Shown one piece after another: positions 1 to 64,000 of a stretch of 64,000 bases of DNA; positions within the stretch are counted from its first letter, which is position 1, and each line of letters opens with the position of its first letter. The DNA is taken from NCBI RefSeq assembly GCF_000223985.1, contig NZ_AFWV01000013.1, positions 124,001-188,000 of the forward strand, in the 5' to 3' direction. The stretch is from Thiocapsa marina 5811. Lineage in GTDB: Bacteria; Pseudomonadota; Gammaproteobacteria; Chromatiales; Chromatiaceae. The translations under genes were made by a program, and so were the position numbers. The notes beneath the pieces are model-generated. The model did no database searches and was not told where the DNA came from. It saw nothing but the letters and a program-made list of their open reading frames with translations.

Positions 1-57
1 GGTTCGTTACTGATCGGTTTGTTGGCGTTCGATTTGTTGCCGTTCGATTTGTCTTAG
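1..57 (+). CDS. fabH: 3' end of fabH (ketoacyl-ACP synthase III), partial
   Basis: The first frame of the window is open and ends in a stop at 55-57. Its first residues (GSLLIG) resemble the end of FabH, where a TWGS-type motif normally closes the protein, and fabH is the usual neighbour upstream of fabD. Here the frame runs on about 15 residues through a hydrophobic repeat (LLAFDLLPFDLS), so the tail would be longer than normal. Too little is visible to be certain. Confidence 0.4.
   Translation, partial: GSLLIGLLAFDLLPFDLS
12..56 (+). repeat. three 15-bp imperfect tandem units
   Basis: Units at 12-26, 27-41 and 42-56 share the core GTTCGATTTGTTGCC with a few changes. The array covers the putative fabH tail and explains its repeating LLAFD/LLPFD residues. 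Confidence 0.7.
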
Positions 58-83
58 GGTCGTTGCCGATAAGGATGACACAC

Positions 84-1025
84 ATGATTGCCGCTTTCTT
101 CCCCGGCCAAGGCTCCCAATCGATCGGGATGCTCGACGCCCTGGCCGAATCGTATCCGGATGTTCGCAGGACCTTCGATGAGGCGTCGGATGCCTTGGGT
201 TTCGACCTATGGCGTCTGGTTCATGAGGGTCCCAAGGAGGATCTCGATCTCACCAGGAATACTCAACCCGTGATGCTCACCGCCGGTCTCGCGGTCTGGC
301 GCGCTTGGTTGCAGTCCGGCGGACCGGCCGCGGGTATCATGGCGGGTCATAGCCTCGGCGAGTATTCGGCCTTGGTGGCTGCCGGAGCCATGAGCTTTCC
401 CGACGGGGTGCGTCTGGCGGCCGAGCGTGCGCGTTTCATGCAGGAGGCCGTTCCGGCGGGGGAGGGTGCGATGGCCGCCGTCCTGGGTCTGGGCGATACC
501 GACGTCGTGGCACTTTGCGCCGCGCAGTCCGAAGGCGCGGTGCTCGAAGCGGTCAACTTCAACGCACCGGGCCAAGTCGTGATCGCGGGCGAGACCGCGG
601 CCGTGAACCGAGCCCTCGGCGCCGCCAAGGCGGCCGGCGCCAAGCGTGCCGTGACCCTGCCGGTCAGTGTCCCCTCGCATTGCGCATTGATGCGTCCCGC
701 CGCGGAGCGCCTCGCCGAGCGGTTGGCTGCGATCGAGATTCGGGTCCCCGAGGTTGCGGTCCTGCACAATGCCAGCGTAAAGAGCGCCCCCGACACCGCC
801 GCGTTGCGCGATCAATTGGTCCAACAGCTCTATCGCCCGGTCCGGTGGGTGGAGACGGTGCGTGCCGTCGCCGCCGAAGGTCTTCGTATCGCGATCGAGT
901 GCGGTCCCGGCAAGGTGCTGACCGGTCTGAACAAACGAATCGACGACAATCTGACGACACTGCCGGTCTTCGACCCGAAGTCACTCGAAGCGGCACTGGA
1001 GGCGATAGCGAATGCTGAACGATGA
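84..1025 (+). CDS. fabD: malonyl-CoA:ACP transacylase FabD
   Basis: FabD moves malonyl from CoA to acyl carrier protein to feed fatty acid elongation in the cytoplasm. The GQGSQ motif is at residues 8-12, the nucleophile is S90 in GHSLGE, and H199 (PSHCALM) is the likely second catalytic residue. The length of 313 residues fits the family. ATG 84 is chosen because AAGG at 71-74 lies 9 nt upstream; ATG 75 is in frame but too close to that site. The last 14 nt overlap fabG, so the two are probably translationally coupled. Confidence 0.95.
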   Translation: MIAAFFPGQGSQSIGMLDALAESYPDVRRTFDEASDALGFDLWRLVHEGPKEDLDLTRNTQPVMLTAGLAVWRAWLQSGGPAAGIMAGHSLGEYSALVAAGAMSFPDGVRLAAERARFMQEAVPAGEGAMAAVLGLGDTDVVALCAAQSEGAVLEAVNFNAPGQVVIAGETAAVNRALGAAKAAGAKRAVTLPVSVPSHCALMRPAAERLAERLAAIEIRVPEVAVLHNASVKSAPDTAALRDQLVQQLYRPVRWVETVRAVAAEGLRIAIECGPGKVLTGLNKRIDDNLTTLPVFDPKSLEAALEAIANAER

Positions 1026-1752
1026 AATCGCGCTTGTAACGGGCGCCTCGCGCGGGATCGGTCGGTCCATCGCGATGGCGCTGGCCGAGCAAGGTGCCGC
1101 CGTGGCCGGAACGGCAACCACGGCGGCCGGTGCACGCTCGATCGAGGACGCCTTGACTCAAGCGGGCTACCGAGGCATCGGCGTCGTGATGGACGTCTCC
1201 GATCAAGCCTCGGTCGATGCTGCAATGACGCAGATCACCGAGCGCCTCGGTGCGCCCGGCATTCTCGTGAACAATGCGGGCATTACACGCGACAACCTCC
1301 TGATGCGCATGAAGGACGAGGAGTGGGATGCGGTCATCGAGACCAATCTCAGCTCGCTCTACCGCGTGACCAAGGCCTGTTTGCGTGCGATGACGAAGGC
1401 ACGAAAAGGCCGGATCATCAATATCGCCTCCGTCGTGGGCTCCATGGGCAACGCCGGCCAGACCAACTATGCGGCCGCCAAGGCGGGCATGATGGGCTTC
1501 ACCAAGGCGTTGGCGCGCGAGGTCGGATCGCGCGCGATCACGGTCAATTGTGTTGCCCCGGGGTTCATCGACACCGACATGACCCGCGACCTGCCCGATG
1601 CGCAACGCCAGTCATTGATCGGGAGCATCCCCTTAGCACGCCTGGGACATCCCGAGGAAATTGCAGGCTCCGTGGTCTTTTTGGCCTCTCCCGCAGCAGC
1701 TTACATCACCGGCGAGACCCTGCACGTGAACGGCGGCATGCATATGGCATGA
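1012..1752 (+). CDS. fabG: 3-oxoacyl-ACP reductase FabG
   Basis: This is the NADPH-dependent short-chain dehydrogenase that reduces the beta-keto group in each fatty acid elongation cycle. At 246 residues it has the usual length. The nucleotide-binding GASRGIG is at 11-17, NNAG starts at residue 87, and the catalytic set is S140, Y153 and K157. The start codon lies inside the fabD coding end. About 150 bp separate it from acpP, which leaves room for a separate acpP promoter. Confidence 0.96.
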   Translation: MLNDEIALVTGASRGIGRSIAMALAEQGAAVAGTATTAAGARSIEDALTQAGYRGIGVVMDVSDQASVDAAMTQITERLGAPGILVNNAGITRDNLLMRMKDEEWDAVIETNLSSLYRVTKACLRAMTKARKGRIINIASVVGSMGNAGQTNYAAAKAGMMGFTKALAREVGSRAITVNCVAPGFIDTDMTRDLPDAQRQSLIGSIPLARLGHPEEIAGSVVFLASPAAAYITGETLHVNGGMHMA

Positions 1753-1905
1753 AATGCGTTGTTCTCGATATGATTAAGGTCAACTAAATCAGATCCTTGT
1801 GCTTTTTGCCGAGGACTGATACGGCTTTCATCGGCCGTCGATTGTCACTAGAATACCGCCTGGTCCAGCGAGGGCCACCTTTATTCATCCGGAGGAATCA
1901 GTTCC

Positions 1906-2142
1906 ATGAGCAGCGTTGAAGATCGAGTCCGCAAAATCGTTGTCGAACAACTCGGCGTCAAGGAAGAGGAAGTGACCTCGGAGGCGTCCTTCGTCGACGA
2001 TCTGGGCGCGGACTCACTCGACACGGTTGAGTTGGTCATGGCCCTCGAAGAAGAGTTCGAAACCGAGATCCCGGACGAGGACGCGGAGAAGATCACCACC
2101 GTCCAGCAGGCCATCAACTACATCAACCAACACCAAGCCTAG
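1906..2142 (+). CDS. acpP: acyl carrier protein
   Basis: This 78-residue acidic protein carries the growing acyl chain on a 4'-phosphopantetheine attached to S37 in the DSLD motif. A strong ribosome site (GGAGGAA, 1891-1897) sits 8 nt before the ATG, fitting the high expression normal for ACP. It lies between fabG and fabF as in most gammaproteobacteria. The 153-bp upstream gap is less GC-rich than the genes and probably holds a promoter, but no convincing -35/-10 pair can be fixed by eye. Confidence 0.97.
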
Positions 2143-2257
2143 GCAGGTGTCCGGCACCCGGATCGGGTGCTCCGAGGCTCGAGAGCCGTCGGCCGCAGCT
2201 GGAAGCCGGTGCGGCGGCGAGCGTCGAATAGCGCGTTTCGAACGAAAGGGGTAGGCA

Positions 2258-3496
2258 ATGTCAGGCAGAAGGGTCGTGGTCACCGGTTTAGGCCTCGTGG
2301 CGCCGGTCGGTTTGGACGTCAAGTCCTCCTGGGACAACATCCTCGCCGGCAAAAGCGGGATCAAACCCATCACCCATTTCGATATCGAGCCGTTCAGCAC
2401 CCGCTTCGGCGGCCCGATTTACGGCTTCGAGATCAGCGACTATGTCTCTGAGAAAGAAGCTAAAAAGATGGATAAATTCATCCATTACGGTATGGCTGCC
2501 GGCTGTCAGGCGATCGCCGACGCAGGGCTCGAGATCGATGACGCCAACCGTCGCCGCATCGGCGTGGCGATCGGATCGGGGATCGGCGGAATCACGGGCA
2601 TCGAGAACAATTACGAAGCCTACCGCACCAAGGGTCCGCGTCGGATCTCACCCTTCTTTGTGCCCGCCAACATCATCAACATGGTTGCCGGCAATCTCTC
2701 GATCAAGTTCGGGCTGAAAGGTCCAAACTACTCGATCGTGTCCGCCTGCAGTACGGCGACGCACAACATCGGAGAGGCGGCGATCATGATCCGCCACGGC
2801 TATGTGGACGTCATGATCGCCGGCGGGGCCGAGATGGCCACCTCGCCGGTCGGGCTCGGCGGATTTGCGGCGGCTCGAGCGCTCTCCACGCGCAACGACG
2901 CGCCGGAGGCGGCCAGTCGTCCTTTCGATCGCGATCGCGACGGCTTTGTCCTCAGCGACGGTGCAGGGGTCGTGGTGCTCGAAGAGTACGAGCGCGCCAA
3001 AGCGCGCGGCGCAACCATCTACGCCGAGCTTGTGGGTGTCGGTATGAACTCCGATGCCTACCATATGACCGCGCCGTCGGAGAACGGCGAAGGCGCCAGC
3101 GACTGTATGCTGCTCGCGCTCGCGGACGCAGGTCTCGACAAGGACCAGGTTCACTACATCAACGCGCACGGCACATCGACGCCCGCGGGCGATGCGGCCG
3201 AGACCCTGGCCATCAAACGTGCGTTCGGTCAGCGCGCCTACGAGATCCCGGTGAGCTCGACCAAGTCCATGACCGGTCACATGCTCGGTGCCGCCGGCGG
3301 GGCAGAGGCGATCTTCACGATCCTCGCCATTCGCGATCAGGTCGCACCGCCCACCATCAACTACGAGACACCGGACCCGGCCTGCGATCTCGATTACGTC
3401 CCGAATACCGCCCGAGAGATGCGCATCGATGTCGCGTTGACCAACTCCTTCGGATTCGGCGGAACCAACGGAACCCTCGCTTTCCGGCGGCCCTAG
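2258..3496 (+). CDS. fabF: 3-oxoacyl-ACP synthase II FabF
   Basis: FabF is the condensing enzyme that elongates acyl-ACP with malonyl-ACP and matters for unsaturated fatty acids. At 412 residues it has the family length. The catalytic triad is visible: C164 in SACSTATH, H304 in [11 protein letters not shown] and H341 in [10 protein letters not shown]. The C-terminal FGFGGTNG loop is intact. AAAGGGG lies about 7 nt before the ATG. It is followed by pabC, as in E. coli. Confidence 0.97.
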
Positions 3497-3598
3497 GGTC
3501 GGTTTTTGCGTCGGGTTCGACCGCGATTGGGCGGTTCGTCACCACCATCTCCGGTTGCCGAGCCGTCCTACGAGGTCGGCGTCTCGGCGGCAACGGGT

Positions 3599-4422
3599 GT
3601 GCTGCGTGTCTTCACGGATGGGTGCGAGCAGGACCGACTCTCGGTCGGAGATCGCGGCCTGCACTACGGCGACGGTCTATTCGAGACCATCCTGATCCGC
3701 GACGGTATGCCTTGTCTGTGGAACCGCCATCTGGCGCGTCTCGCGCTCGGCGCCGATCGGCTCGGTCTCGCGCAGCCCTCTCGATCGATTTTGCGCGAAG
3801 AGGCAGCTCGGATATGTGCCGGGCTCGACGACGGGCTTCTGAAGCTGATCGTCACCCGCGGCGTCGGGGGCCGGGGGTATCGCCCTCCCGCCTCGCCGCA
3901 CCCTCGGCGCATCCTGTTGTCCTATGCATCGTCTCCGAGCCCCGATCCGTCTGCGCAGGGCGGTGTCGTGATCCGATATTGCGCGACCCCTGCGTCCGTG
4001 AACCGACGTCTGGCCGGAATCAAGCATCTCAACCGCTTGGATGCGGTGCTCGCCCGGCAGGAATGGGATGACCCGCAGATCGCCGAGGGCCTGATGTGCG
4101 ACGACGCGGGCGACGTCGTGGGCGGGACCATGACGAATCTCTTTGTGTGGGACGGTGTTGCGCTCGCTACACCCGCGGTGACGCGCAGCGGCCTTGCCGG
4201 AACCGTCCGTTCGGTTGCACTCGAGTCGGCCGCGCGCGCCGGGATTGCCTGTGTCGAGCGCCCGATCACGCGCAGGATGATCGAGGAGTCCGTCGGGCTC
4301 TTTCTGACCAACGCGCGGATCGGCGTCTGGCCGGTTGTCCGCCTCGAGGAGCAGTCGTTCGACCCCGAACGGCTGCCCGTCGATCTCTTGCATCAGATCC
4401 GCCAAGCGGCACAGACACCTGA

Positions 4423-4438
<16 letters not shown>
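3599..4438 (+). CDS. pabC: aminodeoxychorismate lyase PabC
   Basis: PabC is a fold-IV PLP enzyme that releases pyruvate from 4-amino-4-deoxychorismate to give p-aminobenzoate for folate. The GDGLFET motif near the N terminus, the lysine in GIKHLNRLDAV and the VGGTMTNLF region are typical. GTG 3599 gives 279 residues, close to the 269 of E. coli. An in-frame TTG at 3506 would add 31 residues with no family match, so the start is uncertain. The stop overlaps the start region of mltG. Confidence 0.88.
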
Positions 4439-7159
<2,721 letters not shown>

Positions 7160-7162
7160 CCC

Positions 7163-7534
7163 ATGGCGACACCGGGCGCGTCCACTGGGTCCCTCGCGGG
7201 ACAGCAGCGTATCCTCAGTTTCGCGATCAAGGACAAGGCTGCGCTCTATGCCGCATTCATGCCCTTCGTCAAGAACGGAGGGCTCTTCATCCCGACGACG
7301 AAGCGCTACCAGCTCGGCGACGAGATCTTTCTTCTGCTGCAGTTGATGGAGGAGACCGAGCGTATCCCGGTTGCCGGCAAGGTGGTCTGGGTCACCCCGC
7401 CGGGTGCCGAGGGCAGCCGTGCGATCGGGGTCGGCGTGCAGTTCAGCGAGCAGGACAAGGGGATGGCCCGCCGCAAGATCGAGGACTATCTCGTCGGGGC
7501 ACTCAACTCGGATCGCCCCACACACACCATGTAG
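7163..7534 (+). CDS. pilZ: PilZ-domain type IV pilus protein
   Basis: This 123-residue protein is a single PilZ domain of the kind needed for type IV pilus assembly. It carries the family motif VKNGGLFIPT but lacks the RxxxR pair used to bind c-di-GMP, as is usual for this subgroup. The ATG has AGGAG about 10 nt upstream, overlapping the end of holB. The order holB-pilZ-tatD matches Pseudomonas and related bacteria, which supports the call. Confidence 0.9.
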   Translation: MATPGASTGSLAGQQRILSFAIKDKAALYAAFMPFVKNGGLFIPTTKRYQLGDEIFLLLQLMEETERIPVAGKVVWVTPPGAEGSRAIGVGVQFSEQDKGMARRKIEDYLVGALNSDRPTHTM

Positions 7535-7542
7535 GAGAGCCG

Positions 7543-8316
7543 ATGCTCGTCGATTCCCATTGTCATCTCGATCGCGTGGATCTTCGTCGATACGATGGCG
7601 ACTTTCACGGGCTCATGCAGGCGACCGCCGAGGCAGGGGTCACCCGTATGCTCTGTGTCTCGATCGATTTGGAGCACTATCCGGCCATGCGGCGCCTGGT
7701 CGATCCCTTCGATCAGGTCGACGTCTCGGTCGGCGTGCATCCGAACCAGGAGCATGGCGAAGAGCCGACCGTGGAGCGGTTGGTGTCTTTGGCGGCCGAT
7801 CCGCGAAACGTCGCCATCGGGGAGACGGGACTGGATTATTTCCATCGCAATCTTGATCCGGCCCTTCAGCGCGAACGTTTCCGCGTCCACATTGCAGCGG
7901 CACGCGCATGTGGCAAGCCGCTGATTATCCACACGCGCGATGCGCGCGAGGATACGATCGCGATCCTGCGCGAGGAGGGCGCCGATGCCGTCGGCGGGGT
8001 GCTGCACTGCTTTACCGAGAATTGGGAGATGGCCAAGGCGGGCATGGATCTGGGTTTCTATGTCTCCTTTTCCGGGATCGTCACCTTCAAAAACGCCGAG
8101 GAGCTGCGCGACGTCGCGCGTCGCGTCCCCCTTGATCGCCTTCTTGTCGAGACGGATTCGCCCTACCTTGCGCCCATGCCGCATCGCGGCAAACCCAACG
8201 AGCCGAAAATGGTCGCCCATGTCGCGAGCCGAATCGCCGAACTTCGCGGGATGGATCCGGCAGAAATTGCCTCGGTCACGCGGGAGAATTACTTCCGTTT
8301 GTTCGCCATCGCTTAA
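7543..8316 (+). CDS. tatD: TatD-family metal-dependent hydrolase
   Basis: TatD-type DNases are metal-dependent hydrolases with an amidohydrolase-like barrel. The N-terminal H6 and H8 (HCHLD), GETGLDYF, the His in IIHTRDA, HCFTE and the C-terminal ETDSPYLAP are all present in 257 residues. TAGGAGAG lies just before ATG 7543. The TAA stop is contributed by the inverted-repeat tip of a palindromic element (8313-8398). It could equally be named ycfH, as the TatD subtypes cannot be separated here. Confidence 0.9.
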   Translation: MLVDSHCHLDRVDLRRYDGDFHGLMQATAEAGVTRMLCVSIDLEHYPAMRRLVDPFDQVDVSVGVHPNQEHGEEPTVERLVSLAADPRNVAIGETGLDYFHRNLDPALQRERFRVHIAAARACGKPLIIHTRDAREDTIAILREEGADAVGGVLHCFTENWEMAKAGMDLGFYVSFSGIVTFKNAEELRDVARRVPLDRLLVETDSPYLAPMPHRGKPNEPKMVAHVASRIAELRGMDPAEIASVTRENYFRLFAIA

Positions 8317-8398
8317 ACCGCGCCGACTCCAACGCTCGCCAAGTCTGCCGGGGCCGATCCAACCTTAAAACATCGAATACCGCGCTGGGCGCGGTTTA
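8313..8398 (+). repeat. palindromic element, copy 1
   Basis: An 86-bp element with ends TTAAACCGCGCC and GGGCGCGGTTTA. The left tip supplies the tatD stop codon; the right tip ends 3 bp before the pap stop. Its inner sequence matches copies at 10712, 17974, 28408 and 57252, the last three in the opposite orientation. Confidence 0.85.
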
Positions 8399-8401
8399 GG
8401 A

Positions 8402-9979
8402 TCAAGACTCCGACTTGCCGTTCGATCCCTTTTTCCCCTCGTCGGGACGCTTCTCACCGCACGGCAGGTATCCGGCCGTCGGCTCGGGATCGCGCTTGAG
8501 CGCTTCGCGCACGGTGTCGCAGACGGTCTTGAGCACCTTCACGCGCGCGTAGGGCTTGTCGTTGCCCTCCACCAGGGTCCAGGCCGCGTGCTTGGTGCTG
8601 GTGCGCACCACCATCTCGTTGATCGCATCCTTGTACTGGGGCCACTTCTCACGGTTGCGCCAATCCTCGTCCGTGATCTTGTAACGCTTGTAGGGAACAT
8701 TCTCGCGATCCTTGAACCGCCTGAGCTGCTCGTCCTGACTGATGTGGATCCAGAATTTGAGCAGGATGACGCCACTGTCCACGAGCTGCTCTTCGAAACG
8801 ATTGATCTCGGAGTAGGCGCGTCTCCATTCGGCATCATCGGCGAAGCCCTCGACCCGCTCCACCAGAACGCGTCCGTACCAGGATCTGTCGTAAAGGGTG
8901 ATGTAGCCCGCCCGCGGGACATGACGCCAGAAGCGCCAGAGATAGTGATGCGATTTCTCCTCGTCGGTGGGCGCGGCGACCGGGATGGTGCGATAGAGGC
9001 GTGCATCGACCGCGGTGGTGATCCTCCTGATCGCGCCGCCTTTACCGCCGGCGTCGACACCCTCGAAGACCAGAACAGTCGATCGCTTCTTGTTGTAGGC
9101 GCTCCAAGCCAACTCGTTGATCTCGGTCTGCAGGCGCTTCATCTCGGCCTTGTAGGTGTCCTTGTCCAAGGAAAGCGAGAGATCCAATTGATCGAGAAGC
9201 GTAATCTGGGCATTCGCCCCGCTCGGGAGCTCCGGGCTTCCGCTGCTGCTTCTGATGCTGTCCGAGGGGGCCTCGGCCAGCCGCGAGCGGATGGCGTGCA
9301 GAAGGGTCTTGCCGACGGTCAAGTCGCGGTATCGCCTGTCCTCGGCCTCGACCAGATACCAGGGGCAGACACCCCGGTCGGTGTGGCGGATGACACGCTC
9401 GGCAACCTGCTCGAACGCGGCGTACTGCTCGGAGAACTTGCTCTTGTCCGGGAGCATCTTCCAGCGACTCTTGTCGTCGCGCGAGAGCTCCTTCAGGCGC
9501 GCCTTCTGGTCGTCTTCGGACATATGGAACCAGAACTTCAGGATGAGTGCGCCGTCCTGGATGAGCATGCGCTCGAAATCGACGATGCGATTGAGCTCCC
9601 CGTCGAGCTCCGCATCGCTGCAATGACCCTGAAAACGATGCTCGATCGGGGTCTGATACCAGCCGCCGAAAAGGATCGAGATCTCCCCGCGGGGCGGCAT
9701 CGAACGCCAAAAGCGCCAATAGCGCGGACGTGCGCGCTCCTCGTCGGTCTCGTCCCAGAACGCGAAGGTTTGAACGCCGCGTGTATCCAACCATTCGTTC
9801 AGCCGATTCACCACCTCGCCTTTACCTGCCGCCTCGACACCCGAGATGAGAACGATCACCGGGATATCGGAGTCCTTCAGATCACGTTGTGCCGAGAGGA
9901 GCTCGGTACGCAGCGCCTCCTGCTGCTCCTTGAAGTCGTCCTTGCTGACCGAGCGGCCTACTTTTGTCGATTCGAACAT
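8402..9979 (-). CDS. pap: polyphosphate:AMP phosphotransferase (two-domain PPK2)
   Basis: This 525-residue protein has two PPK2 kinase domains in tandem. The first has a P-loop-like GVEAAGKGEV near residue 46; the second has GVDAGGKGGA near residue 308, followed by a DRSWYGRVLVERVEGF stretch. Two fused PPK2 domains are typical of the class that makes ADP from AMP and polyphosphate, with the C-terminal domain active. That fits polyphosphate-storing bacteria. It is convergent with tatD and its C terminus is Lys/Ser-rich. Confidence 0.88.
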   Translation of the reverse strand: MFESTKVGRSVSKDDFKEQQEALRTELLSAQRDLKDSDIPVIVLISGVEAAGKGEVVNRLNEWLDTRGVQTFAFWDETDEERARPRYWRFWRSMPPRGEISILFGGWYQTPIEHRFQGHCSDAELDGELNRIVDFERMLIQDGALILKFWFHMSEDDQKARLKELSRDDKSRWKMLPDKSKFSEQYAAFEQVAERVIRHTDRGVCPWYLVEAEDRRYRDLTVGKTLLHAIRSRLAEAPSDSIRSSSGSPELPSGANAQITLLDQLDLSLSLDKDTYKAEMKRLQTEINELAWSAYNKKRSTVLVFEGVDAGGKGGAIRRITTAVDARLYRTIPVAAPTDEEKSHHYLWRFWRHVPRAGYITLYDRSWYGRVLVERVEGFADDAEWRRAYSEINRFEEQLVDSGVILLKFWIHISQDEQLRRFKDRENVPYKRYKITDEDWRNREKWPQYKDAINEMVVRTSTKHAAWTLVEGNDKPYARVKVLKTVCDTVREALKRDPEPTAGYLPCGEKRPDEGKKGSNGKSES

Positions 9980-10191
9980 GCGTCATTTCCTCATGATGCG
10001 GGATCCACTTCCGCGTCCCGGGTACTCCAGGCGCGAAACGGCCGACTTCGGGGATATGGTCTGCGCATGGGACGGATCGAGCAAGCGTTGTGACGACTTC
10101 ATTCCAATCGGCGTGTGCCACGCAGTCTCTGCGATGGTAGAGTTCGGTCTGATCCCGATGAAGGATGGAGCGATCCGCACGAGCCTTTGCC

Positions 10192-10659
10192 ATGATCGAC
10201 TGGACCTTTACCCCCGCCTCTCTTTGGACCTTGATCGGTGTCGTGCTCATCTTGTCCGAGCTCGCGCTGCCCGGCGTGATTGCCGTCTTCTTCGGGATCG
10301 CCGCGCTATTGGTCGGACTGCTGCTGTTCCTCGATGTCCCGATCGGTCCGCCGGCACAGATCCTCTTGTTCGGTGTGCTGGGCGCCGCGCTTTTGCTGTT
10401 TGCGCGGCATCGCCTCAAGCCCTGGTTCCGCGGGCAGGTGGAGACCGGCGGGAGCGGCAGCGAAGTGCTTCCCGAAGGGACGCGGGCCCGGGCGCAGACC
10501 GACTTCGTGCGCGGCGCGGGTGTCGTGTCCCTCAACGGCGTTCGCTGGAACGCCGAGTCCTCTGATCCCATCCATGCGGGCGACCCGGTCTGGCTCACCG
10601 GTCGGCGGGGACTCGTTCTGCACGTCAGTGCAGCGCCTCCGAGAACGCCCGAATCCTGA
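10192..10659 (+). CDS. NfeD-like membrane protein
   Basis: This 155-residue protein has two or three N-terminal membrane segments (about 8-75) and then a small soluble domain of the NfeD OB-fold type (GTRARAQTDFVRGAGVVSLNG). NfeD-like proteins pair with SPFH proteins, and an SPFH gene follows at 10813. The partnership matches the E. coli ybbJ-qmcA pair. ATG 10192 is chosen on hydrophobic-segment position; ATG 10165 is in frame and would add nine residues. Confidence 0.82.
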   Translation: MIDWTFTPASLWTLIGVVLILSELALPGVIAVFFGIAALLVGLLLFLDVPIGPPAQILLFGVLGAALLLFARHRLKPWFRGQVETGGSGSEVLPEGTRARAQTDFVRGAGVVSLNGVRWNAESSDPIHAGDPVWLTGRRGLVLHVSAAPPRTPES

Positions 10660-10711
10660 GGCCGGCCGCGAGACACGTCGTGCGGAAAAGGTCGGTTTTT
10701 CGGTTCTCGTC

Positions 10712-10796
10712 TAAACCGCGCCTGCTCCGACAACCGTCCCGTCTACCGGGGCCGACCCCATCCGAAGACAACACATACCGCGACCGGCGCGGTTTA
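10712..10796 (+). repeat. palindromic element, copy 2
   Basis: An 85-bp element with ends TAAACCGCGCC and GGCGCGGTTTA, same orientation as copy 1 and alignable along its length. The flank after its right end (GAGGAGAG) serves as the ribosome site of the SPFH gene that starts 16 bp on. Confidence 0.85.
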
Positions 10797-10812
10797 GAGG
10801 AGAGACCGAACG

Positions 10813-11766
10813 ATGGATGACATGTACCTCAGCATCAGTACCTTGATTTCGCTCGTCGCGGTGGCGGTGATCGTGATCGCTTTGGCCAAGACGGCGCAGA
10901 TCGTCCCCCAGCGCTCGGCCTACATCATCGAGCGTCTGGGGCGCTACTCGCGCACCCTGGATGCCGGCTTCCACATCCTGATCCCCTTCGTGGATCGCGT
11001 CGCCTACCGACATACCCTGAAGGAGGAGGCGCTCGATGTCCCCAAGCAGCAGTGCATCACCAAGGACAACATCGCCGTGAGCGTGGACGGGGTTCTCTAC
11101 CTTCAGGTGATCGACCCCCAGTCGGCGAGCTATGGCATCACGGACTATCGCTTCGCGTCCATGAGCCTGGCGCAGACGACGCTGCGCTCCATCATCGGCC
11201 AGATCGAGCTGGACAGAACCTTCGAGGAGCGCAGCAGGCTGAACGAAGAGGTCGTCAGCGCCCTCGACGACGCCGCGCAGCCCTGGGGCGTGAAGGTCAT
11301 GCGCTACGAGATCGCCGACATCGTGATGCCGGGCACCATCACCGACGCACTCGAGCAGCAGATGCGCGCCGAGCGCGAGCGCCGGGCGGTCGTGGCGCGC
11401 TCGGAGGGCGAGCGCCAAGAGAAGATCAACATCTCCGAGGGTCAGAAGATCCAGGTCATCAATCTCTCGGAAGCAGAGAAGGAAAAACAGATCAACGAGG
11501 CCGAGGGCAAGGCGCGCGAGATTCAGATGCTCGCGGAGGCGACCGCGATCGGGATCGAACGGATCGCCGCGGCCATCGAGAAGCCCGGCGGGAAGGATGC
11601 CGTGAGTCTGCGCATCGCCGAGCAGTACGTGCGTGAGTTCGGGCGCATCGCACAGTCGGGAACGACCCTGATCTTGCCCGCGGAGCTCAGCAACATCGGT
11701 GCAGCGGTCGCGGGTTTGGCGAAGACGCTACAAACGGTCGATTCGGTCGAGGCGGCCAAACCCTGA
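10813..11766 (+). CDS. qmcA: SPFH/band 7 membrane protein (QmcA/stomatin-like)
   Basis: One N-terminal membrane segment (about 8-25) is followed by an SPFH domain (QIVPQRSAYIIERLGRYSR onward) and an Ala/Glu-rich coiled coil from about residue 185 to 260. SPFH proteins form large oligomers that organise membrane microdomains and influence membrane protease quality control. The 317-residue length is close to E. coli QmcA. The NfeD-like gene upstream is its expected partner. Confidence 0.87.
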   Translation: MDDMYLSISTLISLVAVAVIVIALAKTAQIVPQRSAYIIERLGRYSRTLDAGFHILIPFVDRVAYRHTLKEEALDVPKQQCITKDNIAVSVDGVLYLQVIDPQSASYGITDYRFASMSLAQTTLRSIIGQIELDRTFEERSRLNEEVVSALDDAAQPWGVKVMRYEIADIVMPGTITDALEQQMRAERERRAVVARSEGERQEKINISEGQKIQVINLSEAEKEKQINEAEGKAREIQMLAEATAIGIERIAAAIEKPGGKDAVSLRIAEQYVREFGRIAQSGTTLILPAELSNIGAAVAGLAKTLQTVDSVEAAKP

Positions 11767-11873
11767 GGCATCGAAAAACGGTGGCCGGGGTGCGATTACG
11801 AACCCCGGAATCCCGGGCCGAAAGCCTGCGTCTTGGTCTCTTCGCGTCGTTTTCGGTTCCTTCCGACGCGCGG

Positions 11874-13433
11874 TCAATAGGCGTTTTCGGTGTTGAAGAG
11901 CGCGAAAGGCGTCCGGAGAAGGATGTAGATGTCGAAAAGGATCGACCAGTTTTCGATGTAATAGATGTCGTACTCGACGCGCTTATGGATCTTCTCGGGG
12001 GTGTCGACCTCGCCCCGCCATCCGTTGACCTGCGCCCATCCGGTGATGCCCGGTTTGACCTTGTGGCGGGCGAAATAGCCGTCCACGACCTGCTCCCACA
12101 AACGTTCGTTGGTGTGTGCATTCACCGCGTGAGGGCGCGGACCGACCAGAGACAGCTCGCCGCTTAAGACGTTGAACAGTTGCGGGAGCTCGTCGATGGA
12201 TGCCTTGCGGATGAACCGTCCGACTCGCGTGATGCGCGAATCGCCCTTGCTGACGACGCGCTTGGCGAGTGGGTCGGACAGGTGGTGATACATCGATCTG
12301 AACTTGAAGACATCGATGACCTCGTTGTTGAATCCGTAGCGCTTCTGGCGAAAGAGAACGGGACCGGGACTGTCCAGCCGAATCGCGAGCGCCGTTGCGA
12401 GCATCACGGGCGACAAGAGGATCAAGGCGGTACTGGCAACCAGCAGATCCAGCGTCCGCTTGACGATCGCATCCCAATCCGCGACCGGTTTGTCCACGAC
12501 ATCGACAAACGGAACGCCTCCGATGAACGATGAGGCGCGATCGCGAAAGTCCAAACTGGCCGTGTGTGCCGAGAGACGGATATCCACCGGCAGCACCCAG
12601 AGCTGTTTGAGAAATTCGAGCAGCCGCCGCTCCGCATTGATCGGTATCGTCACGATCAACATGTCGACGTGGGCAATTCGGGCAAACTCGACCAAGTCGG
12701 CGACGCTGCCGAGTTTTGGGTATCCCGCGACGATGGCCGGCGACCGGTCGTTTTTTCGGTCGTCGAAGATCCCGCAGATGCGAATCGCATGGCTTGATTG
12801 CTTTTGGATGTCCCGAATCAGATCGGCGGCAGCTTCGCCGCCGCCTACAATGACCGCGCGGTGCTCCAGGCGGCCGGCTCTGGTCCAGCGCCGCAGCAGA
12901 AAAGCGAGCGCGAGGCGCATCGTGAGCAGCGCCAACAGCGTCAGGCCGAACCAGAGTCCGAGCCAATCCGGTGGGAGTGCAGGCCTATCATCGAGCAGCA
13001 ACGGGATCGTCAGGAAAGCGCCGAAGATCACCGAGAGGCTGATGGTGATGCGCGTGAGCTGCGGCAGCAGGGTACGCATCACGGAGACTTGGTAACAGTC
13101 CGCCGCCTGAAAAACCAGCGTGACCAGAACAACGCCGAGAAGGATCCCGACAGCGGCGAGGGGGTGGACCGTAAGCTCGCCGGACGCCGAGAGCAGCGTC
13201 AGTGTGCCGAGCGATGCAACGGTCACCGCATCGACAACACGGACGACTCCGGTCAAGACGGAGGCGGATATCGTGGATGCCCTGAGGCTTTCTGCAACAG
13301 CCAGGGCTTGATCGGAGAGTTTACGGGTCTTTTGGCTCGGGTCGTCGTCCCTGAAAATCCCTTGGTCTTTCGCGCTCGGATCGACCATAGTCACGCGTTT
13401 GTGCAACCTCGCGGAGAGTTCTTCCGGAAACAT
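11874..13433 (-). CDS. undecaprenyl-phosphate sugar-phosphate transferase (exopolysaccharide initiation)
   Basis: This inner-membrane enzyme of the WcaJ/PssY type transfers a sugar-1-phosphate, usually glucose-1-phosphate, onto undecaprenyl phosphate to start exopolysaccharide synthesis. About five membrane segments fill the N-terminal half, then a Rossmann-like region with GGGEAAADLI. The C-terminal catalytic domain begins near residue 320 (KRTLDLLVAS) and has SPGPVLFRQKR, FKFRSM and the GITGWAQVNGWRGE block. ATG 13433 has GAGG 6 nt upstream; ATG 13388 is an alternative. No other polysaccharide genes are nearby. Confidence 0.9.
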   Translation of the reverse strand: MFPEELSARLHKRVTMVDPSAKDQGIFRDDDPSQKTRKLSDQALAVAESLRASTISASVLTGVVRVVDAVTVASLGTLTLLSASGELTVHPLAAVGILLGVVLVTLVFQAADCYQVSVMRTLLPQLTRITISLSVIFGAFLTIPLLLDDRPALPPDWLGLWFGLTLLALLTMRLALAFLLRRWTRAGRLEHRAVIVGGGEAAADLIRDIQKQSSHAIRICGIFDDRKNDRSPAIVAGYPKLGSVADLVEFARIAHVDMLIVTIPINAERRLLEFLKQLWVLPVDIRLSAHTASLDFRDRASSFIGGVPFVDVVDKPVADWDAIVKRTLDLLVASTALILLSPVMLATALAIRLDSPGPVLFRQKRYGFNNEVIDVFKFRSMYHHLSDPLAKRVVSKGDSRITRVGRFIRKASIDELPQLFNVLSGELSLVGPRPHAVNAHTNERLWEQVVDGYFARHKVKPGITGWAQVNGWRGEVDTPEKIHKRVEYDIYYIENWSILFDIYILLRTPFALFNTENAY

Positions 13434-13756
13434 GATCGACCTCGGATCGGGCGATTATCGACTTGATCGAAAGGATGACGCTCCCGATGCAAAGATTGCG
13501 CCGGACTCTAAAATCGACGCGCGAGCATTAAACGCTTCGATTGTACACCGCATTTCTCGACTCTAAGCGGCGGTTTTATGACTTAGGGGGACCTCCCGGG
13601 CGGCGATACTCATGCCTGAATGGCTGTGCCGATGGCCGTGACGGTTCTTTGCAGTATCCGGGAGCGTCAAAAATCGTCGGAATGTTTCGAAACTGCGTCA
13701 CTGCTCGATTGTCTCGGGGCTCGGAGCAGGGCAGATCTGCGTCGAACAGACCCTCG
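13434..13756. other. intergenic region between two divergent-facing 3'/5' ends
   Basis: This 323-bp gap lies upstream of the exopolysaccharide-initiation gene and downstream of the HPt gene. Part of it (about 13510-13600) is richer in A and T than the genes around it and probably holds the promoter of the former on the minus strand. No gene, repeat or clear promoter hexamers could be fixed. Confidence 0.5.
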
Positions 13757-14113
13757 TCAGACGCGTAACGTTTCGGCGAGACGATTCGCTTGGGCCTCGA
13801 CAGCGGCGAAATCTTCCAACACGAGATCGGCATCGCCGCGCCGTGCCGTGCGTTCCAGCGTTTCGATTGCGTCGTCCAACGCCGGTACGCCGCAGTATCG
13901 GGTGGCGCCGCGAACCTGATGCGCGTGCTCGGCCAGAGCGCTCCAATCGGCCTCCGCGATGCAGGCACGAAGCGCCTCGATCTCGGCAGGTAATCCCGCC
14001 AACAAGACGTCCAGCAGCTCGCGAGCGAGATCGGCATCGCCGCCCGCACTCGCAAGCGCAGCGGCGTCGTCTCGAGCAGGCAAGCCGTCAAAGTTGGAGC
14101 CTTGATCCATCAT
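13757..14113 (-). CDS. stand-alone HPt phosphotransfer protein
   Basis: This 118-residue protein is a histidine phosphotransfer domain. The phospho-accepting histidine is in the HAHQVRGATRYCGVP motif (residues 63-77), inside an Ala/Leu-rich helical bundle. Such domains relay phosphate from a hybrid kinase to a response regulator. In pseudomonads the hybrid kinase gacS/barA lies divergent from cysM, so this may be the surviving C-terminal HPt piece of such a kinase or a separate protein. ATG 14113 is followed by a second ATG. Confidence 0.75.
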   Translation of the reverse strand: MMDQGSNFDGLPARDDAAALASAGGDADLARELLDVLLAGLPAEIEALRACIAEADWSALAEHAHQVRGATRYCGVPALDDAIETLERTARRGDADLVLEDFAAVEAQANRLAETLRV

Positions 14114-14287
14114 GCGCACCGCCGTCCGAAAAAGTTCACGACCCGCCCGGTACTCTAAGGGCATTCGGCCCGGAACGTCCAGACGGAGACGACCGAGCGC
14201 TGTTGCGGCTTGGTCGATGCCCGATGCTGGTGCAGAATGAGCACAGCCAACCCCGTCCCCCCGGCGCGACGCCGATGTGAGCAGAAG

Positions 14288-15178
14288 ATGTCCTATCCAA
14301 CGATCGAAGACTTCGTCGGCCATACGCCGCTCGTGAGACTCCAGCGTCTTCAGGGCGACACCGGCAACCTCATTTTGGCCAAGCTCGAGGGCAACAATCC
14401 CGCCGGGTCGGTCAAAGACAGACCGGCTTTGAACATGATCCGTCGTGCCGAGGAGCGCGGGACCATCAAACCCGGCGATACGCTCATCGAGGCAACGAGC
14501 GGCAACACTGGAATCGCGCTCGCCATGGCGGCAGCGATCAAGGGTTATCGGATGGTTCTGATCATGCCCGAGCACATGAGCTTAGAGCGACGCGGCGTCA
14601 TGCGAAGCTTCGGGGCAGAGATCATCTTGACGCCCAAGTCCGGAAGCATGGAGGCGGCAATCGATCTAGCCAATGCGATGGAGGCCCGCGGGCAGGGGAT
14701 CCGGCTCGATCAATTCTCGAATCCCGACAATCCGGCCGCTCACTACGAGTCGACGGGTCCGGAGATCTGGCGCGATACCGACGGACAGGTCACGCATTTC
14801 GTCAGCGCGATGGGGACGACCGGCACCATCATGGGCACCGGACGGTACCTCAAGGAGCGCAATCCCGCGATCCGGGTCGTGGGCGTCCAACCCGAGGAGG
14901 GTTCAAGCATCCCCGGGATTCGACGTTGGCCCGAGGCCTACCTGCCGAAGATCTTCGATCCTGCCGGTGTGGACCGCGTGATCGACGTCTCTCAGGAGCT
15001 CGCGGAGCAGACCGCCCGCGCGTTGGCGGCGCGGGAAGGGATCTTCGCCGGGGTCTCCTCCGGTGGTTGTATCGCCGCTGCATTGAGGCTCTCCCGGGAG
15101 GTGCGTGATGCAGTCATCGTGGCGATCGTTTGCGACCGCGGCGATCGGTATCTCTCGACCGGGGTCTTTCCGGCCTAG
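14288..15178 (+). CDS. cysM: cysteine synthase B
   Basis: CysM is a PLP enzyme that makes cysteine or S-sulfocysteine from O-acetylserine and sulfide or thiosulfate. The PLP lysine is K43 in GSVKDRPA; SGNTG and the GTTGTIMGTGR phosphate-binding loop follow. The length of 296 residues fits CysM. ATG 14288 matches the family N terminus; ATG 14237 would add 17 poorly conserved residues. It sits beside rlmD as in many gammaproteobacteria. Thiosulfate use would suit a sulfur oxidiser, though that is inference. Confidence 0.93.
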   Translation: MSYPTIEDFVGHTPLVRLQRLQGDTGNLILAKLEGNNPAGSVKDRPALNMIRRAEERGTIKPGDTLIEATSGNTGIALAMAAAIKGYRMVLIMPEHMSLERRGVMRSFGAEIILTPKSGSMEAAIDLANAMEARGQGIRLDQFSNPDNPAAHYESTGPEIWRDTDGQVTHFVSAMGTTGTIMGTGRYLKERNPAIRVVGVQPEEGSSIPGIRRWPEAYLPKIFDPAGVDRVIDVSQELAEQTARALAAREGIFAGVSSGGCIAAALRLSREVRDAVIVAIVCDRGDRYLSTGVFPA

Positions 15179-15229
15179 GGCCGACCGCGGTTGTTTCCGT
15201 TTATAGCTTGAGTGTCGAGGACGCAGTCC

Positions 15230-16555
15230 GTGTCGAGAAAACGCAAACCACTTCCGCAGGAGCCTGTCGAGGCCGAGATCGAGGGCCTTACGCACGAGGG
15301 TCGCGGATTGGCGCACTTCGACGGCAAGGCGGTCTTTGTCGACGGGGCGCTGGCGGGGGAACGGGTGCGTTTCCGGTACACGCGCATCCAGCGTCGCTTC
15401 GACGAAGGTGCCGTCGTCGAGGTGCTGCGAGCGTCGCCGGAGCGCGTGGTGCCCAAATGCAGCCATTTCGGCATCTGCGGGGGTTGCAGCCTGCAGCACA
15501 TGGAGGCAGGTGCCCAGATTCGCGCCAAGCAGGACAGCCTTGCGGATGTGCTCGCGCGCATCGGGAAGGTGACCCCGCAGACCTGGCTTGAGCCCTTGAC
15601 GGCGGGCGCCTGGGGGTACCGGCGCAAGGCGCGGCTCGGCGTGCGTTATGTGGCGAAGAAGGGCCGAACCCTCGTGGGTTTTCGCGAGCGGGGCAATGCC
15701 TTCATCACCGACATCGGTCGCTGCGAGGTACTTCACCCGAGTGTCGGGGCGCATCTGCAGGCGATCGGGGCCGCCGTGGATGCCTTAAGCATCCGCGAGC
15801 AGGTGCCCCAGATCGAGGTGGCGATGGGCGACACACCGCCGGTCTTGGTGTTCCGTGCCTTGAGTCCGCCGAGTGCGGCGGACTTGGGCGTGCTCGAGGC
15901 GCTCGGCGAGAGCGAGGGTTTCCATATCTATCTTCAGGAGGCTGGCCCGGAGAGCATCCGGCCGCTGCCCGGTCAGGGGATCGCCCTGCATTACGAGCTG
16001 CCCCGCTACGACCTTCGGATCGAGTTCGAGCCGACCGACTTCACCCAGGTCAACCTGGAGCTGAATCGATCGATGCTCGACCAGGCGTTCGCACTCCTGG
16101 ATGTCCAGGCCGACGAGCGGGTTTTGGACCTCTTCTGCGGCGTTGGCAATTTCACCTTGCCGCTCGCCCGTCAGGCCGAGACGGTGGTCGGGGTGGAAGG
16201 CGACGCCGGCTTGGTGGCACGCGCGCAGGCGAACGCCCTCTTGAACAAGATCGGGAACGCACGTTTCTATATGGCTGATCTTTACGGCGCGCTCGATCAG
16301 GAGCCCTGGTCGCGCGAGGGTTTCACCAAGGCACTGCTGGATCCGCCCCGCAGCGGCGCGCTCGAGGTGCTCGACTGGCTGCCGCGGCTCGGGGTAGAGA
16401 GGGTGCTCTATGTCTCCTGCTATCCGACGACCCTTGCGCGCGACGCCGATCGTCTCGTCAATGGGCTTGGATATCGGCTGGTTTCGGCAGGGGTTATGGA
16501 TATGTTTCCGCAAACGGCCCATGTGGAGTCGATGGCCCTGTTCGAGCGTTGCTGA
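15230..16555 (+). CDS. rlmD: 23S rRNA (uracil-5-)-methyltransferase RlmD
   Basis: RlmD methylates U1939 of 23S rRNA. After a TRAM domain (about 12-65) come the iron-sulfur ligands C77, C83 and C86 in CSHFGICGGC, a SAM-binding LDLFCGVGNFTLPLA motif and the nucleophile C397 in SCYPTTLARD. The length is 441 residues. GTG 15230 has GAGG about 10 nt upstream; GTG 15212 is an in-frame alternative without one. The TGA stop lies inside the left tip of a palindromic element. Confidence 0.93.
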   Translation: MSRKRKPLPQEPVEAEIEGLTHEGRGLAHFDGKAVFVDGALAGERVRFRYTRIQRRFDEGAVVEVLRASPERVVPKCSHFGICGGCSLQHMEAGAQIRAKQDSLADVLARIGKVTPQTWLEPLTAGAWGYRRKARLGVRYVAKKGRTLVGFRERGNAFITDIGRCEVLHPSVGAHLQAIGAAVDALSIREQVPQIEVAMGDTPPVLVFRALSPPSAADLGVLEALGESEGFHIYLQEAGPESIRPLPGQGIALHYELPRYDLRIEFEPTDFTQVNLELNRSMLDQAFALLDVQADERVLDLFCGVGNFTLPLARQAETVVGVEGDAGLVARAQANALLNKIGNARFYMADLYGALDQEPWSREGFTKALLDPPRSGALEVLDWLPRLGVERVLYVSCYPTTLARDADRLVNGLGYRLVSAGVMDMFPQTAHVESMALFERC

Positions 16556-16640
16556 ATCGCGTCCTCGCCGCGGCATTCGGCGCTGTTGGTTCGGTGCGAG
16601 TGTGTGTCCGACCCGCATGGTCGGAGCCGACGCGATTCAG
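16552..16640 (+). repeat. palindromic element, diverged copy 3
   Basis: Perfect 12-bp terminal inverted repeats CTGAATCGCGTC (16552-16563) and GACGCGATTCAG (16629-16640). Spacing and position match the TAAACCGCG family, although the inner sequence has drifted. The rlmD stop codon is inside the left repeat. Confidence 0.65.
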
Positions 16641-16761
16641 GAATTTTCGGTAGGGTGCATGGGGCATCACCCGGCCGGCGAGCCACCGCATGAATTAGGA
16701 TCGTCAAGGCTGCCTAACCCTTCGCATGAAGCACGCTTTGCGCGAAGAAGGCGTTGTTCGT

Positions 16762-16829
16762 CACTCTGGCCATCGTGGCGCGGAGCGCCAAGGGGCATGC
16801 GTGGCACCGCAGAGCGGGTGTCACGAGCG
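16762..16829 (+). repeat. second dispersed repeat family, copy a
   Basis: About 68 bp containing CATGCGTGGCACCGC and GCGGGTGTCACGAG. It matches, in reverse complement, the stretch at 58622-58695 with scattered mismatches and one 6-bp indel. It lies in the non-coding gap 16556-16981, which otherwise contains only palindromic elements. Confidence 0.75.
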
Positions 16830-16896
16830 AGTGATGTCTTGGGTGGCCGGTCTTACCCGCGAGGCCGCGAAGAAATTGACGAATTCCGGTTCACTT

Positions 16897-16982
16897 TTAA
16901 GCCGCGCCGACGAAAAGGCTTCTGGTCGCTCGCGGCATGCGAGTCCCGATCGTTTTATTGTGTTCACTCCGGGCGCGGTTTA
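16897..16982 (+). repeat. palindromic element, copy 4
   Basis: An 86-bp element with ends TTAAGCCGCGCC and GGGCGCGGTTTA. The last A of its right tip is the A of the ATG that starts the CYTH gene. The segment TTCACTC before the right tip is shared with the copy at 57361. Confidence 0.75.
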
Positions 16983-17449
16983 TGGGCCTTGAAATCGAGC
17001 GTAAATTTCTGGTGAAGAACGCGTCTTGGCGCAATGCCGTCGAGGACCGCAAGCCGATCCTCCAGGGCTATCTGGCGGAGGCGGGGCGGGCTACGGTCCG
17101 TGTAAGAACGAAGGGTGATCGCGGATTCCTGACCATCAAGGGCAGGACCACGGGTGTGACCCGCTCCGAATTCGAGTACGAGATCCCGATCGACGACGCT
17201 CGGGCCATGCTGGAGACCTTGAGCAGTCTGCCGGTCATCGACAAGGTGCGTCATCGGGTGCGGTGCGGCGGCCATCTCTGGGAGGTCGATGTCTTTGCCG
17301 GCGAGAACGCCGGGCTGGTACTCGCCGAGATCGAGCTGGCATCCGAGGACGAGTCCTTCGAGCTGCCGGATTGGGCCGGGGCGGAGGTGTCGGACGATCC
17401 GCGCTATTACAACTCGAACCTGGCGCGCCATCCATTCTGCCGTTGGTGA
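16982..17449 (+). CDS. CYTH-domain triphosphate tunnel protein
   Basis: The 155-residue protein opens with EIERKF, the ExExK signature of CYTH proteins, which bind triphosphates and divalent metal inside a beta-barrel tunnel. Further charged strands (TVRVRTKGDRGFLTIKG, EFEYEIP, WEVDVF, LAEIEL) complete the barrel. Bacterial members include triphosphatases and class IV adenylate cyclases; short members like this are more often triphosphatases. The start codon touches a palindromic element. The stop overlaps the next gene by 4 nt. Confidence 0.85.
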   Translation: MGLEIERKFLVKNASWRNAVEDRKPILQGYLAEAGRATVRVRTKGDRGFLTIKGRTTGVTRSEFEYEIPIDDARAMLETLSSLPVIDKVRHRVRCGGHLWEVDVFAGENAGLVLAEIELASEDESFELPDWAGAEVSDDPRYYNSNLARHPFCRW

Positions 17450-18000
17450 AGCGGGTGCGGTGCAACGAAGATATGTGGTGGCGCTCCAGACACGTCCTGA
17501 TCGATATCGACCGCCAGGCCCTCGGCCTGTACGAGGGTGCGCGTCGACTGGGCGAGTATCGGATATCGACCGGGCTGAAAGGTGTGGGGGAACAGCACGG
17601 TAGCGGCTGTACGCCCCGGGGGCTGCATCGCGTGCGCCTGCGGATCGGCGACCACTGCCCGATCGGGACTGTCTTCCGCGGGCGTCGACCGACCGGCGAG
17701 ATCTACGACGAGGCGTTCGCCGCGCAGCATCCGGGACGCGATTGGATCCTGACCAGGATCCTCTGGTTGACCGGGTGCGAGTCGGGCCGCAACCGCGGCG
17801 GCTGCGTGGATACCCTGCGCCGCTTCATCTACATCCACGGCTGCCCGCAGTCCGAGCCGATGGGTGTCGCGCGCTCGCACGGCTGCATCCGCATGCACGA
17901 CCCGGAGCTGATCGAGCTCTTCGACCGTACGCCTGCCGGGACGCATGTCCTGTTGTTTGGGACGGGTGAGCCCAAAGCGCGCCCGGTACGGTATGCGTAA
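17446..18000 (+). CDS. L,D-transpeptidase (YkuD domain)
   Basis: YkuD enzymes form 3-3 peptidoglycan cross-links or attach lipoproteins. The catalytic block IHGCPQSEPMGVARSHGCIRM carries the conserved His and the cysteine of SHGC. GTG 17446 overlaps the CYTH stop (GTGA), giving 184 residues; ATG 17473 gives 175. No signal peptide is evident from either start, which is odd for a periplasmic enzyme. The last eight or so codons and the stop (17974-18000) fall inside a palindromic element, so the C-terminal end appears to be element-derived. Confidence 0.85.
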   Translation: MKRVRCNEDMWWRSRHVLIDIDRQALGLYEGARRLGEYRISTGLKGVGEQHGSGCTPRGLHRVRLRIGDHCPIGTVFRGRRPTGEIYDEAFAAQHPGRDWILTRILWLTGCESGRNRGGCVDTLRRFIYIHGCPQSEPMGVARSHGCIRMHDPELIELFDRTPAGTHVLLFGTGEPKARPVRYA

Positions 18001-18059
18001 TTTTTTGGAGTGGCTTGGCCGCGCCGGCTCCGACGACTGTCGGAGCCGGCGCGGTTCAA
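17974..18059 (-). repeat. palindromic element, copy 5
   Basis: Opposite orientation to copies 1 and 2, with a perfect inner hairpin GCCGGCTCCGAC/GTCGGAGCCGGC around a short loop. It starts within the 3' end of the L,D-transpeptidase gene and ends GCGGTTCAA. It aligns with copies at 28408 and 57252, including the shared TATGCGT segment. Confidence 0.85.
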
Positions 18060-18064
18060 CAGGC

Positions 18065-18091
18065 GCAAAGGACGCAAAGGACGCAAAGGAA
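18065..18091 (+). repeat. 9-bp tandem repeat (GCAAAGGAC x3)
   Basis: Three adjacent copies of GCAAAGGAC, the last missing its final base, directly after the palindromic element. The array is non-coding and too short to be a CRISPR. Confidence 0.8.
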
Positions 18092-18109
18092 GACAAGAAA
18101 ATGCGGTGG

Positions 18110-18577
18110 TTATTTGGGGGCGTCGGATCCACGCCGCCTTCGGCGCGCTCGATAGGCCGCAATCTGCTGCATGATCTGCGGAAACGGCAGATGCTCGAGG
18201 GCGCCGAAACGCGCGATGGCGGCGAGGAGCAATTCGCGCACGTCGGCGATCTCGGCGGGGGCCGGGGCCTCGGGATCGAGTGCGACGGCGATTCCCCGCA
18301 ACCCGCCGATCTGCAGGCGCATCGCCTTTGCATAGGGCAGGGTGCGCTGCTGCTCGCTGGTCTTGAGCGCGAATCTGGCCTGTCGACGCAAGAGGTCGAG
18401 TAGGGCGACGCAGGTCTCCTGTGCCTCGTCGGAGCCGCAATGCACGCCCTCGCGCTCGGCAATACAGAACTTCTCGGCCTCCGAGCAGCTGCACTGATTG
18501 GTCAGGATGCCTTTCTCGAACGCGCAGTAGCGCTCGTTGATGGCGCGATAGGTTCGACGAAAGGCATCGCTGTCCAA
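18110..18577 (-). CDS. cysteine-containing protein of unknown function
   Basis: I do not recognise this 155-residue protein. Its N-terminal third has six cysteines (C18, C29, C31, C38, C47, C56), two of them in a CSCSEAEKFC cluster that could bind a metal or form disulfides. The rest is helical with a basic end (RARRRRRG). There is no signal peptide or membrane segment. It lies 7 bp downstream of hslR on the same strand, and so probably in one transcript with grxC and hslR. Confidence 0.7.
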   Translation of the reverse strand: MDSDAFRRTYRAINERYCAFEKGILTNQCSCSEAEKFCIAEREGVHCGSDEAQETCVALLDLLRRQARFALKTSEQQRTLPYAKAMRLQIGGLRGIAVALDPEAPAPAEIADVRELLLAAIARFGALEHLPFPQIMQQIAAYRARRRRRGSDAPK

Positions 18578-18584
18578 GTGGCTT

Positions 18585-18998
18585 TCAACTCCCGGAGTCA
18601 GTAGGAATCTTGAAGCGCTGAATCAGGCGGCGATCGCGCTTGGTGGGTCGCCCGGAGGTGTCGCCTGCACCGACGCCGGTGTCGCGGCGCTCGCGCACGA
18701 TCTCTTGGCGTTTAAGTCGACTTGCCTCCTCCTCGCGGTAAAGCAAGGCCGCTTCGGTGGCCGAGCGGCGTTGCTTGCTCAGGCCGAGGACCTCGACGTC
18801 CCAGACGAGGCCGCCTTTTTGGATCTCGATACGGTTGCCGATCGCGATCGCCCGTGCCGGTTTGGCGCGCAGCGCGTTGACCTTGATCTTGCCGCCGTTG
18901 ATGGCCTCGACGGCGAGATGTCGGGTCTTGAAGAAGCGTGCCGCCCAGAGCCACTTATCCAGACGGACGCCTTCCGGCGCGCCGCTACCCTCACTCAT
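18585..18998 (-). CDS. hslR: ribosome-associated heat shock protein HslR (Hsp15)
   Basis: HslR recognises 50S subunits carrying a stranded peptidyl-tRNA. The S4 RNA-binding domain is clear: VRLDKWLWAARFFKTRHLA followed by a KIKVN strand. The tail is strongly basic (about residues 90-137), as expected. ATG 18998 has GGAGG 5 nt upstream and the start overlaps the end of grxC by 8 nt. The 137-residue length matches E. coli Hsp15 (133). Confidence 0.92.
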   Translation of the reverse strand: MSEGSGAPEGVRLDKWLWAARFFKTRHLAVEAINGGKIKVNALRAKPARAIAIGNRIEIQKGGLVWDVEVLGLSKQRRSATEAALLYREEEASRLKRQEIVRERRDTGVGAGDTSGRPTKRDRRLIQRFKIPTDSGS

Positions 18999-19284
18999 CG
19001 GGACCTCCGGGGTCACCGCCTTGCGCATCGCCGGGGGCGAGTAAGGGATCGAGCTCGCCGCGGGCATCCAGCATTGCGAGGTCGTCGTAACCGCCGATGT
19101 GGAGATCGTCGATGAAGATCTGCGGCACCGTGTGCCGGCGGCTGCGCCGGCGCATGATGGCCATCTGCTCGCGGTCCCGGTCGACCGAGATCTCTTCGAA
19201 GTCGACGCCCTTGCGCTGGAGCAAGTGCCGGGCGCGGGAGCAGTAGGGGCAAATCATCGTGGTATAGATAGTGATATGGGGCAT
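18991..19284 (-). CDS. grxC: glutaredoxin 3
   Basis: This small thiol oxidoreductase has the dithiol active site CPYC at residues 12-15, the TVPQIFID cis-proline motif and the IGGYDD end typical of GrxC. ATG 19284 gives 97 residues; GTG 19296 would add four. It overlaps hslR and is probably cotranscribed with it. The C-terminal tail is Asp/Gly-rich and longer than in E. coli Grx3 (83 residues). Confidence 0.92.
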   Translation of the reverse strand: MPHITIYTTMICPYCSRARHLLQRKGVDFEEISVDRDREQMAIMRRRSRRHTVPQIFIDDLHIGGYDDLAMLDARGELDPLLAPGDAQGGDPGGPDE

Positions 19285-19400
19285 CTCGGCCTTCACCTTA
19301 CAGGCGGTGGACGTTCAACGACGGTTTGGAGATGATGGCGAAGCTTCGCCGTCCGGGGTACCGGCCGTCAACCCGACCTTGAACCTGGAGCAGCATCATC

Positions 19401-22058
19401 ATGTACCGCGACACGCCGCACCCGATCCATCGCAGAGACTATCGTCCGCCCGAGTTTCTGATCGACCATGTCGAGCTCCGATTCGATCTGGATCCGGACC
19501 GCACACGGGTCGAGGCGAGCTTGGAGGTGCGCCGGAATCCAGCGGCAACTCGCGGCGACGGCACGCTCAGGCTCCACGGCGAGCAGCTGGATCTGGAGGA
19601 GGTGGCGATCGACGGACACAGACTCGCGCCTGCCGAGTACCGGGTGGAACCCGATTCGCTTACGCTGCAGCGGGTTCCGGACCGTTTCCGGCTCGACACC
19701 CGTGTGCGCATTCATCCCAACCTCAACACCGCCCTCGAGGGGCTTTACCAGTCCGGCGACATGCTCTGCACCCAGTGCGAGGCGGAGGGTTTCAGGCGCA
19801 TCACCTATTTTCTGGATCGCCCGGATGTCATGGCCCGCTATCGAACCACGCTCATCGCCGACAAAGGACGCTTCCCGGTACTCCTGTCCAACGGCAACCG
19901 GGTCGAGGAGCGCGAGCTCGTGGATGGCCGCCATCTCGTGTCCTGGGAGGACCCGTTTCCCAAGCCCAGTTACCTCTTCGCGCTGATCGCAGGTGATCTG
20001 AGCGCGATCGAGGATCGCTTTACGACGGCGTCAGGCCGTGATGTCGTCCTGCAGATCTTCGTCGAGCCGCACAATCTGGACCGATGCGACCACGCGATGC
20101 AGTCGCTCAAGAAGGCGATGCGGTGGGACGAGGAGCGGTTCGGTCGGGAATACGATCTCGATGTCTACATGATCGTGGCGGTCAGTCATTTCAACATGGG
20201 GGCCATGGAGAACAAGGGCCTCAACGTCTTCAACGACAAGTTCGTGCTGGCCCGCGCCGATACCGCCACGGACGAGGACTTTCAGGGTATCGAGGGCGTC
20301 ATCGCGCACGAGTATTTCCACAACTGGAGCGGCAACCGCATCACCTGCCGTGACTGGTTTCAGCTCAGCCTCAAGGAAGGCTTCACCGTCTATCGCGATC
20401 AGGAGTTCTCGGCCGACGTCGGTTCGCGCGGCGTAAAACGTGTCGCCGACGTACGCCTGCTTCAGGCCCATCAGTTCCCCGAGGACAGCAGCCCGATGGC
20501 GCACCCGGTGCGGCCCGATTCCTATTTCGAGATCAACAACTTCTACACCGCGACCGTCTACAACAAGGGCGCCGAGCTGGTGCGGATGCAGGCGACCTTG
20601 CTCGGCCCCGAGCTCTTCCGCAAGGCCACCGATCTGTATTTCACGCGGCATGACGGCCAGGCCGTGACGACGGATGATTTCGTCCGTTGCATGGAGGACG
20701 TGAGCGGGCGCGACCTCATGCAGTTCCGTCGCTGGTACTCCCAAGCCGGGACGCCGCATCTGCACATCGAGGCCGCCTACGACGCAGAGCGCGCGACCTA
20801 CAGCCTCCTGATTCGCCAAGCGATCGCGCCGACACCGGGCGAGCCCGACAAGGATCCGCTGCATCTTCCGCTCGCGATCGCCCTGCTGGATCCGCAGGGA
20901 CGGGAGCTGGCGCTTCGCCTCGAGGGCGAGCCGAACGCAGGGGAGCCGGGAACACGGATCCTTGAGCTGCGCGATTGGGAGACCCGCCTGTGTTTCGTGG
21001 ATGTTCCCGTTCGCCCCGTGCCCTCGCTGCTGCGTGGATTCTCCGCTCCGGTGCAGCCGAGGTTCGACTACGGCGACGATGACCTGCTCCTTCTCTTGCG
21101 TCACGACAGCGACGGTTACTCCCGCTGGAATGCCGCGCGCATCCTGATGCAGCGTGTCCTCTCGACGATGATCGCGGATCCCGAGGCCGAGGTTCCGGGG
21201 CGCTTCGTGGAGGCATTTCGCGGCGCCCTCACCGATCCGGAGACCGACAAGGCCCTGCTGGCCGAGGTCCTGACCCTGCCCTCCGAATCGTTTCTCGGAG
21301 ATCAGATGGAGACCGTCGACGTCGATGGGATTCATCGTGCAAGGAACACGCTTCGAGAGATCCTGGGAGAGCGGCTCGTCGAAGAGCTGTTGAGCGTTTA
21401 TCGCGACAACGCCGACGTCGAGCGCTATGCACCGACACCCGATGCGATCGGCCGGCGTGCGCTCAAGAACCTTGCCCTGGGATATCTGATGGCTGCGGGA
21501 GACGCCCGGGCGCTGACCCTGTGCCGCGCCCAATTCGCGGGTGCCGGAAACATGACCGACGCGATCGCCGCGCTGCGTCTGCTGGTGGATCACGGCGGCG
21601 AGGATGGCACCTCTGCCCTCGAGGCGTTCCACCGGCGCTGGTCCAAGGAGCCGTTGGTGATCGACAAATGGTTCAGTGTCCAAGCGACCAGCAGCCGCGC
21701 AGGAACCCTGGGCATCGTGACCGGCCTCCTGCAGCACCCGGACTTTTCGCTGCGCAATCCGAATCGGGTACGCAGCCTCGTCGGCGCCTTCTGCACCGCC
21801 AATCCGGCCCGCTTCCATGCCCGCGACGGCGGCGGATATCGATTCCTCGCCGACCGAGTCCTGGAGCTGGATCCGCTCAATCCGCAAATCGCGGCGCGGC
21901 TGCTCAAGGCGCTCATCCGTTGGCGCCGATACGACGCGGGCCGTCAGGCGCTGATGCGCACCGAGATCGAGCGCATCCTCGCGGCCGAGGAGCTCTCCAG
22001 CGATACCTTCGAGGTTGCCTCCAAGGCGTTGGAGGATACGGAGCATCCGGCCCGATGA
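19401..22058 (+). CDS. pepN: aminopeptidase N
   Basis: PepN is a cytosolic M1 zinc aminopeptidase that trims peptides left by ATP-dependent proteases. The zinc site is H303, E304, H307 (HEYFHNW) with E326 as third ligand, and the substrate-binding GAMENKGL lies upstream of it. At 885 residues it is close to the E. coli enzyme (870). The gene stands alone, transcribed away from grxC, with a 104-bp gap before it. The long open frame on its opposite strand is a GC-bias shadow. Confidence 0.95.
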   Translation: MYRDTPHPIHRRDYRPPEFLIDHVELRFDLDPDRTRVEASLEVRRNPAATRGDGTLRLHGEQLDLEEVAIDGHRLAPAEYRVEPDSLTLQRVPDRFRLDTRVRIHPNLNTALEGLYQSGDMLCTQCEAEGFRRITYFLDRPDVMARYRTTLIADKGRFPVLLSNGNRVEERELVDGRHLVSWEDPFPKPSYLFALIAGDLSAIEDRFTTASGRDVVLQIFVEPHNLDRCDHAMQSLKKAMRWDEERFGREYDLDVYMIVAVSHFNMGAMENKGLNVFNDKFVLARADTATDEDFQGIEGVIAHEYFHNWSGNRITCRDWFQLSLKEGFTVYRDQEFSADVGSRGVKRVADVRLLQAHQFPEDSSPMAHPVRPDSYFEINNFYTATVYNKGAELVRMQATLLGPELFRKATDLYFTRHDGQAVTTDDFVRCMEDVSGRDLMQFRRWYSQAGTPHLHIEAAYDAERATYSLLIRQAIAPTPGEPDKDPLHLPLAIALLDPQGRELALRLEGEPNAGEPGTRILELRDWETRLCFVDVPVRPVPSLLRGFSAPVQPRFDYGDDDLLLLLRHDSDGYSRWNAARILMQRVLSTMIADPEAEVPGRFVEAFRGALTDPETDKALLAEVLTLPSESFLGDQMETVDVDGIHRARNTLREILGERLVEELLSVYRDNADVERYAPTPDAIGRRALKNLALGYLMAAGDARALTLCRAQFAGAGNMTDAIAALRLLVDHGGEDGTSALEAFHRRWSKEPLVIDKWFSVQATSSRAGTLGIVTGLLQHPDFSLRNPNRVRSLVGAFCTANPARFHARDGGGYRFLADRVLELDPLNPQIAARLLKALIRWRRYDAGRQALMRTEIERILAAEELSSDTFEVASKALEDTEHPAR

Positions 22059-22211
22059 TCCTCGACGGCCCTCGATGGCCTCCGGACGACTCCTTGGGCG
22101 ATTTCCGGGAGTGACCATCCCGGCCGTGCGGATCACCAACGCTTGCCGGGCGCCTAAAGCCGCCCTTTCTTCTTGGTCCATGCTTTCCCGGACATCATCT
22201 TAGAGAAGGAC

Positions 22212-23342
22212 ATGATCGGAATCGTCGATCGCTATCTGCTGTCGGAAGCGACCAAGGTCTTCTCCGCAATTGTGGCGATCCTGGTTCTGGTGGTTGCGAG
22301 CATGCTTTTTTTGCGCACCCTCGAGGAGGTCAACGTCGGAGCGCTGAGCGCGCATCTGGTGATCAACTTCCTTGCCTTTCAGGTTCTGCGCGATATGCCC
22401 AACCTGTTGCCGCCGGCGTTTTTTCTGGCGCTGCTGGTGACCTTGAGCCGATTCTCGCGCGACAGCGAGCTGATTGCGATGAGTGCCTGCGGCATCGGCC
22501 CGCGCCGGGTGTTGCGGGCGTTGCTGATCCTTGCCGTGCCGGTCGCTGTGGTCACCGCCGGGATCTCCTTGTTTCTGCAGCCTTGGGCTGCGGCCGGGAT
22601 CCATCAAATCCGGATGCAACAGAAGGAGCAGGCGGCACAGATCGCGGGCCTTCAACCCGGTCGGTTCTATCTCGAGCAAGGCGGTGAGCTGGTCCTCTAT
22701 ATCGGCGACATCGACCGCCGGCAGTCGCTCGGCGATGTCTTTATCCTCGACCGTCGCGAGGATGTTGCCCGGCTGGTGGTGAGTCGGGGTGGGCAGCATC
22801 GCATCGAGGGGGAGACGGGCGACCACATCGTGACCCTATCGAGCGGGCACCGCTTCGACGGCGATCCGGGGTCGGCCGCCTTCATGATCGGGGAGTTCGA
22901 GGAATATCGTGTTCGGATCCGGTCGTCCGACGCCGCGCCGGGCGTGATCTCCAAGCGTTCCACCACGCCTTCGCGTGAGCTCTTGGCGTCCCCCGAGACG
23001 GCCGACCGCGCGGAGCTCGAGCACCGGCTTGCGGCGCCCCTGGCGATTCTCGTCCTGACTATCGTCGCGATTCCGCTGGTCGCGCTCTCTCCTCGTCAGC
23101 GCAGCTCCGGGCGGCTCTTTCTTGCGTTCTTGGCCTATTTCAGCTTCTTCAATCTGCAGCGTCTCGCTGAAAACTGGCTGGCGACGGGGGTCACCCCGGT
23201 GTGGTTGACGAGCTTCTGGTACCAGGCCGTGATCCTCGGCATGGTTTATCTGCTCTTGCTCCCCGAGAGTCTTTGGCTCAAGCGTCTGATCGCGCGCCTG
23301 TCGGGCGCGTCGAACGGCAGGCTCGGCGCACAGCCCGGTTAG
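22212..23342 (+). CDS. lptF: LPS export permease LptF
   Basis: LptF/LptG-family permeases form the membrane part of the LptB2FG exporter that moves lipopolysaccharide from the inner membrane. There are three membrane segments at the N terminus (about 10-120), a periplasmic beta-jellyroll (about 130-270) and three at the C terminus. The early IVDRYLLSEATKVF sequence fits LptF best. ATG 22212 has AGAAGGA upstream. The usual partner lptG does not follow; a hemerythrin gene on the other strand does. Confidence 0.87.
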   Translation: MIGIVDRYLLSEATKVFSAIVAILVLVVASMLFLRTLEEVNVGALSAHLVINFLAFQVLRDMPNLLPPAFFLALLVTLSRFSRDSELIAMSACGIGPRRVLRALLILAVPVAVVTAGISLFLQPWAAAGIHQIRMQQKEQAAQIAGLQPGRFYLEQGGELVLYIGDIDRRQSLGDVFILDRREDVARLVVSRGGQHRIEGETGDHIVTLSSGHRFDGDPGSAAFMIGEFEEYRVRIRSSDAAPGVISKRSTTPSRELLASPETADRAELEHRLAAPLAILVLTIVAIPLVALSPRQRSSGRLFLAFLAYFSFFNLQRLAENWLATGVTPVWLTSFWYQAVILGMVYLLLLPESLWLKRLIARLSGASNGRLGAQPG

Positions 23343-23368
23343 CCGCAGCGCTCACGGACGTCACCGCC

Positions 23369-23947
23369 TCAGGGTCGCGTCGCCTCCGCGTATGCACGGG
23401 CGAGACGCCGGTCCTCGGCAACGAAGTGATCGAAGCACCACTGTTTCACCCACTGCAGGGACTCCTGGCCGAAGGCGTCGCCGTGCTCGCGAACGACTTG
23501 TCGGTGCAGCTCGGTCAGCTCCGCCAACTGTAGGCTGTGCTCGCATTTGTGGGTTTGGAAGTCGTCGTAATCGATCGACAGCATGATGGCTTCCTCGCGC
23601 TCGAAATGATGCCTCAGGTGGCTCAAGAGTGCCTCGAAACGCGCGAGGGGCTCGCTCTGGGCGGTGTTCTGCTCCAGGCCATCGCCGGTTCTGCCTCGAT
23701 CATGCCGGGCGCCCGGTTGGCTGGCGAGCAATGCATTCACCAGGGTGACGAGCCGGCGATGGTCCGCGTCCAATGCGGGAATACCCATGCACCATTCGTC
23801 CCGCCACATGAGCGGGGTCTGCACCGGCCCCTCGAGTCTCCTCGACGGCTGGTTGTCGCGCGACGCTACCGCCGCCGCGAGCCGATCCGACTGCGCCTGG
23901 CCGACGGCCGGCGCCCCGGCAACGTGAGGCGTATCTCGATTCATCAT
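23369..23947 (-). CDS. bacteriohemerythrin
   Basis: This non-heme diiron protein binds O2 reversibly. The ligand motifs are intact: LDADH (H63), HLRHHFEREE, THKCEH and WCFDHFVAEDRRLA, giving five histidines and two carboxylates across a four-helix bundle. A 45-residue Ala-rich N-terminal extension precedes the usual WRDEWCMGIPALD start. No methyl-accepting or cyclase domain is attached. In a microaerophile or anaerobe it could store oxygen or deliver it; which applies here is unknown. Confidence 0.9.
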   Translation of the reverse strand: MMNRDTPHVAGAPAVGQAQSDRLAAAVASRDNQPSRRLEGPVQTPLMWRDEWCMGIPALDADHRRLVTLVNALLASQPGARHDRGRTGDGLEQNTAQSEPLARFEALLSHLRHHFEREEAIMLSIDYDDFQTHKCEHSLQLAELTELHRQVVREHGDAFGQESLQWVKQWCFDHFVAEDRRLARAYAEATRP

Positions 23948-24323
23948 AACCTCCGCGTAACCTCCTCGACTGCGGCCGATGGATTCGAGGGGTTGCTGAA
24001 GGGAACCCTATGCGAGGTAGGTACCCTCTCAGCCGAATCCGTATGGCCGTCGTGATCAACATCTCGACCGGAAGGCGACACGCGCATGTTCCGATCTCCT
24101 CGCCCGGCGCGCTCGGTAAAAGGCCCACCCCTCGACAGCCCCACGAGTGCGGTCGACACCATAAAGCGGGATGCCGGGGTCGATCCTTATCCTGAATCAA
24201 TTCGACAATGGGTTTCCGCGCTCTGCTCGAACCGTTCGGCTGCGGTGCCGCCGCGTGGTTGGAAACCGTTCGGCAAGACGTCCGGCATCGGATTTTCAGC
24301 ACACGCGTTTTGCTGAAACCAAC
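23948..24323. other. intergenic region, no gene seen
   Basis: This 376-bp gap separates the hemerythrin start from the potI stop. The hemerythrin promoter must lie at its left edge on the minus strand. The rest has short open frames with no recognisable product and no repeat shared with other parts of the window. Confidence 0.5.
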
Positions 24324-25127
24324 TCACCGCACCTCGCGGCCCCGGCGCATCAAGATCCCCGCAATCACGACCGCCAGCGTGACGACCGCGACGATGATGG
24401 TCGCCAGGGCGTTGATCTGCGGGGAGACCCCCATGCGCACGCTCGAATAGATGACCATCGGCAACGTCGTCGAGCCGGGCCCCGCGACGAAACTGGCGAT
24501 GACCAGATCGTCGAGCGAGAGCGTGAAGGCGAGCAGCCAGCCCGAGAACAGGGCGGGCGCGATCAGCGGGAGTGTGATCGTCAGATAGACGCGCAGCGGG
24601 CGGGCGCCCAGATCCATGGCCGCCTCCTCGAGCGAGCGGTCCATCTGGGAGAGGCGCGCGCGCACCACCACGGCCACATAGGCCATGCTGAAGGTGACAT
24701 GGGCGATCGTGATGGTCGTAAAGCCGCGACCGCCGGGCCAGCCGATCGTTTGTTGCATCGCGACGAAGAGCAGCAGCAGCGAAAGCCCGATGATGACGTC
24801 CGGCATCACCAGCGGTGCGGTGAGCAGCAGCTCGAATCCGGTGCGTCCGCGAAAGTTGCGATGGCGCACCAGGGCGTTGGCCGCAAGGGTCCCGAGCACG
24901 ACCGCCAGGGTCGCGTTCACGGCGGCGATACGCACGCTCAACCAGGCGGCATCGAGCAGTTGCCGGTTGCGCAAGAGCTCGCCATACCATTTGGTCGAGA
25001 ATCCGGTCCAGACGGTCACCAAGCGCGACTCGTTGAACGAATAGATGATCAGCAGCAAGATCGGCACGTACAAAAAGGCATAACCGAAGGCGAGCAGGGT
25101 CAGCAATGGCCAGCGTCGGCGCCTCAT
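24324..25127 (-). CDS. potI: polyamine ABC transporter permease (PotC/PotI type)
   Basis: This 267-residue inner-membrane permease has six predicted membrane segments and the binding-protein-dependent EAA loop (LEEAAMDLGARPLRVYLTITLPLIAP) that docks on the ATPase. It is the last gene of a four-gene set in the order PotF-G-H-I. ATG 25127 overlaps the potH stop by 4 nt. Family assignment is firm; naming it after the putrescine system rather than the spermidine system rests on gene order and PotF similarity. Confidence 0.9.
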   Translation of the reverse strand: MRRRRWPLLTLLAFGYAFLYVPILLLIIYSFNESRLVTVWTGFSTKWYGELLRNRQLLDAAWLSVRIAAVNATLAVVLGTLAANALVRHRNFRGRTGFELLLTAPLVMPDVIIGLSLLLLFVAMQQTIGWPGGRGFTTITIAHVTFSMAYVAVVVRARLSQMDRSLEEAAMDLGARPLRVYLTITLPLIAPALFSGWLLAFTLSLDDLVIASFVAGPGSTTLPMVIYSSVRMGVSPQINALATIIVAVVTLAVVIAGILMRRGREVR

Positions 25128-26044
25128 GGACGGCTTCCCTCCATGCGCTGCTGCAGACGCTGCATCATCACGAAGGGAACGACCAGCAGCGCAAGCAGCA
25201 GGATCGCCAGCGCCGAGGCGAGCGGCCAATCCTTGTTGGAGAAGAACTCGCTCCAGAGCAGCTTGCCGACCATGAGGCTCTCGGGTCCGCCGAGCAGATC
25301 CGGGATCACGAACTCCCCCACCACCGGTATAAACACGAGCATGCTCCCGGCGACGATACCGGCCATCGAGAGCGGCAGCGTGACCCGCAGGAAGGCCCGC
25401 ATGGGACGGCAGCCCAGATCCGCGGCGGCCTCGAGCAGGCTCGGGTCGAGACGCGTGAGATTGGCGTAAAGCGGCAGGATCATAAAGGGCAGATAGGAGT
25501 AGACCACCCCGATATAGACGGCCGTCTGGGTATGCAGGATCGCCAACGGGGTGTCGATCAGGCCTAGCCAGATCAGCGCATCGTTGAGGAGCCCGTTGGG
25601 CTTGAGGATCCCGATCCAGGCGTAGACGCGGATCAGGAACGAGGTCCAGAAGGGCAGGACGATCAGCATCAGCAGGGTAATCCGCCAGCGCTCGGGGGCG
25701 GTTGCGATGGCATAAGCCATCGGGTAGCCGAGGAGCAGACAGAGCAGGGTGCAGATGACGGCGACTTGGAGCGAGTTGAGCAGGGCGCTCAGATAGAGGT
25801 CGTCCTGCGCAACCATCATGAAGTTGCGCAGATTGATCTCGATGCGCAGCAAACCTTCGTCGACCCACTGCCAGAGCGCGGTGTAGGGCGGCTGAGCGAG
25901 CGCAGGCTCCGCCAGACTGATCTGCAGCACGATGGCGAAGGGCAGCAGGAAGAAGAGCCCCAGCCACAGGTAGGGGATGCCGATGTTGACCAGTCGACTC
26001 ATGCGACGGTGGCGGACGGATGCGCTGGGAAGCGGTGCGGGCAT
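25124..26044 (-). CDS. potH: polyamine ABC transporter permease (PotB/PotH type)
   Basis: This is the second permease of the importer, 306 residues with six membrane segments and the EAA loop LLEAAADLGCRPMRAFLRVTLP. It forms a heterodimeric channel with the next gene product. The protein begins with about 15 basic/polar residues before the first membrane segment; M15 is a possible later start. It starts 39 bp downstream of the ATPase gene. Confidence 0.9.
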   Translation of the reverse strand: MPAPLPSASVRHRRMSRLVNIGIPYLWLGLFFLLPFAIVLQISLAEPALAQPPYTALWQWVDEGLLRIEINLRNFMMVAQDDLYLSALLNSLQVAVICTLLCLLLGYPMAYAIATAPERWRITLLMLIVLPFWTSFLIRVYAWIGILKPNGLLNDALIWLGLIDTPLAILHTQTAVYIGVVYSYLPFMILPLYANLTRLDPSLLEAAADLGCRPMRAFLRVTLPLSMAGIVAGSMLVFIPVVGEFVIPDLLGGPESLMVGKLLWSEFFSNKDWPLASALAILLLALLVVPFVMMQRLQQRMEGSRP

Positions 26045-26083
26045 GGTGCTGCTCGGTTGCGGTCCGATCTCGGACCGGGGCGG

Positions 26084-27220
26084 CTACTCGGTCAAGACGA
26101 CGCCGCTGGTCGGCGACCACTCGATGGCGACCTCTTGCTCCCAGGTCAGGGCCTGCTCGGTGCGCGGTTGGACATTGGTCAGCGTCATCTCGACCAAGGC
26201 CCCGTCGCCGACGCGGATGCGATAGATGGATACGTCTCCGAGATAGGCGATGTCCTCCACCCGGCCCTTGAGCTGATTGACGCCGTCGTCTCTGAAGTCC
26301 GCACAGAGCCGCATCTTCTCGGGTCTTACCGCGACCGTGACCGGGGTGCCGAGCACCATCGGATGGAAGGCACGCATGCGCATGGGTCGGCCGACCCGGG
26401 TCTCGACCAGGACCTGATTGCCTTCGGTCGCAACCACCTTGCCCTCGAACAGGTTGATCGAGCCGATGAACTCGGCCACCAGACGACAGGTCGGGAACTC
26501 GTAGATGGCGGTCGGGGTGTCGACCTGCATGATCTGACCGGCATCCATGACCGCGATGCGCGTGGACATGGTCATGGCCTCTTCCTGATCGTGCGTGACG
26601 GTCACGAAGGTGATGCCGAGACGCTCCTGCAGGTTGACCAGCTCGAACTGAGTGTTTTCGCGAAGCCGCTTGTCGAGCGCACCGAGCGGCTCGTCGAGCA
26701 GCAGGAGCTTCGGGTGCTTGGCCAGACTGCGGGCGAGCGCAACGCGCTGGCGCTGTCCGCCCGAGAGCTGATCGGGCCGACGCTTACGCAGCTCGGTGAT
26801 CTTCAGCAGATCCAGCATCTCGCCGACACGTTCGCCACGCTCGCGCCTCGGCATCCGATCCTGCTTGAGCCCGAACTCCACGTTCTGCTCCACGCTCATG
26901 TGCGGGAAGAGGGCGTAGGACTGGAACATCATGTTCACCGGCCGCGAATAGGCCGGGACATCCGTGACATCCACCCCGTCGATGTAGATGCGTCCGGCGC
27001 TCGGATACTCGAGCCCCGCGAGCATGCGCAGCAGCGTGGACTTGCCGCAGCCCGAGCTTCCGAGCAGCGAGAAGAACTCGCCCTGGAAGATCTCGAGACT
27101 GACGTCGTCTACGGCATAGACGTCACCGAACTTTTTGGTGACCCGGTCGATGCGCAGATAGGGAACTGCCTTGGGATCCTGCCAAGGCTCAAGCGAGCGC
27201 CGCTCGGCGAGCGTAGCCAT
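26084..27220 (-). CDS. potG: polyamine ABC transporter ATPase (PotA/PotG type)
   Basis: This is the ATP-hydrolysing subunit of the importer. Walker A is GSSGCGKST, the signature is LSGGQRQRVALARSLA, Walker B is LLLLDEP and the switch His is in VTHDQEEA. A C-terminal TOBE regulatory domain fills the last ~100 residues. The length of 378 residues matches PotG (377). It lies 21 bp downstream of the binding-protein gene. Confidence 0.93.
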   Translation of the reverse strand: MATLAERRSLEPWQDPKAVPYLRIDRVTKKFGDVYAVDDVSLEIFQGEFFSLLGSSGCGKSTLLRMLAGLEYPSAGRIYIDGVDVTDVPAYSRPVNMMFQSYALFPHMSVEQNVEFGLKQDRMPRRERGERVGEMLDLLKITELRKRRPDQLSGGQRQRVALARSLAKHPKLLLLDEPLGALDKRLRENTQFELVNLQERLGITFVTVTHDQEEAMTMSTRIAVMDAGQIMQVDTPTAIYEFPTCRLVAEFIGSINLFEGKVVATEGNQVLVETRVGRPMRMRAFHPMVLGTPVTVAVRPEKMRLCADFRDDGVNQLKGRVEDIAYLGDVSIYRIRVGDGALVEMTLTNVQPRTEQALTWEQEVAIEWSPTSGVVLTE

Positions 27221-27241
27221 CGGCGAGATCCCCGATCCAGC

Positions 27242-28345
27242 TCAGCGGTTCGCCTTGAGGCGCGTCCAGAGACGGTTCAGATCCCGGATCTCACGATCGC
27301 TGCGCTCGGACGGCACGAACAGACGCTCCTTGACCTCGGTCGGCGGATAGATGGCCGGATCCTCCCGAACCGCGTCGTCCAACAGCGGCGTGGCGGCAAG
27401 GTTGGGGTTGGCATAGTAGACCTCGTTGGAGACCGCGGCGATGGCGGCGGGCTGCAACATGTAGGCGATGAAGGCATGCGCCGCGGCCGGATTGGGCGCG
27501 TCCTTCGGGATCGCCATGACGTCGGTCCAGACCGCCGCGCCTTCGCGCGGAATGACATAGTCGATGACCACGCCTTTGCCTGCCTCTTCGGCGCGCGACT
27601 GCGCCTGAAAGACATCGCCGGAGTAGCCCATGGCGACACACAGATCGCCGTTGGCCAGATCGCTCATGTACTGGGAGGAGTGGAAGTAGCGCACATGCGG
27701 ATGGATCGCCTTGATCAACGCCGAGGCGGCGTCGAGATCGTCCTTGTCGAGACTGTTCGGATCCTTGCCCAGGTAGGCGAGGGCGGCGGAGTAGACCTCG
27801 GTGGGGTCGTCCAGCAAACTGATCCCGCAATCGCCGAGCTTGGATGCCGTCTCGGGATCGAAGACCAGTGCCCAGGTGTCCAGGTCGGCGGTCTCGCCCA
27901 AGGCGGCCTGGATCTTGTCGCGATTGATGCCCAAGCCCGAGGTTCCCCACATGTAGGGCACCAGGTGGGCGTTGTCCGGATCGATGTTCGCCAGCTGGCT
28001 CATGATCGCCGGGTCGAGTCGGTCCAAACCCGGGAGCTTGGACGTGTCCAGCGGCAGGTAGAGGTCGGCCTTGATGTGACGTGCGGCGAAGGGGCGCGCG
28101 GTCGGAAAGACCAGATCGTAGCCGCTGCTCCCGGCGAAGAGCTTCGCCTCGAGGACCTCGTTTGAATCGTAGACATCCAGGCGCGGCTTGATGCCGGTCT
28201 CGGATTCGAACCCGGAGAGCGTGTCCTCGGCGACGTAGTCGCTCCAGTTGTAGAGATGGAGGGTCTCGTCCGCGAGGGTGACCGGCGAAATCATCGGTAC
28301 GGCGAGTGCGGAAACAAACAAAAAGGCGGTGGAAGTCCGTTGCAT
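27242..28345 (-). CDS. potF: periplasmic polyamine-binding protein (PotF type)
   Basis: This substrate-binding protein delivers polyamine, probably putrescine, to the membrane importer. Residues 1-25 form a signal peptide (FLFVSALAVPMISPVTLA with cleavage before DET). The NWSDYVAEDTLSGFE and YDSNEVLEAKL segments and the PYMWGTSGLG block are very close to E. coli PotF. ATG 28345 has GGGGA about 6 nt upstream and gives 367 residues. It heads the potFGHI operon on the minus strand. Confidence 0.9.
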   Translation of the reverse strand: MQRTSTAFLFVSALAVPMISPVTLADETLHLYNWSDYVAEDTLSGFESETGIKPRLDVYDSNEVLEAKLFAGSSGYDLVFPTARPFAARHIKADLYLPLDTSKLPGLDRLDPAIMSQLANIDPDNAHLVPYMWGTSGLGINRDKIQAALGETADLDTWALVFDPETASKLGDCGISLLDDPTEVYSAALAYLGKDPNSLDKDDLDAASALIKAIHPHVRYFHSSQYMSDLANGDLCVAMGYSGDVFQAQSRAEEAGKGVVIDYVIPREGAAVWTDVMAIPKDAPNPAAAHAFIAYMLQPAAIAAVSNEVYYANPNLAATPLLDDAVREDPAIYPPTEVKERLFVPSERSDREIRDLNRLWTRLKANR

Positions 28346-28407
28346 ACAGTCCCCGGGGGAATGACGTTGGGGGTGAGCCGAAGATCGGCCTCGACAGGGC
28401 TGCAATG

Positions 28408-28493
28408 CTACTTCAGATTGAAGCGGTATGCGTCGTTTGTTGGATCGGCTTGGCCGCGCGAGCTCCGACGACTGTCGGAGCTGGCGCGGTTTA
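28408..28493 (-). repeat. palindromic element, copy 6
   Basis: Inner hairpin AGCTCCGAC/GTCGGAGCT and right end GGCGCGGTTTA; it also shares TATGCGTCGT with the copy at 57252. The left end is degenerate, so the left boundary is estimated from the family length. Its right tip overlaps the stop codon of the small gene at 28491-28781. Confidence 0.8.
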
Positions 28494-28781
28494 GACGCGC
28501 GTCGAATCACCCTCGACAGACAGAGCGTGCAATTCGATTCGCAAACCGGATCCGTAGCGTCCGGTCGCCTCGTCCTTCGCCTTCTGTACAGCGGTCACGA
28601 TCGAAAGTGCTTGAAGGACATCGCCTTGGGATAGATCTCGCGCGTCTCGACGGTAACTGTCGATGCTCCTCAAGAAGCCTTCGACCAATCTCGCGACATC
28701 CTCGTAAGAGCGGGTATCCGGGTGGAGCGGGATGTCGACGTCAAAGGTGTTGCGGATTGCTCGAGTCTGCTGCAGATGCAT
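28491..28781 (-). CDS. small protein of unknown function
   Basis: This 96-residue soluble protein is not one I recognise. It has no membrane segment or cysteine. The composition is acidic and helical (DTRSYEDVARLVEGFLRSID, then VQKAKDEATGRYG). AGGAG lies about 8 nt before the ATG, which supports it being real. The TAA stop is supplied by the tip of a palindromic element. It precedes the potF operon on the same strand with about 145 bp between. Confidence 0.55.
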   Translation of the reverse strand: MHLQQTRAIRNTFDVDIPLHPDTRSYEDVARLVEGFLRSIDSYRRDARDLSQGDVLQALSIVTAVQKAKDEATGRYGSGLRIELHALSVEGDSTRV

Positions 28782-29125
28782 GACGGTTTCTCCTGCTTGT
28801 CGACATGGAAGGGGAAGGTCGGGATGTCTCGTTCGGTCTGCCTGGCTCGTTCTGCCGAGATCCGCATGCGGGGTTCGTCGGCATCAGTCATGGACAAGGC
28901 TTGGACAAGGGCGGTCACAGTCCCACCTTGCGCTGAACCCAATATGCGCTCTGCGGACCGTTTCGCCACCGCCGGCGGGTTTCTACTCAACGCTTCTCTC
29001 CCTGATGAACCGATATTGACCAACTTTCATAGTCGACATTAGGCGCGTTTTTGGCGCTTGTCAAGGCTAAAACATAAACAAAATATGAACAACAACCCCA
29101 AGCTTAGGATCACGAGGAGATCGCA
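28782..29125. promoter_or_regulatory. intergenic region with AT-rich promoter segment
   Basis: This 344-bp gap lies between two divergent genes. The stretch about 29055-29100 (TTGTCA, then an AT-rich run containing ATAAACAAAATATG) is much richer in A/T than its surroundings and is the likely promoter region of the MerR-type regulator at 29126. Exact hexamers cannot be assigned. The left half has no recognisable gene. Confidence 0.45.
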
Positions 29126-30115
29126 TTGACCGACCAGGACGCTGCCTTACCGGGTCACACCTACCGCATCGGCGCCGTATCGCGGCTGACCGGGGTTCCC
29201 GCCGATACGCTGCGCGTCTGGGAGCGTCGCTACAGCGTCGTCTCGCCGCTTCGGTCGGAATCGGGTACCCGCCTTTACGGGCCCGACGATGTGAGTCGAT
29301 TGACCCTCATCAAGCGGTTGGTCGACCGGGGCGATGCGATCAGCAGTGTCGCGAACCTCAGCCTCGATCAACTGCGCGAGCGAATCCGCGGAACGGACCT
29401 CCCCGAGACGACCGGCGCGCCGGAGCGCCCGTGCCGCGTATTAGTGATCGGCTCTTCGCTCGCCGAGCGCTTCAGGCGCGAGAACCCGATCTCGGGGGAC
29501 ATCGAAATCGTGGGGCTCTTCGGGTCGCGCCGGGCGTTTCTCGCGGCGGAGCCGCCGCCGCCGACACCGGATGTGGCCGTGATCGAGTACCCCACGATCC
29601 AAGGCGACCAAGTGCGCGAGATCGGCGAGCTGGTCGCAAAGTCCGGCGCTGCCCGCGCGATCCTCGTCTACAGCTTCGCAACGCGCTCGACCATCGAGCG
29701 GCTCGATGCCCGAAGAATGATCCCCAAGCGCGCGCCGGTCGAGCTGCATGAGCTGCGGCACTGGTGCGCGGGCGAATTTGGGAGGGCGCCCGCCCGGGGC
29801 AGCGAGGAGCCTGCTCTGGACCTGTCCTTGCCGATCCCGCAGCGACACTTCACCGACGCGGATCTGCTTCGGATCGCCGCCGCCTCGCCGAGCGTGCGCT
29901 GCGAGTGCCCGCATCACCTCGTCGATCTGGTGCTCTCCCTGAATGCCTTCGAGAGCTACAGCGCCGAATGCGAGGATCGCAACGCGGAGGATGCAGCACT
30001 GCACGCCTATCTGCATGCGGCGACTGCGCAGGCGCGGTCCATGATGGAGGTTGCACTTGCGCGCGTGGTGGCGGCCGAGGGGATCGAGCTCGCCAACCCG
30101 GACGGAGAAATCTGA
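29126..30115 (+). CDS. MerR-family regulator with Rossmann-like middle domain
   Basis: The N terminus is a MerR winged helix (YRIGAVSRLTGVPADTLRVWERRY, about 12-80), close to the CarH/LitR light- and B12-responsive group. The middle (about 103-200) looks like an alternating beta/alpha Rossmann fold (RVLVIGSS, VAVIEYPTI, AILVYSF). It lacks the DxHxxG motif that coordinates cobalamin, so B12 binding is doubtful. The C-terminal part has a CECPHHLVDLVLSL motif and a helical end. TTG 29126 has GAGGAG upstream. Target genes are unknown. Confidence 0.8.
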   Translation: MTDQDAALPGHTYRIGAVSRLTGVPADTLRVWERRYSVVSPLRSESGTRLYGPDDVSRLTLIKRLVDRGDAISSVANLSLDQLRERIRGTDLPETTGAPERPCRVLVIGSSLAERFRRENPISGDIEIVGLFGSRRAFLAAEPPPPTPDVAVIEYPTIQGDQVREIGELVAKSGAARAILVYSFATRSTIERLDARRMIPKRAPVELHELRHWCAGEFGRAPARGSEEPALDLSLPIPQRHFTDADLLRIAAASPSVRCECPHHLVDLVLSLNAFESYSAECEDRNAEDAALHAYLHAATAQARSMMEVALARVVAAEGIELANPDGEI

Positions 30116-30154
30116 ATCCGATAGCCCGATAGCGCTAAGATAGCGGTTTCGTCC

Positions 30155-30172
30155 GCGGGTCGAGCCACCCGC
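30155..30172 (+). terminator. hairpin between the MerR-type gene and hisHF
   Basis: A perfect 6-bp stem GCGGGT/ACCCGC with a 6-nt loop, without a following T run. It may be a weak terminator or a processing site. Confidence 0.35.
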
Positions 30173-30210
30173 GTATCCGATATCAACACGACCGCTTCGG
30201 ATTCAGAGCC

Positions 30211-31800
30211 ATGATCTCCCTGCTCGACTACGGCGCCGGAAATGTGCGGAGCATCCGCAACGCCATCCACTCCTTGGGCTTCTCGCTGACCGAGATCGAG
30301 AAGCCGGCGGATATTCTCAAGGCGGAGCGGCTGATCTTCCCCGGCGTCGGTTCCTTCGGGGCGGCGATGCAGCGTCTGCATGCGCTGGGCTATCTCGAGC
30401 CCTTGCGCGAGTATCTCGCCGCGGGGCGACCCTATCTGGGGATCTGCATCGGCCTGCAGGCACTCTTCGAAGGCAGCGACGAGTCCCCCGGCGTGCCCGG
30501 GCTCGGGATCATTCCGGGGCGGATACGACGCTTCGACGCGGGCGCACTCGCCGTTCCGCACATGGGATGGAACGACGTGCGCGTCGAGCGCGACTCCCCC
30601 TTGTTCGCCGACTACGCCGGAGAGAAGCTCTACTTCGTGCATTCCTACTATGCCGAACCCACCGCCGAGAATCGGGACTGGCAGCTCGCCAAGACCGACT
30701 ACGGTCGGTCGTTTCTCAGCGCGGTGGAGCGAGGACGGATCTCCGCGGTTCAGTTTCACCCCGAGAAGAGCGCAAGCGCCGGGTTGCGGCTGCTGCGACG
30801 CTTTCTCGGCGGCGAGGATCGCCCGCTCCCCGAGACGACCCCCTCCGTCGATCGCAGTCCGACGCATCTGGCCAAGCGCATCATCGCCTGTCTGGACGTG
30901 CGCACCAACGATGCCGGTGATCTGGTCGTGACCAAAGGCGATCAGTACGACGTGCGCGAGGCCGGCGAGGTCCGCAATCTCGGCAAGCCGGTTGCGCTGG
31001 CCCAGCGCTATTACGAGGAGGGCGCCGACGAGATCACCTTCCTCAACATCACCGCCTTCCGTGACTTCCCCTTGGAGGATCAGCCGATGCTGGAGATCCT
31101 CGAGCGCACCTCGGAGCGCGTTTTCGTTCCGCTCACCATCGGCGGGGGAATCCGTGCCTTTCGCGATGCCCGCGGGAAGGACTATTCCGCATTGGACGTC
31201 GCCGACGCCTATTTCCGCTCCGGTGCCGATAAGATCTCGATCGGCTCGGATGCGGTCGAGGCCGTCGAAGGCTATCGGCAACGAGGAGCCAAAGACGGCA
31301 GCACGGCCATCGAGCAGATCGCCCGGGTCTACGGCAACCAGGCCGTGGTCATCTCCATCGACCCGCGTCGCGTCTATGTCCGCACGCCCGAGGAGACGCC
31401 CCATTACACCGTCGAGACCGCTGTGCCGGGACCCGATGGCGAGCGCTACTGTTGGTTTCAATGCACGATCAAGGGCGGACGCGAGGGTCGCGACGTCGAT
31501 GCCGTGGAGCTTGCGCGGGTCTGCGAGATCCTGGGAGCAGGCGAGATCCTGCTCAACTCGATCGACCGCGACGGCACGGGCGCGGGCTTCGATCTCGAGC
31601 TGATTCATGCCGTCAGATCGGCCGTCGGTATCCCGGTGATCGCCTCGAGCGGCGCAGGCTGTGTCGAGCACTTTGCGGAGGTGTTTGACGCGACCGATGT
31701 CGAAGCCGCGCTGGCCGCGGGGATCTTTCACCGGCGCGAGGTGCCGATTCAGGCCGTCAAGGCCTATCTCCTCGCCCGGGGGATCGAGATCCGAGCCTGA
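30211..31800 (+). CDS. hisHF: fused imidazole glycerol phosphate synthase (HisH-HisF)
   Basis: The protein combines the glutaminase HisH (1-210) and the cyclase HisF (220-529) in one 529-residue chain, making imidazole glycerol phosphate and AICAR in histidine synthesis. The glutaminase triad is C79 (GICIGLQ), H183 and E185 (QFHPEKS). The cyclase aspartates are D229 (ACLDVRTND) and D384 (SIDPRRVYV). The HisF half has the insertions and wording of the eukaryotic HIS7 enzyme (VTKGDQYDVRE, KGGREGRD). Most bacteria keep the two proteins separate. No other his gene is adjacent. Confidence 0.93.
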   Translation: MISLLDYGAGNVRSIRNAIHSLGFSLTEIEKPADILKAERLIFPGVGSFGAAMQRLHALGYLEPLREYLAAGRPYLGICIGLQALFEGSDESPGVPGLGIIPGRIRRFDAGALAVPHMGWNDVRVERDSPLFADYAGEKLYFVHSYYAEPTAENRDWQLAKTDYGRSFLSAVERGRISAVQFHPEKSASAGLRLLRRFLGGEDRPLPETTPSVDRSPTHLAKRIIACLDVRTNDAGDLVVTKGDQYDVREAGEVRNLGKPVALAQRYYEEGADEITFLNITAFRDFPLEDQPMLEILERTSERVFVPLTIGGGIRAFRDARGKDYSALDVADAYFRSGADKISIGSDAVEAVEGYRQRGAKDGSTAIEQIARVYGNQAVVISIDPRRVYVRTPEETPHYTVETAVPGPDGERYCWFQCTIKGGREGRDVDAVELARVCEILGAGEILLNSIDRDGTGAGFDLELIHAVRSAVGIPVIASSGAGCVEHFAEVFDATDVEAALAAGIFHRREVPIQAVKAYLLARGIEIRA

Positions 31801-31823
31801 TGGGAAGGGGGCAGCACACCCCG

Positions 31824-32729
31824 ATGGCCCGGACAATCTCGCATCTCTTTCTCTGCGTTGCGATGACCGTCCTGTTCGGTTGCGCCATGCCGGGGCAGGC
31901 ACCCGGCCCGACATCCGATCGCGGCTCGGAGCGGAACGGCGGCCTGATCTCGGGCTCGACCCGCCCCCCGCAAGGTATGAGCCGAGACGACTGGCTGAGC
32001 AGGATCGCGGCCTGTCATCTCCTGCGTGTCGGACAGAATCTCGACGTCGCCGTGACCGATTCGGCGGTGATCGCCGCCGCCGACAAGTACGGCTTTCGGG
32101 TGGATGCGATCATCGATCGATCCAACCAGCTGGTCGTGGAGTACGGATCGCGCGGGCCGGCACTGCTCGCCTTCGCGACCGAATCCTGTCGGCAAGTCTC
32201 GGAAGCCACCGGCGTGACATCGACCCTGGTGCGGTTCGAGCCGGACGGGACCCTGAGGATGAATTGGCTGCGCATCGACGGTGCCGAGATCGCGGACGGA
32301 TTCGCAGAGCAGACCATCGGCGAGTTGCGCCGACAACGTGCCGTCGGCCTGGTGATCAACAGCCCCGGCGGCTCGGTCTTCGAGGCGCGCAAGCTCGGAC
32401 GCTACCTGCGCACCATGGGTCTGCGCACTGCCGTCGATCAGGCCTGTACCTCGGCCTGCATCGATGTGCTCGCGGGAGGCGCCGAACGCTACGTGACGCC
32501 CGATGCGACGCTGGGGATCCATCAAAGCAAGGTCCCGAGACGCTTCAGTAGCCACGAGGGCGGACAGCGCTATGTCGCCGACGCCTTCCTCTATCTTCGC
32601 GAGATGGGCATCGATCCCGATGTCGCCATCGCCGCCGCCTCCGTACCCAACAACAAGATCCTTCTGATCTCGCTTTCCGATGCGCTGCAGACCGGCCTGA
32701 TCACGGACGTCATCGAGCGCGTGGAGTAG
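31824..32729 (+). CDS. ClpP-fold periplasmic lipoprotein (COG3904-like)
   Basis: A 20-residue signal ends in the lipobox LFGC, so the protein should be lipid-anchored. The C-terminal half looks like a ClpP/crotonase-fold serine hydrolase: VINSPGGSVFEARKLG, then ACTSACIDVLAGG with the likely nucleophile serine, then LGIHQSK with the likely histidine. The substrate is unknown. ATG 31824 follows GGGAAGGGGG; ATG 31800 overlaps the hisHF stop and would spoil the signal peptide. The length is 301 residues. Confidence 0.78.
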   Translation: MARTISHLFLCVAMTVLFGCAMPGQAPGPTSDRGSERNGGLISGSTRPPQGMSRDDWLSRIAACHLLRVGQNLDVAVTDSAVIAAADKYGFRVDAIIDRSNQLVVEYGSRGPALLAFATESCRQVSEATGVTSTLVRFEPDGTLRMNWLRIDGAEIADGFAEQTIGELRRQRAVGLVINSPGGSVFEARKLGRYLRTMGLRTAVDQACTSACIDVLAGGAERYVTPDATLGIHQSKVPRRFSSHEGGQRYVADAFLYLREMGIDPDVAIAAASVPNNKILLISLSDALQTGLITDVIERVE

Positions 32730-32781
32730 AGTTCGCGACTTCAATGCGCTGGATCAAAAAAAACATCTGGATCAAAGCCTT

Positions 32782-32798
32782 CTATTGATCTCCAATAG
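32782..32798. promoter_or_regulatory. inverted repeat upstream of rnfB (first)
   Basis: Perfect 6-bp arms CTATTG/CAATAG separated by 5 nt, in a locally AT-rich stretch about 200 bp before rnfB. It has the size of a dimeric-regulator operator. The regulator is unknown. Confidence 0.5.
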
Positions 32799-32810
32799 TA
32801 ACGATTTACA

Positions 32811-32839
32811 GAATTATGAAATTTAATAGATCATAATTC
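32811..32839. promoter_or_regulatory. inverted repeat upstream of rnfB (second)
   Basis: Perfect 9-bp arms GAATTATGA/TCATAATTC separated by an 11-nt AT-only-rich spacer. This is among the most AT-rich DNA in the window and lies where the rnf operon promoter is expected. Confidence 0.55.
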
Positions 32840-32997
32840 CGTAAAATTAGCGGAGTCTTCTGAGCGGAGCGGGTCGATGCTCGCGAGCGCCGGACGCGAA
32901 TGGTTTCGGGGCTCGCGTCACAAGCACGGTCACCGCGTTCGGTTCATCATGCGGTCTTCGTCCGCGCCGTCCGACCTTTGCCTGATTCGAGCTGTTT

Positions 32998-33864
32998 ATG
33001 GCATCCATCTTCACCGCTGTCGGTTTCATGGCCGCTCTTGGTCTGCTGCTCGCCACGATCTTGATCCTGGCGAATCGACGGCTTTACGTCTACGAAGACC
33101 CGCGCATCGATCAGGTCGAAGACCTGCTGCCGCGCGCGAATTGCGGTGCCTGCGGGACTGCGGGCTGTCGCCCGTTCGCCGAGATGCTGGTCAAGGGCGA
33201 GATCGCGCCCGGTCGATGCACCGTGAACTCGCCCGCGACGAACAAACTCATCGCCGATTTTCTCGGCGTCGCGCTCGGCGCCGACGAGAAGCGGGTCGCA
33301 CGGCTTGCATGCTCCGGGGGGGCACACGTCGCCTTCCTGCGGGCCTCTTACGGCGGCCTGGAATCCTGTCGCGCAGCCGCCTTGGTCTCCGGCGGCGGCA
33401 AGGGCTGCTCCTGGGGCTGTCTCGGGATGGGCGATTGTGCCGAGGTCTGCGACTTCGATGCGATCCGACTCGATCGTCACGGCCTGCCGATCGTCGATAC
33501 CGCCAAGTGCACCGCCTGCGGTGATTGCGTCACCGTCTGTCCGAAGGATCTCTTCAGTCTGCATGCGATCAGTCACCGCCTCTGGGTCGCCTGCAAGAAC
33601 CTGGACCCGGGAGACGAGGGCGAGCATGAATGCGATGTCGTCTGCACCGCGTGCGGGCGCTGCGCTCAGGATTCGCCCGAGGGTTTGATCGAGATTCGCG
33701 ACAACCTGGCCGTCGTGGATTACACCAAGAACGCGCTCGCCTCGAAGGTCGCGATCGAGCGCTGCCCGACCGGCGCCATTGTTTGGCTCGAACCCGACGG
33801 TCGGATCATCAAAGGGAAGGACGCCAGAAAGGTGGTCCGCAAAGAGGCATTGCCGTTGGCTTGA
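32998..33864 (+). CDS. rnfB: Rnf complex iron-sulfur subunit RnfB (long type)
   Basis: RnfB is the likely electron entry subunit of the Rnf ferredoxin:NAD oxidoreductase. After an N-terminal membrane segment comes the C49-x2-C52-x4-C57-x16-C74 cluster motif. More clusters follow: CSWGCLGMGDCAEVC, CTACGDCVTVCP and CDVVCTACGRC. At 288 residues it is about 100 longer than the usual gammaproteobacterial RnfB and resembles those of strict anaerobes. It leads the operon; the RBS is weak. A giant PFOR, not rnfC, follows. Confidence 0.9.
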   Translation: MASIFTAVGFMAALGLLLATILILANRRLYVYEDPRIDQVEDLLPRANCGACGTAGCRPFAEMLVKGEIAPGRCTVNSPATNKLIADFLGVALGADEKRVARLACSGGAHVAFLRASYGGLESCRAAALVSGGGKGCSWGCLGMGDCAEVCDFDAIRLDRHGLPIVDTAKCTACGDCVTVCPKDLFSLHAISHRLWVACKNLDPGDEGEHECDVVCTACGRCAQDSPEGLIEIRDNLAVVDYTKNALASKVAIERCPTGAIVWLEPDGRIIKGKDARKVVRKEALPLA

Positions 33865-34007
33865 CGCCTCGGCCGGTATGACATCCGCCGCAACCGCTGC
33901 GCCCCGGAATCGGTCGTTCGAAGAATCGAAGCATCCACCCTGTCGTGCCCTCGAGCGCCGGCTTATCGCCGACGGCCGGGCCACCGGGTCAACCACAGAG
34001 AAGCCCC

Positions 34008-37000
34008 ATGTTCGGAAAGCCTATGTTCGGAAATAAGGACGAGAAACAGGTCAAGTATCCCGGCACACGGATGGCGATGGACGGCAATACCGCCGTCATC
34101 ATGTGCGAGCGCGAAGCCTCGGACGCCGCCGGCGCCTATCCCATTACGCCCTCCACACAGATGGGCGAGTATTGGGCCGAGGAGGTCGCGAAAGGCCATC
34201 TCAACGTGTCGGGAAACCCGCTGATCTTCGTCGAGCCCGAATCCGAGCATGCCGCGGCGGCCGTCACCGCCGGCATGTCCATGACCGGCCTGCGTGCGGT
34301 CAACTTCTCCTCTGCTCAGGGTGTGGCCTTCATGCACGAGTCGCTCTATGCGGCCGTCGGCAAGCGTCTGCCCTACGTGCTCAATATCGGCGCGCGTGCG
34401 ATCACCAAGTCCAGTCTGAACGTCCATTGCGCTCACGACGACTACCACTGCATCGACGACACCGGATTCACCCAGGTCTACGGCAAAAGCGCCCAAGAGG
34501 CGGCGGATCTGAATCTGATCGCCCGCAAGATCGCCGAGCTGACCCTCACCCCCGCCGCGGTCGGCCAGGACGGCTTTCTGACCACCCATCTGATCGAGCC
34601 GCTGCTCGTGCCCGAGCGTGAGCTGATCGCCGAGTTCTGCGGCCGCCCGGACGACATCATCGCGTGTCCGACGCCGGCCCAAAAGCTCGTTTACGGACCG
34701 ACTCGCCGCCGCGTTCCCATGGTTTGGGACGTCGACAACCCGGTGACGTCGGGCTCCGTGCAGAACCAAGACGCCTACATGCAGGCGGTCGCCGCACAGC
34801 GCCCGTACTTTTTCGATCACATCGAGCCGATTGCCGAGCAGGTCATGGATGAGTTCCATGCACTGACCGGGCGGCGCTATCAGCGCGTCAGCGGGTATCG
34901 CACGGAGGATGCCGACTACCTCATCCTCGGCCAAGGCAGCATGATCACCCAGGCCGAGGCGGTTGCGGATTATCTGCGCGAGACCCGCAAGCTCAAGATC
35001 GGCATCGTCAACCTCACCATGTATCGCCCCTTCCCGGGCGATCTCGTCGGGCAGATGCTCAAGGGCAGGAAGGGCGTGGCCGTGCTCGAGCGCACCGACC
35101 AGCCGCTGGCCGAAGACCTTCCCGTCATGCGCGAGATCCGAGCGGCCCTGACCAAGTGTCTGGAAAACGGCAGTATGGAGAAGGGCGAGCGCCTGCCCTA
35201 TCCGGACTACGCCGTCTACCGTCAGGGCGATATGCCGCGGCTCTATTCGGGCTGCTACGGTCTGGGCTCGCGGGATCTTCAGCCCGAGGGCCTGATCGCG
35301 GCGATCGAGAACATGCTCCCCGGTGCCGCGCAACGTAAATTCTTCTACCTGTCGGTCGACTTCATCCGCAAACCCTTTGATCCGAAGGACGAGATCCGCA
35401 TCCAAGCCCTCAAGGACGCCTATCCGCACATCGGCGAGCTCGCCCTGCGCGGCAGCGAAAACCCCAACCTCCTGCCCAAGGGCGCCATCACGGTGCGCAT
35501 GCACTCGGTCGGCGGCTGGGGCGCGGTCACGACAGGCAAGAACCTGGCGATGACCCTATACGATCTGCTCGGCTTCGACATCCGCGCCAACCCCAAGTAC
35601 GGCTCGGAGAAGAAGGGGCAACCGACCACCTACTTCCTCTCCGCCGCACCCGAGCCGATCCGGCTCAACTGCGAGTACACCTATGTCGACGTGGTGTTGA
35701 GCCCGGATCCGAACGTCTTCACGCACTCCAATCCGCTCGCCGGGTTGGATCGGGGAGGGCGCTTCATCGTCCAGTCGAGCCTCGACAACCCCGAGCAGGT
35801 CTGGGCCAGCTTCCCGCCGGCCGCGCGCAAATACATCGTCGAGCACGAGATCCGCGTCTACTACATCGACGGCTTCAAGATCGCCCGCGAAGAGGCATCC
35901 GATCCGGAGCTGCAGATCCGGATGCAGGGCAACACCTTCCAAGGCGCCTTCTTTGCCGCATCGCCGCTGATGGAGCGCGCCGGGCTCGACGAGGCCGGAC
36001 TCTTCGCCGCCATGGAGGAGCAGATCCGTCATAAGTTCGGCGCCAAGGGCGAGCGCGTCGTGCAGGACAACCTGCGCATCGTGCGCCGCGGTTTCGACGA
36101 GATCGTCGAGATCGTCGACAAACCCATGATCAGCGGCCAGCTGCTGCCGCGTAAGGAGGTCGGTCTCCCGGTCATGCTCAAGCAGTTGCCCGAAGGCGAC
36201 GGCGGCGTGACCGACGTGCATCGCTTCTGGGAGCAGACCGGCGCCTTCTACGCCAGCGGTCGCGGCAGCGACAATCTGGCCGATCCGCACATGGCCCTGT
36301 CGCTGATGCCCGCCTCCAGCGGCGTCTATCGCGACATGACGCAGATCCGCTTCACCTACCCCAAGTACGTGCCCGAGAACTGCACCGCCTGCGGCAACTG
36401 CTTCTCGGTCTGCCCCGACAGCGCCATCCCGGGCCTGGTCAACTCGGTCTCCGACATCTTCGCCGCCGCCATCGCACGGGTGGAGCGCGGCATGCCCACC
36501 CAGCATCTGCGTCGCGAGACCCGCAACGTCGAGAAACGTCTGCGCAAGCTCATCGACGCGGCCGGCGATTCGCCCGACATGCGCGCGTTGATGGACCAAG
36601 CAGTCCTGGAGACCCTGGCCGCCTATCAAGGCGAGCCCGAGCACAAGGCCGTAGTGGAGCAGGAGTTCGGCCTCATGATGCAGGCCCTCGGCGACTATCA
36701 ATTCGCCGTGACCAAGCCCTATTGGAGCAACCGCGAGAAGAAGCAAAAGGGTAGCGGCGGACTCTTCAGCATCACCGTCAATCCCTATACCTGCAAGGGC
36801 TGCAACGAGTGTATCGAGGTCTGCGACGACGGCGCCCTCGTCTCCGAGCCCCAGACGACGCAGACGATCGAAGAGATGCGCGCCAAGTGGGACTTCTGGC
36901 TCGATCTGCCGACCACGGCTCCGGACTTCATCCGCATCGATGATCTGGACGACAAGATCGGCGCACTCGAGACCTTGCTGCTGGACAAGTCCAACTATCA

Positions 37001-38945
37001 GGCGATGGTCTCGGGCGACGGCTCCTGTATGGGCTGCGGCGAGAAGACCGTGATCCACCTCTTCACGGCCACCGTCGCCGCGCTGATGCAGACCCGCGTG
37101 AAGCGCCACCTCGCCGAGATCGACGACCTGATCAATCGGCTCGAGACCCATGTGCGGCTTAAGCTGGCGGCCAAGATCGACCTGACCAACAGCGCCGCCA
37201 TCAGCAAAGCGGTCAACGCGCACAAGGACGCGGATCTGCGCCTGTCGGATCTGTCGGCCGAGCTGGATCAGGATCGCAGCGCCGAGCCCGTCGATCCCGA
37301 GTGGCTGACCTGGGTGACCGGTGTGCTCGACAAACTCCGGCACCTCAAGGCCCAGTACACCGCCGCCCAGCCGCGCTCGGCCATGGGCATCGTCAACGCC
37401 ACCGGCTGCTCCTCGGTCTGGGGTGCGACCTTCCCCTTCAACCCGTATCCCTTCCCCTGGTCGAACCACCTCTTCCAGGACTCGCCCTCGATGGCGCTCG
37501 GTCTCTTCGAAGGCCACATGCGCAAGATGGGCGAGGGCTTCAAGGCGATCCGCATGGCGCGCCTGGAGCTCGAGCGCGGCTACAATCCGGCCGAGCACGG
37601 CGAGGCCCTGACCTATTTCGGCTGGAAGGACTTCTCCGACGAGGAATGGCTGCTCTGTCCCCCGGTCGTCGCGGTCGGCGGCGACGGGGCTATGTACGAC
37701 ATCGGCTTCCAGAACCTCTCGCGTGCGCTCATGTCCGGCCATCCGGTGAAGATCATGGTGCTCGACACCCAGGTCTACTCCAACACGGGTGGTCAGTCCT
37801 GCACCTCCGGCTTCATCGGCCAGGTCGCGGACATGGCCCCCTACGGCAAGGTCGGCAAGGGCAAGACCGAGATCCGCAAGGAGATGGGGCTGATCGGCAT
37901 GGCCCATCGCACCAGCTTCGTGCTCAACGGTGCGGCCGCCAACCTCACGCACCTGCTCGAAGGCTTCATCGACGGACTCAATGCCCGTCACCCGGCGCTG
38001 TTCAACATCTACACCAGTTGTCAGCCCGAGCACGGCATCGGTGACGAGATGTCCACGCACCAAAGCCGCATGGCGATCGAGTCGCGTGCCTATCCGTTGT
38101 TCCGGTTCGACCCGGATGCCGGCACCAGCTTCGAGGAATGCTGCTCCATCGAGGGCAACCCGAGCATCGACCAGGATTGGATCAACTGGACGCTGAAGTA
38201 CACCGACGAGAAGGGCGAGCCGGCCGAGATGACCGTCCCCTTTACCTTTGCGGACTTCGCGATGACCGAGGGGCGCTTCCGCAAGCACTTCCGCAAGGCC
38301 CCGCCCGAGACCTGGAACGACTCCATGATCCCCATGGCCGAGTTCCTGGAGATGGACGAGGACGCGCGCGTCGGACACTTCCCCTACGTCTGGGGCGTGG
38401 ACGCCAAGAACCGCTTGATGCGCGTCCTGGTCTCCCAAGAACTGGTCGAGTCCTGCGAAGAGCGTCGCGCCTTCTGGACGCAGCTGCGCGGGATCTGCGG
38501 ACACCTCAACAAGGTCGACGTCGAGCAGGTACGCAACCAGGCCAAGGCCGAGATGGCGCAGAAGCTCACCAGTAGCCTACTCGCCATGGCGGGCGGCGAC
38601 GCGGGGGCGCTGGCGACCTTGGCGGGCGGCGGCAACGGCAACGGTGCCGCGGCAGCCGGCGGCAACGGCGCCGGCAACGGCAACGGGGCGTCCGACTGGG
38701 AGGCGGTCTGGGTCGAAACACCCGAGTGCACCGCCTGCGACGAGTGCATCACGATCAATCCCAAGATCTTCAAGTACAACGGCGAGAAGAAGGTCGAGGT
38801 GATCGATCCCAAGGGCGGCTCCTATCAGGACATCGTCAAGGCCGCCGAGAAGTGCACAGCCGGCTGCATCCACCCCGGGACGCCGTGGAATCCGGCCGAG
38901 GCGGGACTCGATAAGCTGCTCAAGCGGGCGGCGAAGTACCAGTAG
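34008..38945 (+). CDS. giant pyruvate:ferredoxin oxidoreductase with fused ferredoxin, within the rnf operon
   Basis: This 1645-residue protein oxidises a 2-oxoacid, probably pyruvate, to acyl-CoA and reduced ferredoxin. It has the PFOR order: YPITPST (44-50), gamma domain (VGGWGAVTTGKN), ferredoxin clusters at C792-C802 and C929-C939, TPP domain with C1007, C1010, C1134, C1338 and D1226 in GGDGAMYD. It exceeds a normal PFOR by about 450 residues: an insert between the two clusters, a helical insert before C1134, and a Gly/Asn/Ala linker (about 1527-1561) leading to an extra ferredoxin (C1574, C1577, C1580, C1616/C1620). ATG 34008 has GAGAAG upstream; ATG 34023 is possible. It lies between rnfB and rnfC. 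Confidence 0.9.
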   Translation: MFGKPMFGNKDEKQVKYPGTRMAMDGNTAVIMCEREASDAAGAYPITPSTQMGEYWAEEVAKGHLNVSGNPLIFVEPESEHAAAAVTAGMSMTGLRAVNFSSAQGVAFMHESLYAAVGKRLPYVLNIGARAITKSSLNVHCAHDDYHCIDDTGFTQVYGKSAQEAADLNLIARKIAELTLTPAAVGQDGFLTTHLIEPLLVPERELIAEFCGRPDDIIACPTPAQKLVYGPTRRRVPMVWDVDNPVTSGSVQNQDAYMQAVAAQRPYFFDHIEPIAEQVMDEFHALTGRRYQRVSGYRTEDADYLILGQGSMITQAEAVADYLRETRKLKIGIVNLTMYRPFPGDLVGQMLKGRKGVAVLERTDQPLAEDLPVMREIRAALTKCLENGSMEKGERLPYPDYAVYRQGDMPRLYSGCYGLGSRDLQPEGLIAAIENMLPGAAQRKFFYLSVDFIRKPFDPKDEIRIQALKDAYPHIGELALRGSENPNLLPKGAITVRMHSVGGWGAVTTGKNLAMTLYDLLGFDIRANPKYGSEKKGQPTTYFLSAAPEPIRLNCEYTYVDVVLSPDPNVFTHSNPLAGLDRGGRFIVQSSLDNPEQVWASFPPAARKYIVEHEIRVYYIDGFKIAREEASDPELQIRMQGNTFQGAFFAASPLMERAGLDEAGLFAAMEEQIRHKFGAKGERVVQDNLRIVRRGFDEIVEIVDKPMISGQLLPRKEVGLPVMLKQLPEGDGGVTDVHRFWEQTGAFYASGRGSDNLADPHMALSLMPASSGVYRDMTQIRFTYPKYVPENCTACGNCFSVCPDSAIPGLVNSVSDIFAAAIARVERGMPTQHLRRETRNVEKRLRKLIDAAGDSPDMRALMDQAVLETLAAYQGEPEHKAVVEQEFGLMMQALGDYQFAVTKPYWSNREKKQKGSGGLFSITVNPYTCKGCNECIEVCDDGALVSEPQTTQTIEEMRAKWDFWLDLPTTAPDFIRIDDLDDKIGALETLLLDKSNYQAMVSGDGSCMGCGEKTVIHLFTATVAALMQTRVKRHLAEIDDLINRLETHVRLKLAAKIDLTNSAAISKAVNAHKDADLRLSDLSAELDQDRSAEPVDPEWLTWVTGVLDKLRHLKAQYTAAQPRSAMGIVNATGCSSVWGATFPFNPYPFPWSNHLFQDSPSMALGLFEGHMRKMGEGFKAIRMARLELERGYNPAEHGEALTYFGWKDFSDEEWLLCPPVVAVGGDGAMYDIGFQNLSRALMSGHPVKIMVLDTQVYSNTGGQSCTSGFIGQVADMAPYGKVGKGKTEIRKEMGLIGMAHRTSFVLNGAAANLTHLLEGFIDGLNARHPALFNIYTSCQPEHGIGDEMSTHQSRMAIESRAYPLFRFDPDAGTSFEECCSIEGNPSIDQDWINWTLKYTDEKGEPAEMTVPFTFADFAMTEGRFRKHFRKAPPETWNDSMIPMAEFLEMDEDARVGHFPYVWGVDAKNRLMRVLVSQELVESCEERRAFWTQLRGICGHLNKVDVEQVRNQAKAEMAQKLTSSLLAMAGGDAGALATLAGGGNGNGAAAAGGNGAGNGNGASDWEAVWVETPECTACDECITINPKIFKYNGEKKVEVIDPKGGSYQDIVKAAEKCTAGCIHPGTPWNPAEAGLDKLLKRAAKYQ

Positions 38946-38964
38946 GCTCACCACGACGCGCAAT

Positions 38965-38991
38965 CGCATCGGACCCGTCGGGCCCGATGCG
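38965..38991 (+). terminator. intercistronic hairpin before rnfC
   Basis: Stem CGCATCGG/CCGATGCG, extended inward by three further pairs around one mismatch. There is no T run after it. It may attenuate or stabilise the transcript between the PFOR gene and rnfC rather than end it. Confidence 0.45.
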
Positions 38992-39030
38992 GTGCGCGAT
39001 CCCGATCCCAACCCAACACAGCAGTCACGC

Positions 39031-40377
39031 ATGGGTCTTTTCAGTCTCTTCCAGCGCCATCGCACCTTCGACCACGGCATCTACCCGGTCGAGCACAAGG
39101 AGCTGACGGCGGACAAGCCGATCCGGCGGCTCCCCTTCGCGCCCGAGCTGGTCATCCCGCTCGCCCAACATAAGGGGGCGCCGGCCGTTCCTCTGGTCAA
39201 GGTCGGCCAGGAGGTCGTCCGCGGCGAGCCGATCGCCCGCGCCGAAGGTTTCGTGTCGGTGCCCATGCATGCCCCTGCGACCGGGGTGATCCGGGCGATC
39301 GCACTGACGCCCACCGCCGACGGCCCCAAGACCTCGGCCATCTTTCTCAAGGTCTACGAGGCCGCAAGCCAAGAGGTCCTCTATGACCTGGAGCGCGACC
39401 TCGACGCCATGACGCCCGAGGAGATCGTCGCGGCCGTGCAGGATGCAGGGCTGGTCGGACTCGGGGGCGCGGCCTTCCCGAGCCACGTCAAGATGAAGCC
39501 CCCGGCGGGCAAGCTCATCGAGACGGTCGTCGTCAACGGCTGCGAGTGCGAGCCCTATCTGACTTGCGACCATCGGATCATGCTCGAGCAGAGCGATGCC
39601 TTGATTCGCGGCATCAAGCTCGCGCTCAAGGCGACGGGCGCCAAGCGGGCGATCATCGGTGTGGAGGACAACAAGCTCGATGCGGTCGCCCATCTACGAG
39701 CGGTCATCCCGAAGGATCTTCCCATCACCGCGGAAGCCGTGGAGACGAAGTATCCGCAGGGCGCGGAGAAGATGCTCATCAAGAGCCTTCTGCGCAAAGA
39801 GGTTCCGGTCGGTGGTCTGCCGGCCGACATCGGTGTCGCGGTCTACAACGTCGGAACACTCGCCCAAATGGGCGATCTCTTGCCGCAGGGCAGGGGACTG
39901 ATCGAGCGCGTCGTCACCGTGAGCGGTCCGGCGGTATCCAATCCGGGCAACTTCATGGTCCCGATCGGCACACCCTTGCGGTTCCTGCTCGGACAGGTCG
40001 GGCTCGCAGAGGATCGCGTCGGCGAGGTCATCCTCGGCGGTCCCATGATGGGCATGGCCGTCGCCTCGCTCGATGTGCCGGTGACCAAGGCCGTCTCGGG
40101 TGTCGTCGCCCTGGAACGGGAGGACCCGGATCTGGACCGGCGCAAGGTCTACCCCTGCATCAAGTGCGCCGAATGTCTCAAGGCCTGTCCGGTCTCGCTC
40201 AATCCGTCGATGCTCGGCGAGCTCGCGCTGGCCCGCCAATACGATCGCATGGCCGAGGAATTCAACCTGGATCAATGCTTCGAATGCGGCTGCTGCGCCT
40301 ATGTGTGCCCATCCAACATCCCGCTGACGCAGTATTTCCGGATCGCCAAATCGATCAATCGAGATCGCAATGCCTAA
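39031..40377 (+). CDS. rnfC: Rnf complex subunit RnfC
   Basis: RnfC is the peripheral subunit that binds NADH and FMN and exchanges electrons with the other Rnf subunits. It has the GLGGAAFPSHVK FMN region, NGCECEPYLTCDH, and two cluster motifs starting at C376 (CIKCAECLKACP) and C416 (CFECGCCAYVCP). The length of 448 residues lacks the long Ala/Lys-rich tail of E. coli RsxC. ATG 39031 is chosen over an upstream GTG. The end overlaps rnfD by 8 nt. Confidence 0.95.
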   Translation: MGLFSLFQRHRTFDHGIYPVEHKELTADKPIRRLPFAPELVIPLAQHKGAPAVPLVKVGQEVVRGEPIARAEGFVSVPMHAPATGVIRAIALTPTADGPKTSAIFLKVYEAASQEVLYDLERDLDAMTPEEIVAAVQDAGLVGLGGAAFPSHVKMKPPAGKLIETVVVNGCECEPYLTCDHRIMLEQSDALIRGIKLALKATGAKRAIIGVEDNKLDAVAHLRAVIPKDLPITAEAVETKYPQGAEKMLIKSLLRKEVPVGGLPADIGVAVYNVGTLAQMGDLLPQGRGLIERVVTVSGPAVSNPGNFMVPIGTPLRFLLGQVGLAEDRVGEVILGGPMMGMAVASLDVPVTKAVSGVVALEREDPDLDRRKVYPCIKCAECLKACPVSLNPSMLGELALARQYDRMAEEFNLDQCFECGCCAYVCPSNIPLTQYFRIAKSINRDRNA

Positions 40378-41419
40378 ACCCATCGAAATCAGAACCTCCC
40401 CGCATTTGAAGCGGGCGCTCAGCGTCGACCGCATCATGCGCAATGTGGTCTTTGCGCTGCTGCCGATCTGCGCCTTCGCGGTCTTTCAATTCGGGCTGAG
40501 CGCCCTGCTCCTGATCCTCACCACCACCGGTGCGGCAATCGCGACCGAGTGGTTTTTCGCGCGGGCGAGCGGGCGGGGCAACACCGTCTCGGATTGGTCG
40601 GTCGTCATCACCGGCATCCTGCTTGCGTTGACCTTGCCTCCCGGCTTCCCGCTCTGGATGGCGGCGGTCGCGGCCTTCGTCGGCGTGGCCTTGGGCAAGG
40701 CGCTCTTCGGCGGGCTGGGCTACAACGTCATGAATCCGGCCTTGGTCGGACGCGCCTTCGTGCAGGCGGCCTTCCCGGTCGCGATCACGACCTGGACGCC
40801 GGCGTTCGCGCCCGGCCGCTTTACCGAGGTCATCCCCTCGACCTTCACGCTGCCCTTCATGCAGCCGATCCCGGTCAAGGATTGGGTCGCGGCTCTGCAG
40901 CTCGATGCCTGGACCGGCGCCACGCCGCTCGCGTTGCAGAAGTTCCAGCAGATCGAGCCATCCGTTACCGATGTCTTCACCGGGATGATCGCGGGCTCCG
41001 CCGGCGAGACCTCCGCGCTCTTGATCCTGATCTGCGGACTCTGGCTTGCCTTCAAACGCATGCTGGACTGGCGCATCCCCGTCGCCGTGATGGCTGGTGC
41101 CGCACTCACGGCGCTGCCGTTTTGGCTCATGGACAGCAGCCTCTATCCGAGCCCCTGGTTCGTGCTCTTCTCGGGCGGACTCATGCTCGGGGCCTGGTTC
41201 ATGGCGAGCGACATGGTCGCCTCGCCGGTCACCACCAGCGGCGTCATCCTCTACGGGCTCTTCATCGGCATCGTGACGGTTGTCATCCGACTGTTCGGCG
41301 GGCTCGTGGAGGGCGTGATGTACGCGATCCTGCTCGCCAATGCAGCCGGACCCTTGATCTCGAGCTGGACACAGCCACGGGTCTACGGTGCGCTCAAAAA
41401 GACGCGGGAGGCGGAATAG
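40370..41419 (+). CDS. rnfD: Rnf complex membrane subunit RnfD
   Basis: RnfD is a membrane subunit related to NqrB, with about ten helices and a covalently bound FMN. The flavin threonine is expected at T185 in TGATPLAL. The NPALVGRAFVQAAFP and GAWFMASDMVASPVT blocks are family hallmarks. The length of 349 residues is normal. It overlaps rnfC at its start and ends 3 bp before rnfG. Confidence 0.95.
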   Translation: MPKPIEIRTSPHLKRALSVDRIMRNVVFALLPICAFAVFQFGLSALLLILTTTGAAIATEWFFARASGRGNTVSDWSVVITGILLALTLPPGFPLWMAAVAAFVGVALGKALFGGLGYNVMNPALVGRAFVQAAFPVAITTWTPAFAPGRFTEVIPSTFTLPFMQPIPVKDWVAALQLDAWTGATPLALQKFQQIEPSVTDVFTGMIAGSAGETSALLILICGLWLAFKRMLDWRIPVAVMAGAALTALPFWLMDSSLYPSPWFVLFSGGLMLGAWFMASDMVASPVTTSGVILYGLFIGIVTVVIRLFGGLVEGVMYAILLANAAGPLISSWTQPRVYGALKKTREAE

Positions 41420-41422
41420 CCG

Positions 41423-42127
41423 ATGAGTATCAAGGTCGAGCTTCAAACACAATCACAACCGGGCCCCGGTACACAGGTCGCACCGAGCTGGCCGATGTTG
41501 CGCACCCTGGCCGGCATCGCGATCCTCTCGGGCCTCTTGGTGGTCCTCGTCTATCAGGCGACCAAGCCCATCATTACCGAGAACGAGCGGATCCTGACCG
41601 AGCAGGCGGTCTTCGAAGTCCTGCCGGGCGCCGTTTCGAAGGTCGATTTCGTGCTGACCGAGCAAGGTTTGGCTCCGGCGGGCGAGGGGGCCGTCGGCAT
41701 GGCCGTGTTCGTCGGTTTCGGGGCCGATGCAGAGCTGCGGGGCGTGGCCTTCCCGGGCGCGGCGCGGGGCTATCAGGACGTGATCCAGTTCCTCTTCGGC
41801 TACGATCCCGCTTGCGAATGTATCGTCGGCAGCAAGGTCTTGCGATCGACCGAGACACCGGGGCTGGGGGACAAGATCGACACGGATCCGGTCTTTCTCG
41901 AGAACTTCGTTGCGCTCGACGCCAGCCTGAACCCCGCGGGCACCGCCTTGGCCAATCCGATTGTCCTGGTCGCGCACGGCACCAAGACCGCACCCTGGCA
42001 GATCGACGGCATCTCGGGCGCGACCATCTCCGGCAAGGCGATGGCACGTGCGGCCAACGACGCCGCGGAGCGATTCGTGCCGAGCATTCGCAGGGATCTC
42101 GCCAAGCTCGCCGCGGCAGCGCCGTGA
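41423..42127 (+). CDS. rnfG: Rnf complex subunit RnfG
   Basis: RnfG is a single-span membrane protein with a periplasmic domain that carries FMN on a threonine, here T201 in ISGATISGKAM. The membrane segment is about residues 27-50. GYDPACECIVG and TETPGLGDKI match the family. The length of 234 residues is usual. FMN attachment would need an ApbE flavin transferase, which is not in this window. Confidence 0.95.
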   Translation: MSIKVELQTQSQPGPGTQVAPSWPMLRTLAGIAILSGLLVVLVYQATKPIITENERILTEQAVFEVLPGAVSKVDFVLTEQGLAPAGEGAVGMAVFVGFGADAELRGVAFPGAARGYQDVIQFLFGYDPACECIVGSKVLRSTETPGLGDKIDTDPVFLENFVALDASLNPAGTALANPIVLVAHGTKTAPWQIDGISGATISGKAMARAANDAAERFVPSIRRDLAKLAAAAP

Positions 42128-42160
42128 TCAGAACCCTCTTCGCGCAACGAGGCACGACCC

Positions 42161-42823
42161 ATGGCTGAATTGCCCAATCCGCAAGAAAACCTGAGCCTGG
42201 ATACCTTCCTGAGGGGGCTCTGGACCGAGAATCCGGTCTTCGCGATGCTGCTCGGCATGTGTCCGGTGCTGGCCGTCACCAACTCGACCATGAACGCCAT
42301 CGCGATGGGGCTGGCCACGACCTTCGTGCTGGTGTGCTCGAGCCTGTTGATCTCGCTGCTGCGCAACTGGATCCCCAAACAGGTCCGCATCGCCAGCTAC
42401 ATCATCATCATCGCGACCTTCGTCACCATCGTCGACTACGGGATTCAGGCGATCAGCCTCGAGCTCTACGCCGCACTCGGTGCCTTCATTCAGCTGATCG
42501 TGGTGAACTGCGTCATCCTCGGGCGCGCCGAGGCCTATGCCTCGAAACAGCGACTGCATACGACGCTCGTCAACAGTCTCGGGATGGGCGCGGGATTCAC
42601 CATCGCACTGCTCGCACTCGGCACCGTTCGGGAGATCCTCGGCAGCGGAAGCATTCTCGGTGTCGCGCTGTTCGGAGAGGGCTTCCAACCCTGGGTCGTG
42701 ATGATTCTTCCGCCGGGCGGCTTCTTCGTGCTCGGGGCGTGGTTGCTGCTCTTCAACTGGCTACGTCTGCGCAAGGAACGCAAGGTCATGGAACAATCCG
42801 GAGTCGCCGCAAATGCAGGATGA
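42161..42823 (+). CDS. rnfE: Rnf complex membrane subunit RnfE
   Basis: RnfE is one of two related six-helix membrane subunits (with RnfA), homologous to NqrD. Together they hold an iron-sulfur centre in the membrane. LGMCPVLAVT carries the conserved cysteine in the first helix, and VVNCVILGRAEAYAS the second. The length of 220 residues fits. The last 11 nt overlap rnfA. Confidence 0.95.
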   Translation: MAELPNPQENLSLDTFLRGLWTENPVFAMLLGMCPVLAVTNSTMNAIAMGLATTFVLVCSSLLISLLRNWIPKQVRIASYIIIIATFVTIVDYGIQAISLELYAALGAFIQLIVVNCVILGRAEAYASKQRLHTTLVNSLGMGAGFTIALLALGTVREILGSGSILGVALFGEGFQPWVVMILPPGGFFVLGAWLLLFNWLRLRKERKVMEQSGVAANAG

Positions 42824-43403
42824 ATCGCTCTACTTCATCTTTCTGAATGCCGCTGTCGTCAACAACTTCGTCTTGGCGCTCTTTCTCGGCATTTGCCCGT
42901 TCCTCGGTGTCTCGGCGAAAAAAGACACCGCCTGGAACATGGGGCTGGCGGTCATCTTCGTGATGCTGGTGAGCTCCATGAGCGCCTACGGGATCAATTG
43001 GCTCTTGACCGAGCTGGATCTGCTCTTCCTGCGGCTCATCTGCTATATCGCGGTGATCGCCTCGGCGGTGCAATTGGTCGAGATGTTCGTCAAGCGCTAC
43101 AGCCCCGCGCTGTTTCGCTCGCTCGGTATCTTCCTGCCCTTGATCACAACCAACTGCGCCATCCTGGGTCTCGCGCTCTTTCAAACCGCGAAGGAATACG
43201 ACTTCATACAGAGTCTGATCTATGCGCTCGGCGCGGGGGCCGGCTTTATGCTGGCCTTGATGCTGATGGCCGGGCTGCGCGAGAAGCTCGAGCTCGCCCG
43301 CGTACCCAGCGTCAGCCAGGGCGCGGCCATGAGCCTCATGCTGGCGGGACTTCTCTCGCTCGCCTTCATGGGCTTCGCCGGGCTCGGAGGCTCGCATGGT
43401 TAA
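42813..43403 (+). CDS. rnfA: Rnf complex membrane subunit RnfA
   Basis: RnfA is the partner of RnfE and a homologue of NqrE. The cysteines in FLGICPFLGVS and TTNCAILGLALF are the expected ligands of the intramembrane iron centre. The length of 196 residues and six helices are normal. The order rnfB-...-C-D-G-E-A resembles the CDGEA(B) order of anaerobes rather than the ABCDGE order of enterobacteria. Its stop overlaps the next small gene. Confidence 0.95.
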   Translation: MQDESLYFIFLNAAVVNNFVLALFLGICPFLGVSAKKDTAWNMGLAVIFVMLVSSMSAYGINWLLTELDLLFLRLICYIAVIASAVQLVEMFVKRYSPALFRSLGIFLPLITTNCAILGLALFQTAKEYDFIQSLIYALGAGAGFMLALMLMAGLREKLELARVPSVSQGAAMSLMLAGLLSLAFMGFAGLGGSHG

Positions 43404-43563
43404 GGTGCTCTCGGCCTCGCTGGTCATCTTTGCGGTGCTCGCGGCGTGGGTCCTGGTGGAACGCATCTATGCCGGCTTCGCCGCCCGTCATCCGGAGCTC
43501 GGACCCTTCCGACGCAACGACGGCGGCTGTTCATGCGGCAGCGGGAGTTGCGAACGGCGGTGA
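43396..43563 (+). CDS. 55-residue Cys-rich single-span membrane protein (NqrM/FeoB-associated-like)
   Basis: This very short gene starts inside the end of rnfA (8-nt overlap) with GGAGG 5 nt upstream. The product has one membrane helix (about 5-24), a short linker and a C-terminal Gly/Ser/Cys tail with C45, C47 and C52 (CSCGSGSC). The layout resembles NqrM, which is needed to mature Na+-NQR, and the FeoB-associated Cys-rich membrane proteins. A role in delivering iron to the RnfA/RnfE centre is my inference; the overlap with rnfA suggests it belongs to the complex. Confidence 0.7.
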   Translation: MVKVLSASLVIFAVLAAWVLVERIYAGFAARHPELGPFRRNDGGCSCGSGSCERR

Positions 43564-43706
43564 TTGTCAATCGCCGGGCCGATTCGGGCCTGAGACCGAA
43601 AGCGGGCATTTTTCAGCTTCTTCGTCGCGGATGCGACGGCGAATCATCACATCCATCTCGTCTCGGCTCCGATGGGGCCGACAAAGTTATAAGGAGCAGC
43701 TAAACC

Positions 43707-44567
43707 ATGAGTGAAGCCCCGGCCGATTTGGGCCCGACGACTCAGGCGTTCATCAAGGATTCCAGGCGAATCACACCCGAGAGATCCGAAGAGGTCCGCC
43801 ACATCACCCTTCAGGTGGCCGATCCGGCTTTTCAATTCGTCGAAGGTCAAAGCATCGGCGTGATCGTTCCCGGCCCGCATCCGTTCGGCAATCCGTACCA
43901 TATCCGGCGTTATTCGATTGCAAACGCACGCAGTCTTCCGGTCGACACCGGGGTCGAGATCGATCTTCTGGTACGCCGCTGCTTCTACATCGACGAGGTC
44001 AGCGGAGAGCGCTATCCGGGCATCGCCTCGAACTATCTTTGCGACGCGAAGACGGGCGCCGCATTGACGATCAACGGCCCCTATCTGAGTCCCTTCAAGA
44101 TGCCGTTGGACAATCGCGCCAACCTGCTCATGATCGGGACCGGGACCGGCATCGCACCTTTCCGTGCCTTCGCGCAGCTGATTTACGAGCGGCGCGGCGA
44201 TTGGAAGGGGCAGGTTCGGCTCTATTACGGTGGCCGCAGCGGGCTGGATCTCATGTACACCAACGACGAGAGCACCGATCTCGCCAACTATTACGACGAG
44301 AAGACCTTCAAGGCGTTCCGGGCCCTCGGCACGCGCCCCTTGATGACGTCCTCGCAAGCCTTGGAGCGCGGTCTATCCGACAACGCCGAGGATGCGTTGC
44401 AGCTCATCAAAGAACCCGACACGCATGTCTTCCTGTCTGGACTGGGCAAGATTGCAGCGGTGTTCGATAAGGTGATGGCGGATCGGGTTGGATCGTCCGA
44501 GGAGTGGACGGCGATCAAGCAAAAGATGATCGACGAGGGACATTGGTCCGAGCTGATTTACGATTGA
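43707..44567 (+). CDS. fpr: plant-type ferredoxin:NADP reductase
   Basis: This FAD enzyme passes electrons between ferredoxin and NADP(H). The FAD-binding RRYSIAN and NADP-binding GTGTGIAPFRAF motifs are present, and the C-terminal EGHWSELIYD resembles the aromatic end of plastid-type FNRs more than bacterial Fpr. The length is 286 residues. AAGGAG lies about 11 nt before the ATG. It is separated from the small Cys protein by 143 bp but in the same direction, so it is plausibly part of the rnf-PFOR redox module. Confidence 0.88.
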   Translation: MSEAPADLGPTTQAFIKDSRRITPERSEEVRHITLQVADPAFQFVEGQSIGVIVPGPHPFGNPYHIRRYSIANARSLPVDTGVEIDLLVRRCFYIDEVSGERYPGIASNYLCDAKTGAALTINGPYLSPFKMPLDNRANLLMIGTGTGIAPFRAFAQLIYERRGDWKGQVRLYYGGRSGLDLMYTNDESTDLANYYDEKTFKAFRALGTRPLMTSSQALERGLSDNAEDALQLIKEPDTHVFLSGLGKIAAVFDKVMADRVGSSEEWTAIKQKMIDEGHWSELIYD

Positions 44568-44589
44568 TCTCGGGGATTGACCGACCGGT

Positions 44590-44673
44590 CCGTAGGGCGG
44601 ACAAGCGAAAGCGCAGTCCTCCGAACCCAGCGCCGGCGCTGGTGGGCTGCGCTTTCGCTTGTCCACCCTACGG
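44590..44673 (+). terminator. large imperfect hairpin after fpr
   Basis: Arms of about 29 nt (44590-44619 and 44645-44673) pair with only two or three mismatches; both contain ACAAGCGAAAGCGCAG or its complement. The position, 22 bp after the fpr stop, suits a terminator. The sequence looks like a REP-type repeat. Confidence 0.65.
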
Positions 44674-44775
44674 ATCTTGTTCGGCTTAAGGCGTTCGTCC
44701 AGCCTTCGGGTTCTTTTGGGCGTTGGTGCGGGGTGGATGGGTTTCGCTGCGCTCTACCGACTCATCCTACGCGGC

Positions 44776-45279
44776 TCAGCTCGGCGGGTTGCGAGGCGGT
44801 TTCGCGGGATCGGGCGTACGCGAGAAGGTGTTGAGGTCCAAGCTGACCCGGACCTGCGTTTGCGGCTTGGGGCCCTCCGGGCGCGTTCCGATCCACAGCG
44901 CCACCAAGCCCAGAATGCCCGCGACGGACAGCGACAACACGGGGCCCGGAGCGGCAAGCCCGTACCAGACCGACCAGCTGATCGCCATGCTGCCGATCGC
45001 CGCGGTCTTGCCGGTTCGGCACATCTCGCCGCGCTCCAGAAACCCACGAATCGATTCTCCGAACCGTGGATGCTCGACGAGGAAGCGCACGCGCTTGGGC
45101 GAGCTTCGCAGCCACAGCCAGGTCGCACAGATCCAAAAAACCGTAGTCGGCATGAGCGGCAAGACCAACCCCAAAAAGCCCAATCCGAAGCACAGCCAGG
45201 CCAACAGGTTGTAAAAACGGCGGCGGCTCCGGCCTACGCTTGCGACAAGAGGATCTTGCTCGGGAATATTGCCGTGCAT
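44776..45279 (-). CDS. DUF454 (YbaN-like) membrane protein
   Basis: This inner-membrane protein of unknown function matches the YbaN family: RRFYNLLAWLCFGLGFLGLVLP, LPTTVFW-type motif (MPTTVFWICATWLWLRSS) and the conserved HPRFG. Three or four membrane segments are predicted. ATG 45279 (GGAG upstream) gives 167 residues; GTG 45318 would add 13. The C-terminal tail of about 35 residues is Pro/Arg-rich and absent from E. coli YbaN (125 residues). Confidence 0.82.
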   Translation of the reverse strand: MHGNIPEQDPLVASVGRSRRRFYNLLAWLCFGLGFLGLVLPLMPTTVFWICATWLWLRSSPKRVRFLVEHPRFGESIRGFLERGEMCRTGKTAAIGSMAISWSVWYGLAAPGPVLSLSVAGILGLVALWIGTRPEGPKPQTQVRVSLDLNTFSRTPDPAKPPRNPPS

Positions 45280-45554
45280 CTGGAGCTCCAGGCTGAGAAT
45301 CGACTTCCGACGGGACACCGAGGTTCGACGGCCCGAATCCGGGGCGCTTCACCGAGGGCTCCGCACCATCCGGAAGGACCCCTGAACGGCCCAACGGGCT
45401 GCGAGACGGCAAAGTATAGCGGCTCTCGCCGGATCCGCCCATCGGCCGCAAGCGGAAGAGATGACCGACCGATGCCGCGACAACCAAGCGGCGGCGCCGA
45501 TCGTCTCGGGAGCCGTTCACCCCGGGCGCGAAGCAGGGTCTCTCGACCGCCGTA

Positions 45555-45983
45555 TCAAGGCGTGGGCGAGACGGAAATCCCGCGCGCCGCGAGCCACTGA
45601 GTATCGAGCTCCCATTCAACGGACTCGACCTGCGGCTGCGCCAGCATCAGACCCTGGGCGCGCTTCTGGTGATCGATCAGCTCCTGTTGGGCGGCGATCA
45701 TCTCTGGATCATTGTCCGCCTTGTTGGTCAGATTCGGGTGGATAATGGCGAGGAAACGGTACGCCGGCACGTCGAAGGAGCGCGGCGTCGAGATCGTCGC
45801 GACCCCGTTCTCGAACGAGACGACCCGGAACCGATACGGATAGGACGAGACCAGCGGATCGGCCTCCAACACCTGATCGAGCTCCCAAACCTGCGGCTTC
45901 CAAGCCGAGCCGATCCAAACCGCCAAGGCACCGATCACGATGATGCCGATTACGATACTGTAGATACGGGTGAAACGATCCAT
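45555..45983 (-). CDS. single-span membrane protein of unknown function
   Basis: This 142-residue protein has one N-terminal membrane segment (about 7-25), then a soluble part facing the periplasm. I do not recognise the family. It is rich in beta-forming segments (YRFRVVSFENGVATISTP) and then helical (EMIAAQQELIDHQKRAQ). AGGAG lies about 9 nt before the ATG. The gene stands alone, divergent from the cyclase-PilZ gene. Confidence 0.65.
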   Translation of the reverse strand: MDRFTRIYSIVIGIIVIGALAVWIGSAWKPQVWELDQVLEADPLVSSYPYRFRVVSFENGVATISTPRSFDVPAYRFLAIIHPNLTNKADNDPEMIAAQQELIDHQKRAQGLMLAQPQVESVEWELDTQWLAARGISVSPTP

Positions 45984-46083
45984 CCGGTGGCTGACTCCTG
46001 AATGTGTTGCGTGAATGGCCGGGGTACCGAAGATATCCCCGTCAGAAGCTCGCAGCTTGCCTGGATGCCGACAATTCTCCCAT

Positions 46084-46173
46084 GAAAAACGTCAATCACT
46101 CCTTTTCCTGTCCCAACGTCGCCGAACCTGTGCCATTCTTGGAAACGATGCATTTCACTCGGGACCCGGTTTA
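46084..46173 (+). repeat. palindromic element, degenerate copy 7
   Basis: The right end (GATGCATTTCACTC then CCCGGTTTA) matches the copy at 57361. The left end is barely recognisable, so its boundary is an estimate. It ends 16 bp before the cyclase start, and the GAGGCAG just after it acts as the ribosome site. Confidence 0.55.
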
Positions 46174-46189
46174 GAGGCAGTTTCGTCAC

Positions 46190-47272
46190 ATGCAGCACAG
46201 AGACAGACAGTCGTTGGTTGCGGGTATCTCGAGCCTGGCGCAGCAGGTCTACGAGAGCGTGGCACCGAACCAACAAGAAGAGGCAATGACCCAGCGGCTC
46301 AATCCACTGCTCGACGCCTTCTTGCTCGAATCTCAGCCGATCGAGGCGGTCGAGGCGACCGTACTGATCGCCGACATCCGCGGCTTCACGTCGCTGACCG
46401 AATCCCAACCCCCTGAAACCATCATCAGACTGCTCAATCGGTACTTCGCGCGAATGGTGCAGCTGGTCCATCATCACGGGGGCGTCGTCGACAAGTTCAT
46501 GGGCGATGCCGTCATGGCGCTCTTCGGCGCACCGCTGCGTCGCGACGACCACCTCCAGTGCGCACTCTCCTGTGCGGTCGAAATGCAGCAGGCGATGCTC
46601 GAGCTCAACCGCGAAAGCCAAATCATCGGAGAGCCCAGCATCTACGCCGGTATCGCCGTCAACAGCGGCAGCGTCATGGCGGGCAGCTTCGGTTCGAGGG
46701 TCTACAACGAGTACACCGTGATCGGCGACACGGTTAATCTGACCGCGCGGATGGAGGGCTACAGCTTGCGCGGGCAGGTACTGCTCAGCGACGCCAGCTA
46801 CGCCTCCGCCCGCGATTACATCGATATCGGCAGCGCCAACTCGCTCTTCGTAAAGGGCAAGGTCCGCGAGATTACGCTCTACGAGCTGCTCGCCGTCAAC
46901 GCTCCTCGGCGCCTGACGGTTCCGCAGGTCGAGGTTCGTCGCTCGCCTCGCGTCCTGGTGGACTTTCCGATCGCCTTCCGCCGGGTCGAGTCCAAATGCA
47001 TCCTGGAGCAACGCTTCATGGGCAAGGCGAATGATCTGAGCTATTTCGGGATGAACGCCGATCTACCCCTGATTCTGCCGCCCTACTCGGAGGTGATCCT
47101 CACCTTCGTGCCTGAATTCGGTGCCGATCCGGCCACCGAGGTCTATGCGCGGGTCCTGCGAACCCACCCGAGCGAAGGACTCCACCGCACCAACCTCGAG
47201 TTCACGACCATTGACTCCCCCGGACATCGGCTCGTGAAACGCTATGTCGACCAGCTCCTCTGGAGACGCTGA
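46190..47272 (+). CDS. class III adenylate cyclase fused to a PilZ domain
   Basis: The N-terminal ~240 residues form a class III cyclase domain. The metal aspartates are D62 (ADIRGFTSLTE) and D106 (KFMGDAVMALFG), and N183 with R187 (VNLTAR) stabilise the transition state. Lys before the second motif and Thr in YTVIGDTVN fit ATP as substrate, giving cAMP. The C-terminal ~110 residues are a PilZ domain with R250-x3-R254 and D282-x-S284-x2-G287, the c-di-GMP contact residues. No membrane segment is seen. This would link c-di-GMP level to cAMP output; that link is inference. Confidence 0.9.
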   Translation: MQHRDRQSLVAGISSLAQQVYESVAPNQQEEAMTQRLNPLLDAFLLESQPIEAVEATVLIADIRGFTSLTESQPPETIIRLLNRYFARMVQLVHHHGGVVDKFMGDAVMALFGAPLRRDDHLQCALSCAVEMQQAMLELNRESQIIGEPSIYAGIAVNSGSVMAGSFGSRVYNEYTVIGDTVNLTARMEGYSLRGQVLLSDASYASARDYIDIGSANSLFVKGKVREITLYELLAVNAPRRLTVPQVEVRRSPRVLVDFPIAFRRVESKCILEQRFMGKANDLSYFGMNADLPLILPPYSEVILTFVPEFGADPATEVYARVLRTHPSEGLHRTNLEFTTIDSPGHRLVKRYVDQLLWRR

Positions 47273-47345
47273 TCGACACGAAGGTCGACACGAAGGCCGA
47301 CACCGGGGCCGTCCGTCCCGCGACCGTCGCGCGGCCCGCGGTCCC

Positions 47346-47726
47346 ATGAACCCGGGCCTCGTTGCCGACGGTCTCGTCCTGGTGCATGCCTTCTTCATCG
47401 TGTTCGTTGCACTCGGCGGGCTCTTGGTCTTGCGCTGGCCGAGCCTGGCCTACCTGCATCTGCCCTGTCTGCTCTGGGGCATCGCCATCGAGCTCGGCGG
47501 TTTCATCTGCCCGCTCACGCCGCTCGAGATCCAGTGGCGACTTGCAGCAGGCGAGGGCAGCTACACCGGCGGTTTCATCGACCACTACGTCATGCCTGCG
47601 ATCTACCCTGCGGGCCTGACCCGCGGGATCCAGATCCTGCTCGGACTGGCCCTGCTGATCGGCAACGGACTCCTCTACGGATACCTCCTGCACAAGCACA
47701 GTCGCCGCAGCATCCGACGCCCTTAG
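47346..47726 (+). CDS. DUF2784 membrane protein
   Basis: This 126-residue protein has four predicted membrane helices and matches the DUF2784 pattern (LHAFFI-type start, HLPCLLWGIAIELGGFICPLTPLE, FIDHYVMPAIYPAGLTR). Its function is unknown. ATG 47346 is chosen because the upstream in-frame stretch is low-complexity and basic, translated from a 12-bp tandem repeat near 47275. It follows the cyclase gene by 73 bp. Confidence 0.8.
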   Translation: MNPGLVADGLVLVHAFFIVFVALGGLLVLRWPSLAYLHLPCLLWGIAIELGGFICPLTPLEIQWRLAAGEGSYTGGFIDHYVMPAIYPAGLTRGIQILLGLALLIGNGLLYGYLLHKHSRRSIRRP

Positions 47727-47906
47727 GTTGCAGTAGCGAGCAAAGCGCCCGCTCACCACTCACTCACCCCTGACCCTTCCGAGATGCGACAAGAGCTGTC
47801 GCGCCATGAGTGCACTCTAGGTCCATCGCGCACGGCTCCCGAGCGAACACGTCTCGGGTCGCGGCGAGCGCGACTTCCCCGAACAACGGACCGGAGTCCA
47901 AGGATC

Positions 47907-48584
47907 ATGACGACTCGCCAGCCCTCCAACCCCGCTTTCCCGTGTGACATCGCCTTCCCGCGCCACTATCTGCGCATCGGCATCCTGGACACGCCGCTGC
48001 AGACGTCGACCGGCGTCCGCTCCTCGGAGCCGCTGCCCTACCAATGGTCGTGCCATGTCCAGACCGAGAGCGGCCTCATCGACCAGTTCGGATTCCTCGA
48101 TACCCGAGGGCTCGACCCGCGATCCGAGTTGGTTGAAACCCTGCTCGCCGTCATCGCACGTACGGGAGCAATTCTGGTGCCCTCGGCCCGCGAGACGGCG
48201 CTCCTGCATGGATTACAGCACAGTCGTGCCGATTCGACAGGGGCACTCGCCGATGCCCTGAGTCGACTTGTGGAGGTCGATCGATTCGCGGATCGGCGAC
48301 AGCGACCCGCTGCACCCGGGTCCGTTTCGGGGGACGACCCGGCGGGGTCGGTCATCTGGCCGGACGATGCCTCCGAGTCCCCTCTCGATCTGCGCGACGA
48401 TCGGGCGGCCCAGGTCGCTTACCTCGAGCTCATCGATGCCCGCACGCAGAACATCCGTCGGCGCCAGCTCGTCCGTGCGCTGGTTCGATTCGGGGACCTC
48501 GAGCTCTCGCGGCTGGTCTGCGCCTTCGCCGAGCACACGGGTGCCGACCCGGTCTCGATTGCACCGGGTCCGATGCTCAATTGA
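47907..48584 (+). CDS. truncated, degenerate DUF2779-type protein
   Basis: The 225-residue product aligns with the C-terminal part of DUF2779 nuclease-like proteins: FPRHYLRIGIL, YQWSCHVQTESG, FLDTRGLDPRSE and ILVPSARETALLHGL. In typical members the first block reads as an acidic LDFET-like active site and the last as a Glu/Lys-containing segment; here those acidic residues are missing and the N-terminal nuclease half is absent. It may have lost catalysis. The second half is low in similarity to anything I know. Confidence 0.55.
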   Translation: MTTRQPSNPAFPCDIAFPRHYLRIGILDTPLQTSTGVRSSEPLPYQWSCHVQTESGLIDQFGFLDTRGLDPRSELVETLLAVIARTGAILVPSARETALLHGLQHSRADSTGALADALSRLVEVDRFADRRQRPAAPGSVSGDDPAGSVIWPDDASESPLDLRDDRAAQVAYLELIDARTQNIRRRQLVRALVRFGDLELSRLVCAFAEHTGADPVSIAPGPMLN

Positions 48585-48604
48585 TCGGGCATTGACGAAA
48601 ACCA

Positions 48605-48626
48605 CCAGGCGGGTCTAAATCCGCCT
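48605..48626 (+). terminator. hairpin after the DUF2779-type gene
   Basis: A perfect 7-bp stem CAGGCGG/CCGCCTG with an 8-nt loop, 20 bp after the stop codon and between converging genes. There is no T run. Confidence 0.45.
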
Positions 48627-48654
48627 GTAAGAACCATCGGAGTGCAGCTCATGC

Positions 48655-49093
48655 CTAGTCGATCGGATGCGTCAGCAGGGCACGAATGCCGACCTGCTCG
48701 GCAATGGTCAGTGTGCGGCGGATCGCATCGCGCAGCATCGCAAGGCCGATGCCGCGGCCCTGGTCAGCGCGCGACACGGCCAGCCGGGCCAGGATGACGA
48801 CGGGCATCGGATGCTGGCCCAGTCCCTGACGGACCCGCTGCGGGGTGTCGAGGCAGTCGATCTGGCCGACGGTCAGGCTGTAGTAGCCGATGACCCGATC
48901 CGGATCCGCCACGACGAAGGTGTTGGCCGAGCCGCGCGCGCGCCTGAGGGGCATGACGCACGAGCCAGATGTCGAGTGCCGGTTTACCGCAGTCGAAGGT
49001 GTCGATCCGATGGACATGCTTGATCTGCCGAGGTCGGGGTCGGATGGTCCATGTTGGTACGTTCGACCCACGTGATCCAATCGACACGTACAT
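48655..49093 (-). pseudogene. frameshifted GNAT acetyltransferase (TacT-like toxin)
   Basis: Two reading frames together form a TacT-type GNAT protein. The N-terminal part reads FDCGKPALDIWLVRHA in one frame. The C-terminal part reads SANTFVVADPDRVIGYYSL then ILARLAVSRADQGRGIGLAMLRDA (acetyl-CoA site) in another. They switch at a run of GC dinucleotides near 48940; gain of one GC would restore a single frame of about 140 residues. TacT toxins acetylate aminoacyl-tRNA and normally sit beside a DUF1778 antitoxin, which is absent here. Decay, a phase switch or a sequencing error are all possible. Confidence 0.7.
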
Positions 49094-49100
49094 AAATTTA

Positions 49101-49116
49101 CATAATATACATTATG
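49101..49116. promoter_or_regulatory. AT-rich inverted repeat upstream of the GNAT pseudogene
   Basis: Arms CATAAT/ATTATG separated by 4 nt, in a short AT-rich stretch. It is operator-like and could be the remnant of toxin-antitoxin autoregulation. Confidence 0.4.
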
Positions 49117-49259
49117 CGAAATCAAGGACAAGGACCGGGGGCGTCCGGACCCGCTCCGTGACAGGACGGATTGGTCCGATGCAGAGCTGTTGGCCGAAGG
49201 CTTCGCGGCCAATCCGACCAAGCCCCGGGCGCTGCAACAGCGCCTGAGTTGCTTGTCGA

Positions 49260-50840
49260 TTACAGCTCGCGCGTCGCCAGAAACCGCACGTCGGGCCAAC
49301 GCTCTTGGGCTAGGTCCAGGTTGACGCGAGTCGGCGCCAAATAGACCAGCTGGTCGTCGCCGTCCAGGGCAAGGTTCTCGTAGTTTTTTTCCTTGAACTG
49401 CTCGAGACGTTTCGAGTCCTCGCAAACGACCCAGCGCGCGGTCTTGACGCTGGCGGGCTCGAACAGTGCCTCGACGCCGTACTCGTCCTTCAACCTATAG
49501 GCGGCGACATCGAATTGCAGGATGCCGACGGCGCCCAGGATCATGTCGTTGTTCTTGAGCGGCCTGAACACCTGGGTCGCGCCTTCTTCGGAAAGCTGAA
49601 CCACGCCCTTCTGCAAGGCCTTCATGCGCAGCGGGTCCTTGAGCACGACGCGGCGGAACAGCTCCGGGGCGAAGTACGGAATACCGCCGTATTTCAGCTC
49701 CTCGCCCTCGGTGAAGGTATCGCCGATCTGAATGGTGCCGTGATTGTGCAGCCCGATGATGTCGCCGGGCCAAGCCTCTTCGACGTGGCGACGCTCGTCG
49801 GCCTGGAAGGTGATGGCATTGGCGACCTGAATGGTCTTGCCGATGCGCACGTGCCGCATCTTCATGCCCTTCTTGTAGCTTCCCGAGCAGACCCGCAGAA
49901 AGGCCACTCGGTCGCGGTGCGCCGGGTCCATGTTCGCCTGGATCTTGAAGACGAAGCCGGTAAAGGGCTCTTCGGCGGGATCCACCGGGCGTTGCAGTGT
50001 CTGGCGCGCACGCGGCGGCGGCGCGTAAGTGACGAAGGCATCGAGCAGCTCGCGCACACCGAAGTTGTTGATTGCCGAACCGAAGAAGACAGGGGTCTGC
50101 CGACCGGCGATGTAGGCCTCGAGGTCGAGCGGATAGCTCGCGCCTTGGACCAGCTCCATCTCGATGCGCAGCTCGTCGGCCTGATCGCCGAGGACATCGT
50201 CCATCCGCGGATTGTCGATCCCTTGGATGATCTCGCCTTCGGTGATGCGCCCTCCGTGCTGGGCGCTGAAGAGATGGGTGCGGTCGAAGCGCAGGTCGTA
50301 GACGCCTTTGAAGCGCTTGCCCATCCCGATCGGCCAGGTCACGGGCGCGCATTGGATCTTGAGGATCTCCTCGACCTCGTCGAGAACCTCGATGGCGTCG
50401 CGGCCCTCGCGATCCAACTTGTTGATAAACGTCAGGATCGGCGTGTCGCGCAGGCGACAGACCTCCATCAGCTTGATGGTCCGCTCCTCGACGCCTTTAG
50501 CCACGTCGATCACCATCAGTGCCGAGTCGACGGCAGTCAACGTCCGGTAGGTGTCCTCGGAGAAGTCCTGGTGTCCGGGTGTGTCGAGCAGGTTGACGAT
50601 GCTCTCGCCATAGGGAAACTGCATGACCGAGGAGGTCACGGAGATGCCGCGTTCCTTCTCCAGCTCCATCCAATCGGAGGTGGCGTGACGCGCGGCCTTG
50701 CGCCCCTTGACCGTCCCTGCGAGCTGGATGGCGCCCCCGAACAGCAAAAGCTTCTCGGTCAGGGTGGTCTTGCCGGCGTCCGGGTGAGAGATGATGGCGA
50801 AGGTGCGACGCCGATTGAGTTGTTCTTGGAGCTCGCTCAT
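49260..50840 (-). CDS. prfC: peptide chain release factor 3
   Basis: RF3 is the GTPase that recycles RF1/RF2 from the ribosome after termination. The GTPase motifs are SHPDAGKTT (G1), DTPGHQDF (G3) and NKLD (G4), with [17 protein letters not shown] as switch I. ATG 50840 gives 526 residues, like E. coli (529); the upstream in-frame 24 residues match nothing. A palindromic-element remnant lies within 35 bp of the start codon. Confidence 0.96.
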
Positions 50841-50871
50841 GTGGGATTCGTGCGGCCTGGGCTGCGTGCGA

Positions 50872-50926
50872 CTAAACCGCGGAATTATAGACTCGAACGG
50901 GCCGCCGTTCACCTAAACCGCGTCCA
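50872..50926 (-). repeat. palindromic-element remnants
   Basis: Two TAAACCGCG tips in the same direction (50873-50881 and 50914-50922), 41 bp apart, without their opposite ends. They look like two partial insertions in the prfC-rimI intergenic region. Confidence 0.5.
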
Positions 50927-51036
50927 CGCGCCTTCGCGCTTCAGCCGAACGCTCCGGTCGGTATACTGTCGGGCGCGAGGCACACGCCACGACGCAGCAC
51001 CATCACCCGAAACAGACGATTCGAGTCCTTCAGCCG

Positions 51037-51534
51037 ATGCAAGAAGCCCGTTCGACGATGCACAGCGCACGCAAGGAGTCCGCCCTCCCCCTCGCCCTTC
51101 GCCTCAGGGCCATGACCGAGCGGGATGTCGAGAGCGTCTGCGCAGCGGATCGCGCGGCGTACGAGTATCCGTGGACTGAGGGCATCTTTCGAGACTGCCT
51201 GCGGGTCGGTTACTCCTGCTGGGTGGGCGAGATCGAGGGGAAGATCGTCGCCCATGCCGCGATGGCGGTCGCCGTGGGCGAGTGTCACATCCTCAATCTC
51301 TGCATCCATCCCGATTGGCAAGGCCGAGGACTCGGGCGCCGCCTGCTCCGCCATCTAATGACCTTCGCGCGCACGCGACGCGCGGACAGCGCCTTCCTGG
51401 AGGTGCGTGCATCCAACAGTCGTGCCCGCGCGCTCTATGCTTCCGAGGGATTCTGCGAGATCGGTCAGCGACCCGGCTATTACCCCGCCACCAAGGGACG
51501 CGAGGACGCGGTCGTGCTGGCGCGCGCACTGTAG
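51037..51534 (+). CDS. rimI: ribosomal protein S18 alanine N-acetyltransferase RimI
   Basis: RimI is a GNAT enzyme that acetylates the N terminus of ribosomal protein S18. The acetyl-CoA loop HPDWQGRGLGRRLL, the ASNSRARALYASEGF motif and the RPGYYPATKGREDAVVLA end fit the family. The frame gives 165 residues from ATG 51037; ATG 51058 (AAGAAG upstream) would give 158, nearer the E. coli length of 148. Confidence 0.87.
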   Translation: MQEARSTMHSARKESALPLALRLRAMTERDVESVCAADRAAYEYPWTEGIFRDCLRVGYSCWVGEIEGKIVAHAAMAVAVGECHILNLCIHPDWQGRGLGRRLLRHLMTFARTRRADSAFLEVRASNSRARALYASEGFCEIGQRPGYYPATKGREDAVVLARAL

Positions 51535-51700
51535 GTTGCGCCGACGCCGGTAAGCACGCAGCCACCGAGCCCTGCGCGCAAGCCTTGGTGGACTGCGCCG
51601 CGCTTGCCCACCCTGCCCCTTCGATCATCGGCTCAGCGCCGTGGCCGGGTTCATGCGCACGCAAGGTCTGTCGCCGGGATGATCGCCCGTCCCGCTCGCC

Positions 51701-53290
51701 TCAACCCGTCAGCATCCCCTTGATGGTGAAAAACAGCATCGCCGCCATGAACGCGGACGCGGGCACCGTCACGACCCAAGCGGCGACGATCTTCAGCACC
51801 TGCGAGCGTTTCACCAGCTCATGGCGATAGACCTTGCGTAGGCTTTGGCGCTCGAGCTTGGAGAAATGGGCCGGGTCCATGCTGCGTTTGGCTTTGCGTT
51901 TGAGCTCGCGCAGCATGCGCCCCTTCTCGTCGATCGATGCCTTGGCAAACTTCGCCAGAAAGGCGTCGATGGCGGCTTGATCGCCCTCCGGGTGATGCGA
52001 CTTGATGGTCTCGAGCATCCTGGCGTATTGGCTCTTGAGGTATTCACGCAGAAAACCCACGCCGAAGACCGCGCCGACGGCCACATGCGTCGTGCTGACC
52101 GGTAGCCCCAGTTGGCTGGCGAGGATGACGGTGAGGGTCGCCGCCATGGCGATGCAATAGGCTCGCATCTGGTCGAGCTCGGTGATCTCGGAGCCGACCG
52201 TGCGAATCACCCTTGGTCCGTAAAGCCAGAGCCCGACCGCGATCCCGAGCGCACCCACGATCATCACCCACAATGGGACCGGCGCCGCAGCCGTGATCGT
52301 GCCGCTGCCCGATCCGACGACCTCGACGATCGCGGCCAGCGGTCCGACGGCGTTGGCGACGTCGTTCGAACCGTGGGCGAAGCTCAGCAAGGCCGCTGCA
52401 AAGATCAAAGGCACCGTGAAAAGCCGATTGACACCCGCCTTGGAGTTCCCGATCAGCCGTGCCTGACGATCGATGATCGGGCGTGCGCCCCAGAAAACCA
52501 AAATCGCGAGAACGAGACCGACGCCTAGGGCCTGGACGATGCTCACGCTCCAGATCCGATTGAGCCCCTTGATCATCAGGTAGGTGCCGAAGGCGAACGC
52601 CATGGCAGCGACCAGATAGGGCACAGCCCGACGCGACGAGGCGATCAAGTCGGTCCGATAGGTGATGCTGCGTTTGATCAGATACAGAAAGCCGGCCCCG
52701 ATCGCCCCGCCCATGAGGGGCGAGACCACCCAGCTCGCGACGATCTTTGCCACGGTGTCCCAGTCGGCGATGCCAAGCCCGCTCGAGGCGATCCCGGCGC
52801 CCAGCACGGCACCGACGATCGAATGCGTCGTCGATACCGGGGCACCCATAACGGTCGCGATATTGAGCCAAACCGCGGCGGCCAAGAGCGCTGCCATCAT
52901 GATCCAGACGAAGGTGTCGGCACTCTGGATGAGGTTCGGATCGATGATGCCGCTGCGGATGGTCCCGACCACCTCGCCGCCCGCGATAATCGCCCCGGCC
53001 GCCTCGAAGATGGCCGCGATGATCAGCGCACCGCCCAAGGTCAATGCCCTGGAGCCGACCGCCGGACCGACGTTGTTGGCGACATCGTTCGCGCCGATGT
53101 TCATCGCCATGTAGCCGCCGATCATGGCGGCAATCACGATGAAGAGGCTGCCGCCGTGCGTCGCATCGATCCTGACGACGGTGTAGAGCATGACCCCGAT
53201 GATGAAGAGCAAGCCGATACCGAGGCGAAAGAGCTGCGCCCGACCTTTTTTGGTCGCCTTCTCCAGCTCGTTGAGGTGTGTTAGCTCCAT
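51701..53290 (-). CDS. Pit-family inorganic phosphate transporter
   Basis: This low-affinity phosphate permease has about ten membrane helices. The duplicated Pit signatures are present: GANDVANNVGPAVGS in the first half and GSNDVANAVGPLAAI in the second, each with a GAPVSTTHSIVGAV/GLPVSTTHVAVGAV loop. A large soluble, Lys-rich insert lies before the last helix. ATG 53290 gives 529 residues. Together with the polyphosphate kinase at 8.4 kb it fits phosphate storage, but the genes are not linked. Confidence 0.9.
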   Translation of the reverse strand: MELTHLNELEKATKKGRAQLFRLGIGLLFIIGVMLYTVVRIDATHGGSLFIVIAAMIGGYMAMNIGANDVANNVGPAVGSRALTLGGALIIAAIFEAAGAIIAGGEVVGTIRSGIIDPNLIQSADTFVWIMMAALLAAAVWLNIATVMGAPVSTTHSIVGAVLGAGIASSGLGIADWDTVAKIVASWVVSPLMGGAIGAGFLYLIKRSITYRTDLIASSRRAVPYLVAAMAFAFGTYLMIKGLNRIWSVSIVQALGVGLVLAILVFWGARPIIDRQARLIGNSKAGVNRLFTVPLIFAAALLSFAHGSNDVANAVGPLAAIVEVVGSGSGTITAAAPVPLWVMIVGALGIAVGLWLYGPRVIRTVGSEITELDQMRAYCIAMAATLTVILASQLGLPVSTTHVAVGAVFGVGFLREYLKSQYARMLETIKSHHPEGDQAAIDAFLAKFAKASIDEKGRMLRELKRKAKRSMDPAHFSKLERQSLRKVYRHELVKRSQVLKIVAAWVVTVPASAFMAAMLFFTIKGMLTG

Positions 53291-53646
53291 ATCCGATCCG
53301 CATGCCGATGAGTCGCGGGGTATTGTTCCAGAAACACAACCGTAACCCAATCGTCATGATCATGCGTAAGCGAGGATCCTGCACTCGGATGGACGGCGGT
53401 GCTCACGCGGATCCCGAGATCGGCACCATAAGGGTGCGCAAAATGCCGACCTGATCCGGATCATGCCGAGGTCGATTCGCTTGAAAGCACTCGAAAACAA
53501 CGGTCAATCCGGCAGCGTTTCGGGCTATAGTTGACGCCGTTACTCGGCTCCCGCCTCGCTTCGGGCTGCGCCAGCCGCCGAGTCGGAGTAAGGCGCAGCT
53601 CGGCCGCGTTGCCGGCCTCCTCTACCCACCAATCCGGGAAAGCTCG
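53291..53646. other. intergenic region between divergent pit and nifJ
   Basis: This 356-bp gap must contain both promoters. No gene is apparent. No inverted repeat as clear as those upstream of rnfB is visible, and no palindromic element is present. Confidence 0.5.
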
Positions 53647-57251
<3,605 letters not shown>

Positions 57252-57255
<4 letters not shown>

Positions 57256-57338
57256 ATCGCGCCCGGTGAGATATGCGTCGTGTATTGGATTGGATTAGCC
57301 ACGCCGGTTCCGACAACTGTCGGAGCCGGCGCGGTTTA
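57252..57338 (-). repeat. palindromic element, copy 8
   Basis: Left end TTAAATCGCGCCC includes the nifJ stop codon; right end GGCGCGGTTTA. The inner hairpin GGTTCCGAC/GTCGGAGCC has one G-T pair. It is the best-preserved copy in this orientation. Confidence 0.85.
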
Positions 57339-57360
57339 AGGAATGAAGAGAGATTTGTTT

Positions 57361-57444
57361 TAAACCGCGTCTCCACAAAGGTCGGACAGATCCTTAAGCC
57401 AGACACAACATGACAATGACGCATTTCACTCTGGACGCGGTTTA
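57361..57444 (+). repeat. palindromic element, copy 9
   Basis: An 84-bp element with ends TAAACCGCGTC and GACGCGGTTTA (perfect 11-bp inverted repeats), 22 bp after copy 8. Its inner sequence differs from copies 1-2 and is shared with those at 16897 and 46084. The 330-bp nifJ-DHOD gap is otherwise empty. Confidence 0.8.
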
Positions 57445-57585
57445 GATGTTCACCGGGAGCCGCGTATCGCGCGAGCGGGGCATCATGCCCCCGCCGCAAC
57501 CGAGGCGGAACGCCCCGGCCCTTGTCGCGACCAGTCCCCTCGATCACCGACGGGTGACCCCTTATTCTTTGCCGGAGCAATCGCT

Positions 57586-58602
57586 ATGGATCTCACCACC
57601 AACTATCTCGGGCTGACGATCAAGAATCCGCTGGTTCCTTCCGCCTCGCCGCTGTCCAAGAGTGTGGCCATCGCGCGCGAGCTCGAAGACCACGGTGCGG
57701 CGGCCATCATCATGTGGTCACTCTTCGAGGAGGCCGTCACCGCCGAATCCGAGAGCATGGTGCGCTTTCTGCACCACCAGGACATCGGCTTCGGCGAGGC
57801 CGAGAGCGGCTTTCTGCCCGCCCATCATGACTTCGAAGGCGCACTCGAGCGCTATCTGGAGAACATCCGCAAGCTCAAGGACGCACTGGACATCCCGGTC
57901 ATCGCCAGCCTCAACGGCGTCACGCCCGGCGGCTGGATCAAGCACGCAACCGAGCTGCAACAAGCCGGGGCCGACGCCCTCGAGCTCAACGTCTACTATG
58001 TCGCCGGCGATGTGACCCAAACCGGACTCCAGGTCGAAGAGCGTTACCTCGACCTCCTGCGCGCGCTGCGCGGGCACATCCAGATCCCGATCAACATGAA
58101 GCTCTCCCCGAGCTTCAGCTCCATCGGCAACTTCGTCGGCCAGGTCGCGGCGGCAGGCGCCAACGGAGTGGCTCTCTTCAATCGTTTCTACCAGCCCGAC
58201 ATCAACATCGACAGCCTGCGTCTTCAATCGAGCCTGCACCCCTCGACCTCCGCCGAGGCCCTGCTCGCCATGCGCTGGATCGCGATCCTCTACGGGCGCT
58301 TCGACGGCCTCTCGCTCGGCGCGACCGGCGGCGTACACACCTCCGCGGACGCTATCAAGCTCCTGCTCGCAGGCGCCGACGTGGTGCACCTGTGCAGCGC
58401 GCTCCTCGGCAAAGGACCGGCTTACACCGCGCAGATCCTCGCGGGGATCCAAGACTGGATGGAGGAGCAGGGATTCGAGTCCGTGGACGACTTCCGCGGT
58501 CGCGTCAGCGCCATCTCGGTCCCCAACCCGGCCGAGCTCGAGCGCGCCAACTACGTCAACATCCTGGACAGCTACAGCTTCTCGCCGGGTGTGATGGTTT
58601 AG
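57586..58602 (+). CDS. dihydroorotate dehydrogenase-like flavoprotein
   Basis: This 338-residue TIM-barrel protein belongs to the DHOD superfamily and commonly follows nifJ. It starts with NYLGLTIKNPLVPSASPLSKS and has the FMN phosphate loop GATGGVHTSADAIKLLLAGADVV. The usual NxxCPN catalytic block reads ELNVYYVAGD, so the catalytic Cys/Ser of true PyrD is missing; pyrimidine synthesis is unlikely. Its substrate is unknown. The context suggests a role with PFOR. GGAG lies upstream of the ATG. Confidence 0.85.
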   Translation: MDLTTNYLGLTIKNPLVPSASPLSKSVAIARELEDHGAAAIIMWSLFEEAVTAESESMVRFLHHQDIGFGEAESGFLPAHHDFEGALERYLENIRKLKDALDIPVIASLNGVTPGGWIKHATELQQAGADALELNVYYVAGDVTQTGLQVEERYLDLLRALRGHIQIPINMKLSPSFSSIGNFVGQVAAAGANGVALFNRFYQPDINIDSLRLQSSLHPSTSAEALLAMRWIAILYGRFDGLSLGATGGVHTSADAIKLLLAGADVVHLCSALLGKGPAYTAQILAGIQDWMEEQGFESVDDFRGRVSAISVPNPAELERANYVNILDSYSFSPGVMV

Positions 58603-58621
58603 CCAAGCCGGCTTCACGCGA

Positions 58622-58695
58622 GACTCGTGACACCCGCTCCGCGGTGTCACGCATGTCCCATGGCGCTCTGCGCCACGTACGACGATGGCCGGAGT
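58622..58695 (-). repeat. second dispersed repeat family, copy b
   Basis: About 74 bp that match 16762-16829 in reverse complement, including GTGACACCGCGGAGCGGGTGT. It begins about 20 bp after the DHOD-like stop. Only two copies were seen. Confidence 0.75.
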
Positions 58696-58788
58696 CAGCA
58701 GCAAATCCAGACAAGGAACAAGGGTCGGCTGCGATTGGTCTATCATTGAGCCCGAATATCAAGAGATTCATCTTGCCCGGAGACGCCG

Positions 58789-59556
58789 ATGCCGCACCGA
58801 CCACGCACCGATCGACAGGGTCCGTTTCACGTCGACCAACTCCGCGAGGGCGATCGCTACGAGCTCGCCAGCGGCCACCCCATCTATTGCGCCCCATCCG
58901 GACGCGAGCATGCCGCAACGAATCTGATCGGCGCAGCAGCGCTGGAGACCGACCCGGATGTCGAGTGGGCGGGTGTCGATGCCGGTTTTACCCCGGATTC
59001 TGGGACGTTGCGCGCACCCGATGTAGCGATCGGCCCCGCCGGCTCGGAACGGGGCTGGATAGCAGGTGCGCCGCCCTTGGCGGTCGAGTATGCCGGGCGC
59101 GGACAGGACGAGCAGGAGTTGCAGGACAAGATCGCGGAGCTGCTGCAGAGCGGCACCCAACAGGTCTGGGTCGTGCGTCTGATCGGTCCGCGGCGGGTCG
59201 AGATCTATCGGCCCGGCGAGACGATGCGCCTGGTCGGTCCCGGCGAGATCCTGAGTGCACCGGGTCTGCTGCGTAACCCGGTCCCGATCGAGGCGCTCTA
59301 CGACCGCGATGCCGCCCACCGCGCGACGCTGCGTAATCTCCTGCAACGCGAGGGTTATGAAAGTCTGGACGCCGTGCGCCAAGCGGGAGTCACGCAAGGC
59401 ATCGCCGAGTCGATCCTCGCCCTGCTCGCCGAGCGTGGGCTTGTCGTCGACTCACCGTCACGCGAACGCATCCTCGGCGAGCAGGATCCCGGGCAGTTGA
59501 GACGTTGGCTCGTCGCCGCGACGCAGGTCCAGGAAACGCATAGGCTGTTCGATTAG
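58789..59556 (+). CDS. Uma2-family (PD-(D/E)XK-fold) protein
   Basis: The first ~150 residues follow the Uma2/DUF820 restriction-endonuclease-like fold: a GDRYELASG-type start, APDVAIGP with the PD aspartate, LAVEYAGRGQDEQELQDKI with the E-x-x active-site region, and a VWVVRLIGPRRVEIYRPG strand pair. The C-terminal ~90 residues are helical and of unknown role. Uma2 proteins are numerous in cyanobacteria and phototrophs with no firm function. GGAG lies 6 nt before the ATG. The length is 255 residues. Confidence 0.75.
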   Translation: MPHRPRTDRQGPFHVDQLREGDRYELASGHPIYCAPSGREHAATNLIGAAALETDPDVEWAGVDAGFTPDSGTLRAPDVAIGPAGSERGWIAGAPPLAVEYAGRGQDEQELQDKIAELLQSGTQQVWVVRLIGPRRVEIYRPGETMRLVGPGEILSAPGLLRNPVPIEALYDRDAAHRATLRNLLQREGYESLDAVRQAGVTQGIAESILALLAERGLVVDSPSRERILGEQDPGQLRRWLVAATQVQETHRLFD

Positions 59557-59594
59557 CCAACATTCGGGAGCCAGTGTGGACCCCTGCTTCCCCG

Positions 59595-59699
59595 GGGATC
59601 GTCGACTTGCAGTCGACTTCTTCCCGGCACCGGTATCGGCATCGGTATCGTCTACCGCTGGCCTGACGGCCGCGGGGTCGACTGCAAGTCGACGATCCC
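59595..59699. repeat. long inverted repeat between converging genes
   Basis: Perfect 23-bp arms (59595-59617 and 59677-59699, GGGATCGTCGACTTGCAG core) flank 59 bp. Each arm itself contains GTCGAC twice. It lies between the converging Uma2 and methyltransferase genes and could act as a two-way terminator. Confidence 0.7.
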
Positions 59700-59764
59700 G
59701 GGAAACCGCCTGAAGGCGCCGCCCTACCCGATTGGGTTTCACACCCCTGAACCCCGAACCCGAA

Positions 59765-62404
59765 TCACCCATCCGCATCGAGAAACCGCTCGACCGGTAC
59801 GCACTTGGGCACGAGCCGACCGCTCGGACCCGGCAACATGAGTACCACCTGACGGCTCTGCTCCGGCCCATAACTCACATGAATCGGCATGTCGCTGCCG
59901 TAGAAGTACAGCCGATCGAACGGCGTCTCGGCGACGACCCAGCGTGCGACCTCCAACATATCCTCGTCCTCGACCAGAAAATCCACCGCGGCACCCAGTC
60001 GCGAACAGATGGGATGACCCAGCCGATTGCGCTCGTGCGCGGCGTGCTGGTCGCGCTTCGGATCGATCCGCCCCGGAATCGCCTTCGCCAGCGGCGCGGA
60101 GCAGAAACCATAGGTCAGGCGGATCATCCCGAAGTAGTCGATCACCGGATCCAGGACCTGCGTGGCCAGATCGCATAGCGCCGTATAGGTCTCGGGTTGC
60201 TCGGGACGGTTGGCCAGCCCAGTGGCGGCCTGCGTCTCGCCGCATTCGATCAATTGACGGTAGGTGAGAGCACGCCCGCACGGCGCGTCCGCCTCGGGGA
60301 TCGTCCGCGAGCGCACCAGTGCGTTGTCCGCGATCGTCCAACGCTGTCGCTCCAGCAACGCATCAAAAGCACCCGGCGCCGGCCCATAGCCCGACGCCGG
60401 CAAGAGGCCGAGCGCATCGAGCGCCTCGTCGAACGCAAGCTGCTCCGGATACCCGTCGCATTCCTCGTTGATGTAGCGTGATTTGCGATAGAGATACGGC
60501 GGCTCGAAGTCGTCGCCGTAGGCGAAATAATCGATATCCTGCTCCCGCAGCTTGATCTTCACCCGCTCGACCATCCGAGGCAGCACCCGCCCATCGAAAT
60601 CGTCGTACCGCATCAGGCTCAGCTTGCCCGAGCCGATGTGGATCTTCACCAAATCCGCCTCGCGGATATCGCCGTAGAGCATCGACGCGGCGCCCACATA
60701 AACCCGCAAGAGCGCCGGGAGCTGCTCGACCAATCGGCTATGCAGTTGCAGCGAGGCGCCCGAATCGAGCCAGCCCAGCCCATGCTCAGCGGCCGATCGG
60801 CAGGCGTCGGCGATCGCTTCGGTGTCGGCGATCCGAAAGAGCTGCGTGCGACCGGCCTCCAACGCGGCCGGATAGTCTCCGAAGAACGCCTTGATGTCGC
60901 GCTGCAACCCCGCGTCGAGATGCTTGTAGGCACGCCGTCGACTGAACTGCTGAAGCGCGAAATAGACCTCCAGGTCTGAGATGCGCGCCTGCTCGGCCTC
61001 CGCCAGCGCGGCCTCCGCGCCATCCGGTCCCTTCTGCATGGCGAGGAAGCGCAGCGCTTTGCCGAGACTGCCGAAACCCTCGATCAGGGGCAGCAGATCA
61101 TCGACCTCGCTCTTATCCGGCGTGCGTCCCAGACGCAGCCAGATCTCCCAAAGGCGCTCCAACGGCTCGCGGTACGCAGCATAGCGTTCAGCTGCCCGAT
61201 CGCGCCGAGCCGGCCGCTCACGCGGGGGCGGCGCCGGGCGCGTGCTCGGCATCCGGAGCCGATTGCTCCTGCGGCTATAGCGCTCCACCAGAAAGCGCTG
61301 CTCCGCGTCCTTGTCGCGGAACACATAGAGCACGCCCGGCGCGACCGGGATCGGCTCCTCGTCCAGCACCTGCTCCAGATACGTCTTGATCTCGGACTGG
61401 GTGTAATAGCGCTGAAAAGTGCCGCGCTGCGTCATCACACCGTCGCGAAACCGCTCCCCGCGCGGGTCGTTTTGGTTGGTCAGCATGACCGACACCACCA
61501 ACAGCCGCTCGGCGAGCGACCAGGCCCGGGTCAAGGCCACCAGCCGCTCGTCGAAGTCTTCGATGACGTTGATCACGAAACCGAGATTGACGATATCGGC
61601 CGCGGCGATCGGCTCGTCCGGCGCGAAATAGGGATCCCATCCGGAGGCGGTCAGCCCGTTCTCGCGCAAGCCGCGCACGTCGTCGCCGCGTCCGCAGCCG
61701 TAGTCGAACAGCCGATAGCGGCCATCCAAGAAGCCATGCCGCGCGAGTGTCTGCACCGGCGCCGAGAAACCGTAGCGGACCATCGCGGTGCGGTGTCGCG
61801 CCGCCCCCCAATCGAGCGCACCGCCGAGTCCCGCGACGTCGCGAGATAAGACGCTGCCCTCCCCCGTCCCGGTCGCCGCCTGGTCGGCGTCGGCGGCTTC
61901 GCCTGCAACACCGTCGAGATTGCCGATCGGGACCAGCGCGTGCCCTTCGATCCGGTACCCGGCATCCGCGACCAGCGCCTCCCACTGACGCCGATAGCCG
62001 ATGCGTTTGGGATCATCGAACAGCCCGATCGATTCGGCTTGCTCGGTCAGGGCGACATACTCTGCACGACCTGGATAATCGCCCGGCAGCAAAAGCTCCT
62101 TGCGATGCAGGATGGGCGGATTCAGCGAGTCTTCGTAAGTGCGATAGCCCGTCTCCCCTGTTGTGCGATCCACACGCCAGCTCTCCTTGAGCGCCGGGAA
62201 GGGGGTCTCGAAAAAATCCGGATAATTCAGAAAGGCCACCTCGGAGCCGTCCTCGGCAACGCGCACGACATTGAATGCGGGCTCGACCGACGCCCGAAGC
62301 ATCTCCAAGGCCGCGTCCACGCCGCTCGTCAACGCGGGCTCGGCGCTGTCGAGCAGCGTTCGATGCAGGTAACGCCGCCCCGCGACCGCCTTTCCGGAAC
62401 CCAT
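59765..62404 (-). CDS. DNA phosphorothioation-associated putative methyltransferase
   Basis: The 879-residue protein matches the family found near dnd phosphorothioation genes: an N-terminal GYRTYEDSLNPPILHRKELL block, then a SAM-binding domain with FDYGCGRGDDVRGL and VNLGFVINVIEDFDER, then a long helical C-terminal region of unknown function. No dndABCDE genes lie in the window, so it is an orphan here. Its start is 7 bp after the stop of the upstream Uma2 gene, so the two are cotranscribed. The substrate is not known. Confidence 0.8.
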   Translation of the reverse strand: MGSGKAVAGRRYLHRTLLDSAEPALTSGVDAALEMLRASVEPAFNVVRVAEDGSEVAFLNYPDFFETPFPALKESWRVDRTTGETGYRTYEDSLNPPILHRKELLLPGDYPGRAEYVALTEQAESIGLFDDPKRIGYRRQWEALVADAGYRIEGHALVPIGNLDGVAGEAADADQAATGTGEGSVLSRDVAGLGGALDWGAARHRTAMVRYGFSAPVQTLARHGFLDGRYRLFDYGCGRGDDVRGLRENGLTASGWDPYFAPDEPIAAADIVNLGFVINVIEDFDERLVALTRAWSLAERLLVVSVMLTNQNDPRGERFRDGVMTQRGTFQRYYTQSEIKTYLEQVLDEEPIPVAPGVLYVFRDKDAEQRFLVERYSRRSNRLRMPSTRPAPPPRERPARRDRAAERYAAYREPLERLWEIWLRLGRTPDKSEVDDLLPLIEGFGSLGKALRFLAMQKGPDGAEAALAEAEQARISDLEVYFALQQFSRRRAYKHLDAGLQRDIKAFFGDYPAALEAGRTQLFRIADTEAIADACRSAAEHGLGWLDSGASLQLHSRLVEQLPALLRVYVGAASMLYGDIREADLVKIHIGSGKLSLMRYDDFDGRVLPRMVERVKIKLREQDIDYFAYGDDFEPPYLYRKSRYINEECDGYPEQLAFDEALDALGLLPASGYGPAPGAFDALLERQRWTIADNALVRSRTIPEADAPCGRALTYRQLIECGETQAATGLANRPEQPETYTALCDLATQVLDPVIDYFGMIRLTYGFCSAPLAKAIPGRIDPKRDQHAAHERNRLGHPICSRLGAAVDFLVEDEDMLEVARWVVAETPFDRLYFYGSDMPIHVSYGPEQSRQVVLMLPGPSGRLVPKCVPVERFLDADG

Positions 62405-62411
62405 CGGTTCG

Positions 62412-63011
62412 TCAGTCCCCCGTGCTCATCAACGGATCCGTCTCGGGAGCCGGCCAGTGGATCTCCAGACCATCGACCACGCCGACAGAGGTCTGTCCTT
62501 CCAAAGCCTGCACGTCCGGCTTCCCGTAAGCGCCGTCCGCACCGAGCCGATAAATGGTCAGCACGCGATCCGTCGGGTGCAGCAGCCAGTATTCGCGCAC
62601 GCCTTGACGCTCGTAGAGTGCCCGCTTACGGACCTGATCATGGACCGCGCTCGACGGCGAGAGGATCTCGACGATCCAATCCGGAGCCCCGCGGCACCCC
62701 TTCACGTCGAGCTTGTGCGGATCGCAGATCACGGCGAGATCCGGCTGCACCACCGTGTCGACCCGAGCGTCGGACTCGTCGTGCTTCGGCAGACGCACGT
62801 CGAAGGGGGCGACATAGACCCGACAGCCGCTGCCCGCGAGCTTGGGGTGAATCTGCGCGGCCAGTTCGACGACAAACTCCTGATGCATTCGCGTCGGCGC
62901 TGGCGCCATCGCGAATGCTTCACCGTCGATCAGCTCCCAGCGTTCGTCCTCGGGCCAAAGACAATAATCACCGTAGGTGAAAGAACCGGTTTTGAGTGCG
63001 GCTCGAGGCAT
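62412..63011 (-). CDS. Uma2-family endonuclease-fold protein
   Basis: This 199-residue protein is a complete Uma2/DUF820 domain: WELIDGEAFAMAPAPTRMHQ, VQPDLAVICDP with the PD aspartate, DWIVEILSPSS with the active-site glutamate, then YERQGVREYWLLHPTDRVLTIY. GGAG lies 9 nt before ATG 63011. It is the first gene of a two-gene unit with the phosphorothioation-associated methyltransferase, which hints at a DNA-directed role, but no activity is proven for such proteins. Confidence 0.82.
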   Translation of the reverse strand: MPRAALKTGSFTYGDYCLWPEDERWELIDGEAFAMAPAPTRMHQEFVVELAAQIHPKLAGSGCRVYVAPFDVRLPKHDESDARVDTVVQPDLAVICDPHKLDVKGCRGAPDWIVEILSPSSAVHDQVRKRALYERQGVREYWLLHPTDRVLTIYRLGADGAYGKPDVQALEGQTSVGVVDGLEIHWPAPETDPLMSTGD

Positions 63012-63272
63012 GACAGTTTCTCCGTTTAAACAGCATCGGCACCGGACGACCTTGATCATAACGCCGACCGGCAGGCTGGACGAGCGAGAGCGACTTGGAA
63101 CACAATCGCATCGCAGCCACCGGCTCAGGATTGATCACAACGCGAACGCGACCGATCGCGCGTGTCGACCCCGGCGCTCGAGCCGTCTCTCGGCGACTCC
63201 CCACCACACCGGAACAGACGACAGAGTCTGATATTTTGACGACTCGCGAGGGGTTTTCGGAGAACAACGACG

Positions 63273-64000
63273 TTGCTGGATCCGAAGGGCACATCGGCCA
63301 AAACCCTACCCGGCTCGGCCGTACAGACGCTCGGCACCCTGATCAAGGTGGTGATCGTCGCCATCCTCGTCAGCCTGACACTCACCGTGCTGATACTTCT
63401 TCACGCGGGGCGTATCCAGGACGAGACCGCTGCGGAGGCATCCTTGCGGCAACTCGACGGGCTGCTCCTCATGACCAGTCGTCATCTCGCCAACCACGTC
63501 AAAGATTATGCCGCGTGGGATGAAGCCATCGAGCGCGTGCTCGTTGCGCGCGACACGGGTTGGTGGGACGACAACCCCGGTCAGTATGCGCTCTCGACAT
63601 TCAATCTCTCCCTTACCCTCGCAGCGGACGGCAGTAACCGGGTCTATTTCATCTCGCTGCCCGATGGAACACGACGCGAGCCATCCGACCTCACCCTGGC
63701 CCCCTCCACGACGGCATTGTTGGACAAGGAGCGGCGCAGTCCCGCCTACACGGCTCTGCAACCCGCGACGACGGGACTGATCGAGCTGAACGGAACGGTG
63801 TATTTGGCGGCCACGAGCCGATTCCTCGACCAGGATGATTTCGCACCGCCAGCCGAGGCCACCGGCGCCGTCATGCTCTTTGCGCTCGCACTTGATGAGA
63901 AGGTTCTTCCAGTGCTCGGCGACATCATGGGGGTACGACTTGTTCGCGATGCGGCAGCCGAATCCGGCAAGGCTCGCATGCCGCTCACGCTCGTCGACGG
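63273..64000 (+). CDS. N-terminal part of a membrane sensor (CHASE4-like), cut by window end
   Basis: The frame is open from TTG 63273 to the end of the window (242 residues). A membrane helix (about 23-46, KVVIVAILVSLTLTVLILL) is followed by a periplasmic region with KDYAAWDEA and DTGWWDDN, the pattern of CHASE4 sensory domains. The output domain lies beyond the window; such proteins usually end in GGDEF/EAL or kinase domains. GGAGAAC lies about 8-10 nt before the TTG start. Confidence 0.75.
   Translation, partial: MLDPKGTSAKTLPGSAVQTLGTLIKVVIVAILVSLTLTVLILLHAGRIQDETAAEASLRQLDGLLLMTSRHLANHVKDYAAWDEAIERVLVARDTGWWDDNPGQYALSTFNLSLTLAADGSNRVYFISLPDGTRREPSDLTLAPSTTALLDKERRSPAYTALQPATTGLIELNGTVYLAATSRFLDQDDFAPPAEATGAVMLFALALDEKVLPVLGDIMGVRLVRDAAAESGKARMPLTLVD

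What the first reader, a model, noticed from the sequence alone, without database searches (positions are those of the whole stretch)
32998..44567. PFOR-Rnf-FNR operon: a 2-oxoacid oxidoreductase embedded inside an Rnf cluster
The order is rnfB, a giant PFOR, rnfC-D-G-E-A, a tiny Cys-rich membrane protein and a plant-type ferredoxin:NADP reductase, all on one strand with overlaps from rnfC onward. PFOR reduces ferredoxin and Rnf oxidises it to pump ions and reduce NAD, so placing PFOR between the two peripheral iron-sulfur subunits suggests direct electron channelling, possibly a physical supercomplex. Seen: order, motifs and spacing. Inference: channelling and complex formation. It could also run in reverse, with ion-driven ferredoxin reduction feeding CO2 fixation into pyruvate.
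Basis: partly seen in the sequence, partly recalled or inferred. Interest (0 to 1): 0.85.

Follow-up and report, generated by a model that had tools for sequence, protein, structure and literature searches.

The report
Ferredoxin-armed oxidoreductase within Rnf operon
A giant pyruvate-type enzyme carrying its own ferredoxin on a flexible arm is encoded inside the gene set of an ion-pumping electron complex, and this arrangement recurs in related bacteria, which suggests that the two machines pass electrons directly to each other.

Summary
The operon is real: rnfB, a giant 2-oxoacid:acceptor oxidoreductase (OFOR), rnfCDGEA, a small Cys-rich protein and an FNR-like gene, on one strand at 32998-44567, in a Thiocapsa-type genome. 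It is not unique. Among the 80 named loci most similar to the OFOR, rnfB precedes and rnfC follows it in 62 of the 62 with enough sequence on both sides. None of 40 ordinary rnfC loci examined has an OFOR nearby.

The enzyme is a divergent OFOR, far below the PFOR cut-off. It ends in a ferredoxin on a low-complexity arm, and its RnfB lacks the ligands of one terminal cluster.

A sister cluster, korAB-p840-rnfB-OFOR-(sucCD)-rnfCDGEA, keeps an apparently dead OFOR between rnfB and rnfC: 16 of 16 keep all eight medial and distal Fe-S cysteines, 0 of 16 any proximal one. Best reading: the OFOR body is an electron-delivering arm of Rnf. Physical association is not shown. A 2014 genome paper noted the gene order in one symbiont; the arm, the dead scaffold and the breadth were not seen in the passages read or listings of ten searches.

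The parts
32805..32834 (+). sigma-70-like promoter match upstream of rnfB
   Evidence: 3 matches found in the region against a shuffle mean of 2.2, so weak
32998..33864 (+). rnfB, 288 aa, polyferredoxin subunit; lacks four Cys of the terminal cluster aligned in solved RnfB of 9eri and 7zc6
34008..38945 (+). giant 2-oxoacid:acceptor oxidoreductase (OFOR), 1645 aa from ATG 34008 (ORF opens at GTG 33945); catalytic residues intact
36381..36824 (+). two [4Fe-4S] motifs of the OFOR (C792-C802, C929-C939), called medial and distal here, with a helical insert between them
37683..37793 (+). TPP-binding core (GGDG...YSNTGGQ) of the OFOR
38592..38693 (+). Gly/Ala/Asn-rich flexible arm (residues 1529-1562, pLDDT below 50)
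38694..38942 (+). C-terminal tethered [4Fe-4S] ferredoxin domain, like D. africanus ferredoxin I
39031..40377 (+). rnfC, 448 aa from ATG 39031 (ORF opens at GTG 38992)
40370..41419 (+). rnfD
41423..42127 (+). rnfG (below the TIGR01947 cut-off, FMN_bind domain present)
42161..42823 (+). rnfE
42813..43403 (+). rnfA
43396..43563 (+). 55-aa protein with one hydrophobic stretch (by eye) and a Cys-rich tail; homologues in 45 of 52 loci with enough downstream sequence
43707..44567 (+). plant-type FNR-like flavoprotein (no NCBIfam cut-off reached); present in 23 of 52 loci with enough downstream sequence

Best explanation
The operon encodes a dedicated 2-oxoacid:NAD oxidoreductase pump. The giant OFOR exchanges electrons between a 2-oxoacid/acyl-CoA pair (most likely pyruvate/acetyl-CoA) and its three internal [4Fe-4S] clusters. 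A ferredoxin fused to its C-terminus on a flexible arm then shuttles electrons to and from RnfB, and the Rnf membrane part couples this to NAD(H) and ion transport. Shown: the gene order and its conservation, the intact catalytic and Fe-S residues, the fused ferredoxin domain, the RnfB cysteine loss, and a sister cluster that keeps an OFOR without its catalytic residues in the same place. Inferred: that the arm serves RnfB rather than the bulk ferredoxin pool, that the proteins touch, that the substrate is pyruvate, and the direction. I favour the reductive direction (ion gradient plus NADH driving pyruvate synthesis) in autotrophic hosts, at about 0.55.
For: Order: rnfB upstream in 71 of 71, rnfC downstream in 66 of 66, both in 62 of 62, CDGEA order in 51 of 52 testable loci of the 80 closest named ones. 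Control: 0 of 40 ordinary rnfC loci have an OFOR within the stretch examined (31 at 1.5 kb; nine more, and eleven of the 31 again, with 2.7-5.5 kb on each side for most). Fused ferredoxin: four-Cys motif in 77 of 78 ORFs, the other cut by its contig; arm mean column identity 0.21 against 0.74 for body and ferredoxin; arm pLDDT about 30, domain 77-91; fold match to 1fxr at 1.1 A. Dead scaffold: 16 of 16 sister OFORs keep eight medial/distal Cys, 0 of 16 any proximal Cys or the TPP Asn; KorB motifs intact in 14 of 14 found, KorA YPITP in 13 of 14. RnfB: reduced Cys set in both types against 9eri/7zc6. RnfC of both types on one side of a branch, 100/100. PEP synthase directly downstream in 12 of 80 loci.
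Against: No complex was modelled or seen; an operon does not prove contact. The 80 loci are the best 80 of at least 566 relatives, so they say nothing about more distant ones. In 7 of 72 loci the OFOR-rnfC gap exceeds 400 bp, up to 1354, so small intervening genes are possible. L093 has rnfB at the far end of the cluster. L112, an OFOR fragment at 53% identity, has no rnf in 18 kb downstream. Related OFORs sit beside a PRK12779-family protein (L108, L116) or are split without rnf (L103-L107). The genome also has a canonical PFOR and two other rnfC genes. The substrate is not fixed by sequence. No transcript or activity data for this organism. The model is moderate (pLDDT 70.6, pTM 0.64).
Confidence: 0.6

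Rival explanations
1. Shared pool: the operon only co-regulates an OFOR and an Rnf that communicate through ordinary soluble ferredoxins; the fused ferredoxin merely speeds exchange with the pool.
For: Rnf and PFOR are classically linked by soluble ferredoxin (recalled); clustering of functionally linked genes is common; no contact was shown.
Against: An OFOR without catalytic residues kept in the cluster in 16 of 16 sister loci, with wire cysteines kept; position inside the rnf set in 62 of 62; reduced RnfB Cys set shared by both types.
Confidence: 0.25
2. Reverse-only module: Rnf spends the ion gradient to supply electrons for pyruvate synthesis (acetyl-CoA + CO2), feeding PEP synthase for carbon assimilation; it does not run oxidatively in these hosts.
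For: A PEP synthase gene lies directly downstream on the same strand in 12 of 80 loci (the L174 copy is over the TIGR01418 cut-off); several named hosts are known lithoautotrophs (recalled from their names); Rnf reversal is proposed for Rhodobacter nitrogenase (recalled).
Against: FNR instead in 23 of 52 loci, the window included in kind; 0 of the 11 PEP-synthase loci counted there have FNR. MAGs titled Verrucomicrobia, Spirochaetaceae and Acidobacteria also carry the cluster, so one direction for every host is doubtful.
Confidence: 0.3
3. The substrate is not pyruvate but another 2-oxoacid (2-oxoglutarate or a branched or aryl 2-oxoacid), the genome's canonical PFOR handling pyruvate.
For: The canonical 1202-aa PFOR is present at 53647-57255; the giant OFOR is far below the PFOR cut-off; the sister cluster carries korAB and, in part of the loci, sucCD and mdh, pointing to 2-oxoglutarate there.
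Against: PEP synthase directly downstream in 12 of 80 type-1 loci; best solved match by sequence is Moorella PFOR.
Confidence: 0.3

Closest known systems
Rnf complex (RnfABCDGE; solved in 7zc6, 8ahx, 9eri)
   Same: All six subunits present; RnfC aligns nearly full length to 7zc6_C (E=3.8e-111); RnfB to 9eri_B and 7zc6_B.
   Different: An OFOR gene lies between rnfB and rnfC; RnfB lacks four Cys of the terminal cluster; RnfC falls apart from 31 ordinary Pseudomonadota rnfC on a tree. Gene order of the 20 ordinary clusters looked at runs A-B-C-D.
Pyruvate:ferredoxin oxidoreductase (NifJ type; 6cin, 1b0p)
   Same: Domain order, TPP motif and twelve Cys for three clusters.
   Different: About 27% identity to the genome's own canonical PFOR over aligned columns, extra inserts, a flexible arm and a fused ferredoxin; 402 of the 911 bits required by TIGR02176.
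rnfB2-PFOR-rnfC2 of the Solemya velum symbiont (PMC4287430)
   Same: The same arrangement, noted in one sentence with pyruvate as possible Rnf electron donor (passages read); a S. velum symbiont record is L153 of our set.
   Different: The passages seen call it pyruvate:ferredoxin oxidoreductase and mention no fused ferredoxin, recurrence or dead sister enzyme.
Desulfovibrio africanus ferredoxin I (1fxr, 1dax)
   Same: The C-terminal domain matches it by sequence (E=1.7e-6) and fold (1.1 A, TMt 0.83, Foldseek E 0.017).
   Different: Here it is covalently tethered to the OFOR rather than free.

Membership tests
Rnf complex | Six subunits A, B, C, D, G, E encoded together | tested here: met
   RnfG below its TIGR cut-off (83.1 against 102) but has FMN_bind
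Rnf complex | NADH/FMN domain and 4Fe-4S motifs in RnfC | tested here: met
   Complex1_51K, RnfC_N, SLBB and Fer4 domains; match to 7zc6_C over residues 25-454
Rnf complex | Full set of RnfB clusters as in 9eri/7zc6 (8ahx has a short RnfB without them, so not universal) | tested here: not met
   four Cys of the terminal cluster absent from the window's RnfB; 72 of 74 type-1 RnfB have no Cys there and two have one; 16 of 16 type 2 have none
Rnf complex | Ion transport coupled to ferredoxin:NAD electron transfer | not testable with these tools
   needs membrane vesicles
Canonical PFOR (TIGR02176) | Score above curated cut-off 911 bits | tested here: not met
   402.1 bits; the canonical paralogue scores 1744.5
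OFOR superfamily (TPP 2-oxoacid:acceptor oxidoreductases) | TPP Asp/Asn, substrate-binding Thr and Arg, proximal-cluster Cys | tested here: met
   on the window and four relatives; E64, TPP D and N, Arg and all four proximal Cys 78 of 78; Thr 78 of 78 too, but the set was picked by the motif that holds it; residue roles recalled from D. africanus PFOR
Plant-type ferredoxin:NADP reductase | Curated NCBIfam cut-off | tested here: not met
   best NF045929 131 of 600 bits; NADP specificity open
OFOR-Rnf supercomplex | Physical association of OFOR with RnfB/RnfC | not testable with these tools
   no complex prediction or proteomics available

The most novel reading that the evidence does not exclude
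OFOR-Rnf is a stable membrane supercomplex: a new class of ion-motive 2-oxoacid:NAD oxidoreductase in which electrons travel by a tethered ferredoxin arm and never enter the soluble ferredoxin pool. It arose once, then split into a self-contained pyruvate form and a form in which KorAB took over catalysis while the dead OFOR was kept as the electron-conducting dock.
Probability: 0.45. Interest if true: 0.87.

Novelty: new variant of a known kind. Interest (0 to 1): 0.74.

Why it matters
If true, central carbon metabolism is plugged straight into a respiratory ion pump in purple sulfur bacteria, sulfur and iron oxidisers and animal symbionts. It would offer a way for ferredoxin-dependent carboxylation to work without a free ferredoxin pool, give a candidate role to one of the A. 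vinosum rnf clusters whose role that genome paper called 'entirely unclear' (that A. vinosum itself has this cluster was not checked, two other Allochromatium species do), and suggest that a 'PFOR-like' isoform reported in tubeworm symbionts may be a non-catalytic electron conductor (identity not checked). It is testable in cultured strains.

Tried and rejected
Canonical PFOR identity: rejected by family cut-off. One-off rearrangement: rejected. Chance adjacency of any OFOR to any rnf: rejected by control (0 of 40). My first control used only the 29 best-scoring of 38 matches outside the window's genome plus two from it, with 1.5 kb flanks; since OFOR-linked RnfC scores low, I added the nine lower-scoring ones and re-read eleven with wider flanks. 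The control covers one phylum. Co-evolution by distance correlation (57 loci with all six genes): OFOR against RnfB/C/D r 0.78-0.82, the same as among these Rnf subunits, but lower for RnfE and RnfA (0.72, 0.52), and no unlinked control, so given little weight. Promoter/terminator scan: at chance level. The N-terminal OFOR tree puts type 2 beside type 1 with only 93/89 support and long branches. FNR coenzyme specificity was read by eye and left open. My first ferredoxin pattern (56 of 78) was too strict (it demanded IHPG); the plain four-Cys motif gives 77 of 78. Two residue rows (Arg and third proximal Cys) were mis-located and were redone. L153 (S. velum symbiont) has OFOR and rnfB hits in shifted frames, described only; it and L185 (missed by my anchor motif) are the two of 80 not in the 78.
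Full report
What is there. The window holds rnfB, a 1645-aa OFOR, rnfC, D, G, E, A, a 55-aa Cys-rich protein and an FNR-like gene, all on the + strand from 32998 to 44567. The window's genome (G000, 62 contigs) carries two further rnfC genes in clusters of the ordinary order and one canonical PFOR at 53647-57255. The genus is inferred to be Thiocapsa: same-genus genomes G002 and G005 hold the OFOR on contigs whose lengths equal contigs titled T. roseopersicina DSM 217 and T. imhoffii DSM 21303.

The enzyme. The OFOR scores 402 bits against the PFOR model (cut-off 911) and is about 27% identical to the canonical paralogue over aligned columns. It keeps the substrate-binding Thr and Arg, the TPP Asp and Asn and the twelve cysteines of three clusters (residue roles in D. 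africanus PFOR, and the names medial and distal, are recalled). It has extra segments, the largest being a 99-residue insert, helical in the model, and a C-terminal extension. The extension is a Gly/Ala/Asn-rich stretch followed by a single-cluster ferredoxin domain. By sequence it is closest in the PDB to D. africanus ferredoxin I (E=1.7e-6), and by fold to 1fxr (rmsd 1.1 A, TMt 0.83, although the Foldseek E-value is only 0.017). That ferredoxin is, from recall, a partner of D. africanus PFOR. The model (residues 735-1645, pLDDT 70.6, pTM 0.64) leaves the linker disordered (pLDDT about 30) and the ferredoxin ordered (77-91).

Conservation. Of these 80, 78 gave an ORF of 1590-1760 aa with my anchor motif; 77 of 78 have the four-Cys ferredoxin motif, and the exception, L142, is cut by its contig. 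The linker is the least conserved of the three parts compared (mean column identity 0.21 with 54% gaps, against 0.74 for body and ferredoxin) and is 72% G/A/P/S/N/T/Q against 41% in the body; the composition figures come from the 56 sequences that matched my stricter pattern. rnfB lies just upstream in 71 of 71 and rnfC just downstream (within 1.5 kb) in 66 of 66 loci with enough sequence; both in 62 of 62; C-D-G-E-A order in 51 of 52, L199 being the failure. The rnfB-OFOR gap is at most 238 bp; the OFOR-rnfC gap is over 400 bp in 7 of 72. The small protein was found in 45 of 52, FNR in 23 of 52 and PEP synthase in 11 of these 52, never with FNR. Record titles outside Pseudomonadota number 13 of 80, all MAGs, so binning errors are possible. 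In whole-genome searches 27 of 56 relatives and 30 of 369 class genomes had a match at the thresholds used; these include the other types. Exceptions: L093 has rnfB after FNR; L112, an OFOR fragment cut by its contig, has no rnf in 18 kb downstream.

Control. In a 60-genome phylum sample 39 genomes had an rnfC match at E 1e-60, 41 matches in all with the window's three. All 38 matches outside the window's genome and its two other rnfC were examined: 31 with 1.5 kb flanks, nine more with wider ones. None of the 40 has an OFOR piece, and the 20 wide ones have no canonical PFOR either. On an RnfC tree of 73 rows (31 ordinary, 29 type 1, 13 type 2) the OFOR-linked types lie together on one side of a branch (100/100), as does type 1 (100/99) and, less firmly, type 2 (95/68). 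The ordinary rows come from Pseudomonadota only, so wider placement is open.

The sister cluster. A second arrangement (16 loci, L098-L102, L118, L233-L242) reads korA-korB-p840-rnfB-OFOR-(sucC-sucD)-rnfCDGEA-(mdh), with contig or fetch ends cutting some loci; sucCD were seen between OFOR and rnfC in L101, L102, L233, L236 and L237 and after the OFOR in L240, whose contig piece ends there. Its OFOR is roughly 27-32% identical to the window's. In 16 of 16 the eight medial and distal cluster cysteines are kept. In 0 of 16 are any of the four proximal cysteines, the substrate Thr, the Glu, or the TPP Asn kept; the TPP Asp survives in 7 and the Arg in 12 of 16. Three of them (L236-L238) show no match over roughly residues 508-723, about where the gamma domain lies. 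KorB motifs are intact in 14 of 14 loci where it was found, KorA YPITP in 13 of 14. p840 resembles the C-terminal part of the giant OFOR and ends in the same kind of ferredoxin domain after an Ala/Pro/Glu-rich stretch; the motif was found in 14 of 16: in L101 the ferredoxin part aligned in a separate piece, and L118 has no kor or p840 in the 3.5 kb upstream. An OFOR that has lost its catalytic residues but keeps its electron wire and its place between rnfB and rnfC is the strongest argument that the OFOR body has a structural and electron-conducting role at Rnf. This is inference from sequence.

A third arrangement and the unlinked relatives. In L108 and L116 a related OFOR, with a tethered ferredoxin-like tail, is followed by a protein over the PRK12779 cut-off (glutamate-synthase-beta-like NAD(P)-binding family; a likeness to NfnB is recalled) and no rnf; L116 is cut at its start. 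The one split two-gene OFOR whose end I read, L103, stops where the linker would start and has no ferredoxin; none of the five split loci L103-L107 has rnf nearby. The ferredoxin arm thus goes with a dedicated redox partner in the few cases seen.

RnfB. The 74 type-1 RnfB hits over 230 aa (of 78 hits) and all 16 of type 2 keep C216, C219, C222 and C256. Of the four other cysteines of the last ferredoxin-like pair, aligned in 9eri_B and 7zc6_B, 72 of 74 have none and two have one; 16 of 16 type 2 have none. So one terminal cluster appears lost in both types. It may mark a changed electron entry; that role is inferred.

Substrate and direction. A PEP synthase gene starts 198-371 bp after rnfA (aligned start) on the same strand in 12 of 80 loci, at most 209 bp after the small protein in the 11 where that was found; in L191 it aligns in two pieces. 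The L174 copy is over the TIGR01418 and PRK06464 cut-offs; the others were found by similarity to it. That favours pyruvate, and pyruvate synthesis rather than breakdown. In the window's own genome the PEP synthase lies on another contig. The type 2 neighbours sucCD and mdh point to 2-oxoglutarate there. A CysB-like LysR gene was found at 58% identity or more in 22 of 80 loci, upstream and divergent. Sequence alone does not settle either question.

What is in print. Ten searches of the PMC open library were made (no bioRxiv held). PMC4287430 (passages read) states for the Solemya velum symbiont that pyruvate:ferredoxin oxidoreductase genes lie between rnfB2 and rnfC2 and that pyruvate may feed that Rnf. 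PMC3368242 (passages) calls the role of the Rnf complexes of A. vinosum 'entirely unclear'. PMC6315080 (passages) reports korAB beside TCA genes in a tubeworm symbiont, and Rnf genes in the rTCA cluster. [quoted passage not shown] this would fit one type 2 operon, but I did not check the gene identity. PMC6593406 and PMC4914600 (passages) list Rnf, PFOR and PEP synthase in sulfur oxidisers without this arrangement in the passages seen. No passage seen describes the tethered ferredoxin, the dead OFOR or the breadth. Other listed papers were seen as listings only; subscription papers are mostly not held, and the main Rnf review was not available.

Verdict.

Noticed in passing
L098-L102, L118, L233-L242: Sister clusters korA-korB-p840-rnfB-OFOR-(sucCD)-rnfCDGEA-(mdh); the OFOR has lost its catalytic residues but keeps eight Fe-S cysteines in 16 of 16.
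   Followed up: yes
L108:4722-12796, L116:1-6582: A related OFOR with a tethered ferredoxin-like tail is followed by a PRK12779-family (glutamate-synthase-beta-like) NAD(P)-binding protein instead of Rnf.
   Followed up: partly
window 53647-57255 and 57586-58602: Canonical 1202-aa PFOR followed by a dihydroorotate-dehydrogenase-domain gene; in L105 an ORF of the same size follows the canonical PFOR too (by eye).
   Followed up: no
window 30211-31800: One ORF with a glutamine amidotransferase domain followed by a histidine-biosynthesis domain, apparently a fused HisH-HisF.
   Followed up: no
window 43396-43563: Small protein with HPELGP motif and Cys-rich tail, conserved after rnfA; may be a maturation factor for the RnfA/RnfE metal site, by analogy with NqrM (recalled).
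   Followed up: partly
L153 9352-14912: In this Solemya velum symbiont record rnfB and the OFOR match in shifted frames; could be assembly error or decay.
   Followed up: no
L199 15018 onward: Verrucomicrobia MAG with rnfB-OFOR-rnfC-rnfD but no rnfG, E or A found by tblastn in the remaining 7.6 kb.
   Followed up: no
L112 1-1936: OFOR C-terminal fragment at 53% identity with no rnf in 18 kb downstream; sugar-metabolism-type genes appear to follow instead (by eye).
   Followed up: no
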